Made by a program: the position numbers and the translations under genes
Part shown: in pieces, positions 1-64,000 of the stretch
Layout of the letters: each line of letters begins with the position of its first letter
Numbering within the stretch: position 1 is the stretch's first letter
Notes under the pieces: generated by a model
Database searches by the model: none
What the model was told of the DNA's origin: nothing
Seen by the model: the letters and a program-made list of their open reading frames with translations, nothing else
Assembly: GCF_942548115.1 (NCBI RefSeq)
Contig: NZ_OW824151.1
Span: 496,001 to 560,000, forward strand
Source: Aeromicrobium sp. Leaf245
GTDB taxonomy: Bacteria; Actinomycetota; Actinomycetes; Propionibacteriales; Nocardioidaceae
Length of the DNA: 64,000 nucleotides
Reading direction: 5' to 3'

Positions 1-80
1 AGGTCGACCTGGGAATCTCCCGGTCCGCCCGGTTTCCCCACGTCTGCACGGGTTGCTTTCCGTGCAGACGTGGGAAAGCC
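1..80. repeat. Family A palindrome-hairpin element, copy A1 (cut by window edge)
   Basis: The window opens inside a palindrome whose core AGGTCGACCT is followed by GGGAATC. A second hairpin follows: arms 31-51 and 60-80 pair over 21 bp with two mismatches around an 8-base loop GTTGCTTT. The same two-part arrangement recurs at 1028-1117 and 55283-55360. It sits just past the stop codon of the minus-strand gene ending at 97, so a terminator role is possible. Confidence 0.75.
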
Positions 81-96
81 GTGCAGCAGACCGGGG

Positions 97-963
97 TCAG
101 GCCTCGACCGGGTGCTCGGGCGGCGTCATGGCCCAGCGGATGGACCGGGTCACCACCTCGCCGCCCAGCCGGACGGCACTCGCCTCGGCCACCGGGAGCC
201 AGGGCAGGCGAAGCGGCCAGCGCGACCAGCGCGGCATCAGCCCGACGCCGGCCGCGGCGAGCACGCCGTACGGGACGCGGATGGCCAGCGGCACGGGCGG
301 GTGGACGAGCAGGTACCGCACGGTTCGTCGGGCCGCCTCGGTGCTCTCGAGCTCCGGCCGGAACGCCTCGAGGGCGGCCTCCAGCTCGGCGACCGACTCC
401 GGGACGTCGCTCGCCCCGAGCTCGCGTGCCACCACGGCGGCCTCGCGGACGTAGGCGTCGCGCCCCTCGGCGTCCAGCGGCTGGTGTCCGTACCGGTCGT
501 GGGCGCGCAGGAAGCTGTCGACCTCGGCCACGTGCACCCAGCGCAGCAGGTGCGGGTCCGAGGCCCGGTACGGCCGGCCGTCGGGTGCGACGCCCTCGAT
601 CGTGTCGTGCACGGCGCGCACCGCGCGGATGGCCCGCGCTGCGTCGGCGTCGGTGCCGAAGGTCGTGACCGCGAGGAAGCCGCTCGTGCGCTGGAGCCGG
701 CCCCAAGGGTCGCCGCGGAAGCCGGAGTGCTGGTCGACCGCTGCCATCGCGAGCGGGTGCAGCGACTGCAGCAGCAGCGCACGGATGCCACCCACGAACA
801 TCGACGCGTCGCCGTGGACCGTCGCGATCGCGGAGTCGGGAGCGAATCGGCGCGGTCCGGGCGCGAACATGATCCGCTCGCGTCGGGCCGGCCCCTCGTC
901 GCCCGCGACTCGCGCGAAGATCGTCGCTCCGAGGGTCGAGCGTGCAGAGGTCAGCGGCTTCAT
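97..963 (-). CDS. Oxygenase MpaB family (DUF2236) protein
   Basis: A 288-residue cytoplasmic protein recognisable as the DUF2236/MpaB family by its conserved pattern: an N-terminal GDASMFVGG segment, then LLQSLHPLAMAAV, a histidine-containing HLLRWVHVAEVDSF block and a C-terminal helical part. Family members are haem- or metal-dependent oxygenase-like proteins, including the latex-clearing protein relatives; the substrate here is unknown. I take the ATG at 963 rather than an upstream GTG frame extension because a GACACT hexamer (970-975) lies exactly six bases before it, the leaderless promoter spacing seen throughout the window. The gene stands alone and is bracketed by inverted copies of the family A element. 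Confidence 0.85.
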   Translation of the reverse strand: MKPLTSARSTLGATIFARVAGDEGPARRERIMFAPGPRRFAPDSAIATVHGDASMFVGGIRALLLQSLHPLAMAAVDQHSGFRGDPWGRLQRTSGFLAVTTFGTDADAARAIRAVRAVHDTIEGVAPDGRPYRASDPHLLRWVHVAEVDSFLRAHDRYGHQPLDAEGRDAYVREAAVVARELGASDVPESVAELEAALEAFRPELESTEAARRTVRYLLVHPPVPLAIRVPYGVLAAAGVGLMPRWSRWPLRLPWLPVAEASAVRLGGEVVTRSIRWAMTPPEHPVEA

Positions 964-1027
964 CGCTCCAGTGTCACCCGGGGTGCGGCGTTGCACCCGC
1001 CGACCGGAACGGCGGACCACTCGCGCG

Positions 1028-1117
1028 CGGCTTCCTCACGAAGACACGGAAAGCAATCCGAGCAGACGTGAGGAAGCCGTGCGTGGTCGGAGATTCCCAG
1101 GTCGACCTGGGAATCTC
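1028..1117. repeat. Family A palindrome-hairpin element, copy A2
   Basis: Arms 1028-1040 and 1067-1079 form a perfect 13-bp stem (CGGCTTCCTCACG), and 1090-1117 is a perfect 28-base palindrome centred on AGGTCGACCT. The loop, read on the minus strand, contains an ATTGCTTTCCGTG stretch shared with A1 and A3. Orientation is opposite to A1. It lies 8 bases past the stop of the transporter gene and before the start of the DUF2236 gene. Confidence 0.8.
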
Positions 1118-1125
1118 TCACCCGG

Positions 1126-3809
<2,684 letters not shown>

Positions 3810-3810
<1 letters not shown>

Positions 3811-4907
3811 CAGAACCGCACCCTCGGGTCGACGAGCGCCACGATGACGTCGATGAGGAAGCTGGCCAGGCAGACCACGAGCGCGATGAGCGTGACGATG
3901 CCCTGCACGGCCAGGAAGTCTCGCGCCTTCAGGTACTCGGCGAGCATGTAGCCGATGCCCTTCCACTCGAAGGTGGTCTCGGTGAGCACGGCGCCGGCCA
4001 GCAGCATGGCGATCTGCATGCCCATGACGGTGACGACGGGCACGAGGGCGTTGCGGAACGCGACCTTGCGCACCACACGACCCTCGGAGATCCCTCGGGC
4101 GCGGGCCGCGGTCACGTACTCGGCGCGCAGCGTCTGCAGCAGGTTGATGCGCACGAGACGCAGGAACACGCCTCCGGTCAGCAGACCCAGGGCCAGCGCC
4201 GGCAGCAGCGCGTACTGGAGGACCTCGAGCACGTAGCCCGGGTCACCCCACAAGATGGCGTCGACGAGCAGGATGTTCGTCCGGGGCCTCACGTCCTGCA
4301 GGGTGAGCAGCGTGGTCGTGGAGGCCCGACCGGACGACGGCCAGCCGAACGGCGTGAACGCCAGCTTGAGCAGCAGGCCGACGAAGAACACCGGCGCCGC
4401 GTAGGCGACGATCGCGAACAGCCGCAGGGTCACGTCGGGCAGGCGGTCGCGGTACCGGGCGGCGAGCCGGCCGAGCGGGATGCCGATCGCGAAGGCCACC
4501 ACCAGGGCGTAGAGGGTGAGCTCGAGGGTCGCCGCGCCGTTGACCTTGAGGATCTGCGAGATCGGCTGGTTGTCGGTGAGCGTGGTGCCGAAGTCGCCGC
4601 GCACCAGACCCGACACGTACTCCCAGTACTGCACGAGCATGGGTCGGTCGAGGCCGGCGTCGGCCTTGCGCTGGGCGATCTGGTCGGGGGTCAGGCGTCC
4701 GCCCTGGGCTGCGGTGATCGGGTCGCCGATCACCCGCAGCAGCACGAACACGAGGGTGACGAGCACCCAGATCATCGGCACCACGAGGGCCAGACGCACC
4801 AGCAGGTAGCGCGCCAGGGGCGGCAGCCCCCGGCGGCGAGCGGGCGCGGGCCCCGATGACGGGGTGGCGGGCGGCTCGCCTGCGGCGAGCACCTCGGCGG
4901 AAGACAT
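3810..4907 (-). CDS. Oligopeptide ABC importer permease, DppB type
   Basis: A 365-residue inner-membrane permease. After a proline-rich cytosolic start, the first membrane helix (YLLVRLALVVPMIWVLVT) is followed by a large extracytoplasmic loop and five more helices, with the EAA loop at EYVTAARARGISEGRVV. The C-terminus DPRVRF is typical of the DppB family. I chose ATG 4907 because GAGGAG lies five bases upstream; an earlier in-frame start at 4952 has no such signal. It pairs with the permease half of the downstream fusion to form the channel for the peptide-binding protein encoded upstream. Confidence 0.92.
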
Positions 4908-5000
4908 GGGACTCCTCGGGGAGTGGGGTCGTGCAGGGACGTGCGGTGTCACAGGGTCGGCGTCACGGTGCTCGTGTCACCGGGGAGGGGCACGCGGAAG

Positions 5001-5038
5001 GGGGTGGGCCCGACCGAGGTCACGGTCCGGCCCACCCC
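5001..5038 (-). terminator. Intercistronic hairpin between binding protein and permease genes
   Basis: Arms 5001-5010 and 5029-5038 (GGGGTGGGCC / GGCCCACCCC) pair perfectly over 10 bp, with further inner pairing. It lies 11 bases past the binding-protein stop and has no U-run. In binding-protein-first operons such stems usually protect the upstream mRNA or cause partial termination, giving excess binding protein over permease. That role is inferred. Confidence 0.7.
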
Positions 5039-5048
5039 TCCGTCTGCG

Positions 5049-6632
5049 TCAGCCCTTCGAGAGCGACGAGAACCGGAACTTGAACGCCGCGTCGAGCGTG
5101 TCGTCCACGCCCTCGACGTCGTCGCCGGCCACGGCCACCTGGGCACCCGTCAGCAGCGGCAGGATCGGCACCTGCTGGGCGACCCGCTCCTGGACCTGCG
5201 CGAGCGTCTTCTCACGCTCGGCCTCGTCGGCCTGGGTCCGCTCGGTGTCGAGCAGCTTGGTCGTCGTGTCGTCCTCGTAGTGGGACTGCAGGAAGTTGTT
5301 CGGCGCGAAGAACGGCGTCAGGTAGTTGTCCGGGTCCGGGAAGTCCGGGAACCAGCCCAGCTGGTACATCGGGTAGGCGTCCTTCACCCGCTCCTCGGAG
5401 TAGGTGTTCCACTCGGTGGACTGCAGGTCCACCGTGAAGAGCTTCGTGGCCTCCAGCTGCCGCTTGACCATGGCGTACTCCTGGTCGGAGTTGGAGCCGT
5501 AGTGGTCCGGGTTGTACTGCAGCTTGAGGTCGACGGGCGTGTCCACGCCGGCGTCGTCGAGGAACTTCTTGGCCTTGGCCGCGTCGGGCTTCTCGCCGTA
5601 GAGTTCCTTGAACGGCTCCGTGGCGCCGGGCTGACCGTCGGGGACGGCCGAGTAGGCCGGCGTGAACGTGCCCTTGTAGACCTGCTCCGACAGCTCGGCG
5701 CGGTCGATCGAGCTGGCCATGGCCTGGCGGATCGCCGTCTTCTGCTCGTCGTCGTCGCCGGGCATCGTCTTGAGGTTGAACACGATGTAGCGCAGCTCGC
5801 CACCGTCGCCCTGGTGCACCTCCACGCCGTCGGCCTTCTCCAGGCTGGCGATGTCGGTGGGGGTGAGCGAGCGCCACGCCACGTCGATCTTGCCGTTCTG
5901 GACGTCGAGCTTGAGGTTGTTGGAGTCCGAGTAGTAGGTCAGGGTGACCGCGTCGTTCTCGGGCTCGCCGTAGGCGCCGTCGTACTTCTCGTTCTTGGTG
6001 AACTCGGCGAGCTCGTTCTTCGTGTACGACCCGATCGTGTACGGACCGGAGAAGCCCTGGGCCTTCACGGCGGCGTCGTCGTCGAGCACCTTGTCGGCGG
6101 GGTAGGTCTCCTCGTCGACGATCGGTCCGGCCGAGGTCACGAGCACCTGCGGGAACGTCACGTCGTTGGGGGCCGCGAGGGTGAACACGACGGTCTTGTC
6201 GTCGCGCGCCTCCACGCCCTTCATGGCCCCCAGCAGCGACGCCGGACCGTTCGGGTCGTTGATGTCGACGATCCGCTTGAACGAGAACGCCACGTCGGAG
6301 GCGGTCAGCTCGTTGCCGTTGGCGAACGTCAGTCCGTCCTTCATGGTGCAGACGTACTCGGTCGGCGTCTCGAAGTCGCAGCTCTCGGCGGCGTCGGGCG
6401 TGAGCTCGGTGCTGCCCGCCGGGAAGTTCAGCAGGTACTGGTAGGCCTGGGTCTGGATCTGCGTCGAGCCGTTGTCGTAGGCACCGGCCGGGTCGATCGA
6501 GACGACCTTGTCGGTGGTGCCGACGAGGATGCCGGCCTTCGTGTCGCCTGAGTTGCCTGCGCCGCAGGCGGCCAGGGTGACCCCGGCCAGTGTCGTCGCA
6601 GCGAGGACCGCTGCCCCCCGATGGATGTGCAT
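5049..6632 (-). CDS. ABC transporter substrate-binding lipoprotein, family 5 (peptide/nickel)
   Basis: A 527-residue exported lipoprotein. The N-terminus has a hydrophobic stretch ending in the lipobox LAAC (Cys23), so it should be lipid-anchored outside the cell membrane. Family 5 features include a YEYVCTMKDGLTFANG-like segment (the conserved KDGxxFxxG) and a C-terminal QVQERVAQQVPILPLL block. The start at 6632 has AGGAAGG seven bases upstream. It is first in the minus-strand importer operon and supplies oligopeptides or similar ligands to the permease pair. Specificity cannot be read from sequence alone. Confidence 0.93.
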   Translation of the reverse strand: MHIHRGAAVLAATTLAGVTLAACGAGNSGDTKAGILVGTTDKVVSIDPAGAYDNGSTQIQTQAYQYLLNFPAGSTELTPDAAESCDFETPTEYVCTMKDGLTFANGNELTASDVAFSFKRIVDINDPNGPASLLGAMKGVEARDDKTVVFTLAAPNDVTFPQVLVTSAGPIVDEETYPADKVLDDDAAVKAQGFSGPYTIGSYTKNELAEFTKNEKYDGAYGEPENDAVTLTYYSDSNNLKLDVQNGKIDVAWRSLTPTDIASLEKADGVEVHQGDGGELRYIVFNLKTMPGDDDEQKTAIRQAMASSIDRAELSEQVYKGTFTPAYSAVPDGQPGATEPFKELYGEKPDAAKAKKFLDDAGVDTPVDLKLQYNPDHYGSNSDQEYAMVKRQLEATKLFTVDLQSTEWNTYSEERVKDAYPMYQLGWFPDFPDPDNYLTPFFAPNNFLQSHYEDDTTTKLLDTERTQADEAEREKTLAQVQERVAQQVPILPLLTGAQVAVAGDDVEGVDDTLDAAFKFRFSSLSKG

Positions 6633-6885
6633 GCGCTGCCTTCCTGAGCAGGTGTGCCACGCGCGATGGTTGCGCGGATCATGGACTTCTCGGCACGCTA
6701 GTGGTGGCTCGCGCCCGCTGGAAGGGCGCGCAGGTTGCGTTTCGATGACGACGCGGTCGGTGCGCGCGGCCTCGCGTCATGACCGGGCGGCTGGGGACTC
6801 TCGCAGACATGTGTCCATCAGGTTCGGCTCAACCCCCTCCGTGGGAGCGGCCACAGCACTATCCTCCCTCGGGAGGGAGTCGTCG
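6633..6885. promoter_or_regulatory. Divergent promoter region of the importer operon and devS-like gene
   Basis: This 253-base gap separates two divergent operons. On the plus strand TATCCT at 6860-6865 is a good -10 element 20 bases before the kinase start, and the purine-rich GGGAGGGAG near 6871-6879 is its ribosome site. A GGGGACT half-site near 6812 resembles half of a DosR box, but no full inverted pair is present. Confidence 0.5.
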
Positions 6886-8508
6886 ATGAAGAAGAGCGGA
6901 GTGGGGTCGGAGCGTCAGAGCAGTCTGCTCGACGCTGTCGTCGCGCTGTCCCAGGACCTCTCCCTCGACAACGTCCTCCAGCGCATCGTCGACTCTGCCA
7001 GCGAGCTCGTCGGCGCAACCTACGGCTTCCTCGGCGTGCTCGACGGTCGCTCCTCGCACCGCCTCGGCACGTTCGCCGTGCACGGGCTCGACGCCGAGCA
7101 CCAGGACATGATCGGCCGCCTCCCGCAGGGCCAGGGCCTGCTCGGGCTGGTGATCGACCGGCCCGAGCCGCTGCGGGTCAACGACCTCAAGAACCATCCC
7201 GAGAGCGCGGGGTTCCCGCGACTCCACCCCGACATGACGTCGTTCCTCGGCGTGCCGATCCGCGTCCACGACCAGGTGTTCGGCAACCTCTACCTCACCG
7301 ACAAGCAGGGTGACGGCGGGTTCACGCCGGAGGACGAGGAGGTCGCGGTCGCGATCGCGTCGGCCGCGGGCGTCGTCATCGAGAACGCCCGGCTGTTCGA
7401 GCAGAGCGAGCAGCAGCGTCGGTGGCTGCGCGCCACCTCCGAGGTCGCCACGGCGTTGCTGCGCCCCATCTCCCGCCAGGCCGCCAGCCAGCTCATCGTC
7501 GAGCGGGTCCGCGACGTCGCCGGCGCCGGGGCTGCTGCCCTCGTCGTGCCCGACGACGACGGGCCGTTCGTAGTCACGGCCGCGGTGGGCATCGAGCCCG
7601 ACCCGGTGGGAATCCGTCCCGACATCCCGTTCCTGCGCGAGGTCGTCCGGTCGGGGCAGGCGGTGGTCATCACCGACGCCCTCCACGACGAGCGCATCGA
7701 CGACGACACGCTGGCCGCGCTCCCGGGGCTGCAGACGGTGCAGGCGCACCCGTTGCACTTCGAGGAGGGCACGGCGGTCCTCGTCATCGGGTGGTTCTCC
7801 GAGCAGATGTCGTCCACGTGGGCCCTCGACCCCGAGCTGCCGAACGGCTTCACCCAGCAGGCGGCCCTGGTCATGCAGGTGGTGCGGGCCCGCGAGACCC
7901 AGGCCAAGCTGGCGATCTTCGAGGACCGCGACCGCATCGGCCGCGACCTGCACGACCTGGTGATCCAGCGCCTGTTCGCCATCGGCCTCTCGCTCGACAG
8001 CGCCTCGGCCTCGGTCCCGCCGGCGGTCGGGGCTCGACTGTCCGACGCCGTCGACGGGCTCGACCAGACCATCAAGGAGATCCGTCGCACGATCTTCGAC
8101 CTCAGCTCTCCCACGGTGCCGGCCAACCTGCGGCTCGAGATCGACGCCATCGTCGGCGAGGCCGAGCGGATGCTCGGCTACCGCCCGACGGTGGAGACCA
8201 TCGGACCGGTCGAGAGCGTGGTGCCCGACATGGCGGCCGAGCAGCTGGCGGCCGTGCTCAAGGAGATCCTGTCGAACGTCGTGCGGCACTCCCACGCCGG
8301 TGAGGTCGCCATCGAGCTCGACGTCACCGACGACATCGTGCTCACCGTGACCGATGATGGACTCGGGCTCGATCCCGACCAGCCGTTCGGCAACGGACTG
8401 CGCAACATGAGGCACCGCGCCCAGAACCTGGGCGGCAGCTGCGAGTTCCTGGAGCCGTCGCACGGCGGCCTCCAGGTCCGCTGGAGCGTCCCGAAGTCGA
8501 TGCCGTGA
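6886..8508 (+). CDS. devS: GAF-domain sensor histidine kinase, DevS/DosT-like
   Basis: A 540-residue cytosolic kinase without membrane helices: GAF domain 1 about 25-168, GAF domain 2 about 190-335, a HisKA_3 dimerisation/phosphoacceptor block with GRDLHDLVIQRLFAIGL (His356), and a HATPase with the N box near LSNVVRHS and DDGLGLD. The layout and wording match actinobacterial DevS/DosS/DosT oxygen/redox sensors. His114, in a LHPDMTSFLGVP context, falls where I recall the DevS haem-ligand histidine, so haem binding is plausible but unproven. ATG 6886 is preferred over longer in-frame starts because of GGGAGGGAG upstream. The partner regulator follows 25 bases later. Confidence 0.88.
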   Translation: MKKSGVGSERQSSLLDAVVALSQDLSLDNVLQRIVDSASELVGATYGFLGVLDGRSSHRLGTFAVHGLDAEHQDMIGRLPQGQGLLGLVIDRPEPLRVNDLKNHPESAGFPRLHPDMTSFLGVPIRVHDQVFGNLYLTDKQGDGGFTPEDEEVAVAIASAAGVVIENARLFEQSEQQRRWLRATSEVATALLRPISRQAASQLIVERVRDVAGAGAAALVVPDDDGPFVVTAAVGIEPDPVGIRPDIPFLREVVRSGQAVVITDALHDERIDDDTLAALPGLQTVQAHPLHFEEGTAVLVIGWFSEQMSSTWALDPELPNGFTQQAALVMQVVRARETQAKLAIFEDRDRIGRDLHDLVIQRLFAIGLSLDSASASVPPAVGARLSDAVDGLDQTIKEIRRTIFDLSSPTVPANLRLEIDAIVGEAERMLGYRPTVETIGPVESVVPDMAAEQLAAVLKEILSNVVRHSHAGEVAIELDVTDDIVLTVTDDGLGLDPDQPFGNGLRNMRHRAQNLGGSCEFLEPSHGGLQVRWSVPKSMP

Positions 8509-8533
8509 TCCCCGCCAACGAAGGAACCCCCAC

Positions 8534-9181
8534 ATGAGCGAGTCCGTACGGATCTTCCTGCTCGACGACCACGAGATCGTCCGACGCGGCATCCGCGACC
8601 TCCTGGAGGCGCAGGACGGCCTGTCGGTCGTCGGCGAGGCCGGCACCGTCGGCGAGGCGCTCGAGCTCATCCCGACGCTGCTGCCCGACGTGGCGGTGCT
8701 CGACGCGCGCCTTCCCGACGGGTCGGGCATCGAGGTGTGCCGCGACGTCCGGGCCGCGCACCCGGAGGTCAACGTCATCATCCTGACGTCGTTCGACGAC
8801 GACGAGGCGCTGTTCTCCGCCATCATGGCCGGCGCCGCCGGCTACGCGCTCAAGCAGATCCGCGGCAACGACCTCGTCGACGCCGTCCGCCGGGTGGCCG
8901 ACGGCCAGTCGCTGCTCGACCCCGCGGTCACCGCCCAGGTCCTCGACCGGATCCGCAACGCGCCCGCGCCGAAGGACCCGCTCGCCGAGCTGACGGCACA
9001 GGAGCGCCGTATCCTCAGCCTCATCGGCCAGGGCATGACCAACCGCCAGATCGCCACCGAGATGTACCTCGCCGAGAAGACGGTCAAGAACTACGTCTCC
9101 CAGCTGCTCTCCAAGCTGGGCCTGCAGCGCCGCACCCAGGCCGCGGTGCTCGCCGAGAAGCACCGCCTCTCCGGGGACTGA
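8534..9181 (+). CDS. devR: NarL/LuxR-family response regulator, DevR/DosR-like
   Basis: A 215-residue DNA-binding response regulator. The receiver domain has the acidic pair DD at 11-12, phosphoacceptor Asp57 (VAVLDARLPDG) and a conserved Lys near GYALKQI. The C-terminal LuxR-type helix-turn-helix contains LTAQERRILSLIGQGMTNRQ and the recognition segment LAEKTVKNYVSQLL. These phrases closely match what I recall of Mycobacterium DosR. It is the cognate partner of the kinase encoded just upstream and probably controls a hypoxia or redox regulon. A Shine-Dalgarno AAGGAAC precedes the ATG. Confidence 0.9.
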   Translation: MSESVRIFLLDDHEIVRRGIRDLLEAQDGLSVVGEAGTVGEALELIPTLLPDVAVLDARLPDGSGIEVCRDVRAAHPEVNVIILTSFDDDEALFSAIMAGAAGYALKQIRGNDLVDAVRRVADGQSLLDPAVTAQVLDRIRNAPAPKDPLAELTAQERRILSLIGQGMTNRQIATEMYLAEKTVKNYVSQLLSKLGLQRRTQAAVLAEKHRLSGD

Positions 9182-9954
9182 CCCCTCCCTTCGGCCGGCT
9201 GGGCTTCCTCCTGGCCTGCGGCTGCGGTCGCTGGCTGGGTCTCGTCCTGCGGCCGCGTCTCCTGGCGGGGCTTCGGCTCGCTGCTGCGCTGCTCCGGCCG
9301 GGTCTCGGCTCGGTCTCCGAAAGGGGCCTCGACCGGCGGATGGGCTCCCTCTCGGCCGAGCTCCGGTGCCGCGGGCTGGTCCTGGGCCGTCGGAGGTAGG
9401 TCTCGCACCGAACCAGGTCGTCAGAGGTAGGTGACGCACCGAACCGGGCCGTCAGAGGTAGGTGACGCACCCCAAACGACTCGGATGCGGTGCGTCACCT
9501 ACCTCCCACTGCCCAAGACGGGTGAGAGGTAGGTAGCGCGCGGAATCGGAGCGTCAGAGGTAGGTGGCCCGCGGAATCGGAGCGTCAAAGGCAGGTGGCC
9601 CGCGGTATGGAGGTCTGTATCCGCGCGCCACCTACCTTCGCCCGGCGAATAACGCGCGCCACCTACCTCCCACTGCCTCAACCGACGCACGACGAGGCAA
9701 CGAGACGGTGAGCACGCCCCGAAAGCATCATTGACGTCCCCGCGCCCCGAGAACCCAGGCCGAGCACGCACCCCACCGCCGGTCGAGGCCCTTTCGGAGC
9801 GCAGGTCGACGCGGAGCCGCGGCAGCGCAGCCGCAGGACGAGACCCAGTCGAGCCAGCGCAGTCGCAGGACATGACGAACGCACGCCACCCACCCCCCGC
9901 CCACGTCACACCCGGACTCCCCCGCCCTTCGAGGACGCCCACTACCCTGGGGGC
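9182..9954. repeat. Family B inverted-repeat element, copy B1, with flanking 32-bp-type repeats
   Basis: No gene is supported in this 773-base gap. Imperfect terminal repeats at 9315-9339 and 9776-9799 (core GGCCTCGACCGGCGG) bound a 485-bp element. Inside, GAGGTAGGT-type motifs lie at 9393, 9424, 9455 and 9526, 9557, 9588 (forward), and reversed copies at 9497, 9630 and 9661; neighbours within each run are exactly 31 bp apart. Outside the termini are degenerate copies of GTCCTGCGGCTGCGCTGC. The same element, inverted, occurs at 57682-58162. Confidence 0.85.
9943..9948 (+). promoter_or_regulatory. -10 element TACCCT of glyA (leaderless spacing)
   Basis: TACCCT ends six bases before the glyA ATG, so transcription should begin at or within a base of the start codon. 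GGGGG between the two could still aid ribosome binding if initiation is slightly upstream. Confidence 0.6.
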
Positions 9955-11229
9955 ATGGACCTGAACCAGTCGCTCGCCGCGTTCGACCCCGACGTCGCGC
10001 GTCTCCTCGACGCCGAGCTGGAGCGCCAGCAGACGACGCTCGAGATGATCGCCTCGGAGAACTTCGCCCCCGTCGCCGCCCTGCAGGCGCAGGGCAGCGT
10101 GCTCACCAACAAGTACGCCGAGGGCTACCCGGGCAAGCGGTACTACGGCGGCTGCGAGGTCGTCGACGAGGTCGAGCAGATCGCGATCGACCGGCTGAAG
10201 CAGCTGTTCGACGCGGACTACGCGAACGTCCAGCCGCACTCGGGCGCCAGCGCCAATGCCGCCGTGCTGCACGCGATCGCCCGCGCGGGCGACACGATCA
10301 TGGGTCTGGACCTCGCCAACGGCGGCCACCTGACGCACGGCATGAAGATCAACTTCTCCGGCCGGCTGTACGAGGTCGTCCCGTACCACGTCGACGACGC
10401 CGGTCTGGTCGACATGGACGAGGTCCGCAGCCTCGCCCGCGAGCACTCGCCCAAGGTCATCATCGCCGGCTGGTCGGCCTACCCCCGTCAGCTCGACTTC
10501 GCCGCGTTCCGCGAGATCGCCGACGAGGTGGGTGCCTACCTGTGGGTCGACATGGCGCACTTCGCGGGCCTGGTCGCGGCCGGCCTGCACCCGTCGCCGC
10601 TGCCGCACGCGCACGTCGTCTCGAGCACCACGCACAAGACGCTCGGTGGTCCCCGCGGCGGCGTGATCCTGTCCAACGACCCCGAGCTGGTCAAGAAGCT
10701 CCAGTCCGCGGTGTTCCCCGGCCAGCAGGGCGGCCCGCTCGAGCACGTCATCGCCGCCAAGGCCGTCGCCTTCAAGATGGCGCTCGAGCCCGACTTCAAG
10801 GATCGCCAGCAGCGCACCATCGAGGGCGCACAGATCCTGGCCGAGCGGCTGCTCGCCGACGACGCCCGTGAGGCCGGCGTGCAGGTGCTGTCCGGCGGCA
10901 CCGACGTCCACCTCGTGCTGGTGGACCTGCGCGACAGCGAGCTCGACGGCCAGCAGGCCGAGGACCGGCTCCACGAGGTCGGTATCACGGTCAACCGCAA
11001 TGCGGTCCCGAACGACCCGCGGCCGCCGATGATCACGTCGGGACTGCGCATCGGCACGCCCGCACTCGCCACCCGCGGGTTCGGTGCCGAGGAGTTCCGT
11101 GAGGTCGCCGACGTCATCGCCGAGGCGCTCAAGCCGGGCGACATCGACGTCGAGGGTCTGCGCAAGCGGGTCACGACGCTTGCGGAGCGGTTCCCGCTCT
11201 ACCCGCACCTCACGCCCTTCACCTCCTGA
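9955..11229 (+). CDS. glyA: Serine hydroxymethyltransferase
   Basis: A 424-residue PLP enzyme interconverting serine and glycine with tetrahydrofolate as one-carbon carrier, the main cellular source of methylene-THF. Length and motifs are standard: MIASENF near 31-37, [13 protein letters not shown] (54-66), the PLP-binding lysine in [16 protein letters not shown] (Lys228), and the folate-site region [12 protein letters not shown]. Cytoplasmic, homodimer or tetramer by family knowledge. No glycine riboswitch precedes it, only the family B repeat and a leaderless promoter. The SURF1-like gene starts two bases after the stop and is likely cotranscribed. Confidence 0.97.
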
Positions 11230-11231
11230 TC

Positions 11232-12056
11232 GTGACGTCCGCGGCCAGGCCGTCCACCGCGCGGCTGTGGCTGCGGCTCACGCCGTTGCACCTGTTCGCG
11301 CTGGTGGCGCTGGCGGCGTGCGTGGCGGGCGGGTTCTGGCAGCTCGGCGCGTACGAGTCGCGCCAGGGTGAGGCGGCGCGCGAGTCCGCCGCTGCGGCGC
11401 CGGCTCCCATCGTCGACGTATGGGGGCTGGGCCAGCCGTTCCGGACCAACCTGCAGGACCGGCGCGTGACCGTCGAAGGACGGTTCGGGCCGGTGGACGA
11501 GCAGTTCTGGGTGCGGGGCGAGATGACGCGAGGCGACGTGTGGCTCGTCGCCCCCTTCGTCGTCGACGGCTCCGACGGCGCGCTCCTGGTGGTGCGCGGA
11601 CGCGCCGATCCGTCGGCCGAGCGGGACGCCGCCATCCCGGCGGTCCCCGAGGGTCGCCAGCAGCTGTCGGTGGTGCTGCAGCCCAGCCAGGGCGGCGGGT
11701 CGCCCCTCGGTCGCGAACGCACGACGACGGCGATCACCACGCCCTCGTTGCTGAACGAGCTGCCCTACCGGCTCTGGTCCGGCTACGGGCTCCTGGACAC
11801 GCCCGCGCCCGACGGTGCGCTGGCGCAGGGTTGGACCCCCGTGGAACCGCCCGACCCCGACGTCTCCTGGACGGTGGGCCTGAAGAACCTCGCCTACGCC
11901 CTCCAGTGGTGGGTGTTCGGCCTGTTCGCCGTGGTCATGTGGTGGCGGATGTGTCGCGACCAGGTCGACGAGGCACGCGCCCGCCACGGCGCCGCACCAC
12001 CGGAGCGACCCGCCGACCGACCCGACGACCAGCCCGCCGATAACCTGGCCCCGTGA
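11232..12056 (+). CDS. SURF1 family cytochrome oxidase biogenesis protein
   Basis: A 274-residue membrane protein with a helix at about 16-37 (LTPLHLFALVALAACVAGGFWQL) and a second near 225-242 (LQWWVFGLFAVVMWW), enclosing an extracytoplasmic domain, the usual SURF1/Shy1 layout. Typical phrases include RRVTVEGRF, LLVVRGR and an N-terminal WQLGAYE. SURF1 proteins help assemble haem into cytochrome c oxidase subunit I. The GTG start is two bases past glyA, and the stop overlaps the next gene by GTGA. The C-terminus is rich in Pro and Asp and looks disordered. Confidence 0.9.
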   Translation: MTSAARPSTARLWLRLTPLHLFALVALAACVAGGFWQLGAYESRQGEAARESAAAAPAPIVDVWGLGQPFRTNLQDRRVTVEGRFGPVDEQFWVRGEMTRGDVWLVAPFVVDGSDGALLVVRGRADPSAERDAAIPAVPEGRQQLSVVLQPSQGGGSPLGRERTTTAITTPSLLNELPYRLWSGYGLLDTPAPDGALAQGWTPVEPPDPDVSWTVGLKNLAYALQWWVFGLFAVVMWWRMCRDQVDEARARHGAAPPERPADRPDDQPADNLAP

Positions 12057-12388
12057 GTCGCATCGCTGTCGCCTACCGCATCCTCGCCTGGGTCGTGGGC
12101 GTGAACCTGCTCGTCGTGTTCGCCGGATTCTTCGGCAAGATCCTCACCGAGCCCGGCTCGTGGTGGCGCCGCAACCAGGACGTCTTCCTGGTCATCGACC
12201 AGGTCCACGGGTTCCTCTTCATGGTGCTTCTCGTGCTCATCGCCCTGCTGTCGAGCCGTCACCGCTGGAAGCCGGTGTTCACCGTCACGACGATGCTCCT
12301 GGCCACGGTGCCCTTCGTGAGCTTCTGGGCCGAGCGTCGCACCACGCGGGTGCTGCGCGCGGAGGCCGACGCCCCCGGCGCCGCCTGA
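12053..12388 (+). CDS. DUF3817 family small membrane protein
   Basis: A 111-residue integral membrane protein with three hydrophobic segments (about 7-28, 48-68 and 74-93). The pattern of an N-terminal YRILAWVVGV, a central HGFLFMVLLV and a C-terminal FxxERRTTRVL matches DUF3817 proteins of actinobacteria, which have no established function. It starts at GTG 12053, overlapping the SURF1 stop by four bases (GTGA), so translation is coupled. Position next to SURF1 hints at a respiratory-membrane role, but this is only context. Confidence 0.85.
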   Translation: MSRIAVAYRILAWVVGVNLLVVFAGFFGKILTEPGSWWRRNQDVFLVIDQVHGFLFMVLLVLIALLSSRHRWKPVFTVTTMLLATVPFVSFWAERRTTRVLRAEADAPGAA

Positions 12389-12397
12389 CGCGACGGC

Positions 12398-13195
12398 TCA
12401 GCGACCGGAGAAGGTCGCCTTGCCGGGCCCGTTCTCCAGGAACGAGGCCATCCCGTGCTGCAGGTCCTCGGTCTCGAACAGCTCCGACGCGATGCGCGTG
12501 GTGGCCGCGACGGCACCGGGCACGCCCGACGACTCGTGCACCCGCAGGATCCGCTTGGCGGCGCCGAAGGCCCGCGTGGGGCCGACGGCCACCTGCCGCA
12601 CGACGTCGAGGACCGCGTCGTCGAAGCCCTCGACGGGCAGCACCCGGTTGACCACGTTCCAGCGCTCGAAGGTGGCGGCGTCGAAGAGCTCGCCCGTGAA
12701 GACGACCTCCTTCGCCCGGGCCACGCCGGCCCGCTGGGCCAGGCGCTGCGTGCCGCCCATCGTGGGGGTCAGGCCGATCACGCGCTCGACGAGCCCGAAC
12801 TTCGCCTTCTCGCTCGCGAGGACGATGTCGCAGGCCAGCGCCACCTCGAGGGCCCACGTGAGGGTGAGGGCGTGCGCCGCGAAGAAGGTGGGCACGTCGA
12901 GGGCGGCGATCCGCTCGGGCAGCTCGAGCATCCGGTCGTAGAGCGCCTTGGTGTCGGCCTGCGAGGTGCGGGCGTGGAACTGGGCCACGTCGACGCCGCC
13001 GGAGACGAGCTTGCCCTCGGCGCGCACCAGCAGCGCGCGCGGCGGGTCCGCCTCGACCTCGTCGAGCGCCACGTCGAACGCGTCGTGCAGCTCCAGGGAG
13101 TACAGGTTGACCGGCGGCGCGCTGAAGGTCAGGACGGCTATCCCGTCGACCCGGGTCACCGCGACCCGCAGGTCGGAGCCCGCGGCGGCGCTCAT
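12398..13195 (-). CDS. Enoyl-CoA hydratase/isomerase family protein
   Basis: A 265-residue crotonase-fold protein. The oxyanion-hole region appears as LVSGGVDVAQF, and the second conserved block as ALTLTWALEVALACDIVLASEKAKFGLVE, with the family's PTMGGTQRLAQRAG following. The glutamates normally used for hydration map to the FGLVERVIGLTPTMGG area. The usual NGxxxGGG oxyanion segment is altered to HALTLTW, so substrate and exact chemistry are uncertain. The start at 13195 overlaps the stop of the 40-codon gene upstream by four bases (ATGA). Converges with the DUF3817 gene nine bases away. Confidence 0.88.
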   Translation of the reverse strand: MSAAAGSDLRVAVTRVDGIAVLTFSAPPVNLYSLELHDAFDVALDEVEADPPRALLVRAEGKLVSGGVDVAQFHARTSQADTKALYDRMLELPERIAALDVPTFFAAHALTLTWALEVALACDIVLASEKAKFGLVERVIGLTPTMGGTQRLAQRAGVARAKEVVFTGELFDAATFERWNVVNRVLPVEGFDDAVLDVVRQVAVGPTRAFGAAKRILRVHESSGVPGAVAATTRIASELFETEDLQHGMASFLENGPGKATFSGR

Positions 13196-13314
13196 CGGGC
13201 GTCGCCGGCCGGGTCGTAGACCCCACCCCGGTCGGCCGTCAGGTTGCGGGCGACCACGACGCCCGCCGCCAGGGCGAGCAGGGCCAGGACCAGGCGCAGG
13301 GGGTGCTCTCGCAT
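13192..13314 (-). CDS. Small single-pass membrane protein (40 aa), coupled to enoyl-CoA hydratase gene
   Basis: A 40-residue frame starting MREHPLRLVLALLALAAG: a basic start, one hydrophobic helix (about 6-22) and a short polar tail with RNLTADRGGVYDPAGDAR. Two independent signs support it. Its stop overlaps the hydratase start in the ATGA arrangement, and TACGGT (13321-13326) stands exactly six bases before the ATG, the leaderless promoter spacing found at other genes here. I do not recognise a family. The topology suggests an N-in, C-out anchor. It would be missed by a length cutoff of 60 codons. Confidence 0.7.
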   Translation of the reverse strand: MREHPLRLVLALLALAAGVVVARNLTADRGGVYDPAGDAR

Positions 13315-13320
13315 GGGCTC

Positions 13321-13326
13321 ACCGTA
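13321..13326 (-). promoter_or_regulatory. -10 element TACGGT of the 40-codon gene and hydratase
   Basis: Perfect TANNNT on the minus strand, six bases before the ATG at 13314. The divergent cyclophilin gene begins 105 bases away, so the two promoters share this short gap. Confidence 0.6.
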
Positions 13327-13430
13327 GCGGGCGTACCGACGGCATGCGGTGCGGAGCGTCGCCGCGCCTCTCTTGAGGCCGCGTGGAAGGATGGAAGGGT
13401 CCCGCCCCGCACGACCAGAAGAGGAACGAC

Positions 13431-13955
13431 GTGTCTTCCCCCCTGAGCGCCACCTTCAAGACCAACCACGGCGACGTGGTCATCCGTCTGTTCCCCGACC
13501 ACGCCCCCAAGACGGTGGAGAACTTCGTCGGTCTGGCCGAGGGCACCAAGGAGTGGCTCGACCCGGCCACCGGCCAGGTCGCCACCCGCCCGTTCTTCGA
13601 CGGACTCACCTTCCACCGGATCATCAGCAACTTCATGATCCAGGGCGGCGACCCGCTCGGCACCGGCACCGGCGGTCCCGGCTACACGTTCGAGGACGAG
13701 TTCCACCCCGACCTGCGCTTCGACAAGCCGTACCTGCTCGCCATGGCCAACGCCGGGCCCGGCACCAACGGCTCGCAGTTCTTCATCACCGTGGTGCCCA
13801 CCGACTGGCTCAACCGCAAGCACACGATCTTCGGCGAGGTCGACGGCGAGGCGAGCCAGAAGGTCATCGACGCCATCGTGGCCGTGCCGACCGACGGCTT
13901 CGACCGTCCGGTCGACCCCGTGGTCATCGAGAAGGTCACGATCGACCGCGGCTGA
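13431..13955 (+). CDS. ppiA: Cytoplasmic cyclophilin-type peptidyl-prolyl cis-trans isomerase
   Basis: A 174-residue cyclophilin catalysing proline isomerisation. Diagnostic segments are FFDGLTFHRIISNFMIQGGDP (catalytic Arg in FHRI), GPGTNGSQFFIT and HTIFGEV. No signal peptide, so cytoplasmic. I prefer the GTG at 13431, preceded by AGAAGAGGAA, to an in-frame ATG at 13383 that lies in non-conserved sequence. In many actinobacteria ppiA and a rhomboid gene are adjacent near oriC, and the rhomboid gene indeed follows three bases after this stop. Confidence 0.95.
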   Translation: MSSPLSATFKTNHGDVVIRLFPDHAPKTVENFVGLAEGTKEWLDPATGQVATRPFFDGLTFHRIISNFMIQGGDPLGTGTGGPGYTFEDEFHPDLRFDKPYLLAMANAGPGTNGSQFFITVVPTDWLNRKHTIFGEVDGEASQKVIDAIVAVPTDGFDRPVDPVVIEKVTIDRG

Positions 13956-13958
13956 CCC

Positions 13959-14795
13959 GTGGACGAACCGCGCGCCGACGGCGCGCAGCGGTGCTACCGG
14001 CATCCTGACCGCGAGGCGTACATCTCGTGCCAGCGGTGCGAGCGGCCGATCTGCCCCGACGACATGCGCGACGCGTCGGTCGGCTTCCAGTGCCCGGAGT
14101 GCGTGAACAAGGGCGCCAAGGCCGTCCGCGCTCCGCGCACGGTCGCCGGCGGCGCGGTGCAGACGCGCGAGGGCATCGTGTCGATGACGCTCATCGTCGT
14201 CAACGTCACCCTGTACGTGCTGCAGATGGCCACCGGTGACCTGCGCAGCGAGCTGTACCAGCAGGGCACCATGTGGCCGTTCGGCGTGGCCGAGGGGCAG
14301 TACTGGCGGCTCCTGACCTCGGCGTTCCTGCACCTGTCGGTGCTGCACATCGCCTTCAACATGTACGCGCTGTACCTGTTCGGGCCGTTCGTGGAGCGCG
14401 CCCTCGGCACAGTGCGGTTCATCGCCGCGTACGTGACGACGGCGGTCGTCTCGGGCGTGTTCGTCATGTGGCTGTCGAACCCGCTCGGCGGCACCGCCGG
14501 CGCCTCGGGAGCGGTCTTCGGCCTCTTCGGCATGGCCCTGGTGCTGCTGCTCAAGGCCCGTCAGGACGTGCGCGGCCTGCTCGTGCTGCTGGCGATCAAC
14601 GGGGCGATCAGCTTCACCGGCAACATCAGCTGGCAGGGCCACCTCGGTGGTCTCGTGGCGGGCTGCCTGCTCGGTCTCGTCTTCGCGTACGCCCCGCGCG
14701 AGCGCCGCACCCTCGTGCAGGTGCTCGCCTTCTCCGGGCTGTGGATCGCGGTCGTGGTGGGCGTGGTCGTCCGCTCCGCAGCGCTCACCGGGTAG
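13959..14795 (+). CDS. Rhomboid family intramembrane serine protease with N-terminal zinc-binding motif
   Basis: A 278-residue integral membrane protease. Residues about 12-48 hold paired cysteines and histidine (CYRHP, CQRCERPIC, CPEC), a small B-box-like zinc site on the cytosolic side. Six membrane helices follow from about residue 75. The catalytic dyad is Ser183 in GASGAVFG and His228 in WQGHLGG, with Asn134 in HIAFNMYAL. Rhomboids cleave membrane substrates inside the bilayer; the substrate here is unknown. The GTG start is three bases after ppiA, giving a two-gene unit typical of regions near oriC. Confidence 0.95.
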   Translation: MDEPRADGAQRCYRHPDREAYISCQRCERPICPDDMRDASVGFQCPECVNKGAKAVRAPRTVAGGAVQTREGIVSMTLIVVNVTLYVLQMATGDLRSELYQQGTMWPFGVAEGQYWRLLTSAFLHLSVLHIAFNMYALYLFGPFVERALGTVRFIAAYVTTAVVSGVFVMWLSNPLGGTAGASGAVFGLFGMALVLLLKARQDVRGLLVLLAINGAISFTGNISWQGHLGGLVAGCLLGLVFAYAPRERRTLVQVLAFSGLWIAVVVGVVVRSAALTG

Positions 14796-14826
14796 TCGAA
14801 TCACACCCGTGTAGTTCTCCCCAGGT

Positions 14827-14890
14827 TTGCCCACAGCTGTGAACAACACCGGTGTCATTCGTGCACAGGGCCGTCCACACCTGTGCACGA
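14827..14890. promoter_or_regulatory. Cluster of five DnaA-box-like 9-mers
   Basis: Within 64 bases lie TTGCCCACA (14827), TTGTTCACA (reverse, 14838), TCGTGCACA (14859), CCGTCCACA (14871) and TCGTGCACA (reverse, 14882). They match the actinobacterial DnaA-box consensus TTGTCCACA at 7 or 8 of 9 positions. The ppiA-rhomboid pair often lies near oriC, so a DnaA-titrating or origin-related site is possible. There is no AT-rich unwinding region, so it is unlikely to be oriC itself. Confidence 0.4.
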
Positions 14891-14891
14891 A
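14858..14891 (+). terminator. Hairpin after the rhomboid gene
   Basis: TTCGTGCACAGG (14858-14869) and CCTGTGCACGAA (14880-14891) form a perfect 12-bp stem with a 10-base loop. There is no T-run after it, so termination is uncertain. It overlaps two of the DnaA-box-like motifs, so the same sequence may have been read twice. Confidence 0.5.
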
Positions 14892-14893
14892 GC

Positions 14894-14965
14894 CGGTTCG
14901 CTCCCCGAGCCTGTCGAGGGGCAGGCCCGGTCCGCTCCCGACGTCGTCGAGGGGCACGGCCTGTC
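14894..14965 (+). repeat. Imperfect tandem duplication with GTCGAGGGGC
   Basis: Two consecutive copies of about 36 bases, each containing GCTCCC(C)GA followed by GTCGAGGGGCA and a GGCC segment. The unit resembles the short TCGAGGGG/CCTCGACAGGCTC repeats scattered between genes in many actinobacteria. Confidence 0.5.
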
Positions 14966-14976
14966 CCACGATTTCG

Positions 14977-14991
14977 GATACCGTTAGTATC
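14977..14991. promoter_or_regulatory. Operator-like inverted repeat overlapping the promoter of the first SDR gene
   Basis: GATAC (14977-14981), five bases, GTATC (14987-14991) is a perfect inverted repeat. The -10 hexamer TAGTAT (14985-14990) lies inside it and ends six bases before the ATG at 14997. A repressor bound here would block transcription. No adjacent regulator gene is obvious, so the factor is unknown. Confidence 0.6.
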
Positions 14992-14996
14992 TGACC

Positions 14997-15818
14997 ATGA
15001 CGATCTTCGCTCCGGGCACTCGTGTGCTCGTCACCGGTGCCGCCTCCGGTCTCGGCCTCGCCCTCGTGACCCAGCTGGCCGAACGTGGCTGCCGGGTGCT
15101 CGCGACCGACGTGCACGACGACGTCCCAGCTCCCGTGCAGTCCATCGCCGAGGCCGGACCCGGCACGGTGGAGTACCGGCGGCTCGACGTCACCTCCGAC
15201 GTCGACTGGCAGACGGTCCGCGACCACGTCGTCGAGACCTGGGACGGCCTCGACGTGCTGTTCAACAACGCCGGCGTCGCGGCAGGTGGCCGCATCGAGC
15301 TGTCCGAGATGGACCAGTGGCAGTGGATCGTCGACATCAACCTGCTCGGCGTCGTGCGGGGCTGCCGCACCTTCGTGCCGGTCTTCAAGCAGCAGGGTGG
15401 CACCGCGGCCATCGTCAACACCGCCTCGGCCGCCGGACTGATCCACCCGCCGCGCATGAGCGAGTACAACGCCGTCAAGGCGGGGGTCGTGGCCCTCAGC
15501 GAGACGCTGTTCCACGAGCTCAAGCCGTACGGGATCGCCGTGAGCGTCGTCTGCCCGACCTTCTTCAAGACCAACCTGACCGCCTCCATGCGCGGCAAGG
15601 ACGAGTCGGCGCAGGCCTCTGCGGCCAAGCTGATCGACGGATCGAAGCGCACCGCGGCCGACATCGCCACGGTCGTCCTCGCCGACGTGGAGAAGGGTCG
15701 CCACATCGTGCTGACCGACCGGGAGGGCAGGATCGCCTACACCGCGAAGCGCTTCCTGCGTCCGCTGTACTACCGCGAGATGGCCAAGGCGGCCACCCGC
15801 ATGGCCCGGAAGGACTGA
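14997..15818 (+). CDS. Short-chain dehydrogenase/reductase
   Basis: A 273-residue classical SDR: nucleotide-binding TGAASGLG near 17-24, DVHDD after beta-strand 2 (NAD preference is plausible from the acidic residue), NNAGVAAGG, catalytic Ser in NTASAAGLIH and YNAVK. The C-terminal 40 residues are longer than the minimal SDR core and basic (RFLRPLYYREMAKAATRMARKD), perhaps membrane-associating. The substrate is unknown. The ATG is leaderless by spacing. The second SDR gene follows with a one-base gap, so both are one operon. Confidence 0.93.
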   Translation: MTIFAPGTRVLVTGAASGLGLALVTQLAERGCRVLATDVHDDVPAPVQSIAEAGPGTVEYRRLDVTSDVDWQTVRDHVVETWDGLDVLFNNAGVAAGGRIELSEMDQWQWIVDINLLGVVRGCRTFVPVFKQQGGTAAIVNTASAAGLIHPPRMSEYNAVKAGVVALSETLFHELKPYGIAVSVVCPTFFKTNLTASMRGKDESAQASAAKLIDGSKRTAADIATVVLADVEKGRHIVLTDREGRIAYTAKRFLRPLYYREMAKAATRMARKD

Positions 15819-15819
15819 C

Positions 15820-16578
15820 GTGCGCACCAACGTCCTCATCACCGGGGCCAGCTCGGGCCTCGGCGCCGAGATGGCCCGCCAGCTCGCCGCCCAGGGCCAC
15901 CACCTCGCCCTGACCGCGCGGCGCGTGGACCGCCTCGAGGCCCTCGCCGCCGAGATCACTGCGGCGCACCCGGAGGTGCGGGTGGTCGTGCACGCGCTCG
16001 ACGTGAACGACCACGACCAGGTCTTCGCCGTCTTCAAGTCCGCCATCGGCGACCTGGGCGGGCTCGACCGCGTGATCGTCAACGCCGGCCTCGGCAAGGG
16101 CGGACGCATCGGCACCGGGATGTTCGCGGCCAACAAGGAGACCGCCGAGACGAACTTCATCGCCGCGATGGCCCAGTGCGAGGCCGCGATGGAGCACTTC
16201 TACGAGCGCAAGGCCGGCCACCTGGTGGTCATCTCGTCGATGTCGGCCATGCGCGGCATGCCGTCGTCGATGACCTCCTACGCCGCCACGAAGGCCGGCA
16301 TCGCCCACCTGGCCGAGGGGATCCGCATGGACCTCGTCGGGCGCAAGGGTGTCGACATCGCCGTGACCACGCTGTTCCCCGGCTACATCGCCTCGGAGAT
16401 GAACGAGCAGGTCGAGCAGGAGCAGAAGCTCATGGTCGACACCGAGACGGGCGTGCGCTCGATGGTCAAGGCCATCCAGAAGGAGGTCGACACCGCGGCC
16501 ACGCCGGGCTGGCCCTGGGCGGCGGTCGGCCAGGTCATGAAGCACGCCCCGCGCGGGATCGTGCGCAAGCTCGTCTGA
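15820..16578 (+). CDS. Short-chain dehydrogenase/reductase
   Basis: A 252-residue SDR with TGASSGLG (residues 9-16), an ARR after strand 2 (suggesting NADPH), VNAGLGKGG, Ser-containing VISSMSAMRGMP and the catalytic YAATK. The C-terminus contains GWPWAAVGQVMKHAPRGIVRKL, a pattern seen in SDRs acting on lipid or acyl substrates, though function is not determined. The GTG start at 15820 follows the first SDR stop directly, so the pair probably acts in one pathway. Confidence 0.93.
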   Translation: MRTNVLITGASSGLGAEMARQLAAQGHHLALTARRVDRLEALAAEITAAHPEVRVVVHALDVNDHDQVFAVFKSAIGDLGGLDRVIVNAGLGKGGRIGTGMFAANKETAETNFIAAMAQCEAAMEHFYERKAGHLVVISSMSAMRGMPSSMTSYAATKAGIAHLAEGIRMDLVGRKGVDIAVTTLFPGYIASEMNEQVEQEQKLMVDTETGVRSMVKAIQKEVDTAATPGWPWAAVGQVMKHAPRGIVRKLV

Positions 16579-16603
16579 CGGGGTTGGGGCCATGACCGTT
16601 AAT

Positions 16604-16613
16604 GTGATATCAC
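16604..16613. promoter_or_regulatory. Palindrome GTGATATCAC before the SPFH/RHH pair
   Basis: A perfect 10-base palindrome in an unusually AT-rich patch (AATGTGATATCACTTTCATAG), 46 bases before the SPFH gene. Ribbon-helix-helix proteins bind short palindromes and often repress their own operon, and one is encoded second in this unit. It is therefore a candidate autoregulatory operator. Confidence 0.55.
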
Positions 16614-16658
16614 TTTCATAGCACTCCGGACGACCCGGGGAGCTGGGAGGAGAGCATC

Positions 16659-17591
16659 ATGAGCGCACCCGTCGTCCCCGAGCCCGCCTCGGCCGTCGAG
16701 ACGCCGCTGGCCGACGAGAAGCCGACCATCGCCGAGCGCGAGGCCTGGAGCACCGGAGGAGCCACGATCGCCATCGCGTCGATCGTCGGGTTCCTCGTCG
16801 GCGTCGGCCTGGTGGTGCTCGCTGCGGTCCAGGAGTCGATCCCCCTGATCGTCGTCGGCGTGCTGCTCGCCCTCGTCGCGTTCGCGGCGTCCTGCGGGCT
16901 CACGCTCGTGGCGCCCAACGAGGCGCGCGTGCTGCAGATCCTCGGCGGCTCCTACACCGGCACCGTCCGCACGGAGGGTCTGCGCTGGGTGAACCCGCTG
17001 ACCGGCCGCACGAAGATCTCCACCCGCATCCGCAACCACGAGACCGGCACGGCCAAGGTGAACGACGCCGACGGCAACCCGATCGAGATCTCGGCGATCG
17101 TCGTGTGGCGGGTCGAGGACACCGCGCGCGCCAGCTTCGAGGTCGACGACTTCGTGGAGTTCGTGGCCATCCAGACCGAGGCGGCCGTGCGCCACATCGC
17201 CGGCAGCTACCCCTACGACGCCGCCGGCAGGCTCTCGCTGCGCGAGAACGCCGACGAGATCACCGGCCGGCTGTCCGAGGAGGTCGACGAGCGGGTCCGG
17301 TCCGCCGGCGTCCGGATCGTGGAATCACGGATCAACCGTCTGTCCTACGCCCCCGAGATCGCCCAGGCGATGCTGCGTCGTCAGCAGGCCGGCGCCATCG
17401 TGGCCGCGCGCCAGGAGATCGTCGAGGGTGCCGTGGGCATGGTCGAGTCCGCGCTGGAGCGGCTCGAGTCCAAGGACTTCGTGCAGCTCGACGAGGAGCG
17501 CAAGGCCGCCATGGTGAGCAACCTGCTCGTCGTGCTGTGCGGCGACCGCGACGCCCAGCCCGTGGTCAACACCGGTTCGTTGTACTCCTGA
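16659..17591 (+). CDS. SPFH/Band 7 domain membrane protein
   Basis: A 310-residue protein with two N-terminal membrane helices (about 33-57 and 60-84) followed by an SPFH domain: [55 protein letters not shown] and [16 protein letters not shown]. The C-terminal half is alpha-helical and charged (about 215-280), as in stomatin/flotillin relatives that oligomerise on membranes. GGGAGGAGAG precedes the ATG. Its partner is the small ribbon-helix-helix gene 58 bases downstream. Related SPFH proteins organise membrane domains or hold proteases; a specific role is not evident. Confidence 0.92.
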
Positions 17592-17649
17592 GAGGGTGAC
17601 CTCGACCATGTCCGCGACCCTGTGAGCCCGACACCGTGAACCCGTCCCG

Positions 17650-17850
17650 ATGAGCACCGAGCGCAAGAAGCTGCTGCTGCGGCTGGACCCGCAGGTCCAC
17701 GACGCCCTCGCCCGCTGGGCGTCGGACGACCTGCGGAGCACGAATGCGCAGATCGAGTACCTGCTGCGCGGGGCGCTGAAGGACGCCGGGCGGATGCCGA
17801 AGGGTGCCGCGGCCCCGCGCCGTCCCGGCCGTCCGCCGAAGGACGACTGA
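17650..17850 (+). CDS. Ribbon-helix-helix (Arc/HicB-antitoxin-like) small protein
   Basis: A 66-residue basic protein. Residues 5-12 (RKKLLLRL) would form the DNA-binding beta strand, followed by helices [31 protein letters not shown], the standard RHH/Arc fold, and a Pro/Arg/Lys-rich tail ending GRPPKDD. No toxin gene is adjacent, and the partner is the SPFH gene upstream. Likely a transcriptional regulator of its own operon through GTGATATCAC at 16604, although this is inferred. The start is an ATG at 17650 in the sequence CCCGATGAGC. Confidence 0.85.
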
Positions 17851-17868
17851 CGTCCTTCCGACACGGGG

Positions 17869-18774
17869 TCACGGCACAGCGACGGACGCGCCCACGGCGG
17901 CCTCGAGGGGAGTCGCGGCGATGCCGAGCCGCTCGACGCTCGCCTGCTCGTCGACGAGCAGCGGCTCGGTGAAGAGGTAGGACATCGCGGCCATGGCCCG
18001 CATGTCCGCGCTGACCGGGGCGAGCGACCTCAGCACCCAGGCGGGTACAGGACGCACGCGGGCCGACGTGTGCCCGGCCGCCACGGCGTACGCCGTGGCC
18101 AGCTCGCGCTGGGTGGCGTGGACGACGGGGGCGAGGACGACCCGGTCGGGCGTGGCCGGCAGCTCGGCGGCGGCGATCATCGCCGACGCCAGGTCGGGCA
18201 GGTAGGTCCACGCGTGGGGGAGGTCGACCCGACCGAGCGGGCGGACCGTGCGTCCTTCCGCCGCCGGCCTCCTCACGCGGTCGCCGCCGTGCGCCATGGA
18301 CGCCCCCGGACCGTAGAAGTCCGACGCCACCACGCTCGTGGTCCGCGCCGAGGACGCTGCTCGACGCGCGAGCAGCTCGGCACGGATGCGTCCCATCGAG
18401 GATCGGGGAGCGACGCGGGGATCGTCGCCGAGGACGGCCGACGTGTTGAAGGCGTACACGCTCTCCGGATAGACGACGTGCACGTCGTGCCGCGCCGCTG
18501 CCGCGAGGACCCCGGCCTCCAGGGGGTACAGCTCGCGCTCCCACACGTCGGGCCGGTAGGCCGAGGCGTGCAGGCACAGGTGCACGACGTCGACGTCGGC
18601 GAACGCGCGGTCGAGGTCCGCGGGATCGGTGGCGTCGAGCCGGACGCGCTCGACGAGCGGGTGCTCGGGGCCGGAGCCGGAACGGGTGCCGACACGGACG
18701 GACTCGCCGCGACGGGCGAGCTGAAGAGCGACGTGGGGGCCGACCTGGCCGGCTCCGATGACGAGGGTGCGCAT
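17869..18774 (-). CDS. NAD-dependent epimerase/dehydratase-like (atypical SDR) protein
   Basis: A 301-residue Rossmann protein starting [16 protein letters not shown], with the GxGxxG nucleotide-binding loop in place. It continues with [13 protein letters not shown] and [13 protein letters not shown] and an extended-SDR-like [10 protein letters not shown] segment containing a YPESVYA rather than a clear YxxxK. The substrate is unknown. AGGAGA lies six bases before the ATG at 18774. It is divergent from a TetR gene and controlled by two matching operators in the shared gap, so it is probably an inducible detoxification or degradation enzyme. Confidence 0.87.
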
Positions 18775-18797
18775 GATGTCTCCTGGTTGTCCGAAAC

Positions 18798-18864
18798 GAG
18801 AGCAGTGCTCTCTGTTGTGTTCAGAGTGCGCCTCGCGCGCCGGGATGTCAAGAGCACTGCTCGC
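18798..18864. promoter_or_regulatory. Two TetR-type operators in the divergent promoter
   Basis: Site 1, 18798-18812, is the perfect inverted repeat GAGAGCA-G-TGCTCTC. Site 2, 18850-18864, AAGAGCACTGCTCGC, keeps AGAGCA/TGCTC. Their centres are 52 bases apart, about five helical turns. Site 1 lies just upstream of the minus-strand gene and site 2 covers the region before the TetR -10, consistent with autoregulation plus control of the neighbour. Confidence 0.8.
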
Positions 18865-18891
18865 GTTGTCGACATAGCGCTGCTGACGCCC

Positions 18892-18897
18892 TAGGGT
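18892..18897 (+). promoter_or_regulatory. -10 element TAGGGT of the TetR gene
   Basis: TAGGGT ends six bases before the GTG at 18904, which supports that start and a leaderless mRNA. Operator site 2 ends 28 bases upstream, near the -35 position. Confidence 0.6.
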
Positions 18898-18903
18898 GAG
18901 TGG

Positions 18904-19590
18904 GTGCCCACTCCCCGCGAGCTCGCCCGCGAGCAGACCCTGCGCGACATCGTCCGGATCGGCCGCGAGCAGCTCGCGCACGTCACCCCGGCCGAGCTCT
19001 CGCTGCGGGCCGTTGCCCGCGAGCTCGGCATGGTGTCGTCGGCGGTCTACCGCTACGTGAAGGACCGCGACGCGCTGCTCACGCTGCTCATCGTCGACGC
19101 CTACGACGAGCTCGGGTCCGAGGTGGAGGACGCGGTCTCCGCGGCCGCGCGCCGCACCGGGACCGGTCAGCTGCAGGCGGCGGCCCAGGCCATGCGCACC
19201 TGGGGTCGGCGTGAGCCCTCCCGTTTCGCGCTGCTCTACGGCACGCCGGTCCCCGGCTACGCAGCCCCGGCGACCGTGACGAACGAGCCGGGCACCCGCG
19301 TCGTGGTCGCCCTGGCGGGCGTCCTCGAGCGGGCGCACCTCGCCGGACGACTTCGTGAGGTTCCGGGACCGTTGCCGCGATCGGTCCGCACCGACCTGGA
19401 GTCGATCAGGGCCGAGTACGGGCTGACGCTGCCCGCGACCAACCTGGCGCGGGGGATGGGGCTGTGGTCAGCCGTCGTCGGAGCCGTGGCGTTCGACGTC
19501 TTCGGCCAGTACGGCCCCGACACCCTCACCGACACCGCCGCCTTCCTCGACGTCCACGTGGCGGCGCTCGCCGAGACCGTCGGCCTCTAG
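18904..19590 (+). CDS. TetR/AcrR family transcriptional regulator (WHG-type C-terminal domain)
   Basis: A 228-residue regulator. The N-terminal helix-turn-helix reads LSLRAVARELGMVSSAVYRYVKDRDALL, with the canonical TetR spacing. The C-terminal half (RRTGTGQLQAAAQAMRTWGRREPSRFALLYGTPVPGYAAP) is the WHG-like ligand domain found in many actinobacterial TetR proteins. Probably a repressor released by a small hydrophobic ligand. It should bind the paired GAGAGCA sites upstream and control both itself and the divergent NAD-binding gene. Converges with metX, the stops being one base apart. Confidence 0.93.
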   Translation: MPTPRELAREQTLRDIVRIGREQLAHVTPAELSLRAVARELGMVSSAVYRYVKDRDALLTLLIVDAYDELGSEVEDAVSAAARRTGTGQLQAAAQAMRTWGRREPSRFALLYGTPVPGYAAPATVTNEPGTRVVVALAGVLERAHLAGRLREVPGPLPRSVRTDLESIRAEYGLTLPATNLARGMGLWSAVVGAVAFDVFGQYGPDTLTDTAAFLDVHVAALAETVGL

Positions 19591-19591
19591 C

Positions 19592-20713
19592 TCAGTCGAC
19601 GAGCAGGGCTGCGGCGAGGGCGCCGACCTGGTCGAACTCCACCAGGAAGCCGTCGTGTCCGTGCAGCGACGTGACGACGTCGAGTCCGTCGGCACCGGGG
19701 ATCAGGTCGGCCAGCTCCTGCTGCTGGTGGATCGGGTACAGCCGGTCGGTGTCGATGCCGGCCACCACCGTGCGGGCGGTGATGCGCGCCAGGGCGGCAG
19801 CCACCCCGCCACGGTCACGGCCGACGTCGTGGCTGTCCATCGCGCGGGTGAGCACCAGGTAGGAGTTGGCGTCGAAGCGACGGACGAGCTTGACGCCGTG
19901 GTGCTCCAGGTACGACGCGACGGCGAACCGGCCGTCGTCCTGGATCGTCCGTCCGAACCGCTGCTGCAGCTCGGTCTCGCTGCGGTAGGCGACGTGAGCG
20001 ATGCGGCGGGCCACGTCGAGGCCGGCGGTCGGACCCAGGGGAGCGCCGTAGTAGTCGCCGTCGTGGAAGTGCGCGTCGGCGGTGATGGCTGCCTGCTGCG
20101 TCGACGACAGGGCGATCTGCTCCGCCGACGCCTGCGCCGACGTGGCCAGCAGGAACAGCCGCTCCACGCGGTCCGGGTGCGTGACGGCCCACTCCAGGGC
20201 TCGCATGCCCCCGGCGGAGCCGCCGATGACCGCGTACCAGCGGTCGATCCCGAGTCGGTCGGCGAACGCGACCTCGGCCGCGACCTGGTCGCGGACGGCG
20301 AGGTCGGGGAAGCTCCCGCCCCACGGCTCGCCGTCGGCGGGCGACGTCGAGGACGGGCCGGTCGACCCTTGGCAACCGCCCAGGATGTTCGCGGCCACCA
20401 CGTAGTAGCGGTCGGTGTCGATCGGGCGGCCAGGGCCCACGAGCGTGTCCCACCAGCCCGGGCTCGCGTGCCCGTTCCCGACCGGGCCGACCACGTGGCT
20501 GTCGCCGGTCAGGGCGTGCAGCACCAGCACGGCGTTGTCGCCCGTGAACGTGCCCCACGACTCGTAGGCGAGCCGCACGTCGGGCAGCACGGCGCCCGAC
20601 TCGAGCGTCAGGTCGCCGACGTCGGCGAACTGTCGGGAACCGACAGGATCTCCCTCACGCCACGCGCCGGTGACGGAAGGGAGATCCTGGTCGGTCAGGT
20701 GAGGTGAGGTCAC
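19592..20713 (-). CDS. metX: Homoserine O-acetyltransferase
   Basis: A 373-residue alpha/beta-hydrolase-fold acyltransferase transferring an acetyl group from acetyl-CoA to homoserine, the activation step of methionine synthesis. Seen motifs: LVLHALTGDSHVVG, the homoserine-binding GWWDTLVGPGRPIDTDRYYVV, NILGGCQGSTGPSS, the nucleophile elbow GGSAGG, the acid in IDTDRLYP and His in SLHGHDGF. The family elbow is usually GGSMGGMQ, so the Met-to-Ala change is slightly unusual. Start GTG 20713 overlaps the metY stop by GTGA, so the two are translationally coupled. Confidence 0.96.
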   Translation of the reverse strand: MTSPHLTDQDLPSVTGAWREGDPVGSRQFADVGDLTLESGAVLPDVRLAYESWGTFTGDNAVLVLHALTGDSHVVGPVGNGHASPGWWDTLVGPGRPIDTDRYYVVAANILGGCQGSTGPSSTSPADGEPWGGSFPDLAVRDQVAAEVAFADRLGIDRWYAVIGGSAGGMRALEWAVTHPDRVERLFLLATSAQASAEQIALSSTQQAAITADAHFHDGDYYGAPLGPTAGLDVARRIAHVAYRSETELQQRFGRTIQDDGRFAVASYLEHHGVKLVRRFDANSYLVLTRAMDSHDVGRDRGGVAAALARITARTVVAGIDTDRLYPIHQQQELADLIPGADGLDVVTSLHGHDGFLVEFDQVGALAAALLVD

Positions 20714-21999
20714 TTGGCCGCGCGCAGTCCCGCCTCGAGGTCGGCGAGGATGTCGTCGATCCCCTCGATGCCGACGGCCAGACGCACCAGGCCCGGGGTG
20801 ACGCCGGTGGCCGCGTGCTCCTCCGGGGTGCCCTGCGAGTGCGTGGTGCTGGCCGGGTGGATGGCGAGCGAGCGGACGTCGCCGATGTTCGCCACGTGGC
20901 TGAACAGCTCGAGCGAGTCGATGAACCGGCGCCCGGCGTCCACGCCGCCCGGCAGCTCGAACGTCAGCACCGCGCCGGAGCCGCGGGGCGTGTACTTGTC
21001 GGCCAGCTCCTTGTAGGGGTTGCCGTCGAGCGAGGCCCAGGTGACCTTCGAGACGTCCTCGCGGGCGGTCAGCCACTCGGCGACCTTGCGGGTGTTCTCG
21101 ATGTGGCGCTCCATCCGCAGGCTCAGGGTCTCGAGGCCCTGGGCGATGAGGAAGGCGTTGAACGGCGAGAGGGCAGGGCCGACGTTGCGCAGGTACTGCA
21201 CGCGCAGCTTGGCGATGTAGGCCGCCGGCCCGAGGGCCTCGGCGAACACGAGCCCGTGGTAGCTGGGATCGGCGGTCGTGAAGCCGGGGAACTTGTCGCC
21301 GTGGGCGGCGTAGTCGAACGTGCCGCCGTCGATGACGACGCCGGCGATCGTGGTGCCGTGGCCGCCGATGTACTTGGTGGCCGAGTGCACGACCGTGTCG
21401 ACGCCGTGCTTCAGCGGGTTGAGCAGGAACGGCGTGGCCACGGTGTTGTCGACGATGAACGGGACGCCGACCTCCTTGGCGACCGCGCTGATCGCCTCGA
21501 GGTCGAGGATGTCGCCCTTCGGGTTGCCGATGGTCTCGCCGAAGAACGCCTTGGTGTTCTCCTGCGCGGCGGCCCGCCACGCGGCGGGGTCGTTGTTGTC
21601 CTCGACGAAGGTCACCTGGATGCCGAGCTTCGGGAAGGTGTGGCGCAGAAGCGAGTCGGTTCCGCCGTAGAGGCTGGCGGAGGCCACGATGTGGTCACCG
21701 GCCTCGGCCACGTTGGTGAGGGCGCCGGTGGTGGCGGCCTGGCCCGAGGCGAACAGCAGGGCGCCGACGCCGCCCTCCAGGGCCGCGAGACGCTCCTCGA
21801 CGACGCCCTGGGTGGGGTTCATGATTCGCGTGTAGATGTTGCCCGGCTCGGCCAGCGCGAAAAGGTCGGCAGCGTGCTGGGTGTCACGGAACTGGTACGA
21901 CGTCGTCTGGTAGATCGGCAGGGCCCGCGCACCGGTGGTGGGGTCGGGCGTCTGGCCTGCGTGGATCTGCTTGGTCTCGAACGACCACTGATCGCTCAT
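20710..21999 (-). CDS. metY: O-acetylhomoserine sulfhydrylase (aminocarboxypropyltransferase)
   Basis: A 429-residue PLP enzyme that uses O-acetylhomoserine and sulfide (or methanethiol) to make homocysteine or methionine. Family signs: FETKQIHAGQTPDPTTGARALPIYQTTSY at the N-terminus, FASGQAATTGAL, DNTVATPFLLNP and the PLP lysine in HSATKYIGGHGTT; the long YHG loop region is that of MetY rather than MetB. ATG 21999 has AGGAG upstream. It forms an operon with metX. No SAM riboswitch is recognisable in the 106-base gap before it. Confidence 0.96.
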   Translation of the reverse strand: MSDQWSFETKQIHAGQTPDPTTGARALPIYQTTSYQFRDTQHAADLFALAEPGNIYTRIMNPTQGVVEERLAALEGGVGALLFASGQAATTGALTNVAEAGDHIVASASLYGGTDSLLRHTFPKLGIQVTFVEDNNDPAAWRAAAQENTKAFFGETIGNPKGDILDLEAISAVAKEVGVPFIVDNTVATPFLLNPLKHGVDTVVHSATKYIGGHGTTIAGVVIDGGTFDYAAHGDKFPGFTTADPSYHGLVFAEALGPAAYIAKLRVQYLRNVGPALSPFNAFLIAQGLETLSLRMERHIENTRKVAEWLTAREDVSKVTWASLDGNPYKELADKYTPRGSGAVLTFELPGGVDAGRRFIDSLELFSHVANIGDVRSLAIHPASTTHSQGTPEEHAATGVTPGLVRLAVGIEGIDDILADLEAGLRAAK

Positions 22000-22105
22000 G
22001 GGATCTCCTGAGGTGGGGCGCGGGGTGTCGATGGACCTCCACGGTGACAGGTACTCCAAGGGATGAGAAGAGGTCTCACCATCCGGACCATGCGACGATC
22101 GCAGC

Positions 22106-22540
22106 ATGGAGCTGCGCCGCGCCGTCCCCGGCGACGAGGGTCTGTTGGCCTCGGTCGAGCAGGCGGCGAACACCGACGCCCTGGCCCACGTGTTCGACGG
22201 CCCGTACCCGTGGACCGAAGTGCGCGACCGCTGGGTCGAGGTGCTCGCCGACCCTGCCGTGCGCGCATGGCTCGTGGTGGTCGACCAGGTGGCGGTGGGC
22301 TACCTGGCGCACGACGCGACCACGCTGCGCCACATCGGCGTCGTGGCCCGCCACCGCGGCACCGGCCTGGCCACCGAGGTGCTCGCGTCGGTGCCGACGT
22401 CGGTGGACCGGCTCTGGGTCCTGGAGGCCAACACCCGAGCCCGCCGCTTCTACGAGCGGCACGGCTGGCGCCCCGACGGCCGCTCGCAGCCCTGCGAGTT
22501 CGAGCCGTTCCCCGTCGAGGTCGGGTACGCACGAGGCTAG
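22106..22540 (+). CDS. GNAT family N-acetyltransferase
   Basis: A 144-residue protein with the GNAT acetyl-CoA-binding pattern: IGVVARHRGTGLATEVLASV (motif A, R/Q-x-x-G-x-G/A) and the later LEANTRARRFYERHGWRPDGRS (motif B, the NxxAxxFYxxxGF signature). The acceptor substrate is unknown. GACGAT (22094-22099) lies six bases before the ATG, supporting this start. Divergent from metY across a 106-base gap; no functional tie is evident. Confidence 0.9.
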   Translation: MELRRAVPGDEGLLASVEQAANTDALAHVFDGPYPWTEVRDRWVEVLADPAVRAWLVVVDQVAVGYLAHDATTLRHIGVVARHRGTGLATEVLASVPTSVDRLWVLEANTRARRFYERHGWRPDGRSQPCEFEPFPVEVGYARG

Positions 22541-22684
22541 GCACCGTCGTCCGAGGAGGGACCTCGCCGCGACCCCAGCGCTGCACGAGCGCAGCCAGCA
22601 CGACGTCGCGCCCCGAGCCCAGCGCCGTGGCCTCGAGGACCTCGGGCGGAAGCTTCTGGACCGGCCCACCCCGGGCGCCCGACG
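22541..22684. other. Short gap without a supported gene
   Basis: The 144 bases between the GNAT and secreted-protein genes keep coding-like composition. One minus-strand frame reads VQKLPPEVLEATALGSGRD and looks protein-like, but it has no matching start or stop. It may be the decayed end of a lost gene. Nothing else is visible. Confidence 0.3.
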
Positions 22685-22993
22685 TCAGTAGACCTTGATG
22701 TCAGCCTTCAAGAGGCGGTCGTTCCCGAAGCAGCCCGTGAGCGAGGTCTGGCCCACCCCGGCGATCCTGGACTCCTTGTAGGCGATGACTCCCGTGTTGG
22801 TCCGGCACACCGCGAGTGTCTTGTGCCTGTTGGACGGGCAGACGCCCTGGACCGTCGTGGATGTGCCACTGGGTGTGAGCGTGACCTTGCAGCCCGCGGG
22901 CCACGCGGCCGCTGACGCCGGACCGCTGAACGAACCCAGTGCGGGAAGGCTCAGCACGCTCACCGCAAACGCTGTCAACCATCGCTTCTTCAT
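22685..22993 (-). CDS. Small secreted protein of unknown function
   Basis: A 102-residue precursor starting MKKRWLTAFAVSVLSLPALG with a typical Sec signal peptide cleaved near ASAAA (about residue 29). The mature part of about 73 residues has four cysteines (CKVTL, GVCPSN, AVCRTN, GCFGND), enough for two disulfides, and is basic. Base composition is visibly lower in GC than its neighbours, and codon use is less biased, which may indicate recent acquisition. I do not recognise the family. Its promoter region contains TTGACC at about 23036-23041. Confidence 0.75.
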   Translation of the reverse strand: MKKRWLTAFAVSVLSLPALGSFSGPASAAAWPAGCKVTLTPSGTSTTVQGVCPSNRHKTLAVCRTNTGVIAYKESRIAGVGQTSLTGCFGNDRLLKADIKVY

Positions 22994-23077
22994 GGCAATG
23001 CCCCCATGTCTCGCCTCACGCGTGTTACCTGACGTTGGTCAACGGTAGGTGACTCGGGCGCTGCGGGCGATGAGCAG

Positions 23078-24397
23078 TCAGCGCATGTCGAAGGGCTGGG
23101 CGGTGGACTCGAGCACGCTCAGCCACAGGTCGCCGTCGGGCGAGACGTGGTGGGGGCGGTGCGTCACGTAGGGGATGGGCACGTGCACGAACCGGTGCCG
23201 ACGTCGCCCGACGACCATGTCGGTGCGACCGGCCATCGCCGCGTGCACGGCGGTCTGCGCCAGGCGCGAGCAGTACACGGAGTCGGCCGGCTCGGCCGGG
23301 ACCGAGCGGATGAAGTAGCCGGGGTCGAAGTAGCGGAACAGCACCTCGGCGCCCCGCGAGGAGAAGTCGTCGGTGATCCGCTCGCGCAGCAGACGACCGA
23401 TGTCGGCCAGGCGGGCGTTGCCCGACGCGTCGGTCTCGTCGTGGCTGGGCAGGTGCTCCTGGCCGGCACCCTCGGCCACCACCAGCACGGCGTGCCCCTG
23501 GGCCTGCACCTTGCGTCGCACGTGCTCGAGCAGCCCGTTCTCACCCTCGAGCTCGAACGGCACCTCGGGGATGAGGACGAAGTCGGCGTCGTGGCCGGCG
23601 AGCGCCGAGTAGCACGCGATGAAGCCGGCGTGGCGACCCATCACCTTCACCAGGCCGACGCCGTTGAGCGAGGCCTCGGCCTCGATCTTGGCGGCCTTGA
23701 TCGACTGCGCGGCCCGCGAGTAGGCGGTCTGGAAGCCGAAGCTCTGGCCGATGTGCGGGATGTCGTTGTCGATCGTCTTGGGGACCCCGACGACTGCGAT
23801 CTGCGCGCCGCGCGCGAGGGCCTCCTCGGCGATGCGGTGGGCGCCGCGCATCGAGCCGTCGCCCCCGATGACGAACAGGATGTCGATGTCGCGCAGCTGG
23901 AGCGTGTCGACGACGGTCTTCACGTCCTGTGCACCGCGCGACGAGCCGAGCACCGTGCCACCACGCTCGTGGATGTTGGCGACGAACCCGGGGGTGAGCT
24001 GCACCGGCTCGAGCAGGTTCTCGGGCACGAGGCCGGCGTAGCCGTTGCGGAAGCCGATCACGTCGTTGACGCCGTAGTGCTCGTGCAGCTCCATGACGAG
24101 GGCCCGGATCACGTCGTTGAGCCCTGGGCACAGGCCACCGCAGGTGACGATGCCGACCCGCACGGTGGCGGGGTCGAAGAAGAGCTTGTCCCGGGGGCCG
24201 CCGGTCTCGAAGGAGGGCAGCTCCTCGAGCGGGAGGCCGCGTTGCTGGATCAACGAGATGGTGTCGTCGAAGAGGATCCGGTCGTCCTCGCCCACGTAGT
24301 ACTCGTTGGTCGCGCGCCCGCCCACGTACTGGGCGAGCGGGGACGGGACGGTGGTCGGGCCGAGGGTTCGGACCTGCAGCTCGGCGAGGGTCACCAT
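23078..24397 (-). CDS. ATP-dependent 6-phosphofructokinase (plant/PfkA-like long form)
   Basis: A 439-residue kinase phosphorylating fructose 6-phosphate. Motifs: GIVTCGGLCPGLNDVIRAL, GGDGSMRGAH (the GGDGS form indicates ATP rather than PPi), PKTIDNDI with the catalytic Asp and VKVMGRHAGFIA. The extended N-terminus (about 75 residues) and overall length are those of the plant-type/long PFK group, not the 320-residue bacterial PfkA. TAGGAT (24404-24409) lies six bases before the ATG, so the mRNA is probably leaderless. Confidence 0.93.
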   Translation of the reverse strand: MVTLAELQVRTLGPTTVPSPLAQYVGGRATNEYYVGEDDRILFDDTISLIQQRGLPLEELPSFETGGPRDKLFFDPATVRVGIVTCGGLCPGLNDVIRALVMELHEHYGVNDVIGFRNGYAGLVPENLLEPVQLTPGFVANIHERGGTVLGSSRGAQDVKTVVDTLQLRDIDILFVIGGDGSMRGAHRIAEEALARGAQIAVVGVPKTIDNDIPHIGQSFGFQTAYSRAAQSIKAAKIEAEASLNGVGLVKVMGRHAGFIACYSALAGHDADFVLIPEVPFELEGENGLLEHVRRKVQAQGHAVLVVAEGAGQEHLPSHDETDASGNARLADIGRLLRERITDDFSSRGAEVLFRYFDPGYFIRSVPAEPADSVYCSRLAQTAVHAAMAGRTDMVVGRRRHRFVHVPIPYVTHRPHHVSPDGDLWLSVLESTAQPFDMR

Positions 24398-24403
24398 GGC
24401 TCC

Positions 24404-24409
24404 ATCCTA
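24404..24409 (-). promoter_or_regulatory. -10 element TAGGAT of the phosphofructokinase gene
   Basis: Perfect -10 on the minus strand directly before the start codon. A GAACCC-TC-GGGTTC inverted repeat lies a few bases further upstream (about 24418-24431) and could be a regulator site. Confidence 0.6.
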
Positions 24410-24582
24410 GGGTGAGGGAACCCTCGGGTTCGCCACGGCGGCCCCGCGAGGACGGGCCGATCGTCCTGCACGACGCGGCCCGCGTCAGAGTTTTGGCGAT
24501 CGTGCCTCTTCCGAAGGAGAAGGCCGCCGTCCGGTCTCGGCGAAAGGACGCGCAGGCACCACGAGAACGGCACGATGGGGGA

Positions 24583-25239
24583 ATGGGTGTGCAGATCACG
24601 GTCCGAGGCTCCGCCGAGGGGCGATTCCCGGCCGAGCGCGCCCTCGTGCGGCTCGAGGTCGTGGTCGAGGGCGCCGAGCGTCAGGACGTGCGCGACCGCG
24701 CCGTGGCGCTGCAGGAGCCGTTGCGCTCCCAGCTCGGCGAGCTCGTGAGCCTCGGCGCCGTGCGGACGTGGTCGAGCGACCAGGTCCGAGTCTTCAGCCG
24801 GCACCCGTGGGTCGACGACCGTCGCTCCGACGACCTGGTGCACAGCGCCCAGGTGCAGGTGCTCGCCGAGTTCGTCGACTTCGAGCGGCTCAGCGGCTTC
24901 GTCGACCACTGGTCGGGCCAGGCCGGGGTCGAGGTCCAGGGCCTCGAGTGGGACCTCGGAGTCAAGAGCCGACGGGTCCACGAGGCCGAGGTGCGCAAGG
25001 CGGCGGTCGACGACGCCGTCACCAAGGCCCAGTCCTACGCCGACGCGGTGCGACGGGGCCGGGTGACCGCGCTCGAGCTGGCCGACCCCGGCATGCTCGA
25101 CCGGCCCGGTGATCCCGGGCACGGCGAGCCCCGTGCCTTCGCCCTGGCCTCGGCCGACGCAGGCGGTGCCGGACTCGACCTCGTGCCGGCCGACATCGTG
25201 ATCCGCGTGGAGGTCGACGCCCGCTTCCAGGCGGAGTGA
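24583..25239 (+). CDS. SIMPL (DUF541) domain protein
   Basis: A 218-residue protein. The N-terminal pattern ITVRGSAEGRFPAERALVRLEV, the central SSDQVRVFSRHPWVDD and the GLEWDLGVKSRRVHEAEVRKAAVDDAVTKAQSYA block identify SIMPL/DUF541. Many relatives are exported (BP26/OMP28), but this one has no signal peptide and should be cytosolic. Function is unassigned in bacteria. ATG 24583 is chosen over upstream frames because CACGAT sits six bases before it, and a GGGGGA is also present. Divergent from the phosphofructokinase gene. Confidence 0.87.
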   Translation: MGVQITVRGSAEGRFPAERALVRLEVVVEGAERQDVRDRAVALQEPLRSQLGELVSLGAVRTWSSDQVRVFSRHPWVDDRRSDDLVHSAQVQVLAEFVDFERLSGFVDHWSGQAGVEVQGLEWDLGVKSRRVHEAEVRKAAVDDAVTKAQSYADAVRRGRVTALELADPGMLDRPGDPGHGEPRAFALASADAGGAGLDLVPADIVIRVEVDARFQAE

Positions 25240-25333
25240 TCTCCCCGCTCGGCTCGGCGTGCACGTGCGCTGACCTGCGCAAACATCCCGTCCGGGTGTG
25301 ACGACGCTCCTGGCCCCGAACCCATACCGGGAG

Positions 25334-25339
25334 TACGGT
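25334..25339 (+). promoter_or_regulatory. -10 element TACGGT of the esterase gene
   Basis: TACGGT followed by GGAGGC and ATG. The GGAGG could serve as ribosome site only if transcription starts upstream of it; the spacing instead fits a leaderless start. Confidence 0.55.
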
Positions 25340-25345
25340 GGAGGC

Positions 25346-26629
25346 ATGTCCCTACGTTCGTTGGCACGTCGCCTGCGCGACCTGCTCCTGCCCGGCGGCT
25401 CGTCGCCGACCGCTGACGAGACCACCCGGACCCGTCCGCTGCCGCCGGTCGTGGCGGTCGCCGAACGAGCGAGGAACGTGCTTCCGCTCGGCTCCCGTCC
25501 CATGCGCGTGGTCTACGACGAGGCTGTGGTGCACGAGTCGGTCAGCCTCAAGAGCCGGTTCCTGGGCCGCACCGCACGGCTCGTCTTCAAGCCGCTCCTG
25601 CGGCTGGCACCCCTCAACGACCGCACCCTCACCACTCTGCGCTCCCTCGACCGGTTGTCGGCCCGCGGCCCGCGCTCGCGCTACGTGGAGCCCGTCTCGT
25701 TCGAGCTCGGTGGCGTGCACGTGGAGTCCATGACGCACCGCTACGGCCCCGAGAGCGAGATGACCGTGCTCTACCTGCACGGTGGCGGGTTCTTCTCGTG
25801 CGGCATCGAGACCCACCGGCGGATCTGCGAGCGGCTCGCGCTCTACACCGGCGCCACGGTGATCTCCGTCGAGTACGTGCAGCTGCCCGAGGGATCGGTC
25901 GCCGACTCGGTGAACGACGCCATCACCGCCTACGAGGCGCTCGTGGAGATGAGCGACCGCCCCGACAAGATCGTCGTCGCGGGCGACTCCGCCGGTGGCT
26001 ACCTGACCATGAAGATCGCCGAGCTGGCCCACCGTCGTGGTTTACCGGCTCCCGCGGCGCTGCTCACCTTCTCGCCGCTGCTGAGCCTCGACCCCGACCG
26101 CATCGACAAGGAGGGCGTCGCCCGGGTCTCCCGCGTGCGTGACGCCTACCTGCCGATCGGGCGCGTGGCACTCATCCGCAAGCGGTGGGTCCCCGAGGGC
26201 GCGGTCATCGAGGGCGAGGTGTCGCCGCTCGACGCCGTCGACCACATCAGCTCGCCCGCCTTCTTCGTGGCGGTCGAGGACGAGATGCTGCGGCCCGAGG
26301 TGGAGGCCATGGCGCTGATGCTCTCCGAGCGCGGCGTCGAGGTCGAGACGCACCTGTGGCGTGGCCAGGTGCACGCGTTCCCGGTCCTGGCCGACACCCT
26401 GCCGGAGAGCCGGCAGGCCCTGCGACTCGCCGCCGACTTCGCCCGGCGCGCGGTCGGGGAGGCCTCGACCACCGAGCACGAGGCCGATCCGACCCAGCAC
26501 GACGACCCGCAGCACGAGGAGTCCATCTCCGGCGAGGTCGTCGAGGAGCAGTCGGCACCGCAGGTCGACGTGATCGAGGGTGAGCTCGTGGGGGAGGGTC
26601 GGCGTCGCTGGTTCTTCCAGGCCGGCTGA
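25346..26629 (+). CDS. Alpha/beta hydrolase, hormone-sensitive-lipase-like esterase
   Basis: A 427-residue esterase of family IV. The oxyanion motif is LYLHGGGFFSCG and the nucleophile elbow VVAGDSAGGYL. The acid is probably in FFVAVEDEMLRPE and the His in GQVHAFPVLADTLPE. An N-terminal extension of about 110 residues is basic. A C-terminal tail of about 60 residues is highly acidic (TEHEADPTQHDDPQHEESIS) and probably disordered. ATG 25346 is preferred since TACGGT (25334-25339) precedes it by six bases. Likely hydrolyses acyl esters of small alcohols or lipids. Confidence 0.92.
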   Translation: MSLRSLARRLRDLLLPGGSSPTADETTRTRPLPPVVAVAERARNVLPLGSRPMRVVYDEAVVHESVSLKSRFLGRTARLVFKPLLRLAPLNDRTLTTLRSLDRLSARGPRSRYVEPVSFELGGVHVESMTHRYGPESEMTVLYLHGGGFFSCGIETHRRICERLALYTGATVISVEYVQLPEGSVADSVNDAITAYEALVEMSDRPDKIVVAGDSAGGYLTMKIAELAHRRGLPAPAALLTFSPLLSLDPDRIDKEGVARVSRVRDAYLPIGRVALIRKRWVPEGAVIEGEVSPLDAVDHISSPAFFVAVEDEMLRPEVEAMALMLSERGVEVETHLWRGQVHAFPVLADTLPESRQALRLAADFARRAVGEASTTEHEADPTQHDDPQHEESISGEVVEEQSAPQVDVIEGELVGEGRRRWFFQAG

Positions 26630-26668
26630 CGGGTCGTCTTGGGGCACCACGTCTGGGACGATGGCGCC

Positions 26669-27046
26669 GTGAGACCCCGATGGCTGCAGGCGGCGATCAT
26701 GCTGCTGCCGCTCGTGTCGCTGGCGCGGGGCATCGACCTGCTGAGCCTCGTGGTGCTGCTGGCCGTGGCGGCCTATCTCGGCACCCGCCGGCAGGCGTCG
26801 TGGACCGACGCGGTGGGCCGCGCGATCGACCTCTCCCTGGCGGGGCTCGTCGTCGTGGCGCTGGTCGTCCTGACGATCAACGTGCTGCCGCGTGACCTGC
26901 ACGAGGCCGTCACGGTGACGTTGACCGGCGCGTGGGCCGCGACGGTGGTGGTGTGCGCGGGTCTCGCCCTCACCACGGCGGACCGTCCGCGCTGGACCCC
27001 GCTCCTGCACCGCGTGACCGTGCTGAAGGACCGACCCGGCACCTAG
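26669..27046 (+). CDS. Small integral membrane protein, unknown function
   Basis: A 125-residue hydrophobic protein with four likely membrane segments (about 8-22, 25-38, 55-76 and 90-107) joined by short charged loops and ending with a basic tail. No family is recognised. GTG 26669 is chosen because GACGAT lies six bases upstream; an in-frame start ten codons earlier adds non-hydrophobic residues. It begins 39 bases after the esterase gene, on the same strand. Confidence 0.65.
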   Translation: MRPRWLQAAIMLLPLVSLARGIDLLSLVVLLAVAAYLGTRRQASWTDAVGRAIDLSLAGLVVVALVVLTINVLPRDLHEAVTVTLTGAWAATVVVCAGLALTTADRPRWTPLLHRVTVLKDRPGT

Positions 27047-27064
27047 GACACGCGCCGAGGAAGC

Positions 27065-27469
27065 TCAGTCCTCGTCGCGCGCGGCATTCTCCGCCTCCGA
27101 GCGCAGGATGCAGAACTCGTTGCCCTCCGGGTCGGCCAGCACCACCCAGCCCGTCCCAGGGCCGTACTTGCCCCGCAGGTCGGCGACCTGGGTCGCGCCG
27201 ATCGAGACCAGCCGGGCGACCTCGTCGGCCTGCGTCCCCGACCGGGGTCGCAGGTCGAGGTGGATCCGGTTCTTCACGGCCTTGGCCTCGGGCACCTCGA
27301 TGAACAGCAGGTGGTGGCCTGATCCCGGGTCGAGGATCATGCACTCCTCGTGGCCGGGCTCGTTGGGGTCGCCCTCGACGTCGACGTAGCCGAGGACCTG
27401 CTTCCAGAACTCGCTGAGCGCATAGGCGTCGGCGCAGTCGACGGAGGTGTGGGAGACGAACGACGTCAT
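27065..27469 (-). CDS. VOC family (glyoxalase/bleomycin-resistance-like) protein
   Basis: A 134-residue protein with the paired beta-alpha-beta-beta-beta repeat of the vicinal oxygen chelate superfamily. An N-terminal HTSVDCADAYALSEFWKQVLGY and a C-terminal VVLADPEGNEFCIL are the recurring ends of such domains. A candidate metal set is His7, His residues near KNRIHLDL and the terminal Glu in EGNEF. Actual activity is unknown. GAGGCT lies six bases before the ATG at 27469. Confidence 0.88.
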   Translation of the reverse strand: MTSFVSHTSVDCADAYALSEFWKQVLGYVDVEGDPNEPGHEECMILDPGSGHHLLFIEVPEAKAVKNRIHLDLRPRSGTQADEVARLVSIGATQVADLRGKYGPGTGWVVLADPEGNEFCILRSEAENAARDED

Positions 27470-27521
27470 GTCGTCAGCCTCGCCGCACCCCCGTCTCCTG
27501 TCCAGCCCGTGCGTGCCGGTG

Positions 27522-29336
27522 CTACTTCTTCTCGGTGAACGCGACGGCGAGCGAGAAGCCGCGGTACCCGTCGTCGGGGCGCGTGCCGCTGATGCCGACC
27601 GCCTCGATGTTGCGCAGGCCCGTGAACACCTCGTCCTCGGCCAGGTCGGGCTCGGCGTTCTCGACGGTGTCGAGGATGGTGCTCACGTCGACGAACAGGC
27701 CGCCGCCCTTCGCGTCCTCGTCGATGACCGAGGAGAACCGGTCGGAGCCGCCGAGGCCACCGTCCTTCACGAGCGACTCGGCGACCTCGGGCGACGTGGC
27801 CAGCGAGACCGCGTCGTCGCCGTCGGCCGTGGCGATCTCGACGCCGGCCAGCTTCTGGACGGTCGCCACGAGGCGCCCGGCCAGGTCGGAGGCCTTGGCC
27901 TCGTCGCCCTCCATGACCAGCCCGGTGCTCACCTCGGACGGGTCGGACGGACCCTGGGCGCTCGCGAGGGTCTCCAGACCCTCGGACCCGACGTACACGG
28001 TGAACGCGTCACCGAGCAGGGTCACGAGGTCCTCGGGCAGCGTCACGTCGAGCGTCTGCTCGATCTCGGCCAGCGTGTCCTCGACGTCGGGGGCCTGCGA
28101 GCCTCCGAGGCCGCCGCCGGACGACTGCTGCTCGAGCTGGTCGAGGTACTCCTGCTGGTAGCCCTCGGGGTCGGCCGCATAGGCGTCCGCGTCGAACTCC
28201 ACCGGCGGTCCGACCGGTCCGGCGGCGGCACCGCCGGACAGGCCGGGCACGAAGCCGAGCGCCGGGCCGAGCTCGAGCAGGTCCTGCACGCCCGACTTCA
28301 GCTCGTCCCAGTTCTCCTCCACGGCCTTGCCGCCGCCGGGGACGGTCAGACCCACCACGGTGTCCTCGGGCAGGGCGCCCAGACCGCGGATCTCGGGGAC
28401 CTCGCTAGGCTCGTCGCCCTGTCGGGCGACGGCGTCGAAGTGCAGCGAGGTGGACGACGCGCTCAGCGCGAACGCCACGCTGCTCACCTCGTCGGTGATC
28501 TGGTCGAGCTCGGCCGCGTCGCCGCCGAGCTCCTTGTCGATGCCCGCCTTCTTCGCGGCCTCGACACCACTCTTCACGTCGACCCAGCCGGACATCACGC
28601 CCTGTTCGTCGAGCGCGTCCTGCGCGGCGGTGAACTGCTCGACGTCGGCGAGCGGCTTCTTCTCCGCGGCCTTCACGGCGGCGGTGGCGCTCTTCTGGGA
28701 GGGCGTGACGATCGCGTAGCCGTCGAGGAAGCCGATGCCGTAATCCTCGTCGTTGCACGCGAAGAGCTTGGCGATGCCCTTCTTCGCAGCGTCCTCGTCG
28801 CTGACCTGCACGGCGATGCGGATGACCTCCTCCTCGTCCTCGAAGTTGGAGCCGATGCCGAGGCCGATGCGCTCACCGAGCCACGGCTCGACGTCGCGGT
28901 CGTAGTCGACGTCCTTGCAGTCGCCGAGCGCGTCCTCGAGCACCAGCTTGCGCAGGTCGTCGTCCTCGTCCTCGATGCCCAGCTCCTTCGACAGGTCCGG
29001 CACGCGCTTGGCCAGGCGGAAGAGGTCCACCTTCTGGCTGGCGGACGGGTCGAGGTCGAGCCGCACGTAGGCGACGGTGTCGGCGGGCAGCACGTCGTGG
29101 GGCTGGGTGCCGCCGCCGGAGAGCTGCGTGAAGGCGTAGGCGCCGCCACCGATCGCGGCCACGGCCAGGGCACCGGCGATGCCGAACCCGATCTTCTTGC
29201 CGGCGCCGCCGGACCCGTCTGCCGCGCCCTCGGTCCCGGTCGCCGCGGGCTGCACGACGGTGGCGTCGGCGGCACCGTCCCCAGGCGGTGTGGGCTGCGC
29301 CGTGGGCTGGGGGCTGGTGGGGGTGTCGTCGCTCAT
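27522..29336 (-). CDS. DUF3352 domain membrane-anchored protein
   Basis: A 604-residue protein. A Pro/Thr/Ala/Gly-rich cytosolic start (1-45) is followed by one membrane helix (about 48-68, IGFGIAGALAVAAIGGGAYAF) and a long extracytoplasmic region rich in Asp/Glu. Phrases such as VLPADTVAYVRLDLDPSASQKVDLFRLAKRVPDL and YGIGFLDGYAIVTPSQ are characteristic of DUF3352, a family of unknown function common in actinobacteria. A short disordered Gly/Ser/Gln run lies near residues 410-430. GGAGGA precedes the ATG. Confidence 0.88.
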   Translation of the reverse strand: MSDDTPTSPQPTAQPTPPGDGAADATVVQPAATGTEGAADGSGGAGKKIGFGIAGALAVAAIGGGAYAFTQLSGGGTQPHDVLPADTVAYVRLDLDPSASQKVDLFRLAKRVPDLSKELGIEDEDDDLRKLVLEDALGDCKDVDYDRDVEPWLGERIGLGIGSNFEDEEEVIRIAVQVSDEDAAKKGIAKLFACNDEDYGIGFLDGYAIVTPSQKSATAAVKAAEKKPLADVEQFTAAQDALDEQGVMSGWVDVKSGVEAAKKAGIDKELGGDAAELDQITDEVSSVAFALSASSTSLHFDAVARQGDEPSEVPEIRGLGALPEDTVVGLTVPGGGKAVEENWDELKSGVQDLLELGPALGFVPGLSGGAAAGPVGPPVEFDADAYAADPEGYQQEYLDQLEQQSSGGGLGGSQAPDVEDTLAEIEQTLDVTLPEDLVTLLGDAFTVYVGSEGLETLASAQGPSDPSEVSTGLVMEGDEAKASDLAGRLVATVQKLAGVEIATADGDDAVSLATSPEVAESLVKDGGLGGSDRFSSVIDEDAKGGGLFVDVSTILDTVENAEPDLAEDEVFTGLRNIEAVGISGTRPDDGYRGFSLAVAFTEKK

Positions 29337-29455
29337 GGGGGTCCTCCAGGGGGATGTGTGCCGTCGAAGGCTATCGACGGCGCGCCGCCCGGGTCCTGGG
29401 CCCTTGGACCTGTTCCTGGGCGTGCGTCCCAGGACTGCGTCACACCCGAGGAACT

Positions 29456-29479
29456 AACAAACAGACTTGACTGTTTGTT
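29456..29479. promoter_or_regulatory. Operator of the TetR-led catabolic operon
   Basis: AACAAACAG (29456-29464) and CTGTTTGTT (29471-29479) form a perfect 9-bp inverted repeat around ACTTGA. It covers the TTGACT (-35-like, 29467-29472). CAGGAT at 29491-29496 stands six bases before the TetR GTG. The likely ligand of the site is the TetR protein encoded immediately downstream. Confidence 0.82.
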
Positions 29480-29502
29480 GTGGTGCGGCGCAGGATGTCC
29501 GG

Positions 29503-30099
29503 GTGACCACGACCCGCACCCCGCAGGCCGAGCGGACCGCTGCCATGCGGCTGCGGCTCATGGAGGCCACGGTCGACTCCCTGGTGGAGCTCGGCTGGGC
29601 CGGCACCTCGACGACGGTCGTCTCCCAGCGCGCCGGGGTGAGCCGGGGTGCGCAGCTGCACCACTTCCCGAGCAAGCAGGCCCTCGTGGTCGGCGCCGTG
29701 GAGCACCTGACCGAGCGCCGCCGGCACGCCATGGCCGACGCGGTGCGTGCCCTGCCCGACGTCGGCCGCACCCGGGCCGTGCTCGACGTGCTGGCCGAGC
29801 AGTTCACGTCGCCGGTGTTCTTCGCCGCGCTCGAGCTGTGGGTGGCCGCCCGCACCGACGCCGAGCTGCGCGGAGCCGTCGGCCCGCTGGAGCGCCGCGT
29901 CGGCCGCGAGACCCACGCCTACGCCGTCGACCTGCTCGGCGTCGACGAGGACCGCGGCAGCAACCGGGCCCTCGTCCAGGCCACGCTCGACCTGCTGCGC
30001 GGCCTCGGCCTCGCCGGGACCCTCACCGACGACAGCCGACGTCGAGCCGCCGTGCTCGACGCCTGGGCCGTCACCCTCGACGCCGGACTGGAGCGCTGA
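29503..30099 (+). CDS. TetR family regulator of the terpenoid/acyl-CoA operon
   Basis: A 198-residue TetR protein with the HTH at SLVELGWAGTSTTVVSQRAGVSRGAQLHHFPSKQALV and a ligand-binding C-terminal helical domain. GTG 29503 is chosen from promoter spacing and starts exactly before the basic TTTRTPQAERTAA. It heads a run of seven genes separated by overlaps or short gaps, and the AACAAACAG inverted repeat in front of it is the obvious autoregulatory and operon operator. In function it parallels AtuR, the TetR repressor of the Pseudomonas citronellol operon, but orthology is not shown here. Confidence 0.92.
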   Translation: MTTTRTPQAERTAAMRLRLMEATVDSLVELGWAGTSTTVVSQRAGVSRGAQLHHFPSKQALVVGAVEHLTERRRHAMADAVRALPDVGRTRAVLDVLAEQFTSPVFFAALELWVAARTDAELRGAVGPLERRVGRETHAYAVDLLGVDEDRGSNRALVQATLDLLRGLGLAGTLTDDSRRRAAVLDAWAVTLDAGLER

Positions 30100-30100
30100 C

Positions 30101-30931
30101 ATGCCGCCGACCGAACCCGACGACCGGCTCGCCGCCGTCCTGACCGACCTCGCGGCCGAGAGCGACCAGCTCGACGGCTGGGTCGCCGACCTGCCGGTCC
30201 AGGAGTGGGGCGCCGTCACCACGCCCGAGGGATGGACGGTGGCGCACCAGGTGGGACACCTGGCCTGGACGGACCAGGCCTCGCTCGCGGCCCTCACCGA
30301 CCCCGAGGCCTTCGGTGCGGGGATGAAGGCCGCGGCCGAGAGCCCCAGCGGCTTCGTCGACGACGGCGCGAACAGCTGGGCCGCCAAGCCCGTCCCGACG
30401 CTGATCGACGAGTGGCGCGACGGTCGGCGCCGTCTGGCCGAGGCACTGCGCGCCGTGCCCGCCGGCGAGAAGGTGCCGTGGTTCGGCCCGCCCATGAGCC
30501 CCACGTCGATGGCCACGGCTCGCGTGATGGAGACGTGGGCCCACGCGCACGACGTGGCCGAGGCGCTCGGCGTCGACGTCCCGCGCACCGACCGCGTGCG
30601 TCACGTGTGCCACATCGGCGTGCGCACCCGCGGCTTCGCCCACCTGATGCGGGGCGAGGAGCTGCCGACGTCGGACGTGCGGGTGGAGCTGGTCGCGCCC
30701 GGCGGCGACACCTGGACCTGGGGTCCCGAGGACGCCGAGCAGCGCGTGACCGGCGACGCGTGGGACTTCGCGCTGCTCGCCACCCGTCGTCGGCACCGCG
30801 ACGACGTGGACGTGCGTGCCGAGGGCGCGGACGCCGACCACTGGCTCGACATCGTGCAGGCGTTCGCCGGGCTGCCCGGCAACGACCCCCGACCCCTGGC
30901 CGAGCGGGGCACCGACGGCGGGGACGCATGA
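30101..30931 (+). CDS. TIGR03084 family (DinB/maleylpyruvate-isomerase-like) metal-binding protein
   Basis: A 276-residue protein with the DinB-like four-helix core: VAHQVGHLAWTDQASL supplies one histidine pair, and ETWAHAHDVAEALG two more, a typical metal triad. The C-terminal part (RVELVAPGGDTWTWG) resembles the lipid/SCP2-like domain of mycothiol-dependent maleylpyruvate isomerases. NCBI places such proteins in TIGR03084; function is unassigned, though mycothiol or metal chemistry is likely. It begins one base after the TetR stop, and its stop overlaps the AtuA-like gene (ATGA), so it belongs to the operon. Confidence 0.85.
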   Translation: MPPTEPDDRLAAVLTDLAAESDQLDGWVADLPVQEWGAVTTPEGWTVAHQVGHLAWTDQASLAALTDPEAFGAGMKAAAESPSGFVDDGANSWAAKPVPTLIDEWRDGRRRLAEALRAVPAGEKVPWFGPPMSPTSMATARVMETWAHAHDVAEALGVDVPRTDRVRHVCHIGVRTRGFAHLMRGEELPTSDVRVELVAPGGDTWTWGPEDAEQRVTGDAWDFALLATRRRHRDDVDVRAEGADADHWLDIVQAFAGLPGNDPRPLAERGTDGGDA

Positions 30932-32694
30932 CCCTCGACCGGCCGGCCCGGATCGGCAACTGCTCCGGCTACTACGGCGACCGGCTGTCGGCCTTCCGCG
31001 AGATGCTCGAGGGAGGCGACCTGGACTACCTCACCGGCGACTACCTGGCCGAGCTGACGATGCTGATCCTCGGCAAGGACCAGATGAAGGACCCGTCCAC
31101 CGGGTACGCCAAGACCTTCGTGCGCCAGCTCGAGGACGGTCTCGCGCTCGCGCTCGAGAAGGGCGTCAAGGTCGTCACGAACGCGGGCGGGCTCAACCCG
31201 GCCGGGCTCGCCGAGCGGATCCGCGAGATCGCGACGGCCCAGGGGCTCGACGTGCGCGTGGCCCACGTGGAGGGCGACGACCTCAAGGCCCGCGCGGCCG
31301 AGCTGGACCTGCCCGGTGACGCGCTCACCGTCAACGCCTACCTGGGCGCGTTCGGCATCGCCGCCGCGCTCGAGGCCGGCGCCGACGTCGTGGTCACCGG
31401 TCGCGTCACCGACGCCTCGGTGGTGATGGGCCCGGCGATCCACGCCCACGGGTGGGGCCGCGACGACCTCGACGCCCTCGCGGGCGCGCTCGTGGCGGGT
31501 CACGTCATCGAGTGCGGCACGCAGGCCACGGGTGGCAACTTCAGCGGGTTCCGCAGCCTCGACACGTCCGCGCCGCTGGGGTTCCCGATCGCGGAGGTCG
31601 CCGCCGACGGCAGCAGCGTCGTCACCAAGCACGCCGGCGTCGAGGGGCGGGGGGGCGAGGGGCGCGAGGTCGGTGGTGCGGTCACCGTCGACACCGTCAC
31701 CGCCCAGCTGGTCTACGAGATCCAGGGCCCGGCGTACCTCAACCCCGACGTCGTCGCGCACCTCGACACCGTCGAGCTGACGCAGGACGGCCCCGACCGC
31801 GTGCGCATCGCGGGCGTGCGCGGCACGCCCCCGCCGGCCATCACCAAGGTCTGCCTCAACCTGATCGGTGGCTTCCGCAACAGCGTGGAGCTGCTGCTCA
31901 CCGGGCTCGACATCGAGGCGAAGGCCGCCTGGGTGCGCCGCCAGGTCACCGACGCGCTGCAGTCCGACCCGCCCGACGCGCTGGTGTGGACGCTCGACCG
32001 CACCGACGTGTTCGACCCGCCCACCCAGGCCGCGGCCACCTCGTTGCTGCGCTGCGTGGCCAAGAGCACCCGGCCCGAGCCGGTGGGTCGCACGTTCAGC
32101 GACGCGTTCGTGAACGTGGCCCTGGCGTCGTACCCCGGCTTCACCCTGACCGCCCCGCCCGGCCGCGGCGCGCCCTTCGGCGTCTACCGCCCGGCCTACG
32201 TGCCGCAGTCCGAGGTGCCCCACGTGGTCGTGCACCCGGACGGGACGCGTGAGGAGATCGCCCCGCCGACCGGCACGGCCGATCCCGAGCAGGGCTCGTC
32301 CACCCGACCCGCTCCGGCGCCCGACCTCGGCGACACCCGCGCCGTCCCGCTCGGCGAGCTCGTGCACGCGCGCTCGGGTGACAAGGGTGGCGACGCGAAC
32401 GTCGGGCTGTGGGTCCCCGCGGAGCACCCCCGACGTGACGACGCCGTGGCGTGGCTGCTCGGCGTCGTGAACCCCGGCTGGGTCCAGGCGATGCTGCCCG
32501 AGGCCGCCGACCTCGACGTCGACGTGCACCCGCTGCCGAACCTCGGCGGCGTGAACATCGTGATCCACGGGCTGCTGGGGGAGGGCGTGTCGTCGTCGAC
32601 CCGGCTCGACCCCCAGGCGAAGGCCCTCGGCGAGTGGTTGCGCGCCCGCGTGACCGCCGTCCCCCTGACCCTCCTCGAAGGAGCCCGACCATGA
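30928..32694 (+). CDS. AtuA-like (DUF1446) protein
   Basis: A 588-residue cytosolic protein of the acyclic terpene utilization AtuA family. Recognisable are RIGNCSGYYGDRLSAFREML at the start, GGDLDYLTGDYLAELTM, VVTNAGGLNP, VVVTGRVTDASVVMGP and a C-terminal domain with LVHARSGDKGGDANVGLW. In Pseudomonas atuA is required for citronellol/geraniol growth, but its chemistry is not firmly established. Here it is placed with a carboxylase and acyl-CoA dehydrogenases, the same company as in atu clusters. ATGA overlaps at both ends couple it to its neighbours. Confidence 0.92.
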   Translation: MTLDRPARIGNCSGYYGDRLSAFREMLEGGDLDYLTGDYLAELTMLILGKDQMKDPSTGYAKTFVRQLEDGLALALEKGVKVVTNAGGLNPAGLAERIREIATAQGLDVRVAHVEGDDLKARAAELDLPGDALTVNAYLGAFGIAAALEAGADVVVTGRVTDASVVMGPAIHAHGWGRDDLDALAGALVAGHVIECGTQATGGNFSGFRSLDTSAPLGFPIAEVAADGSSVVTKHAGVEGRGGEGREVGGAVTVDTVTAQLVYEIQGPAYLNPDVVAHLDTVELTQDGPDRVRIAGVRGTPPPAITKVCLNLIGGFRNSVELLLTGLDIEAKAAWVRRQVTDALQSDPPDALVWTLDRTDVFDPPTQAAATSLLRCVAKSTRPEPVGRTFSDAFVNVALASYPGFTLTAPPGRGAPFGVYRPAYVPQSEVPHVVVHPDGTREEIAPPTGTADPEQGSSTRPAPAPDLGDTRAVPLGELVHARSGDKGGDANVGLWVPAEHPRRDDAVAWLLGVVNPGWVQAMLPEAADLDVDVHPLPNLGGVNIVIHGLLGEGVSSSTRLDPQAKALGEWLRARVTAVPLTLLEGARP

Positions 32695-33845
32695 CGGACC
32701 TGTGGACGACCCCCGAGCGCGAGGCGCTGCGCACGGCCGTCGAGCAGTTCACCCGGCGCGAGATCGTGCCGCACCTGCCCCAGTGGGAGGACGACGGGCA
32801 GCTCCCGCGCGAGCTGCACGCCGCCGCCGCGAAGGCCGGCTTCCTCGCGGTCGGCTACGCCGAGGAGGTCGGTGGCGCGGGCGGCGACTCGCTCGACGCG
32901 TGCGTCGTCACCGAGGCCATGCTGGCCGCGGGCGGCTCGACCGGTCTGCAGGCCAGCCTGTTCACCCACTCCATCGCGGTGCCGCACATCATCGACGCCG
33001 GTGACCCAGCGCTGATCGACGCCTACGTCCGGCCGACGCTGGCCGGCGAGAAGATCGGCTCGCTCGGGGTGACCGAGCCGAGCGGCGGGTCCGACGTCGC
33101 GAACATCCGCACCCGCGCCGTGCGCGACGGCGACCACTACGTCGTCAACGGCGCCAAGACGTTCATCACGTCGGGCGTCCGGGCCGACTTCGTCACCACC
33201 GCGGTCCGCACCGGTGGTGAGGGGCATGCCGGGATCTCGCTGCTCGTCATCGACAAGGACACGCCCGGCTTCACCGTGAGCAAGAGCCTGCGGAAGATGG
33301 GCTGGCACTGCTCCGACACCGCCGAGCTGGCCTTCGAGGACGTGCGCGTCCCCGTCGAGAACCTGGTCGGCGAGGAGAACGGCGGCTTCTACCTCGTCAT
33401 GCAGCAGTTCGTGGGCGAGCGGCTCGGGCTGGCCGTGCAGGCGTACGGCACGGCGCAGCGCGCGCTCGACCTCGCCGTGGCGTACGCCCGCGAGCGCGAC
33501 ACGTTCGGCAAGCCGCTCATCGCCCGGCAGGTGATCCGCCACAAGCTCGTCGAGATGCACGCCCGCACCGCGGCCGCGCGCGCCCTCACCCGGCAGGCGC
33601 TCGAGCGCTCGCTCGAGACGCCGAAGACCGACCCGTCGCTCATCCTCGACGCCGTCACCGCCAAGAACGTCTCGGTGGCCGCCGTCGAGCACGTGGTGCA
33701 CGAGGCCGTGCAGATCTTCGGCGGCATGGGCTACATGCGTGAGTCCGAGATCGACCGCCACTACCGCGACGCCCGCATCCTCGGCATCGGCGGCGGCGCC
33801 ACCGAGGTCATGAAGGACCTGTCCGCGAAGCTCCTGGGCTACTGA
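32691..33845 (+). CDS. Acyl-CoA dehydrogenase (AtuD-like)
   Basis: A 384-residue flavoenzyme. FAD and substrate motifs include SLGVTEPSGGSDVANIRT, VVNGAKTFITSG and the C-terminal VQIFGGMGYMRE. The usual C-terminal catalytic Glu position reads IGGGATEVM, with Gly in its place as in isovaleryl-CoA dehydrogenase-type enzymes. The base is then probably Glu243 in FVGERLG. This fits branched or long unsaturated acyl-CoA such as citronellyl-CoA. The start overlaps the AtuA-like stop by four bases. Confidence 0.92.
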   Translation: MTDLWTTPEREALRTAVEQFTRREIVPHLPQWEDDGQLPRELHAAAAKAGFLAVGYAEEVGGAGGDSLDACVVTEAMLAAGGSTGLQASLFTHSIAVPHIIDAGDPALIDAYVRPTLAGEKIGSLGVTEPSGGSDVANIRTRAVRDGDHYVVNGAKTFITSGVRADFVTTAVRTGGEGHAGISLLVIDKDTPGFTVSKSLRKMGWHCSDTAELAFEDVRVPVENLVGEENGGFYLVMQQFVGERLGLAVQAYGTAQRALDLAVAYARERDTFGKPLIARQVIRHKLVEMHARTAAARALTRQALERSLETPKTDPSLILDAVTAKNVSVAAVEHVVHEAVQIFGGMGYMRESEIDRHYRDARILGIGGGATEVMKDLSAKLLGY

Positions 33846-33855
33846 GAGGCCTGCT

Positions 33856-35445
<1,590 letters not shown>

Positions 35446-35474
35446 GCACGAGCGAGCAGCACAGGAGTCCTTCC

Positions 35475-37454
35475 ATGATCCGTTCCGTCCTGGTGGCCAA
35501 CCGAGGGGAGATCGCGCGCCGGGTGTTCCGCACCTGCCGTGACCTCGGCATCCGCACCGTCGCCGTGCACTCCGACGCCGACGCCTCCGCGCCGTTCGTG
35601 GCCGAGGCCGACGTGGCGGTGCACCTGGTGGGCAACAGCCCGACGGAGACGTACCTGCGCGCCGACCTCGTGATCGACGCCGCGCGTCGGGCCGGCGCCG
35701 ACGCGATCCACCCCGGCTACGGCTTCCTGTCCGAGAACGCCGACTTCGCGCGCGCCGTCGCCGAGGCCGGCCTGGTCTGGATCGGCCCCACGCCGGAGTC
35801 CATCGACGCGATGGGCAGCAAGATCCGCGCCAAGGAGATCATGGCCCAGGCGGGCGTGCCGATCCTCAGCATCGAGCCCGAGACCGCCCAGCCCGGCGAC
35901 TTCCCGCTGCTGGTGAAGGCGTCGGCTGGCGGCGGTGGACGCGGCATGCGCGTGGTCGAGCGCGCCGAGGACCTCGAGGGCGAGTTGACGGCCGCCGCGG
36001 CCGAGGCGGCGTCGGCATTCGGCGACGACACCGTGTTCGTCGAGCCGTACCTGCCGACGGCGCGCCACGTGGAGGTGCAGGTGCTGGCCGACACGCACGG
36101 CACCACCTGGATCCTCGGCGACCGCGACTGCTCGATCCAGCGTCGGCACCAGAAGGTCGTGGAGGAGGCGCCCGCGCCGAACCTCAGCGACGCCGTCCGT
36201 CGCACCCTGCACACCGCGGCTCGCAACGCCGCCGAGGCGGTGGGCTACGTCGGCGCCGGCACCGTGGAGTTCCTCGTGTCCGACGGTCACGCCGACGACG
36301 GTCGCGTCTTCTTCCTGGAGATGAACACCCGCCTGCAGGTCGAGCACCCCGTCACCGAGGAGGTGTTCGGCATCGACCTCGTCGCGCTGCAGGTGTCGGT
36401 CGCCGAGGGTCACGCGCTGCCGGCCGACGAGCCGACCGGACCCACCGGCCACGCGATCGAGGTGCGCCTCTACGCCGAGGACGCCGGCGACGACTGGGCT
36501 CCCCAGACCGGCACCCTGCGCACCTTCGAGGTGCCCAGCGGGCCGGGTCTGCGCACGGACTCGGCGGTGGAGTCCGGCTCGGTCGTCACGCACTTCTACG
36601 ACGCGATGATCGCCAAGGTGGTCGCCTACGCCGACGACCGTACCCAGGCGGTCCGACGTCTCGACGACGCCCTGCGCCGCACGCGCGTGCACGGGCTCAC
36701 CACCAACGTGGGTCTGCTGCGCGGCGTCCTGGCCGACGAGGAGTTCGTCGCCGGCCGGGTGCACACCGCCCTGCTCGCCGAGCGGATCGCCGACTGGACG
36801 AAGCCCCTCCTCGACGACGCCGCGGTGCAGCGCTCGGCCCTGGCCGCCGTGCTCGCGCAGGCGCGCGCCGCGTCGACGTCGTCGCCCGTGCTGGGCCGCA
36901 TCCCCACCGCGTTCCGCAACGTGCCGAGCCAGCCGCGGCGCCGCTCGCTGCTGCTCGGGACCGAGGAGCTCACGATCGAGTACCGCGCCGAGGGTCGGCG
37001 GCTCGTCAGCGACGTCGCCGACGTCGTGGACGTGTCCACGGCCCCGGCGGGGGTGCCGGGCCGTGGGCGGCAGGCGGTACACGTCGTGCTCGAGGCGGAC
37101 GGCGTCGTGGAGACCTACCGCGTGACCGTGGCCGACGAGACCGTCGACGTGGACGGGCCCGCCGGGTCGCTGTCGTTCGACGTCGTGCCCACGTTCGTCG
37201 ACCCGGCCGACGTCGTCGCCGAGGGCTCGCTCCTCGCTCCCATGCCGGCCAGCGTCGTGCAGGTCGGCGTCGAGGCCGGCCAGCAGGTCACGAAGGGCGA
37301 CGTCGTGGTCGTCCTCGAGGCCATGAAGATGCAGCACACCATCACCGCGCCCGTCGACGGCGTGGTGACCGAGCTCGCCGTCACGGCGGGCCAGCAGGTC
37401 GAGTCCGGTGCGGTCCTCGCCGTCATCGAAACCATCGAAGGGAACCTCTCATGA
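35475..37454 (+). CDS. Biotin-dependent acyl-CoA carboxylase, alpha (biotin carboxylase/BCCP) subunit
   Basis: A 659-residue subunit. Biotin carboxylase occupies about 1-445: VLVANRGEIARRV, HPGYGFLSENADF, VKASAGGGGRGMRVV (ATP grasp), DRDCSIQRRHQKVVEEAPAP, FLEMNTRLQVEHPVTE. A linker (BT-like) domain follows, then the biotinyl domain at about 585-655 with EAMKM carrying the biotin lysine. ACAGGAG precedes ATG 35475. The stop overlaps the next dehydrogenase by ATGA. Makes the carboxylase complex with the preceding gene product. Confidence 0.95.
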   Translation: MIRSVLVANRGEIARRVFRTCRDLGIRTVAVHSDADASAPFVAEADVAVHLVGNSPTETYLRADLVIDAARRAGADAIHPGYGFLSENADFARAVAEAGLVWIGPTPESIDAMGSKIRAKEIMAQAGVPILSIEPETAQPGDFPLLVKASAGGGGRGMRVVERAEDLEGELTAAAAEAASAFGDDTVFVEPYLPTARHVEVQVLADTHGTTWILGDRDCSIQRRHQKVVEEAPAPNLSDAVRRTLHTAARNAAEAVGYVGAGTVEFLVSDGHADDGRVFFLEMNTRLQVEHPVTEEVFGIDLVALQVSVAEGHALPADEPTGPTGHAIEVRLYAEDAGDDWAPQTGTLRTFEVPSGPGLRTDSAVESGSVVTHFYDAMIAKVVAYADDRTQAVRRLDDALRRTRVHGLTTNVGLLRGVLADEEFVAGRVHTALLAERIADWTKPLLDDAAVQRSALAAVLAQARAASTSSPVLGRIPTAFRNVPSQPRRRSLLLGTEELTIEYRAEGRRLVSDVADVVDVSTAPAGVPGRGRQAVHVVLEADGVVETYRVTVADETVDVDGPAGSLSFDVVPTFVDPADVVAEGSLLAPMPASVVQVGVEAGQQVTKGDVVVVLEAMKMQHTITAPVDGVVTELAVTAGQQVESGAVLAVIETIEGNLS

Positions 37455-38614
37455 GCCAGTTCACCGAGACCCAGGAGCGCCAGGAGCTGCGCAAGGCCGT
37501 CGCGTCCCTGGGCGCCAAGTACGGCGAGAAGTACTTCCACGAGACCGCGGCGGAGGGACGCAAGACGACCGAGCTGTGGGCCGAGGCCGGCAGGAACGGC
37601 TACCTCGGCGTCTCGATCCCCGAGGAGTTCGGCGGTGGTGGCGGCGACATCGGCGACCTCGCGGCCGTGTGCGAGGAGCTGGCCACGGCGGGCTGCCCGC
37701 TGCTGCTCATGGTGGTCAGCCCGGCGATCGTCGGCACGACCATCGCGCAGTACGGCACGCAGGAGCAGAAGGAGCGCTGGCTGCCCGGCCTGGCCGACGG
37801 CACCGCCACGTACGCCTTCTCCATCACCGAGCCCGACGCCGGCTCCAACTCCCACAACATCGTCACGAACGCCCGGAAGGACGACGACGGCACGTGGGTG
37901 CTCAACGGCACCAAGACCTACATCTCCGGCGTCGACGAGGCCAGCCACCTGCTGGTCGTCGCGCGCTACTCCGACGCCCGCACCGGCAAGCTCAAGCCCG
38001 CGCTGTTCATGGTGCCCACGGACGCCGAGGGCTTCACGAAGCAGCAGATCGAGATGGGCGTCGTGAGCCCGGAGAAGCAGTTCACGCTGTTCTTCGACGA
38101 CGTGCGCGTGCCCGCCGATGCCTTGGTCGGCGACGAGGACGCCGGTCTGGAGCAGCTCTTCGCGGGTCTCAACCCCGAGCGGATCATGGCGGCGTCGATG
38201 GCCACCGGCACGGCCCGCTGGGCGATCCGCAAGGCCGTGGCCTACGCCAAGGAGCGCGAGGTGTGGGGCAAGCCGATCGGCGCCCATCAGGCCATCAGCC
38301 ACCCGCTCGCCCGCCTGCACATCGACGTCGAGATGGCGCGTCTGCTCACCCAGAAGGCTGCCGCGCTCTACGCGGCCGGCGACCTGATGGGTGCGGGCGA
38401 GGCCGCCAACATGGCGAAGGTGGCCGCCGGCGAGGCCGCGGCGAAGGCCGTCGACCAGGCCATCCAGACGCACGGAGGCAACGGCCTGGCGCTCGAGTAC
38501 GGCCTCGTGCAGGCCGTCGCCTCGTCGCGGCTCAGCAACATCGCCCCCGTGTCCAAGGAGATGGCGCTCAACTTCGTGGCCCAGTTCTCCCTGGGCCTGC
38601 CCAAGTCCTACTGA
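37451..38614 (+). CDS. Acyl-CoA dehydrogenase, second of the operon
   Basis: A 387-residue flavoenzyme with YAFSITEPDAGSNSHNIVT, LNGTKTYISG, FFDDVRVPADALVG and the C-terminal QTHGGNGLALEYG. The C-terminal canonical base position reads SNIAPVSKEM, without Glu. Glu243 in LNPERIM is the probable base, at the same residue number as in the first dehydrogenase of the operon. The two enzymes are only distantly alike and may act at successive steps. ATGA overlap with the alpha subunit gene. Confidence 0.92.
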   Translation: MSQFTETQERQELRKAVASLGAKYGEKYFHETAAEGRKTTELWAEAGRNGYLGVSIPEEFGGGGGDIGDLAAVCEELATAGCPLLLMVVSPAIVGTTIAQYGTQEQKERWLPGLADGTATYAFSITEPDAGSNSHNIVTNARKDDDGTWVLNGTKTYISGVDEASHLLVVARYSDARTGKLKPALFMVPTDAEGFTKQQIEMGVVSPEKQFTLFFDDVRVPADALVGDEDAGLEQLFAGLNPERIMAASMATGTARWAIRKAVAYAKEREVWGKPIGAHQAISHPLARLHIDVEMARLLTQKAAALYAAGDLMGAGEAANMAKVAAGEAAAKAVDQAIQTHGGNGLALEYGLVQAVASSRLSNIAPVSKEMALNFVAQFSLGLPKSY

Positions 38615-38625
38615 GAGGAGCGGTC

Positions 38626-39372
38626 ATGGCAGAGCTGGTGCACCTGGAGGTGGCCGACGCGGTCGCCACGGTCACGCTCGACAGCGAGCACAACCGCAAC
38701 GCGCTCAGCCGGCAGCTGGTCACCGAGCTGGCCGACCGGCTCGAGCGCGCCGACGCCGACCCGGCGGTCCGGGCGATCCGGGTCCGGTCCGCGCACCGTG
38801 TGTTCTGCTCGGGGGCCGACCTCTCGGAGGCCGCGAGCGGCGGCATGGAGGAGGGCGCGCGGGCCATCGTCGCCCTGCAGCGCCAGATCGCGACCGCCGG
38901 GACGCCGGTCGTGGTCGAGCTGGCCGGCCCGGTGCGGGCCGGGGGCCTCGGCATCGTGGGAGCAGCCGACGTGGTCGTCGCGGCGGAGTCGGTCACCTTC
39001 GCCCTCACGGAGGTCCGGCTGGCGCTGGCGCCCGCGGTCATCTCGCTCACGCTGCTCGAGCGCTTCTCCGACCGGGCCGCGGCCGAGCTGTTCCTCACCG
39101 GCCGCACCTTCGACGCCCAGGAGGCGCAGGCCGCCGGCCTGGTCACCCGGGCCGTGCCCGACGCCGACCTCGCCGACGCGGTCGGGTCAGTGCTGGCCGA
39201 CCTGGTGCAGGGCTATCCGCAGGGGCTGCGCGAGACCAAGCGACTGCTGAACCACGACCTCGTGGCCCGCATCGACGCGCTCGGCGCCGACGTGGCCGAG
39301 CAGTCCGCGCGCCTGTTCGGCAGCGACGAGGCCCGGGAGGCGATGACGGCCTTCCTGCAGCGCAAGCGCTGA
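38626..39372 (+). CDS. Enoyl-CoA hydratase/isomerase (AtuE/LiuC-like)
   Basis: A 248-residue crotonase-fold protein. Motifs are VTLDSEHNRNALS, VFCSGADLSEA (first oxyanion hole), VRAGGLGIVGAADVVVAAESVTFALTEVRLALAPAVIS. The last block resembles isohexenylglutaconyl-CoA or methylglutaconyl-CoA hydratases, which act right after the carboxylase in atu and liu pathways. GAGAGGAG precedes ATG 38626, 11 bases past the dehydrogenase stop. Last gene of the operon; no HMG-CoA lyase follows. Confidence 0.92.
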   Translation: MAELVHLEVADAVATVTLDSEHNRNALSRQLVTELADRLERADADPAVRAIRVRSAHRVFCSGADLSEAASGGMEEGARAIVALQRQIATAGTPVVVELAGPVRAGGLGIVGAADVVVAAESVTFALTEVRLALAPAVISLTLLERFSDRAAAELFLTGRTFDAQEAQAAGLVTRAVPDADLADAVGSVLADLVQGYPQGLRETKRLLNHDLVARIDALGADVAEQSARLFGSDEAREAMTAFLQRKR

Positions 39373-39425
39373 GCCTGCGCCGCGGTGGGTGACGTTTCGG
39401 CCAACACCTGCGGGCTGAGGGAATG

Positions 39426-39449
39426 CCTGGGCGCCCAGGTCGTTAGGAT
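39426..39449 (+). promoter_or_regulatory. Promoter of the HelD/HelR-like gene with adjacent palindrome
   Basis: TAGGAT at 39444-39449 is a good -10 element. The perfect 14-base palindrome CCTGGGCGCCCAGG (39426-39439) lies between the -35 and -10 positions and could be an operator. The 5' leader is about 33 bases with GAGGAAAG as ribosome site. Confidence 0.6.
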
Positions 39450-39488
39450 GGGTAGTTCGCAGAAAGACCCACGAGAGCCGAGGAAAGC

Positions 39489-41594
39489 GTGTCCTCCGAG
39501 CAGCAGGCCGCCGCCGAGATCGCGGCGGAGCAGGCGTACGTCGACGTCGTGTACGGCCGTCTCGACGAGTCGACGAAGGTGGCCCAGTCACTCGTCACCG
39601 AGGGCTTCGCGCGGGGCCACGTCGGCAACGAGGGCGGCCTCGTCGAGCGTGACGCGATGGTCTTCCAGGCCACGCGCAGGCTGACGGCGCTCAACGCCGC
39701 CCACGACGGTCTCGTGTTCGGCCGGCTCGACCTGCTCGAGGGGGAGGCGCGCTACATCGGCCGCATCGGCGTGCGCGACGCCGACCGCGAGATCCTGCTC
39801 ATCGACTGGCGCGCCCCTGCGGCGGCGCTGTTCTACCAGGCCACCGCGCAGGAGCCGTCCGGCGTCGTGCGTCGCCGGGTGCTCCGCAGCTCGGGCAAGA
39901 CCGTGGTGGGGGTCGAGGACGACCTGCTCGACGGCGACAACGCCCCCGACGACATGGTCGTGGTGGGCGAGGGCGCGCTGCTGGCCAGCCTCTCGCGCGC
40001 CCGCGACAGCACCATGCACTCCGTGGTCGCGACCATCCAGAAGGAGCAGGACGAGGCCATCCGGGCGCCCAGCCGCGGCGCCACGATCATCGGCGGCGGC
40101 CCGGGCACCGGCAAGACCGTCGTCGCGCTGCACCGCGCCGCCTACCTGCTGTACACCGACCGGCGACGCTTCGAGTCCGGCGGCGTGCTCGTCGTCGGGC
40201 CCTCGTCGGTGTTCATGAACTACATCGAGCGGGTGCTGCCGAGCCTCGGCGAGACGGCCGTCACGCTGCGCTCGCTCGGCGAGGTCGTCGACGGGCTTCG
40301 GGCGCTGCAGCACGACGAGCCCAAGGCCGCCGCCGCGAAGGGCTCGTCGCGCATGCTGCCGGTGCTGCGCCGGCTCGCCACGTCGCCCCAGCCGAGCGAG
40401 CCCACGTCGTTCCGCTACTTCTACAAGGACGACGTGCTCGTCCTCGACGCCAAGAAGCTGGCGAACATCCGGCGCGGGCTGCTGGCCAACCTGCCGCGCA
40501 ACCGCGCCTACGCGAAGGCCCCGGCCGCCGTGGCGCGCGCCCTGTGGCAGCAGGTCGAGGGCGAGCGGGCGCTCGAGAAGGGCGAGGAGGGCTTCCTCGA
40601 CACGCTCACGACCGACTACCGCTACGTCGACTTCGTGGAGGCCTGGTGGCCGCCCGTCGAGGCCGTCGAGCTGTGGCGCACGCTGCCCCGACGGGTGCGC
40701 GAGCTGGCCAACGGCGCCTTCTCGGCCGAGGAGCTCGACGCCATGGTCGCGTCGTGGCAGGCGGGCGTGCCGGCCATCGAGGACGTGCCGCTCATCGACG
40801 AGCTGCGCTACCTCGTGGGCGAGGTCCCGCCGGAGGACGACGACGACCATGACGTCCCGCGCCAGCTGATGAGCTTCGAGCGACGTGAGCGCGAGGTCGA
40901 GAACGAGCTGCGCTCCACCACCAGCATCGACGACGACGGGTACGCCCACGTGCTCGTCGACGAGGCCCAGGACCTGTCGCCCCTCCAGTGGCGCATGCTC
41001 GGACGTCGCGGTCGGTACGCCAGCTGGACGATCGTCGGCGACCCCGCCCAGTCGTCGTGGCCGCACCCCGAGGAAGCCGCGGCCGCCCGGTCCACCGCGC
41101 TGGAGGGCAAGCCCGAGCACCGGTTCCGGCTGTCGACCAACTACCGCAACTCCGCGGAGATCTACGAGCTCGCGGCCGACGTGGCCCAGGTCGCGATCCC
41201 CGGCGCCGACCTCGCCGAGGCGGTGCGCAAGACGGGGGAGGCGCCGCGTCACGAGTGGGTGGCCGACGCAGTGCTGCTCGACGCGACCGCCGCGGAGGTC
41301 GCCACGATGCTCGAGCGGGTCGAGGGCACGGTGGCGGTCGTGGCCGCCCGCGCCGACCTGCCCCGTCTGCGGGAGCGGCTCGCCGGCGAGCTCGCCGCAC
41401 ACGACCGGCTGCGGGTGCTCGACGGGCTCGACACCAAGGGCCTGGAGTTCGACGCCGTGGTGGTGGTCGAGCCCGACGCGATCGTCGCCGAGTCCGAGGC
41501 CGGCTGGCGCACCTTCTACGTCGTCCTGACTCGCGCCACCCAGCTGCTCACCACCGTCGGCACGACGCAGACCTGGCTCTCCCGCGTCTCCTGA
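39489..41594 (+). CDS. HelD/HelR-like RNA polymerase-recycling superfamily I ATPase
   Basis: A 701-residue UvrD/Rep-like ATPase without nuclease domains. An N-terminal coiled part (about 1-75, AAAEIAAEQAYVDVVYGRLDE) is typical of HelD. Walker A is GGGPGTGKT (about 202-210) after LLIDWRAPAAALFYQAT, Walker B VLVDEAQDL, motif III VGDPAQSSWP, and the C-terminal GLDTKGLEFDAVVVVEP and VVLTRATQ. HelD-type proteins pry open stalled RNA polymerase; the actinobacterial HelR subclass displaces rifamycins. The rifamycin-associated element I know of is not visible upstream, so rifampicin inducibility is unsupported. Confidence 0.9.
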   Translation: MSSEQQAAAEIAAEQAYVDVVYGRLDESTKVAQSLVTEGFARGHVGNEGGLVERDAMVFQATRRLTALNAAHDGLVFGRLDLLEGEARYIGRIGVRDADREILLIDWRAPAAALFYQATAQEPSGVVRRRVLRSSGKTVVGVEDDLLDGDNAPDDMVVVGEGALLASLSRARDSTMHSVVATIQKEQDEAIRAPSRGATIIGGGPGTGKTVVALHRAAYLLYTDRRRFESGGVLVVGPSSVFMNYIERVLPSLGETAVTLRSLGEVVDGLRALQHDEPKAAAAKGSSRMLPVLRRLATSPQPSEPTSFRYFYKDDVLVLDAKKLANIRRGLLANLPRNRAYAKAPAAVARALWQQVEGERALEKGEEGFLDTLTTDYRYVDFVEAWWPPVEAVELWRTLPRRVRELANGAFSAEELDAMVASWQAGVPAIEDVPLIDELRYLVGEVPPEDDDDHDVPRQLMSFERREREVENELRSTTSIDDDGYAHVLVDEAQDLSPLQWRMLGRRGRYASWTIVGDPAQSSWPHPEEAAAARSTALEGKPEHRFRLSTNYRNSAEIYELAADVAQVAIPGADLAEAVRKTGEAPRHEWVADAVLLDATAAEVATMLERVEGTVAVVAARADLPRLRERLAGELAAHDRLRVLDGLDTKGLEFDAVVVVEPDAIVAESEAGWRTFYVVLTRATQLLTTVGTTQTWLSRVS

Positions 41595-41606
41595 GTCCCT
41601 CCGTCT

Positions 41607-41656
41607 CGGACACTTCCGGGGCGGTCCGGACCCCGACAGTGCCCCGGAACTGTCCG
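41607..41656. terminator. Long inverted repeat between helicase and phosphoesterase genes
   Basis: CGGACACTTCCGGGGC (41607-41622) and GCCCCGGAACTGTCCG (41641-41656) pair over 16 bp with one mismatch around an 18-base loop. No T-run follows. It lies just past the helicase stop, so it probably marks a transcript end; a regulator-binding role is the alternative. Confidence 0.6.
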
Positions 41657-41696
41657 AAACGGATGGCCTAGGCCCGTGGGACCGGCACGTCCCTCC

Positions 41697-41702
41697 TAGG
41701 GT
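41697..41702 (+). promoter_or_regulatory. -10 element TAGGGT of the metallophosphoesterase gene
   Basis: TAGGGT ends six bases before GTG 41709, which fixes the start and indicates a leaderless mRNA. Confidence 0.6.
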
Positions 41703-41708
41703 GGTGCC

Positions 41709-43316
41709 GTGCGAAGGATCCTGGTCGGAGTGGCCCTGCTGGCGGTGGCCGTGCTGGCCGGTCTCCCCGTCGCGTCCTCGACGTTCGTGCACAGCGAGCG
41801 GCACCTCACGATCGGCGCGCACCAGGCGGTGGTCAGCCCGGCGTTCGACGGGCACGCGACCCTCGACTTCGGGCCGCTGCTGCCGAAGGCCCGGGTCGAC
41901 GTCGATGCACCCGTCGGCCTCGGTGTCGACATCCGCCTGGGCGACTCCGACGCCGTCGGCCTGGAGGAGCTGCTGCAGCGCGACGCCGCGATCGCGGCGC
42001 AGCCCCAGGGTGAGATCCGCGAGGTCACGGCAGCCGTGACCGACATGGCTGCCGAGGCGGCGCTGCGTGGCGTCGGTGTCGGCGTGCTGGCCGTCACCGT
42101 GGTGGTGCTGGCGTGGCGGGCGGTCGGCGAGGACCGACGTCGCCGGATCCGCCGCGACGCCGTGCAGCCGTCGCGCGGCCAGGTGGCGGGTGCGGTCGCG
42201 ACGTCGGTCGTGGTGGTCGGTTCCCTGGTGCTGGTGACCCTTCCCGAGCGCCAGGACGACGCTCCCGAGCAGACGTGGTCGAGCGTGCGCGAGATCTTCC
42301 CCCAGCTGCCGGCCGACCCGGTGCTCGACCGGCTCGAGCTGGCGCAGGGCAGCGCCACGACGAGCAGCCGGGCCCTCGTGGAGGGCGCGCTCTACCTCTA
42401 CCAGGACTCCGTCAGCTTCTACGGCGCGCTGGAGGAGCAGGCCCAGCAGGTGAGCGTGCGCCGGCCCGAGGAGGGCGAGAAGACGGCCCTGGTCGTCACC
42501 GACCGGCACGACAACATCGGCATGGACCCGGTCGCGCGCCGCATCGCCGACCAGGCGCAGGCGGAGCTCCTCATCGACCTCGGCGACGACACGTCGCAGG
42601 GCGGGGAGTGGGAGAACTTCAGCATCAACTCCCTCGCCCGCGAGTTCGACGGCTTCGACGTCGTGGCCGTCGGCGGCAACCACGACGCCGACCCCACCGT
42701 CGAGCAGATGCGCAAGAACGGCTTCACCGTGCTCGACGCCGAGCCCGTCGAGGTCGGCGGGGTGCGCTTCCTGGGCGAGACCGACCCGCGCGGCACGAAG
42801 ATCACCGGCTACACCGAGGACGCGGCCACCCGCGACTCCGCGCTGTCGGACCAGGACACCGCCCTGCGCGACGTGGCGTGCGAGGCCGACGAACGAGGCG
42901 AGCGGGTGGGCGTGCTCGCGGTGCACTCGTGGGCGTCGGCGAAGGAGGTGGCCGGCAGCGGCTGCGTCGACCTGGTGCTCACCGGTCACCTGCACTACCA
43001 GGTGGGGCCGAAGGCGATCGCCGGTCCGGACGGTGCCACGACCACACGCCTCACCACCGGCTCGACCGGCGGCGCGGTGCTGCCGATCGCGCTGGGCAGC
43101 AGCCTGCGCCGCGACGCCCAGGTCACGCTCGTCACCTTCGACGCCGACGGTGCGCCGGTCGGTCTGCAGGTCGTCACCTTCACGCCCGCCGGCGTGATCG
43201 ACGTCGGCGACTACACGCCGCTGCCGCTCACGTCGGCTCCGACGCCGGCCGAGCCGGATCCCACGGAGGACCCGACCGCCGACGAGGAGGACCCGGAGGC
43301 GCCCGTCCAGCCGTGA
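41709..43316 (+). CDS. Membrane-anchored metallophosphoesterase
   Basis: A 535-residue protein. A signal-anchor (about 4-24), an extracytoplasmic segment of about 110 residues, then two further helices (about 118-138 and 160-178) lead to a calcineurin-like phosphoesterase domain (about 255-500). Its metal ligands are visible as DRHDN, DLGDD, GGNHD, HSW and TGHLH. The first motif has R where many members have D-x-H, consistent with the DxH core present as DRH. The C-terminal tail (about 30 residues) is Pro/Asp/Glu-rich. Substrate is unknown; an extracellular or envelope phosphodiester is likely if the domain is outside. Confidence 0.87.
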   Translation: MRRILVGVALLAVAVLAGLPVASSTFVHSERHLTIGAHQAVVSPAFDGHATLDFGPLLPKARVDVDAPVGLGVDIRLGDSDAVGLEELLQRDAAIAAQPQGEIREVTAAVTDMAAEAALRGVGVGVLAVTVVVLAWRAVGEDRRRRIRRDAVQPSRGQVAGAVATSVVVVGSLVLVTLPERQDDAPEQTWSSVREIFPQLPADPVLDRLELAQGSATTSSRALVEGALYLYQDSVSFYGALEEQAQQVSVRRPEEGEKTALVVTDRHDNIGMDPVARRIADQAQAELLIDLGDDTSQGGEWENFSINSLAREFDGFDVVAVGGNHDADPTVEQMRKNGFTVLDAEPVEVGGVRFLGETDPRGTKITGYTEDAATRDSALSDQDTALRDVACEADERGERVGVLAVHSWASAKEVAGSGCVDLVLTGHLHYQVGPKAIAGPDGATTTRLTTGSTGGAVLPIALGSSLRRDAQVTLVTFDADGAPVGLQVVTFTPAGVIDVGDYTPLPLTSAPTPAEPDPTEDPTADEEDPEAPVQP

Positions 43317-43349
43317 CCCGCGGTGGGCGCCGGGTGGTTGTCTGGAGGC

Positions 43350-44297
43350 GTGATCGCGCTCCCGCCGGACGTCCTGGCCTTCGCCGACCGCGGGCCGGAG
43401 TGGGCCACGTTCGTGGAGGCCCTGCCCCGGACCGTCGAGACGCTGCTCGAGGAGTGGACGGTGCGGCGCGACGGCGAGGCGATGCACGGTGAGTGCGCGC
43501 TCGTGCTGCCGGTGCGGACCGCCGACGGGGTCGAGGCCGTGCTCAAGGTCGGGTTCGTCGACGAGGAGACCCGGCACGAGCACCTGACGCTGTCGACCTG
43601 GGACGGCCGCGGTGCGGTGCGGATGCTCCGTGCCGACCCGGCCCGCGGGGCGCTCCTGCTGGAGCGCGCCGGCCCCGCCGCACTGTCGTCGCTCCCGGTG
43701 CTGGAGGCGTGCGAGGTGGTCGCCGGGCTCTACGGCACGTTGCACCGGCCCGCGCCGCGTCGGCTCGTCGCGCTGTCGTCGCTGGTCGCCCGCTGGACCG
43801 ACGAGCTCGCCGCGGCGGAGGCCACGGTCCCGGCGCCGCGACGTCTCGTGCAGCAGGCCGTCTCGCTCGGGCGTGACCTCGCGGCCGACCCGGACACCGA
43901 CGGCGTGGCGGTGCACACCGACCTGCACGACGCGAACGTCCTCGCCTCGCGTCGTGGAGCGCCGGCTGAGGCGGACCTGCGTGAACCATGGCTGGCGATC
44001 GACCCGAAGGGCATCAGCGGCGACCCGCACTACGAGCCGGCCCCATTGCTGTGGAACCGCTGGGACGAGGTGCTCGCGGCTCGCGACGTCCGGTTCGCGG
44101 TCCGTCGACGCTTCCACACCGTGGTCGACGCGGCGGGCCTCGACGAGGACCGGGCGCGCGACTGGGTCGTCGTCCGCATGATGCACAACGCACTCTGGGC
44201 GGTCCAGGACGCGCAGCGCCTCGGCCGACCGCTCACGACGGGGGACCGCGACTGGTCGACGACCTGCGTCACCGTGGCCAAGGCCGTCCAGGACTGA
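43350..44297 (+). CDS. Aminoglycoside/hydroxyurea phosphotransferase-like kinase (APH(6) type)
   Basis: A 315-residue protein of the streptomycin 6-kinase/hydroxyurea-resistance family. The kinase-fold catalytic loop is VAVHTDLHDANVLAS with catalytic Asp in HTDLHDAN, and the metal Asp in WLAIDPKG. An N-terminal VEAVLKVGF supplies the ATP-site lysine. Family members phosphorylate aminoglycosides, but many chromosomal actinobacterial copies have other substrates, so resistance should not be assumed. GTG 43350 is preferred, 27 bases inside the longest frame, since GGAGGC precedes it. Confidence 0.87.
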   Translation: MIALPPDVLAFADRGPEWATFVEALPRTVETLLEEWTVRRDGEAMHGECALVLPVRTADGVEAVLKVGFVDEETRHEHLTLSTWDGRGAVRMLRADPARGALLLERAGPAALSSLPVLEACEVVAGLYGTLHRPAPRRLVALSSLVARWTDELAAAEATVPAPRRLVQQAVSLGRDLAADPDTDGVAVHTDLHDANVLASRRGAPAEADLREPWLAIDPKGISGDPHYEPAPLLWNRWDEVLAARDVRFAVRRRFHTVVDAAGLDEDRARDWVVVRMMHNALWAVQDAQRLGRPLTTGDRDWSTTCVTVAKAVQD

Positions 44298-44726
44298 CGG
44301 CTCGGCGCTGGCCTGGGTTCGCCGTCGCGTTGCCTCGGCTCGCGTAGGTGCCGGTCTCCAAGAGGCCTCGACCGGGCGGCCGGCGCCATGGTCGGCTGGG
44401 TTCTCGGACTGCGGCGGGTCGTGGGCGGTGGAGGTAGGTGGCGCGCGCTTCCTGCGTCGGGAAGGTAGGTGGCGCGCGGATACACGCTCGCTTTCCGCGC
44501 CACACCTACCGCCGAGGCCCGGGAAGTGCGTGCCACCTACCGCCGCCCCTCCGTTCCTCTCGTCACCTACCGCCCACCCAGGCCGCAGGGCGAGGGCTCG
44601 AGCGACCGCGCCGCCAGCCGCCAGGTCGAGGCCCTCCGGGGCCGCACCCGGCGCGAGCCGCGGCTGCGCACCAGCAAGGTCGAGCCTCGCGCGGCCGCGC
44701 ACCGGCAGGTCGAGACCTCCCGCAGG
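44298..44726. repeat. Family B element, shortened copy B2, with degenerate flanks
   Basis: The convergent gap between kinase and peptidase genes holds no supported gene. Terminal repeats 44356-44379 and 44618-44641 (core GGCCTCGACC) bound 286 bp. Motifs GAGGTAGGT at 44431 and 44462 (31 bp apart) are followed by reversed ACCTACCGC at 44504, 44535 (31 bp) and 44565 (30 bp). The flank to 44720 contains repeated CAGGTCGAG(A/G)CC-type pieces. It is the most diverged of the three copies. Confidence 0.8.
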
Positions 44727-45974
44727 TCAGCTGCAGTGCTGCAGGAGCAGGTGCGCGTAGGCCCGGGCGCTGAGCACGACCTCGTCGATCGGCACGTACT
44801 CGTCGACCGCATGGGCGTGCTCGATGTGGCCGGGGCCGAACTGGACGGTGGGGATGCCGGCGGCGGCGTACTGGCGCAGGTCGGAGCCGTACGGGGCGCC
44901 CACGAACGGCGGCGCCTCGGCCCCGGCGGCCACCACGGCGTCACGCACCGAGTCGCCGAACGGATGGGCGTCGGGCAGCGAGCCGGCTGCGAACCGACCG
45001 CCGGGCCACGTGACCTGCGGCGGGTGCTCGCGCAGCCACGGGTCGTCCACGGAGGCGACTGCCGCCTCGAACGTGGCCATGGCGTCGACGAAGGACTCGC
45101 CGGGCATGACCCCGAACCGGCCCTCCGCGACGAGCAGGTCGGGCACGGTGCTGGCCCAGTCGCCGGCCTGCACGATGCCGACCGACAGAGGCCACGGGCG
45201 GTCGGTGAACGGTGCCGGCGGGTCGACGTTGCGCTCGGCATCGAGTCGGCGCAGCGCCGCGTGAACGCGCTCGAAGAGGTCGACGGCGCTGACGCCGTGC
45301 CCAGCGCGCGACCCGTGCGTGGCCCGGCCGCGCAGCTCGATCCGGAACGTGAGCGACCCGGCGTTGGCCGAGACGATCTGACCCGCCGTCGGCTCGGCGA
45401 TGAGGCAGGCCAGACCCGTGTGGCCGCGGCGCAGCGTGGCGAAGGTGCCGATGCCGCCGTCCTCCTCGCCGACCACGACGTGCACGGCGAAGGGCTTGGT
45501 CAGGCGGTCGCCGACGGCACGCACGGCCGCGAGGATGGCGACCACGCCGCCCTTCATGTCGCAGGTGCCGCGCCCGTACCAGCGGCCGTCGGCCTCCTGC
45601 AGGTACCAGGGATCGTGCGCGGTCCACCAGTCCGGGTCGCCCGGCGGCACGACGTCGACGTGGCCGTTGAGCACGAGGTTCGGGACGCCGGCGCCGTCAG
45701 TGCCGTCCGCCGCCCGGGGCCCGGCACCCGCGCCGAGGCCCACGCAGCCCCAGGCCTCGTCGCGCTCGACCTCCTCGCCCGGGTAGTCGGGGTCGGCGCG
45801 CAGCGCGGCCAGGTCGATCGGCCAGAGGTCGACGTCGAGCCCCAGTCCCTGCAGGGTCGCGGCGCACCAGCGCTGCACCGACGCCTCGGACTCGCTGCCG
45901 CCCACGCTGGGGTAGCTGACGAGCTGCGCGAGGTCGCGGCGGATCAGGTCGACGTCGATCTCGAAGGGCTCCAC
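44727..45974 (-). CDS. M20 family metallopeptidase (ArgE/DapE-like deacylase)
   Basis: A 415-residue cytosolic metalloenzyme. Metal ligands appear as LNGHVDVVPPGD, YGRGTCDMKGGV, GEEDGGIG and the C-terminal GPGHIEHAHAVDEYV. ERPTA-like AEPTAG lies between. The dimerisation domain contains ATHGSRAGHGVSAVD. Probably hydrolyses an N-acyl amino acid or a short peptide, and it is close to acetylornithine deacetylase and succinyl-diaminopimelate desuccinylase; a precise substrate is not evident. GTG 45974 is the likely start; a CAGACT hexamer lies seven bases upstream. Divergent from the trp leader. Confidence 0.9.
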   Translation of the reverse strand: MEPFEIDVDLIRRDLAQLVSYPSVGGSESEASVQRWCAATLQGLGLDVDLWPIDLAALRADPDYPGEEVERDEAWGCVGLGAGAGPRAADGTDGAGVPNLVLNGHVDVVPPGDPDWWTAHDPWYLQEADGRWYGRGTCDMKGGVVAILAAVRAVGDRLTKPFAVHVVVGEEDGGIGTFATLRRGHTGLACLIAEPTAGQIVSANAGSLTFRIELRGRATHGSRAGHGVSAVDLFERVHAALRRLDAERNVDPPAPFTDRPWPLSVGIVQAGDWASTVPDLLVAEGRFGVMPGESFVDAMATFEAAVASVDDPWLREHPPQVTWPGGRFAAGSLPDAHPFGDSVRDAVVAAGAEAPPFVGAPYGSDLRQYAAAGIPTVQFGPGHIEHAHAVDEYVPIDEVVLSARAYAHLLLQHCS

Positions 45975-46021
45975 GTCGCACAGTCTGGCAAGGGTGACAG
46001 CCGTCCCCGCAGCCGAGGCAC

Positions 46022-46027
46022 TACGCT
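46022..46027 (+). promoter_or_regulatory. -10 element TACGCT of the trp leader
   Basis: TACGCT ends six bases before the leader peptide ATG, so the attenuator transcript should itself be leaderless, with the first ribosome loading at base 1. Confidence 0.6.
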
Positions 46028-46033
46028 GGCGCC

Positions 46034-46072
46034 ATGATCGTCGTTCCCACCCCCTGGTGGCGCCTCCTCTAG
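46034..46072 (+). CDS. trpL: trp operon leader peptide with tandem Trp codons
   Basis: A 12-residue frame MIVVPTPWWRLL with adjacent TGG TGG codons (46055-46060), 96 bases before the fused anthranilate synthase. This is the classical arrangement for ribosome-mediated attenuation: when charged tRNA-Trp is scarce, the ribosome stalls at the two Trp codons and the downstream terminator is not formed. The stop codon TAG (46070-46072) lies in the middle of the perfect 18-base palindrome 46062-46079, so a ribosome at the stop would disrupt it. Confidence 0.85.
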   Translation: MIVVPTPWWRLL

Positions 46073-46125
46073 AGGAGGCCTCGACGCGACCCACGCCCAG
46101 ACCCCTCAGCCGAGCGGTCTGGGCG
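46062..46125 (+). terminator. trp attenuator hairpins
   Basis: Two stems follow the Trp codons. The first, GCCTCCTCT/AGAGGAGGC (46062-46079), is a perfect palindrome with the leader stop at its centre. The second, CGCCCAGACC (46094-46103) with GGTCTGGGCG (46116-46125), is a perfect 10-bp stem with a 12-base loop followed by TTCTCC, a weak pyrimidine run. The second is the probable terminator. The competing antiterminator pairing is not resolved by eye. Confidence 0.75.
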
Positions 46126-46168
46126 TTCTCCGTCCCGGCGTCGGCCGAGGCGACCCGAAGGACACACC

Positions 46169-48109
46169 ATGACCCACCCGCTCGTCGGCGAGCTCCAGCA
46201 GCAGGCCGCGTTCGCGCTGATCCGTGTGCGCGACAGCGACACGGTGACCCTCCTCGGTGGCGCCTTCGAGGACGTCGAGGACCTGGCCGACGTGCCCCTG
46301 TCGGCCGGTGTCCCCGACCGGCTCGGCGGGGGTGCCGGGCCGCGGGCGGCTGGTGGCGGAGTGTGGGACCACCTGGTGCTGGTGCCGTTCCGACAGGCCC
46401 GTGAGCGCGGGTTCGCCGCGCACGACGACGGCACCCCCCTGCGCGTGGTGAGCGCCGACGTCCTCCACGAGGTCCCGCTGGCCGACCTGCTGCCGACGCT
46501 GCCAGACGGCGGCGTGCAGCTGGCCGACCGCGGCGGCTTCGAGACGTCCGACGCCGACTACGCCTCGATGGTGCGCCAGATCATCGACGACGAGATCGGC
46601 CGCGGCGAGGGTGCCAACCTGGTGATCGGGCGGCACTACCGGGCGAAGGTCGCCGACTGGGGCCACGACGCCGCGCTGGCCGTGTTCCGTCGGCTGCTCG
46701 AGCGCGAGCGCGGTGCGTTCTGGACGTTCTGCATCTTCACCGGCGACCGCTACCTCATCGGCGCGAGCCCCGAGCGGCACGTGAGCGTCGAGGCCGGCCA
46801 GGTGCGGATGAACCCGATCAGCGGCACGTTCCGCACCAAGGGGCTCACGACCCACGCCGAGAAGACGTCGGCCCTGCTGGAGTTCCTGCGCGACGAGAAG
46901 GAGATCTACGAGCTCTTCATGGTCGTCGACGAGGAGCTCAAGATGATGTGCGACATCTGCCACGAGGGGGGTCTCGTGCTGGGGCCGTACCTCAAGCCGA
47001 TGAGCCACCTCGTGCACACCGAGTACCTGCTCGCCGGTCGCACGGACCGCGACGTGCGCGCCGTGCTGCGCGACTCGATGTTCGCCGCCACGGTCACGGG
47101 CAGCCCCGTGGAGAACGCCTGCCGGCTCATCGAGCAGTACGAGGCGCACGGCCGCGGCTACTACGCGTCGGTGGCCGCCCTCGTGGGCCGCGACGCCGAC
47201 GGGCTGCAGCGCGCCGACGCGCCCATCCTCATCCGCACGGCCGACGTCGACCTCGAGGGCAACCTGAAGGTCACCGCCGGGGCCACGCTCGTGCGCGACT
47301 CCGACCCCGACTACGAGACCGCCGAGACGTGGGCCAAGGCCTCGGGCGTGCTGAGCGCGTTCGGCCTGGTCGACGCGCCGGCCCCCGCCACGGGCGGCGC
47401 GCCCGACACGTTCGACGCGTTCACCCGGGAGGACGACGTGCTCATCGCCCTCGGCGAGCGCAACGCCCGGCTCAGCCAGTTCTGGCTGTCGGACCAGTCC
47501 GGTGCCGCGCCCGAGCCGTCGCTGCAGGGCCGCAGGGTCGTGGTGGTCGACGGCGAGGACGACTTCGTCAACATGCTGTCGCACGTGTTCGGCGTGCTGG
47601 GCATGAGCACCGACGTCGTGCGCCACGACGCCTACCGCGCCTGGGTCGAGGGCGGGCGTGCGCTCGACGAGTACGACCTCGTGGTCGTCGGTCCGGGCCC
47701 GGGCGACCCGCGCGACGTCGGCGACGCCAAGATCGCGGTCCTCGACGACGTGGTGGTCGACCTGCTCGCCTCGGAGCAGCCGTTCCTCGCGGTGTGCCTG
47801 GGTCACCAGGTGCTGAGCCGCAACCTCGGCCTCGACGTCGACTTCAAGGACATCGTCTTCCAGGGCACGCAGTCGCGGCTCGACGTGCTGGGCAGACCGG
47901 AGACGGTGGGCTTCTACAACACGTTCGTGGCCCGCGTCGGTGCGACGGGCCTGCCCGCAGGCGTCTCCGTGGAGCGAGAAGAGGCGACCGGCGACATCCA
48001 CCACGTGGCCGGTCCGCACTTCCACGGCATCCAGTTCCACGCCGAGTCGGTGCTGACCCAGCGCGGGTTCGCCATCCTCCGCGACCTGGTCCTCGACCTG
48101 CTCGGCTGA
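46169..48109 (+). CDS. Fused anthranilate synthase components I/II (TrpE-TrpG; PhzE-like)
   Basis: A 646-residue fusion. Residues about 1-440 are the chorismate-binding TrpE part, with GERHVSVEAG-like SPERHVSVEAG and MNPISGTFRTKG. The glutamine amidotransferase TrpG part (about 455-645) has GPGPGDPRD, nucleophile Cys543 in CLGHQ and the His/Glu in HGIQFHAES. The NPISGT wording is closer to PhzE (ADIC synthase) than to ordinary TrpE (NPIAGT), so the product could be anthranilate or 2-amino-2-deoxyisochorismate. The Trp leader argues for anthranilate. GAAGG precedes ATG 46169. No phenazine genes are near. Confidence 0.9.
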   Translation: MTHPLVGELQQQAAFALIRVRDSDTVTLLGGAFEDVEDLADVPLSAGVPDRLGGGAGPRAAGGGVWDHLVLVPFRQARERGFAAHDDGTPLRVVSADVLHEVPLADLLPTLPDGGVQLADRGGFETSDADYASMVRQIIDDEIGRGEGANLVIGRHYRAKVADWGHDAALAVFRRLLERERGAFWTFCIFTGDRYLIGASPERHVSVEAGQVRMNPISGTFRTKGLTTHAEKTSALLEFLRDEKEIYELFMVVDEELKMMCDICHEGGLVLGPYLKPMSHLVHTEYLLAGRTDRDVRAVLRDSMFAATVTGSPVENACRLIEQYEAHGRGYYASVAALVGRDADGLQRADAPILIRTADVDLEGNLKVTAGATLVRDSDPDYETAETWAKASGVLSAFGLVDAPAPATGGAPDTFDAFTREDDVLIALGERNARLSQFWLSDQSGAAPEPSLQGRRVVVVDGEDDFVNMLSHVFGVLGMSTDVVRHDAYRAWVEGGRALDEYDLVVVGPGPGDPRDVGDAKIAVLDDVVVDLLASEQPFLAVCLGHQVLSRNLGLDVDFKDIVFQGTQSRLDVLGRPETVGFYNTFVARVGATGLPAGVSVEREEATGDIHHVAGPHFHGIQFHAESVLTQRGFAILRDLVLDLLG

Positions 48110-48142
48110 GCTGTCGGCGCGGGCGGGGCGGGGGTCGCGCGG

Positions 48143-48358
48143 CTAGCTCTTCAGCTTGTTCAGCGCCGACGGCTCGTGGGCCGCCTTCGCGCCGGTCTTC
48201 TCGCTCTCGACGACGAGCTTCGGCTCGTCATCGCTCGCCTTCCACTGCCGGCCGTCGAGCTGGAAGTCCTTGGTCTTGCGCTCCACGACCTTGCCCTGCG
48301 TGCGGCCCTGCGGGCTGTCCCAGCTGACCCGATCACCGACCTGGATGTTCTTCGTCAT
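48143..48358 (-). CDS. DUF2945 (HVA1-like) small protein
   Basis: A 71-residue protein starting MTKNIQVGDRVSWDSPQGRT, the conserved opening of DUF2945, followed by GKVVERKTKDFQLDGRQWKAS and KLVVESEKTGAKAAH. Family members are small SH3-like proteins of unknown function; the fungal relative is Hva1/TUDOR-like. Cytosolic and basic. CACCCT at 48365-48370 lies six bases before the ATG, so it is probably expressed from its own leaderless promoter rather than from the exporter gene upstream. Confidence 0.88.
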   Translation of the reverse strand: MTKNIQVGDRVSWDSPQGRTQGKVVERKTKDFQLDGRQWKASDDEPKLVVESEKTGAKAAHEPSALNKLKS

Positions 48359-48376
48359 GACCTCAGGGTGCGATGA

Positions 48377-49294
48377 TCAGCCCACGTGCGCACGTCGAGG
48401 ACGCAGGCGGGTGACGGCCACGCCGGCCAGGCACAACGCGCCGCCCACGAACGCGAGGGGCGCCGGCACCTCGCCCAGGAGCGCCCACGAGATGAGCGTC
48501 GCGACGGCCGGCACGAGGTAGGTCGTCGACGCGACCGAGCCGGCACTGAGCCGGCGCAGCGCGTACGACCACGTCGTGAACCCGATGGCGGTGGGGAAGA
48601 CCCCCAGGTAGACGAGCCACGCCACGTCACCGCTCGACGCCGACCCCAGCTGGTCCACGAGGCCCGGCGCGAACGGCACGCAGACCACGGCGCCGATGGT
48701 GCACGCCATCCACACCGACATGGCCGGAGCGACGGTCCGCAGCGTCGGCTTCTGGGTGAGGGCGCCGACGGCGTAGAGCACCGCGGCGGCGACGCACAGC
48801 AGCACACCGGTGGCGCTGGCCGTCTCGACCGCCGTGTCGTGACGCGTGCTGGTGGCGATGAGCACCACGCCGGCGAAGGCGATCGCCGTGCCGATCACGA
48901 GCGGACGTGGGAATCCCTCCTTGAGCACGATCCCGGCGAGCAGCGCGATGAGGATCGGCCCGATGTTCACGACGAGCGCGGCGGTGCCGGCGTCGAGGTA
49001 GGTCTCCCCTGCGTTGAGGGCCACGTTGTAGGCACCGAACCACAGCACGCCGTAGACGACGACCAGTCCGAGGGTGCGTCCGCGCGGCAGGCGGTGACGC
49101 CACGGACGGGCGATCACCACGAGCGCGAGCGCTCCCACGAGCAACCGACCGAGGCTCAGCGGACCGGGCTCGAAGACGTCGGCCACGGCGCGGATGCCGA
49201 CGAACGCCGACGCCCACAGCACCACGGTGACGGCGAGCGCGGCCACCGACCAGTCCCGCTCGGTCACGCGTTCGGTCACGGGGGAGACGGTCAT
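48377..49294 (-). CDS. DMT/EamA family membrane transporter
   Basis: A 305-residue protein with ten predicted helices in two EamA repeats. N-terminal WSVAALAVTVVLWASAFVGIRAV is typical of the family, as is the closing LVPAVATLISWALLGEVPAPLAFVGGALCLAGVAV. Such proteins export metabolites or amino acids; substrate is unknown. TAGCGT (49301-49306) lies six bases before ATG 49294. It is separated from the protease gene by a strong hairpin. Confidence 0.92.
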   Translation of the reverse strand: MTVSPVTERVTERDWSVAALAVTVVLWASAFVGIRAVADVFEPGPLSLGRLLVGALALVVIARPWRHRLPRGRTLGLVVVYGVLWFGAYNVALNAGETYLDAGTAALVVNIGPILIALLAGIVLKEGFPRPLVIGTAIAFAGVVLIATSTRHDTAVETASATGVLLCVAAAVLYAVGALTQKPTLRTVAPAMSVWMACTIGAVVCVPFAPGLVDQLGSASSGDVAWLVYLGVFPTAIGFTTWSYALRRLSAGSVASTTYLVPAVATLISWALLGEVPAPLAFVGGALCLAGVAVTRLRPRRAHVG

Positions 49295-49300
49295 GCCTCC

Positions 49301-49306
49301 ACGCTA
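49301..49306 (-). promoter_or_regulatory. -10 element TAGCGT of the DMT transporter gene
   Basis: TAGCGT on the minus strand with GGAGGC and ATG following. As at the esterase gene, a GGAGG lies between hexamer and start. Confidence 0.6.
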
Positions 49307-49372
49307 GGGCTGGCAGGACCTTGACGTCGCGCGGTTTTCGGACACGTAGGCCTGAGATGCCGCCAGACATGG

Positions 49373-49410
49373 CTCCTCCCCGGACGCAGGTGCCGCGTTC
49401 CGGGGAGGAG
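49373..49410 (-). terminator. Rho-independent-like hairpin after the PepD-like gene
   Basis: CTCCTCCCCGGA (49373-49384) and TCCGGGGAGGAG (49399-49410) form a perfect 12-bp stem with a 14-base loop. It stands 51 bases past the protease stop and before the transporter promoter. There is no T-run on the minus strand; the stem strength alone suggests termination. Confidence 0.7.
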
Positions 49411-49461
49411 TAGGGCGGCGCAGTGCTCGGGGGGAGGGGCGCGCCGCCGATCGGGGGAGCG

Positions 49462-51045
49462 TCAGTCGCTCGTCTCGCCACCGTCGGAGGCGAGGGTCAC
49501 CTCCGCCTCGGCCTTCTTGCCGTCGCGCAGGTAGGTCAGCGTGACCTTCTCGCCGGGGCGGTAGCCGCGGATGCCGGCCACGAGCGCGTCGGAGCTGCCG
49601 ACGGGCTGGCCGTTGATGGCGGTCACGATGTCGCCCTGCTCCAGACCGGCCTCGGCGCCGGCGCTGTCGGGGTTGACCTCGGTGATCTCGGCACCGATGC
49701 CGGTGATGTCGTCGCTGTCGACGGCAGGACGGACGGTGACGCCGATGAGGGCGTGCTCGACCTTCTCACCCTTGACCAGCTGGTCGGCCACGCTCTTGGC
49801 GAGATCGATCGGGATGGCGAAGCCCAGGCCGATGGAACCGGCGCTCGCGGCGGTCGTGCCACCCGAGCGGATGGCGGAGTTGATGCCCACCACGCGACCC
49901 TCGAGGTCGACGAGCGGTCCGCCGGAGTTGCCCGGGTTGATCGCGGCGTCGGTCTGCACGGCGGGGAACACGGTGGTGTTCTGGCCCGAGCCGTCTGAGG
50001 AGGAGACGGGACGGTTGAGCGCGCTCACGATGCCGCTCGTGACGGTGCTCTCGAGCCCGAAGGGCGAACCGATCGCCACGACCTCCTCGCCCACCGCGAG
50101 GTCGGACGACTTGCCGAACGTGGCCGGGGTGAGGCCGTCGCGCTCGACCTTCACCACGGCGAGGTCGGTCTTCGGGTCGCGGCCCACGATCGTGCCCTTG
50201 GACGTGGTGCCGTCGCTGAAGGCCACCGTGATGGTGCCCTGCTCGGCGGCCGCCTCCACGACGTGGTTGTTGGTCAGGATGTTGCCGTCGCTGCTGATGA
50301 CGATGCCCGTGCCGGACCCGGCCTCCGACCCACCGGAGACGTTGATCTGGACCACGGACGGCAGCACGGCCTTCGCGACCTTCTCGACCTGGCCACTCGT
50401 GGCCTGGTCGCTCCCGCTGGTCGAGTCGAGCGAGCTGACCACCGGGCTCGTGCCGGAGTCGCCGGCACCGAGCTGGTCGTAGAGGGCGGCTCCACCGGCT
50501 CCGGCGGCTGCGGCCAGCAGCGCGATGGCGGCGACGCCGGCCACGGCCCGGCGGGGTCGACGTCGGGGCTTGTCCGCCGGCGCGGTGTGCTCGGCGAAGG
50601 GCGGCTGCTGGCCGCCACCGGCGCCGGCCGGGAGCACGACGGTGGGCTCGGCGCCGGGGTGGCCGGCCGCGGGCGCGGCGGGTGCCTCGTAGCGGTGCGC
50701 GTACTCCGGGGGGACCGGGGTGCCGGTGCGGTCGGGGGTCGAGGCCGCGGGCTGCTCGGTCGTGGGCTGCCCGGTGGTGGGCTGCTCAGTGGTGCGGTCC
50801 GGGGTCGAGCCGTGCTCGACGGGGGTCTGCACCGTCGGCTCGTGGTCGGCCGGGTGGCCACCGGCCTGCGGCTCACCGGTCGCCTGCTCGGGCGTGATCT
50901 GAGCGTCGGCGGGCTGCTGGGGAAGGTGCTGCTCGGGGGCAGCGCCAGGGGTGCCCTCCGCGCCCGAGGAGGGCGCATCGCCGGCCCCGCGCTGCGTCGG
51001 GGGGGAGTAGGGGCGATCGGCGAAGGGATCGTTCTGGTCGGTCAT
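49462..51045 (-). CDS. pepD: Membrane-anchored HtrA/DegP-like serine protease with PDZ domain (PepD-like)
   Basis: A 527-residue protease. A long Pro/Thr/Gln-rich cytosolic start (1-160) precedes one membrane helix (about 167-188). The trypsin-like domain (about 215-410) has the triad His in TNNHVV, Asp in KTDLAVV and Ser in NPGNSGGPL. A PDZ domain (about 430-515) ends with LEQGDIVTAINGQPVGSSD. It matches actinobacterial PepD/HtrA, an extracytoplasmic quality-control protease linked to MprAB. The kinase and regulator genes lie immediately upstream in the same direction, so the three are a functional unit. Confidence 0.93.
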   Translation of the reverse strand: MTDQNDPFADRPYSPPTQRGAGDAPSSGAEGTPGAAPEQHLPQQPADAQITPEQATGEPQAGGHPADHEPTVQTPVEHGSTPDRTTEQPTTGQPTTEQPAASTPDRTGTPVPPEYAHRYEAPAAPAAGHPGAEPTVVLPAGAGGGQQPPFAEHTAPADKPRRRPRRAVAGVAAIALLAAAAGAGGAALYDQLGAGDSGTSPVVSSLDSTSGSDQATSGQVEKVAKAVLPSVVQINVSGGSEAGSGTGIVISSDGNILTNNHVVEAAAEQGTITVAFSDGTTSKGTIVGRDPKTDLAVVKVERDGLTPATFGKSSDLAVGEEVVAIGSPFGLESTVTSGIVSALNRPVSSSDGSGQNTTVFPAVQTDAAINPGNSGGPLVDLEGRVVGINSAIRSGGTTAASAGSIGLGFAIPIDLAKSVADQLVKGEKVEHALIGVTVRPAVDSDDITGIGAEITEVNPDSAGAEAGLEQGDIVTAINGQPVGSSDALVAGIRGYRPGEKVTLTYLRDGKKAEAEVTLASDGGETSD

Positions 51046-51138
51046 GGAACAACATTCTCCCCGATCACTGAGAGCGCGCTGAGCGGCGCGTGTGAGCGGC
51101 GGAAGAAGATCGCGGTTCCTGTGGCCCGACGCCGCAGG

Positions 51139-52662
51139 TCAGAGCGGCGTGTCGTCGCCGCGCTCGGCCGCCGACGGCAGCGAGAACGTGACGACCGTGC
51201 CGCCACTCTCGGGCGACTCAGCGTGCACGGCACCGCCGTGGCGCACCGCCGCCTGCTGCACGATCGACAGACCCAGCCCCGACCCCGGCATGGTGCGCGC
51301 CTCGGTGGAGCGGAAGAACCGGTCGAACACGTGCGGCAGGTCCTCCGCGGCGATGCCCGGACCCTCGTCGCGGACGGTCAGCACGCCCTCGTGCAGGGCC
51401 ACGGTGACCCTGCCGCCGTCCGGGCTCCACTTGACCGCGTTGTCGAGGAGGTTGGTCACGGCGCGCTCGAGCACGTGGGCCTCGCCGATCACGTCCCACT
51501 GCTCCAGGCGGACGTCGAAGGTCAGCCCGGTCGAGCGGGGTCGCACCCGCTCCAGCGCCTGCTCCACCACGTCGACCAGGTCGAGCGGCTCGGGGGCGCG
51601 GTGCAGGGGCTCGTCGCGCGCCAGCTCGACCAGGTCGCCGACCAAGGTGGTCAGCTCGCCCAGCTGGGCCCGCACGTCGTCCATGATCTCGCGACGCTGC
51701 TCCAGGCTCAGGGTGCGGTCCTGCCGCTCGGTGGCCTGGCCCAGCAGCTCGATGTTGGTGCGCAGGCTGGTCAGCGGGGTGCGCAGCTCGTGGCCCGCGT
51801 CGGCGACGAGCTGGCGCTGGCGCTGCTGCGAGGCGTCGAGCGCCATGAGCATCTGGTTGAACGACGACGTGAGCCGGGCCAGCTCGTCGTGCTCGGACCC
51901 GGTGACCTCGATCGGCTTCAGCTCCGCGGTGCGGGCCACGCGCTCGGTGGCGGCGGTGAGCCGGCGGACCGGCCGCAGCCCGTTGGTGGCCACCACCCAG
52001 CCCGCCACGCCGGCCACGAGGATGCCGACGGCGCTCGTGAGCAGCAGGATCAGCTGCAGCCGGTCGAGCGAGCGCTGGGTGGACTCCATCGACTGCGCCA
52101 GCACCAGGGCCTGCCCGGGTCCGGCCTGGACGGCCACGATGCGGTACGGCACGCCACCGATGCGGGCCGTGCGCTGCGACGTCGTCTCCTCGCCCAGCGA
52201 CACGGCGATCTCGCGCTGGTCGTAGGGCACGTTCGAGCGGGTCTGCGCCGTGAAGATCTTGCCGCCCTCGACGGAGATGAACCGGATCCCGAACACCGAG
52301 AGCAGGTCGACGTCGGCCGCCGACATCGACGACGGGGAGTAGCCGGCCGACACGGCCGCGTCGGCCCGCTTCACCAGCGAGGCGTCGAGCGAGCCCTCCA
52401 GCTCGGCCCGCACCGTGATGTAGACCGTGGCGCTCGCGACGGCCAGCACCGCGGCGACCGCGCCCGTGGTGAGAAGAGCGACGCGCAGGGCCAGCGAGGC
52501 CCGCGCGGTGTACGGGTGGATCCGCCGCCTGGCCGCGTCGACCACGCCGGTCGTCCGCGAGGTCTCCTCGGCGGGCGAGGTGTCACCGCTCGCCGCGCCG
52601 GCCCCCGAGGGACGGACGCTCGTCGTGGCGGGACGGGAGGCGTCGGGGGACGAGGCCGTCAT
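51139..52662 (-). CDS. mprB: Envelope-stress sensor histidine kinase (MprB-like)
   Basis: A 507-residue two-pass kinase. Membrane helices at about 58-82 and 203-226 enclose an extracytoplasmic sensor of about 120 residues. A HAMP domain follows (about 227-280), then the HisKA box ADAGHELRTPL with His291 and an HATPase with NLLDNAVKWS and GSGLGLSIV. ATG 52662 overlaps the regulator stop by one base. Equivalent to MprB or another class I kinase partnered with a PepD gene; MprAB senses envelope stress and induces sigma E-type responses in mycobacteria. Confidence 0.92.
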   Translation of the reverse strand: MTASSPDASRPATTSVRPSGAGAASGDTSPAEETSRTTGVVDAARRRIHPYTARASLALRVALLTTGAVAAVLAVASATVYITVRAELEGSLDASLVKRADAAVSAGYSPSSMSAADVDLLSVFGIRFISVEGGKIFTAQTRSNVPYDQREIAVSLGEETTSQRTARIGGVPYRIVAVQAGPGQALVLAQSMESTQRSLDRLQLILLLTSAVGILVAGVAGWVVATNGLRPVRRLTAATERVARTAELKPIEVTGSEHDELARLTSSFNQMLMALDASQQRQRQLVADAGHELRTPLTSLRTNIELLGQATERQDRTLSLEQRREIMDDVRAQLGELTTLVGDLVELARDEPLHRAPEPLDLVDVVEQALERVRPRSTGLTFDVRLEQWDVIGEAHVLERAVTNLLDNAVKWSPDGGRVTVALHEGVLTVRDEGPGIAAEDLPHVFDRFFRSTEARTMPGSGLGLSIVQQAAVRHGGAVHAESPESGGTVVTFSLPSAAERGDDTPL

Positions 52663-53354
52663 CAGGGCGGCGTCTCGCGCAGCACGTAGCCCACGCCGCG
52701 CACGGTGTGCAGGAGCCGCGCCTCGCCCTCGGCCTCGAGCTTGCGGCGCACGTAGCCGACGTAGACCTCGAGCGAGTTGGCGGTGGTGGGGAAGTCGAAG
52801 CCCCACACCTCCTCGAGGATGTACGACCGCTCCAGCACGCGCTTCGGGCGCTGCATGAACAGCTCGAGCAGGGCGAACTCGGTGCGGGTCAGGGAGATGG
52901 CGCGCTCGCCGCGGGTCACGTCGCGGGTGACCGGGTCGAGGGTCAGGTCGGCGAACTCCAGCGGCTGCTCGTCGGCCTCGAGCTCGGCCTGGCGGGCCGA
53001 GCGACGCAGCAGGGCGCGCACGCGGGCCAGCAGCTCGTCGAGGGCGAACGGCTTGGTCAGGTAGTCGTCGGCGCCGGCGTCGAGACCGTCGACGCGGTCG
53101 CTCACGGCGTCACGCGCGGTGAGCACGAGGATCGGCACGTCGTTGCCCGCGCTGCGCAGCGCACGGGTGGCCTCGAGCCCGTCGAGCCGCGGCATCATGA
53201 CGTCCATGACGATGATGTCGGGGTCGGTGCGGGGGACCACGGCGAGCGCCTCGGCGCCGTCGGAGGCGAGCTCGACGGTGTAGCCGTTGAACTCCAGCGA
53301 GCGTCGCAGCGAGTCACGGACGGCGCGGTCGTCGTCGACCACCAGGATGCGCAT
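52662..53354 (-). CDS. mprA: OmpR/PhoB family response regulator (MprA-like)
   Basis: A 230-residue regulator. The receiver domain has DDD at 7-9, phosphoacceptor Asp51 in [13 protein letters not shown] and KPF near residue 100. The winged-helix DNA-binding part contains [34 protein letters not shown] and [15 protein letters not shown] (53361-53366) lies six bases before ATG 53354, indicating a leaderless message. It leads the regulator-kinase-protease run and is probably autoregulated. No obvious direct-repeat MprA box was found by eye upstream. Confidence 0.93.
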
Positions 53355-53428
53355 GGGTCCAGTGTGCCCAACCCTGGTGAGAATCGGCTGAGTTCGCCGT
53401 CGAGTCCTGCGGCGGACCGCGGGTGCGG

Positions 53429-54307
53429 TCAGTCGGTGGGCGGGTGGAGCGCGGCCTGCGCGGCGGCGGTGGCGCGGGCGCCGTAGGTGCCGCCGAACAG
53501 CACGGCGTGCACGAGCAGCGGGTGCAGCTGGTGCAGCGGGACGCGGGCCTGCCACCCGTCGGCGAGCGGGGCCTGCTCCTCGTAGGACTCGAGCACCCGC
53601 TGAAGGTGAGGCAGCCCGAACAGCGACAGCATGGCCAGGTCGGTCTCGCGGTGCCCGCCGTGCGCGGCCGGGTCGATGACCCAGGCCTGTCCGTCGGTGC
53701 CCCACACGACGTTGCCCGACCACAGGTCGCCGTGGATGCGGGCGGGGGGCTCGGCCGGCCCGGCGATCTCACGGATGCGGCCCATCGTGCGCTCGATGGT
53801 GCCGGCCTGCTCCTTCGTGAGCGCCTTGCGCTGCACCGCGGCACGTACGTAGGGCATGACCCGGCGCGACGCGTAGAACTCCGGCCACGTCTCGAGCGGA
53901 CGGTTGGGCAGCGGGGCGAGCCCGATGAAGCCGTCGACGTCGGCACCGAACGTGGGCGCCCCGGCGGCGTGGGTGCGGGCCAGGGCGCGGCCGAACCGCT
54001 CGGCCGCCTCGACGGTCGGCTTGCCGGGCTCGACCCAGGCCAGCACCACGCACTCGTCGTCGGCACCCAGGAGCTCGGGCACCTTCACCCCGTCGGACAC
54101 CTCGGCCAGCCAGCGCAGCCCGGCGGCCTCCCGGGCGAAGAACCCGGCGGGGGCCTGCGGGCGGGTCTTGATGACCGCGGTGCGGCCGTCGCTCAGCCGG
54201 AGCCGGGTGGTCGTGCAGATGTCGCCACCCGCCACGGGGGTCGTGGCGACCACCCCGTGCCCGATGAGCGCCTCCGCGCGCGCTGCCGTCCCCGTCATCC
54301 GTGCCAT
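53429..54307 (-). CDS. Fructosamine kinase family protein
   Basis: A 292-residue kinase-fold protein. ATP-site lysine in [25 protein letters not shown], catalytic [13 protein letters not shown] and metal Asp in [19 protein letters not shown] are those of fructosamine-3-kinase-like enzymes, which phosphorylate glycated amines and lead to deglycation. ATG 54307 is chosen because TAACCT (54315-54320) stands just before it, with a 7-base spacer. An earlier in-frame ATG at 54337 would overlap the phosphatase gene by 20 bases. Confidence 0.9.
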
Positions 54308-54317
54308 GGCGGCGAGG

Positions 54318-54836
54318 TTACCCGGTGAGGTCGGCACGGAGCCGCGGTACGGCGGCCACGACGGCGTCGCTGGTCCGCTCGACCATGGCGAGCACCTGCT
54401 GGAAGCCCTCGGCCCCGCCGTACCAGGGGTCCTCGACCTCGTCGTCGCCCGGCGCGGCCTCCGGGTCGAACGAGCGGAACATCCGCACGCGCTCGGCGTC
54501 GGCCACGGTGGGGGCGAGCTCGGTCATGTCGGCGTGGTTGCGGGCGTCCATCGCGAGCATGAGGTCGGCCTCGGCGTACGTGTCGGTGGTGAACGTGCGG
54601 GCGCGGTGACGGGTCGGGTCGTACCCGGCGGCGCTCAGTGCGGTGGCGGCGCGCTCGTCCATCGGCTCGCCCTCGTGCCACCCGCCGGTGCCGGACGACG
54701 TGACCACGACGTCGTCGGCCAGGCCGGCGTCGGCGAGCCGCTGCTCGAGCACCACGTGCGCCATGGGGGAGCGGCAGATGTTGCCCAGGCAGGTGACCTC
54801 GACGCGCAGGGGTCGCTCGCTCATGCGCTCAGTCAC
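54318..54836 (-). CDS. Low-molecular-weight protein-tyrosine phosphatase
   Basis: A 172-residue enzyme of the LMW-PTP family. The P-loop is CLGNICRSP (CX5RS), near residues 16-24, and the general acid Asp sits in VEDPWYGG. Dephosphorylates tyrosyl proteins. The start may be GTG 54836, which overlaps the holin-like gene by eight bases, or ATG 54824. Ribosome-site evidence is weak for both, so the longer is listed. Cytosolic. Confidence 0.92.
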   Translation of the reverse strand: MTERMSERPLRVEVTCLGNICRSPMAHVVLEQRLADAGLADDVVVTSSGTGGWHEGEPMDERAATALSAAGYDPTRHRARTFTTDTYAEADLMLAMDARNHADMTELAPTVADAERVRMFRSFDPEAAPGDDEVEDPWYGGAEGFQQVLAMVERTSDAVVAAVPRLRADLTG

Positions 54837-55212
54837 CCGCGAAGGCGCCGAGGACGGCGTTGACGATCGAGATCACGATCGACGCCAGCACCGCCCACCA
54901 GAAGCCGTCGATGAAGAACGGGGCGTCGAGGGAGTCGGCGATGCGCGACGTCAGCAGCAGCAGGCCGGCGTTGATGACGACCAGCGCCAGCCCCAGCGTG
55001 AGGATGATGAACGGCAGCGACAGCACCTTGATGATCGGCGCGACGAACGTGTTCACCACGGCGAAGATGGCCGCGACGACCGCGAGGGTGACGAGCCGGT
55101 CCGACGTCGTGTCGCTCGCCGTGCCGATGCTCATGTGCGTGCCGAGCAGCCACGCGGCCGTGGCCAGCGCCGCCGCGCCGAGCACCCAGGAGGTGAGAAG
55201 TCGAGAGAGCAT
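54829..55212 (-). CDS. Phage holin family/four-helix membrane protein
   Basis: A 127-residue protein with four hydrophobic helices (about 5-24, 40-60, 66-90, 100-124). The pattern IAFAVVNTFVAPIIKVLSLPFIILTLGLALVVINAGLLL is typical of the phage holin family 4 superfamily III (YvlD-like) membrane proteins of unknown function, despite the name. CATGAT (55219-55224) is six bases before ATG 55212. Its stop overlaps the phosphatase start region, so the two are probably coupled. Not associated with any phage genes. Confidence 0.88.
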   Translation of the reverse strand: MLSRLLTSWVLGAAALATAAWLLGTHMSIGTASDTTSDRLVTLAVVAAIFAVVNTFVAPIIKVLSLPFIILTLGLALVVINAGLLLLTSRIADSLDAPFFIDGFWWAVLASIVISIVNAVLGAFAGD

Positions 55213-55282
55213 GCGTCGATCATGGCAGTCGCCCCGCTCCCGGCGCGATTCGCCGCGGAACGTGTTCCGCCCCTCCCGTCCC

Positions 55283-55360
55283 GCAGATTCCCAGGTCGAC
55301 CTGGGAATCTGCCGCCGCGCACGGGAAACCCCCGTCTGCAGGGGTTGCTTCCCGTGCGCG
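55283..55360. repeat. Family A palindrome-hairpin element, copy A3
   Basis: 55283-55312 is a perfect 30-base palindrome with the same AGGTCGACCT centre and GATTCCC arms as A1 and A2. A hairpin follows with arms 55316-55327 and 55349-55360 (CGCGCACGGGAA, perfect 12 bp), and inside it AACCCC/GGGGTT pairs. Between the arms lie CGTCTGCAGGGGTTGC. It stands 19 bases beyond the stop of the exporter gene. Confidence 0.82.
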
Positions 55361-55379
55361 AGCGGGGAGAACCGTGCGG

Positions 55380-56345
55380 CTAGGTCAGAGGTGGCAGCTC
55401 GTCCGGGTGGTCGCGCCGGGCAGTCTGCGCCAGCACGATGCCGACCAGCACCAGCACGACGCCGCCCAGCTGCACGGCGGTGAGCGACTCGGCGTACCAG
55501 CCCCAGCCGACGACGCTCGCGACGACGGGCTCGAGCATGGCCACCACGCTCACGACGGTGGCCGGCAGGGCGCGCAGCGCGAGCAGCAGCAGGAAGAACG
55601 GCGTGACGGTGCCGAGCACCACGACCCAGCCCATCGCCAGCCACGCCGGGACCGTGAGGTCGGAGAGTCGGCCGAGCATCGACGCGTCCGCGCCCAGTGC
55701 GTCGGCCTCCCAGACGGGTGCGACGACGTTCAAGAGGACCGCGGCCATCGCGAACGCCCACAGGATGTGGTGCAGCGGCTCGGCCGAGACACCACCGTCC
55801 TCCCCGAGCAGGAAGTAGGCGGCGAAGCAGCCCGCCGCCAGCAGCGCCATGACCACGCCCAGCCCGTCGAACACCAGGCCCGACCAGACCTGGCTCACGA
55901 CCGCCAGCCCGACCAGGGTGAGCGCCAGAGCCGGCCACATCCGGGCGTGCACGGGTTCGCGTCGGGCGAAGCGCACCCACAGCACCACGAGCACCGGGCC
56001 GGTGTACTCCAGCAGCAGGGCGATGCCGAGCGGCAGCCGGTTGATCGCGACGTTGTAGAACCCCTGCAGCCCGGCGATGCCGACGACACCGAGGCCGATC
56101 AGCAGCGGCAGGCGGCGCACGGCGGGCAGGCGGAGGGCGGACCGGTCGACGACGAGGGCGACGACGACGAGCACGAGCAGCGCCCCGGTGATGCGCACCG
56201 TCGTGAACGTGGCCTCGTCGGTGCCCGAGCGCAGGGGGATGCGGGAGGCGCCGGCGTTGAGCCCGAACAGGACGGCCGCGGTGAGGACCAGCGCGTAGCC
56301 GACGACGGGCGACCGCACGGGCTGCGGGAGGTGGGCGCTGGTCAC
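55380..56345 (-). CDS. EamA family membrane transporter
   Basis: A 321-residue protein with ten helices in two EamA repeats, unrelated in detail to the exporter at 48377. RhtA-like phrases include LLEYTGPVLVVLWVRF and LEPVVASVVGWGWYAESL, which suggest an amino acid or small metabolite exporter. GTG 56345 has GATGAT (56352-56357) six bases upstream. It diverges from the aminotransferase gene with only 44 bases between starts. Confidence 0.9.
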   Translation of the reverse strand: MTSAHLPQPVRSPVVGYALVLTAAVLFGLNAGASRIPLRSGTDEATFTTVRITGALLVLVVVALVVDRSALRLPAVRRLPLLIGLGVVGIAGLQGFYNVAINRLPLGIALLLEYTGPVLVVLWVRFARREPVHARMWPALALTLVGLAVVSQVWSGLVFDGLGVVMALLAAGCFAAYFLLGEDGGVSAEPLHHILWAFAMAAVLLNVVAPVWEADALGADASMLGRLSDLTVPAWLAMGWVVVLGTVTPFFLLLLALRALPATVVSVVAMLEPVVASVVGWGWYAESLTAVQLGGVVLVLVGIVLAQTARRDHPDELPPLT

Positions 56346-56351
56346 GACAGC

Positions 56352-56383
56352 ATCATCGCGGTCCAGCGGCGCGCGGCTACCCT
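56352..56383. promoter_or_regulatory. Back-to-back leaderless promoters of exporter and aminotransferase
   Basis: GATGAT (minus, 56352-56357) serves the exporter and TACCCT (plus, 56378-56383) the aminotransferase. They are only 20 bases apart, so the two -35 regions overlap the opposite -10 elements. Mutual interference between polymerases is expected. Confidence 0.55.
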
Positions 56384-56389
56384 CGGCCC

Positions 56390-57460
56390 ATGACCGTCCC
56401 GCTGCCGCGCTCCGTCGTCGACGCCATCCCCGGCTACAAGGCCGGCCGCGCCGCCGAGCTCGACGAGCTGAAGCTCTCGAGCAACGAGAACCCCTTCCCG
56501 CCGCTGCCGGGCGTCGTCGAGCGCGCCGCGGCCGAGCTGGCTCGCGTCAACCGCTACCCCGACGCCGGCGTCACGCTCCTGCACGACGCGCTGGCCGCCC
56601 ACCTGGACCGACCGACCGAGGCGTTCGCCGCGGGCACCGGCTCGGTGGCCGTGCTGTTCTCGCTCCTCGACGCCTACTGCGGTCCGGGTGACGAGGTGGT
56701 GACGGCGTGGCGCTCGTTCGAGGCGTACCCGATCGCCGTCACGGTCACGGGGGCCACGCACGTGCGCGTGCCGCTGCGCGCGGACGCCACGCACGACCTC
56801 GACGCCATGGCCGCAGCGGTCACCGAGCGGACGAAGGTCGTCGTCGTCTGCACGCCGAACAACCCGACCGGCCCGGTCGTCGGCCATGTCGAGCTGGAGC
56901 GCTTCGTCGAGTCCCTGCCGCCGTCGGTGCTGGTGGTCGTGGACGAGGCGTACGTGGAGTTCGTGCGCGACCCGGCCGCCGCACGTGGTCTGGAGCTGCA
57001 GGCGCGGTTCGACAACGTGGTGGTCCTGCGCACCTTCTCGAAGGCGTACGGGCTCGCCGGCCTGCGTGTCGGCTACCTCGTGGGCCATGCCGACGTGGCC
57101 TCGGCGACGCGCAAGGCGACGCCCCCGTTCAGCGTCACGGACGTCGCCCAGGCGGCCGCGGTCGCGTCGCTCGAGGCGCGCGACGAGCTGGCCGAGCGCG
57201 TCGAGTCGGTCGTCGCCGGGCGTGCGACGCTGCTCGAGGGCCTGCGCGGCCAGGGCTGGACCGTCCCCGACAGCGAGGCGAACTTCGTGTGGCTGCCCAC
57301 CGACGACGGCCCCGCCCTCGCCGAGGCACTGTGGCCCGTCTCGGTCCGTCCCTTCCCCGGCCCGGTGCCCGACGGCGGCGGCGTGCGGATCAGCGTCGGC
57401 ACCGACGCGGCCAACGAGCGCCTGCTCGACGCCGCGGCGCGGCACCTGACGGGGCGGTAG
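56390..57460 (+). CDS. Histidinol-phosphate/aromatic aminotransferase
   Basis: A 356-residue class I/II PLP aminotransferase of the HisC/Pat group. The N-terminal KLSSNENPF, the central CTPNNPTGPVV, DEAYVEFV and the PLP lysine in RTFSKAYGLAGLRVGYLVG are present. It may make histidinol phosphate or act on aromatic keto acids. No his genes are near, which slightly favours the aromatic role. The ATG is six bases past TACCCT. Confidence 0.92.
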   Translation: MTVPLPRSVVDAIPGYKAGRAAELDELKLSSNENPFPPLPGVVERAAAELARVNRYPDAGVTLLHDALAAHLDRPTEAFAAGTGSVAVLFSLLDAYCGPGDEVVTAWRSFEAYPIAVTVTGATHVRVPLRADATHDLDAMAAAVTERTKVVVVCTPNNPTGPVVGHVELERFVESLPPSVLVVVDEAYVEFVRDPAAARGLELQARFDNVVVLRTFSKAYGLAGLRVGYLVGHADVASATRKATPPFSVTDVAQAAAVASLEARDELAERVESVVAGRATLLEGLRGQGWTVPDSEANFVWLPTDDGPALAEALWPVSVRPFPGPVPDGGGVRISVGTDAANERLLDAAARHLTGR

Positions 57461-58281
57461 CCGGGTCCCGTCCTGCTGCTGCGCTGCTCTGGCTGGGTCT
57501 GGACTGCGGCTGCGCTGCGTCGGCTGGGTCTCGTCCTGCGGCTGCGCTGCGTCGGCTCGGCGTCGTCCTGGGTCTAAAGAGCGGCCTCGACCGGCGGTGG
57601 GGTGCGCGCTCGGCGGAGGTTCTCGCGAATCGGTCGGGGCCGGTCGCACCGCTGCGCTGCTGCGGGGCGAGTGGTCCTGCGCTCCGAAGGGGCCTCGACC
57701 GGCAGCGGGGTGGGTGCTCGGTCCGGGTTGTCGGGCCGTGGGTCGCATGATGCGTTCGGGTCGTCCTGACCGTCTCGTTGCCTCGTCGTGTGTCGGTCGG
57801 GGCCGTCAGAGGTAGGTAGCGCGCGTTATCCGCAGGGCGGAGGTAGGTGGCACGCGGATACGGACCTCCATACCGCGGCTCACCTACCTCTGACGCTCCG
57901 ATTCCGCGGGCCACCTACCTCTGACGAGCCGGTTCGGCGAGCCACCTACCTCTCACTCGGCCTGGGCAGTGGGAGGTAGGTGACGCACCGCATCCGGGCG
58001 GTTTGAGGTGCGAGATCTACCTCTGACGGCCCGGTTCGGTACGAGACCTACCTCTGACGGCCCGATGAGGTGCGAGACCTACCTCTGACGACCCAGGACC
58101 GGCCGCGGCACCGGGGCTCGGCCGAGCGGGAGCCCATCCGCCGGTCGAGGCCCCTTTCGGAGACCGAGCCGAGACCCAGCCGGAGCAGCGCAGCCGCAGG
58201 ACCAGACCCAGCCGAGGCAGCGCAGCCGCAGGACCAGACGCAGCCGAAGGACCAGACCCAGCCGCAGGACGACGACCGGAC
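57461..58281. repeat. Family B element, copy B3, inverted relative to B1
   Basis: The 821-base convergent gap between aminotransferase and oxidoreductase genes holds no supported gene. Terminal repeats 57682-57704 and 58138-58162 bound 481 bp, and an extra GGCCTCGACCGGCGG copy lies at 57583-57597. GAGGTAGGT motifs at 57809, 57840 (forward) and ACCTACCTC at 57882, 57913, 57944, then 58015, 58046, 58077 (reverse) are all at 31-bp steps, with a single forward copy at 57973. Flanks carry about 32-bp GTCCTGCGGCTGCGCTGC repeats. Read on the minus strand it matches B1 at a rough 85%. Confidence 0.88.
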
Positions 58282-59994
58282 CTACGGCGCCAGCCAGCGG
58301 TGGATGAGCGGGACGACCGACGAGCCCTCGCCGCTGGCCGCCGCGACGCGCTTCATCGACCCGGCGCGGATGTCGCCGACGGCGAAGACGCCGGGGGCGG
58401 TGGTGGCGAGGGTCTCGGGCGGGACGATCGCCTCGGCCGACCAGGGGCCGGGCACGCCGCCGGGGCCGAGCCAGGCCTCCTTCGGCACGTCGCGACCGGT
58501 GAGCACGAAGCCGTTGGGGTCGCGCGTGACCTCGGCGGGCAGCCAGCTGCACGTCGGGCGCGCGCCGAGCAGCAGGAACAGCCCGGCCGCGACGACCCGC
58601 TCGACCTCACCCGTGGCGTTGGTGCGCAGGTCGAGCCACTCCAGCTGCCCCGCGCCGCCGCCGTCGACGACCTCCACGCCGACCCGGACCGAGACGCGCT
58701 CGTTCCAGCGGAGCTCGTCGACGAGGTACTGCGACATCGTCTCGGCGAGGTCGCGGCGCACGACGATCGTCACCGACGACGCGAAGCGGGCCAGGTGGAT
58801 GGCCGCCTGCCCGGCGGAGTTGCCGCCACCGACCACGACCACCGGCTGGCCCTCGACCTCCTGCGCCGCGGTCATCGCCGACCCGTAGTGCACGCCGCGA
58901 CCCACGAGCTCCTCCACGGACTCGACGTCGAGGTGGCGGTAGGCCACGCCCGTCGCGATCACGACCGACCGCGCGCGCACCTGCCCGCCGCCCACCGTGG
59001 TGATGACGTGCTCACGCTCGGCGTGCGGGGCCGACGGGACGCACGGCCGGAGCGCGTCGACCTCCCACCCGGTGAGGAACCGTGCCCCGAACCGGATCGC
59101 CTGCGACCGCGCGCGCTGCGCCAGTCGCATGCCGGAGACGCCGCGCGGGAAGCCGAGGTAGTTGCGGATCATCGAGCTGGTGCCGGCCTGCCCGCCGATG
59201 GCCTCGCTCTCGAGCACGACGGTGCTGAGCCCCTCGCTCGCCGCGTACACGGCGGCGGCCAGTCCTGCCGGTCCGGCGCCGACCACCGCGACGTCGACGA
59301 CGTCGTCGACCACCGTCTCGCCGGGTCCGCCGTACATGACCTGGGCCACCTCGCGCACCGACGTCGGCACGAAGGGCGGTCGGTACACGCTGGCGACCAC
59401 CGGCTCCCCGGGCTCGCCGCCGTTCTCGACGAGCTCGGCCAGCACCGCGCGGCCGACGTCGCTGTCGGGGTGGTGCACTCCCGTGGGGATGCCCATGCGT
59501 TGGGCGAAGTCGCGCACGGCGGCCGTGAGCGGGTTGGACGGGCCCGAGACGATCCGCATCGTCTCGACCTCCGGTGCGGCCACGGTGGACCCCCAGTCCG
59601 ACAGCAGCTCCCCGACGGCGCCGTGGAACTCCTCGTCGCGCAGGCCCCGTGGCATGAGCAGGTAGCCGTCGAACTTGCCGTGCGCGAGGCCGGGGCGGAG
59701 TCGGTCGCCCTCGTCGAGGAAGCGGTCCCAGGGAACGGTCACGAGCCGACGCGCGGTGGGCACCACCCGACGCCAGGTGGCGAACGACGTCCACACGTCG
59801 GCGTCGGGGAGGGCGGCGTCCTGCACCACGAGCGCGACCTGGCGGCCGTCGGCGCACAGCCGCTCGAGCAGGGCGGTGGCGTCGGCGCACGTGCGAGCGA
59901 CCCGCACGTCGTAGTCGCGGTGGTAGCGGCAGAACTCGTCGTCGAGCAGCGACGCGTGGTCGTTGCTCGCGAGGAGGATCACGGGGTGGTCCAC
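58282..59994 (-). CDS. Receiver-like domain fused to thioredoxin-reductase-like flavoprotein
   Basis: A 570-residue fusion. Residues about 1-130 resemble a receiver domain ([17 protein letters not shown]), about 140-225 a thioredoxin/glutaredoxin fold, and about 237-570 a pyridine-nucleotide oxidoreductase with [19 protein letters not shown] (FAD) and [21 protein letters not shown] (NADPH). The expected redox CxxC sites are absent: the glutaredoxin site reads SNPL and the reductase site falls within [10 protein letters not shown]. Direct disulfide reduction is therefore unlikely; another electron path is implied. GTG 59994 lies six bases past TAGACT (60001-60006). Confidence 0.88.
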
Positions 59995-60000
59995 CCTCGA

Positions 60001-60006
60001 AGTCTA
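60001..60006 (-). promoter_or_regulatory. -10 element TAGACT of the flavoprotein gene
   Basis: TAGACT on the minus strand, followed by six bases and GTG 59994, supports that start codon. The divergent 2-oxoacid dehydrogenase promoter lies further right. Confidence 0.55.
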
Positions 60007-60109
60007 GGAAGGCCCCGGTCGCCTCCGGTGACGATCCGGTGAACGTGCGCCCCACGGGGGCCGCGGGGCTTGGCCGACGTGGGCCCGACGCGTTACCGTG
60101 GCGTCGTGA

Positions 60110-60125
60110 TGTGACTGCGGTCACG
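60110..60125. promoter_or_regulatory. CRP/GlxR-like site before the 2-oxoacid dehydrogenase operon
   Basis: TGTGACTGCGGTCACG matches TGTGA-N6-TCACA except for the last base; GTGAC-TGCG-GTCAC is a perfect inverted repeat. It lies 101 bases before the E1 alpha ATG. Actinobacterial CRP/GlxR proteins use this consensus to control central carbon genes, so cAMP-linked regulation is plausible. Confidence 0.7.
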
Positions 60126-60225
60126 CCACGACCGACCGCCACGCCCGCGCCACCACTGCGGGTCAGCGGTCCCGTACCGCCCCACCGACGTGGAGACCCC
60201 GCGCCGGCAGCGAGAGGAACAGCGC

Positions 60226-61395
60226 ATGACCGTACCCCTGCACACCCCGACCACGTCCACGGACGCCGGGTCGCGGCGAGTGACCACGCCCTCGACCGTC
60301 GACACCGAGCTCGTCCAGCTGCTCACACCCGAGGGTCGTCGGGTCGAGCACGAGCGCTACGCCTTCGAGGGCGACGACGAGAGCATCCGCGCGATGTACC
60401 GCGACCTCCTCCTCGTCCGCCGCATCGACCACGAGGCGCACGCCCTGCAGCGTCACGGCGAGCTCGGCCTGTGGGCGCAGTGCCTCGGGCAGGAGGCCGC
60501 GCAGGTCGGCTCCGGCCGCGCGCTCGCGGCGCAGGACTTCGCGTTCCCCACCTACCGCGAGCACGGCGTGGCGTGGTGCCGCGGCATCGACCCGGCCAAG
60601 CTGCTCGGCCTGTTCCGCGGTGTCGAGCTCGGCGGCTGGGACCCCGCCGAGACCGGCATGGCGCTCTACAGCATCATCATCGGCGCGCAGACCATGCACG
60701 CCACGGGCTACGCGATGGGCCTGCAGCGCGACGGCGTCGTCGGCACGGGCGACCAGACCCGCGACGCCGCTGCCCTCGCCTACTTCGGCGACGGCGCGAG
60801 CAGCCAGGGCGACGTGCACGAGGCGTTCGTCTGGGCGTCGTCGTTCAACGCACCGGTCGTCTTCTTCTGCCAGAACAACCACTGGGCCATCTCGGTGCCG
60901 ATGGCCCGCCAGAGCCGCGTGCCGCTGGTGCAGCGCGCCGCCGGCTACGGCTTCGGTGGCGTGCGGGTCGACGGCAATGACGTGCTGGCCGTCCACGCCG
61001 TCACCCAGGCGGCGCTCCAGCGAGCACGCGACGGCGAGGGACCGACGCTCGTCGAGGCGGTCACCTACCGGATGGGCGCGCACACGACGTCGGACGACCC
61101 CACCCGCTACCGCGACACCGCCGAGGTGGAGGCGTGGAAGCACCGCGACCCGCTGGCCCGCGTGGAGACGTACCTGCGCGAGGTCGACACCCCCGAGTCG
61201 TTCTTCACCGACCTGCAGACGGAGGCCGAGGACCTCGGTGCGCACCTGCGCGAGGCCTGCCGCTCCCTGCCCGAGCCCGACCTCGGCGCGCTGTTCGACG
61301 GCGTCTACGCCGACGCGCACCCCGAGCTGGCCGAGCAGAAGGCCGAGTACCTCACCTACCGGGCGTCGTTCGAGACCGAGGGCGGTGCGGCATGA
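60226..61395 (+). CDS. 2-oxoacid dehydrogenase E1 component, alpha subunit
   Basis: A 389-residue subunit of a pyruvate or branched-chain 2-oxoacid dehydrogenase. The thiamine diphosphate motif YFGDGASSQGDVHEAF and the later FCQNNHWAIS (GDG-x-NN) are intact. The phosphorylation-loop-like YRMGAHTTSDDPTRYR is present, as in branched-chain and PDH E1 alpha. ATG 60226 has GAGAGGAAC upstream; the preceding 36 bases of frame lack a signal. It forms an operon with E1 beta and E2 and decarboxylates the substrate. Substrate choice is not fixed by sequence; actinobacterial bkdA is the closest analogy. Confidence 0.93.
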   Translation: MTVPLHTPTTSTDAGSRRVTTPSTVDTELVQLLTPEGRRVEHERYAFEGDDESIRAMYRDLLLVRRIDHEAHALQRHGELGLWAQCLGQEAAQVGSGRALAAQDFAFPTYREHGVAWCRGIDPAKLLGLFRGVELGGWDPAETGMALYSIIIGAQTMHATGYAMGLQRDGVVGTGDQTRDAAALAYFGDGASSQGDVHEAFVWASSFNAPVVFFCQNNHWAISVPMARQSRVPLVQRAAGYGFGGVRVDGNDVLAVHAVTQAALQRARDGEGPTLVEAVTYRMGAHTTSDDPTRYRDTAEVEAWKHRDPLARVETYLREVDTPESFFTDLQTEAEDLGAHLREACRSLPEPDLGALFDGVYADAHPELAEQKAEYLTYRASFETEGGAA

Positions 61396-62402
61396 GCACC
61401 AGCACGAGCACGAGCCAGAGGACGTCGGCCGTCGGTCAGCGGCTCAGCCTCGGCAAGGCCATCAACGCCGGCCTGCGGGCCGCCATGGAGTCCGACCCCA
61501 AGGTCGTCGTCATGGGTGAGGACGTCGGCCCGCTCGGCGGCGTCTTCCGCGTGACCGAGGGCCTGCAGAAGGACTTCGGCGAGGGCCGCGTGATCGACAC
61601 CCCGCTCGGGGAGTCCGGGATCGTCGGCGCCGCGGTGGGCATGATGCTGCGCGGCTACCGCCCGGTGGTGGAGATCCAGTTCGACGGCTTCGTGTACCCC
61701 GCCTACGACCAGATCGTCAGCCAGGTCGCCAAGCTGCACGCCCGCAGCCAGGGCGTCGTGACGATGCCGGCCGTCATCCGCATCCCGTTCGGCGGCGGGA
61801 TCGGCGCGGTCGAGCACCACTCCGAGAGCCCCGAGGCGCAGTTCTGCCTGACCGCCGGGCTGCGCGTGGTGAGCCCGTCGAACGCCCACGACGCCTACTG
61901 GATGATCCAGCAGGCGATCGCCAGCGACGATCCCGTCGTCTTCATGGAGCCCAAGCGTCGCTACTGGGACGCCGGGCCGGTCGGCCAGGAGAGCACCCCG
62001 CTGCACGCCTCGCAGGTGGTGCGCGACGGCCGCCACGCCACGCTGCTGGCCTACGGACCCATGGTGCGCACGTGCCTGGAGTCGGCCGAGGCCGCCGCCG
62101 AGGACGGGGTGGACCTGGAGGTCATCGACCTGCGCACCCTCAGCCCCCTCGACCTGGGCCCGGTGCACGAGTCGGTCCGTCGCACGGGCCGCGCCGTCGT
62201 GGTGCACGAGGCGTCGCGCACGCTCGGCCTCGGTGCCGAGATCGCCGCCCGCGTGCAGGAGGAGTGCTTCTACTCCCTCGAGGCACCCGTGCTGCGCGTC
62301 ACCGGCTACGACATGCCCTACCCACCCAGTCGGGTGGAGGAGGAGTTCCTGCCCGACCTCGACCGTGTGCTCGACGCCGTCGACCGCGCGATGGCGTTCT
62401 GA
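61392..62402 (+). CDS. 2-oxoacid dehydrogenase E1 component, beta subunit
   Basis: A 336-residue subunit. Motifs VVVMGEDVGPLGGVFRVT, DTPLGESGIVGAAVGM, EIQFDGFVYPAYDQIVSQVAK and RIPFGGGIGAVEHHSES are conserved in E1 beta proteins, which complete the thiamine site with the alpha chain. ATG 61392 overlaps the alpha stop by ATGA. A poly-Ser/Thr start (about 1-12) is less conserved. Confidence 0.95.
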   Translation: MSTSTSTSQRTSAVGQRLSLGKAINAGLRAAMESDPKVVVMGEDVGPLGGVFRVTEGLQKDFGEGRVIDTPLGESGIVGAAVGMMLRGYRPVVEIQFDGFVYPAYDQIVSQVAKLHARSQGVVTMPAVIRIPFGGGIGAVEHHSESPEAQFCLTAGLRVVSPSNAHDAYWMIQQAIASDDPVVFMEPKRRYWDAGPVGQESTPLHASQVVRDGRHATLLAYGPMVRTCLESAEAAAEDGVDLEVIDLRTLSPLDLGPVHESVRRTGRAVVVHEASRTLGLGAEIAARVQEECFYSLEAPVLRVTGYDMPYPPSRVEEEFLPDLDRVLDAVDRAMAF

Positions 62403-62418
62403 GAGCGGGAGACATCTG

Positions 62419-63801
62419 ATGAGTGAGTTCAGGCTGCCCGACGTGGGCGAGGGACTGACCGAGGCCGAGGTGCTCACCTGGCACGTCGCCGTGGGCGACG
62501 TCGTCGAGGTGAACCAGGTGATCGTCGACATCGAGACCGCCAAGTCGGTCGTGGAGCTGCCCAGCCCGTTCGCGGGCGAGGTGACGGCCCTGCTGGTGCG
62601 CGAGGGGACGACCGTGCCCGTGGGCACGCCGATCATCGCGATCGGGGGTCCGACGGGAGCCGTCGTGCCCGACGACGCCCGCGACCTCACCGACGAGCGC
62701 CCGGTCGAGGACGACGCCGAGGAGCCGGCGGCGCGGGACAAGCGCGAGCCCGTGCTCGTCGGCTACGGGGTGCGCACCGCGTCCACGCGCCGACGTCGGC
62801 GCAAGGGCGACGAGCAGGTGAGCGCTCCCCTGGCCGCCCCGAACGCCGGCGTGGCGAGGGTCGAGCGTCCGGCCCGGTCCGGCTCGGCGACGGGTGACGT
62901 GCGTGCGCTGGCCAAGCCGCCCGTGCGCAAGCTGGCCAAGGACCACGGCGTGGACCTCACCACGGTCCCGTGCGACGGCCCCGTGGTCACCCGCGCGGAC
63001 GTGGAGGCGTTCATCGCCGGACGCAGGTCGGAGCCGGTCACCGTGCCGACGTCGACCTCACCTGCCGCGCCGGCACCCGTCAGGTCGGCCGAGGGCGACA
63101 CCCGCATCCCCGTGAAGGGGGTCCGCAAGGCCACGGCCCAGGCCATGGTCAGCTCGGCGTTCACCGCACCGCACGTCACCGAGTGGGTCACGCTCGACGT
63201 CACCGCCACGATGGAGCTGGTCGAGCGGCTCAAGGCCGACCGGCGCTTCCGCGAGGTCAAGGTCTCGCCGACGCTGGTCGTGGCCAAGGCCGTCTGCCTG
63301 GCGCTCGCCCGCACGCCCGAGCTGAACGCCAGCTGGGACGAGCAGGCGCAGGAGATCGTGCTCAAGGGCTCGGTCAACCTCGGCGTCGCGGCCGCCACCG
63401 ACCGCGGTCTCGTGGTGCCCAACATCCCGGGCGCCGACCGGATGAGCCTGGTCGAGCTGGCGCAGGCGCTGGGCGACCTCACTGCCACGGCCCGGGCCGG
63501 CCGCACCCAGCCCGCGCAGATGAGCGGTGGCACGTTCACGATCACCAACGTCGGCGTGTTCGGCGTCGACGCGGGCACGCCCATCCTCAACCCGGGCGAG
63601 ACCGGCATCCTGTGCGTGGGCCAGATCGATCGACGTCCCTGGATCGTCGGCGCCGGACCGCAGGAGCGCGTCGAGGCCCGCTGGGTGACCACCCTGGCCG
63701 TCAGCTTCGACCACCGCGTCGTCGACGGCCAGCAGGGCTCGCAGTTCCTGGCCGACGTCGCCGCGCTCCTGCGCGACCCCGCCCTCGCCCTCACGTTCTG
63801 A
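62419..63801 (+). CDS. 2-oxoacid dehydrogenase E2, dihydrolipoamide acyltransferase
   Basis: A 460-residue E2. One lipoyl domain (1-75) carries the lipoylation lysine in VDIETAKSVVELPSP. A basic/Pro-Ala linker and a peripheral subunit-binding domain with RALAKPPVRKLAKDHGVDL follow. The catalytic domain ends in VSFDHRVVDGQQGSQFL with the active His and Asp. The core moves acyl groups to CoA. No E3 (lipoamide dehydrogenase) gene follows, so E3 must be encoded elsewhere. ATG 62419 with GGGAGA upstream. Confidence 0.95.
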   Translation: MSEFRLPDVGEGLTEAEVLTWHVAVGDVVEVNQVIVDIETAKSVVELPSPFAGEVTALLVREGTTVPVGTPIIAIGGPTGAVVPDDARDLTDERPVEDDAEEPAARDKREPVLVGYGVRTASTRRRRRKGDEQVSAPLAAPNAGVARVERPARSGSATGDVRALAKPPVRKLAKDHGVDLTTVPCDGPVVTRADVEAFIAGRRSEPVTVPTSTSPAAPAPVRSAEGDTRIPVKGVRKATAQAMVSSAFTAPHVTEWVTLDVTATMELVERLKADRRFREVKVSPTLVVAKAVCLALARTPELNASWDEQAQEIVLKGSVNLGVAAATDRGLVVPNIPGADRMSLVELAQALGDLTATARAGRTQPAQMSGGTFTITNVGVFGVDAGTPILNPGETGILCVGQIDRRPWIVGAGPQERVEARWVTTLAVSFDHRVVDGQQGSQFLADVAALLRDPALALTF

Positions 63802-63810
63802 CCCACCGAG

Positions 63811-63936
63811 CGGTGACTTCTCCACCGATGGGCGGGCGGAGTGGCCGAGCGGTGCGGATTCCACCGGCTCAGGGCTGAGACGGTGGAATCCACACCTCCC
63901 TGCGCGATGCGCACCGTTTCGGTGGAGAACTCACCG
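63811..63936. terminator. Nested double hairpin between convergent genes
   Basis: Outer arms 63811-63828 and 63919-63936 (CGGTGACTTCTCCACCGA) pair over 18 bp with one mismatch. Inner arms GGATTCCACCG (63856-63866) and CGGTGGAATCC (63881-63891) pair perfectly over 11 bp. Lying between the E2 gene and a minus-strand gene end, it may terminate both. Its layered form resembles families A and B but shares no core sequence. Confidence 0.65.
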
Positions 63937-63947
63937 ATCGGGGGGAG

Positions 63948-64000
63948 TCAGGAGAGGCGCTCGCCCGCCTCGACGACGTCGGTGACCATGTTGCCCGGCG
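63948..64000 (-). CDS. 3' end of a minus-strand gene (partial)
   Basis: The window cuts this frame. Read from the edge it ends PGNMVTDVVEAGERLS followed by TGA (63948-63950). It is too short to identify. It is convergent with the E2 gene, and the double hairpin separates them. Confidence 0.5.
   Translation of the reverse strand, partial: PGNMVTDVVEAGERLS

Follow-up and report, generated by a model that had tools for sequence, protein, structure and literature searches.

The trp leader peptide of Escherichia coli is encoded behind a 5′ UTR that carries a ribosome-binding site. In Corynebacterium glutamicum, all attenuators analysed by Neshat et al. in 2014 are reportedly leaderless. Classical attenuators were predicted in 2005 for the trp genes of Corynebacterium and Streptomyces (PMC1262725), a paper that also cites earlier experimental studies, among them that of Lin et al. 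(1998) on S. venezuelae and others on C. glutamicum. By RNA-seq, TrpL1 of S. lividans, which precedes a monocistronic trpE, was found to be leaderless, and in the same species the transcription starts of LeuL1, LeuL2, IlvL, MetL, ThrL and TrpL2 coincide with the leader start codon or lie no more than 1 nt from it (PMC8079986). At the C. glutamicum ilvBNC attenuator, transcription start and leader start codon are one nucleotide apart (PMC11857589), and in S. meliloti the attenuated RNA ahead of the fused trpE(G) begins with the trpL ATG (PMC7298713). An earlier note on the DNA analysed here had called a leaderless leader peptide an unusual setting for attenuation. Given the starts mapped for S. 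lividans TrpL1, C. glutamicum ilvBNC and S. meliloti trpL, this view is not supported: leaderless attenuation is the usual setting in this phylum and a normal design in actinobacteria and rhizobia.

The DNA analysed (the window) is a stretch of 64,000 nt from Aeromicrobium sp. Leaf245 (GCF_942548115.1, NZ_OW824151.1, positions 496,001–560,000 of the forward strand). Its −10 element, leader ATG, Trp-Trp leader, palindrome and second hairpin, as described in the earlier note, were all found in place and, with the enzyme gene behind them, are given below in window coordinates.

46022–46027, + strand: −10 element TACGCT, separated from the leader ATG by 6 nt; transcription predicted to start at or very near A46034
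46034–46072, + strand: leader ORF MIVVPTPWWRLL and stop, 12 codons, ATG at 46034, without a Shine-Dalgarno sequence
46055–46060, + strand: tandem Trp codons 8 and 9, the sensing codons; Trp-to-stop spacing kept among relatives
46062–46079, + strand: hairpin 1 (protector), arms GCCTCCT and AGGAGGC, loop containing the stop codon; paired arms with covariation
46070–46072, + strand: leader stop codon TAG inside the palindrome (read from the sequence)
46072–46082, + strand: predicted 5′ half of the antiterminator, the hairpin 1 3′ arm plus downstream bases; pairs with 46100–46107 in the constrained fold
46093–46126, + strand: terminator hairpin ACGCCCAGACC / GGTCTGGGCGT; covariation, about −26 kcal/mol
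46100–46107, + strand: predicted 3′ half of the antiterminator, overlapping the terminator 5′ arm; constrained fold and conserved pairing
46157–46162, + strand: Shine-Dalgarno sequence GAAGGA of the enzyme gene (read from the sequence)
46169–48109, + strand: fused anthranilate synthase (trpEG), 646 aa, PhzE-like; PF00425, PF00117 and PhzE 3r74 matches

Positions 46062–46079 form a perfect 18-base palindrome, GCCTCCTCTAGAGGAGGC, which as RNA folds into seven base pairs around a 4-nt loop, and the terminator arms (46093–46103 and 46116–46126) comprise 10 bp and one closing A-U pair.

We consider it very likely that this arrangement is a ribosome-mediated transcription attenuator before trpEG, sensing charged tRNA-Trp and having a predicted leaderless start. 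Anatomy, conservation, covariation of the two hairpins and constrained folds were computed, and from them we infer the transcription start, ribosome stalling, termination and Trp response. RNA polymerase would start on the leader ATG or one base from it at most, and the ribosome would load at the 5′ end of the mRNA. With Trp scarce, the ribosome would stall on codons 8 and 9 and mask the 5′ arm of hairpin 1, so that the freed 3′ arm (46072–46082) could pair with 46100–46107 and block the terminator, allowing trpEG to be transcribed. With Trp plentiful, the ribosome would reach the stop codon within hairpin 1 and cover the arm, or depart and let hairpin 1 form; the terminator at 46093–46126 would then form and transcription would stop.

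To compare relatives, the homologous locus was drawn from 80 genomes, nearly all of them named Nocardioidaceae. The window and 27 of the 80 genomes (mostly Aeromicrobium) share one layout, consisting of a TANNNT box, 6–7 nt, an ATG or GTG start, a Trp-Trp leader and the hairpins. In all 28 layouts compared, the first hairpin lies over the stop codon and the second is GC-rich. The leader peptides have 10–18 codons; their Trp-Trp pair is invariant and the N-terminal part varies freely in sequence and length, with the distance from the first Trp codon to the stop being 15 nt in 25 of the 28 loci. In loci L004 and L005, the enzymes are 90–91% identical to that of the window and the terminator is nearly identical, while the N-terminal part of the leader differs (GTG start, VTSRCDRT.VIRWWRPL, compared with window positions 46034–46072). 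This comparison points to a fast turnover of the leader N-terminal half and the promoter region, as far as can be judged from sequence.

Covariation was computed on an alignment of 27 sequences (A1), which was used because an automatic longest-stem search misplaced the hairpins in a few relatives; the shuffles serving as control ignore the relatedness of the sequences. For hairpin 1, the protector, which overlaps the last part of the leader ORF, compensatory changes were present: 96% of the cells were paired, 13 two-sided changes were counted versus 3.9 in shuffles, and the covariation score of 0.348 (0.148 when shuffled) was lost when the partner was slid. The terminator was paired in 89% of the cells, with 15 two-sided changes versus 4.9 in shuffles, four pairs showing such changes and a covariation score of 0.176 versus 0.076 when shuffled. 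Behind the terminator, the T-run of the window (TCTCCGT) is poor and that of several relatives stronger; a generic terminator scan missed the site in the window. For the antiterminator, 92% of the cells in A1 were paired, and its covariation was not above that of the shuffles, most of its bases hardly varying. Within the GAGG class, antiterminator partners from one species paired no better with each other than with partners from the main class.

For the constrained folds, the ribosome was placed with the second Trp codon in the A site and the polymerase just past the terminator 5′ arm, the leading edge of a ribosome being taken to lie at a distance of about 15 nt from the P-site codon's first base. 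Under these constraints, the helix between the hairpin 1 3′ arm and the terminator 5′ arm was the minimum-energy structure in nearly all of the 27 sequences. In the window, a ribosome on Trp codon 9 left 46072–46082 paired with 46100–46107 at −11.4 kcal/mol; once the ribosome was moved to the stop codon, the antiterminator helix was unavailable and only the terminator formed. The terminator of the window (about −26 kcal/mol) is roughly twice as stable as the antiterminator (about −11 kcal/mol), and the means over the 27 sequences are −22.5 and −11.0 kcal/mol, respectively, with the terminator being more stable throughout. The antiterminator must therefore win kinetically, acting before the terminator is completed. 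Separately, a CUG directly 3′ of hairpin 1 (46080–46083, GGTGGCCTGTCG; A1 columns 74–76) is nearly invariant although outside the leader ORF. It pairs with the CAG of the terminator 5′ arm and lengthens the predicted antiterminator, the window keeping only part of this extension. The claim of a trp attenuator thus finds support in a short Trp-Trp ORF before a Trp biosynthesis gene in 28 loci, in covarying hairpins and in a mutually exclusive antiterminator fold.

Analysis of the promoter revealed TANNNT 6–7 nt before the leader start in 28 of 28 leader-bearing loci. Since the start codon was picked by requiring TANNNT 4–9 nt upstream, the presence of the −10 box is partly built in; outside that selection stand the finding of a box for every Trp-Trp leader, the restriction of all spacings to 6–7 nt and the conserved bases beside the box. 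As background, TANNNT occurs 6–8 nt before 0.5% of the ATG and GTG codons in the window. Upstream of the −10 box, conservation drops to background within a few bases in the leader-bearing loci. A leader ORF without a Shine-Dalgarno sequence and with TANNNT at 6–7 nt has the leaderless actinobacterial layout, for which the rule is 5–7 nt (PMC8079986). Three features, namely the spacing of the −10 box, the missing Shine-Dalgarno sequence and the conservation, place the predicted start on the leader ATG or no more than a base away from it; as predicted from sequence, the mRNA very probably opens with the start codon of the leader peptide. The view of the earlier note that, by promoter spacing, the leader has no 5′ UTR is upheld as a prediction on the same three grounds.

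The fused enzyme was found at E ≤ 1e-100 in 143 of 395 genomes of the class. At 47 of 53 leader-free loci (L021, L027, L031 and within L036–L083), TANNNT lies 6–9 nt directly before an in-frame trpEG start codon, and trpEG itself is predicted to be leaderless there. These loci include most Nocardioides and Marmoricola and the Aeromicrobium-group loci L021, L027 and L031. The attenuator looks like a cassette that is cleanly absent from these loci, with the leaderless promoter layout retained. Among the distant actinobacterial loci sampled, 14 of 20 had TANNNT, 6–8 nt and then an ATG-initiated Trp-Trp or Trp-Trp-Trp leader; one of these leaders, MFAHSTQTWWWTAHPAAH, is nearly identical to S. lividans TrpL1, MFAHSTRNWWWTAHPAAH. 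Because the leader is present in these more distant actinobacteria, loss of the attenuator in the leader-free relatives is more likely than its gain elsewhere.

A covariance model whose training set comprised the window itself and its relatives gave one strong site in the genome, located before trpEG (81.6 bits, E 1e-15). The next-best match (24.8 bits) fell on the near-palindromic terminator of this site, read from the other strand, and no convincing second copy of the element was found in the genome with this model. In the family, the Aeromicrobium-element model matched 38 of 150 genomes, generally once per genome, 33 of them belonging to the genus of the window and five to one other genus. 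A second, weak match in one genome (G467) was rejected, as the surrounding sequence has neither a leader-like layout nor a recognised trp gene. An Rfam search of the region, trp leader included, returned chance-level matches only, and inspection of the other trp and chorismate loci of the genome for Trp-Trp leaders gave nothing convincing. Scanning for the pattern −10/RTG/TGGTGG produced 42 matches versus 22 for the reversed control; the one match that was translated (L138) runs on as a long open frame.

The enzyme behind the switch combines a chorismate-binding domain (PF00425) with a C-terminal glutamine amidotransferase domain (PF00117), and its best PDB match is PhzE 3r74 (E 5e-139). Its scores on the rhizobial fused TrpE(G) models TIGR01815 and NF010081, 151 and 166 bits, fall short of the respective cut-offs of 739 and 645. 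Apart from it, just two chorismate-binding enzymes are encoded in the complete genome; one, with aminotransferase class IV and glutamine amidotransferase domains, looks like a PabB-PabC-PabA fusion and the other like an isochorismate synthase. The PabB-PabC-PabA fusion has 916 aa (G000:C1 736000–742000; L086:2169–4919). The genes trpC, trpB and trpA sit together elsewhere in the genome, trpC and trpB being named from their own sequence, and one of two phosphoribosyltransferase-family genes should be trpD. As the genome's only candidate beside these pathway genes, the fused TrpE-TrpG enzyme most likely supplies anthranilate for tryptophan. The description as a fused PhzE-like anthranilate synthase fits the domains and the closeness to PhzE, anthranilate synthase being the likely function.

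A true PhzE, that is, a 2-amino-2-deoxyisochorismate synthase serving a secondary metabolite and not Trp, would agree with the nearest solved structure being PhzE and with a score far under the TrpE equivalog cut-offs. However, the enzyme is the only anthranilate synthase candidate in a complete genome having trpC, trpB and trpA, it is adjoined by an M20 peptidase and an EamA transporter and not by a phenazine cluster, and its leader has tandem Trp codons, which makes this function very improbable. The tandem codons also bear on the idea of a constitutive partial terminator behind a spurious ORF, in which the peptide and its Trp codons would have no regulatory role. The thermodynamic advantage of the window's terminator over the antiterminator speaks for it, but an invariant Trp-Trp pair beside a freely changing N-terminal part, a nearly fixed Trp-to-stop distance and the covariation of hairpin 1 leave it hardly any likelihood.

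It could also be that the attenuator is real and its mRNA carries a 5′ UTR, with transcription starting farther upstream and the leader being translated without a Shine-Dalgarno sequence. No −35 element was recognisable and a sigma-70 scan made no promoter call at the leader site, as would suit such an upstream start. Yet the −10 box at 6–7 nt is the only conserved upstream element across the 28 loci, its spacing matches the −10-to-start spacing measured in Streptomyces (mean 6.3 nt, PMC8079986), the DNA upstream is almost completely diverged, and leader-free relatives place the box just before the start codon of trpEG itself. A 5′ UTR is improbable on these grounds, and a leaderless attenuator remains the preferred reading.

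We conclude that the locus represents a well-supported, conventional mechanism and an ordinary new example of it, which leaves the known mechanism unchanged. A trp attenuator is described across Aeromicrobium, its structure showing good covariation and having no match in Rfam, and the leaderless design seen in attenuators of Streptomyces, Corynebacterium and rhizobia is extended to the Nocardioidaceae. A bolder proposal, which we regard as unlikely, is that the leaderless start is a functional requirement, with loading at the 5′ end setting the timing between ribosome and polymerase, and not a by-product of a leaderless-rich lineage; on this proposal, the attenuator of Nocardioidaceae would behave as a cassette that can be removed from between a −10 box, which stays fixed, and a start codon, trpEG being either attenuated or itself leaderless. 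The attenuator-free relatives (Nocardioides and some Aeromicrobium) offer a convenient comparison for the role of 5′-end ribosome loading in timing.

Among known systems, the locus resembles the Streptomyces trp attenuators (S. venezuelae and S. lividans TrpL1-trpE) in its tandem Trp codons, its predicted leaderless leader (mapped as such in S. lividans), its hairpins with a terminator and its monocistronic anthranilate synthase; in the genomes sampled, a related fused enzyme (~50% identity) stands behind a near-identical Streptomyces-type leader. It differs from them in having WW in place of WWW and in its leader and stem sequences. With regard to the described motif gGCC-rGCy-GGCC (PMC1262725), reading A1 by eye revealed GGCC to end hairpin 1 in most sequences, the other elements being different in the window. 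A leaderless Trp leader before a fused trpE(G), predicted here, is shared with S. meliloti trpL-trpE(G). That system is alphaproteobacterial, and the present enzyme reaches only 151–166 bits on the TrpE-clade3/PRK13566 models (cut-offs 739 and 645). Leader-peptide attenuation is common to the ilvBNC and trp attenuators of C. glutamicum, which, in contrast, precede multigene operons, sense other amino acids at ilvBNC and have different structure sequences. With E. coli trpL, the locus shares the logic of protector, antiterminator and terminator as well as tandem Trp codons; unlike E. coli trpL, it has no predicted 5′ UTR with a ribosome-binding site and no match to the Rfam trp leader.
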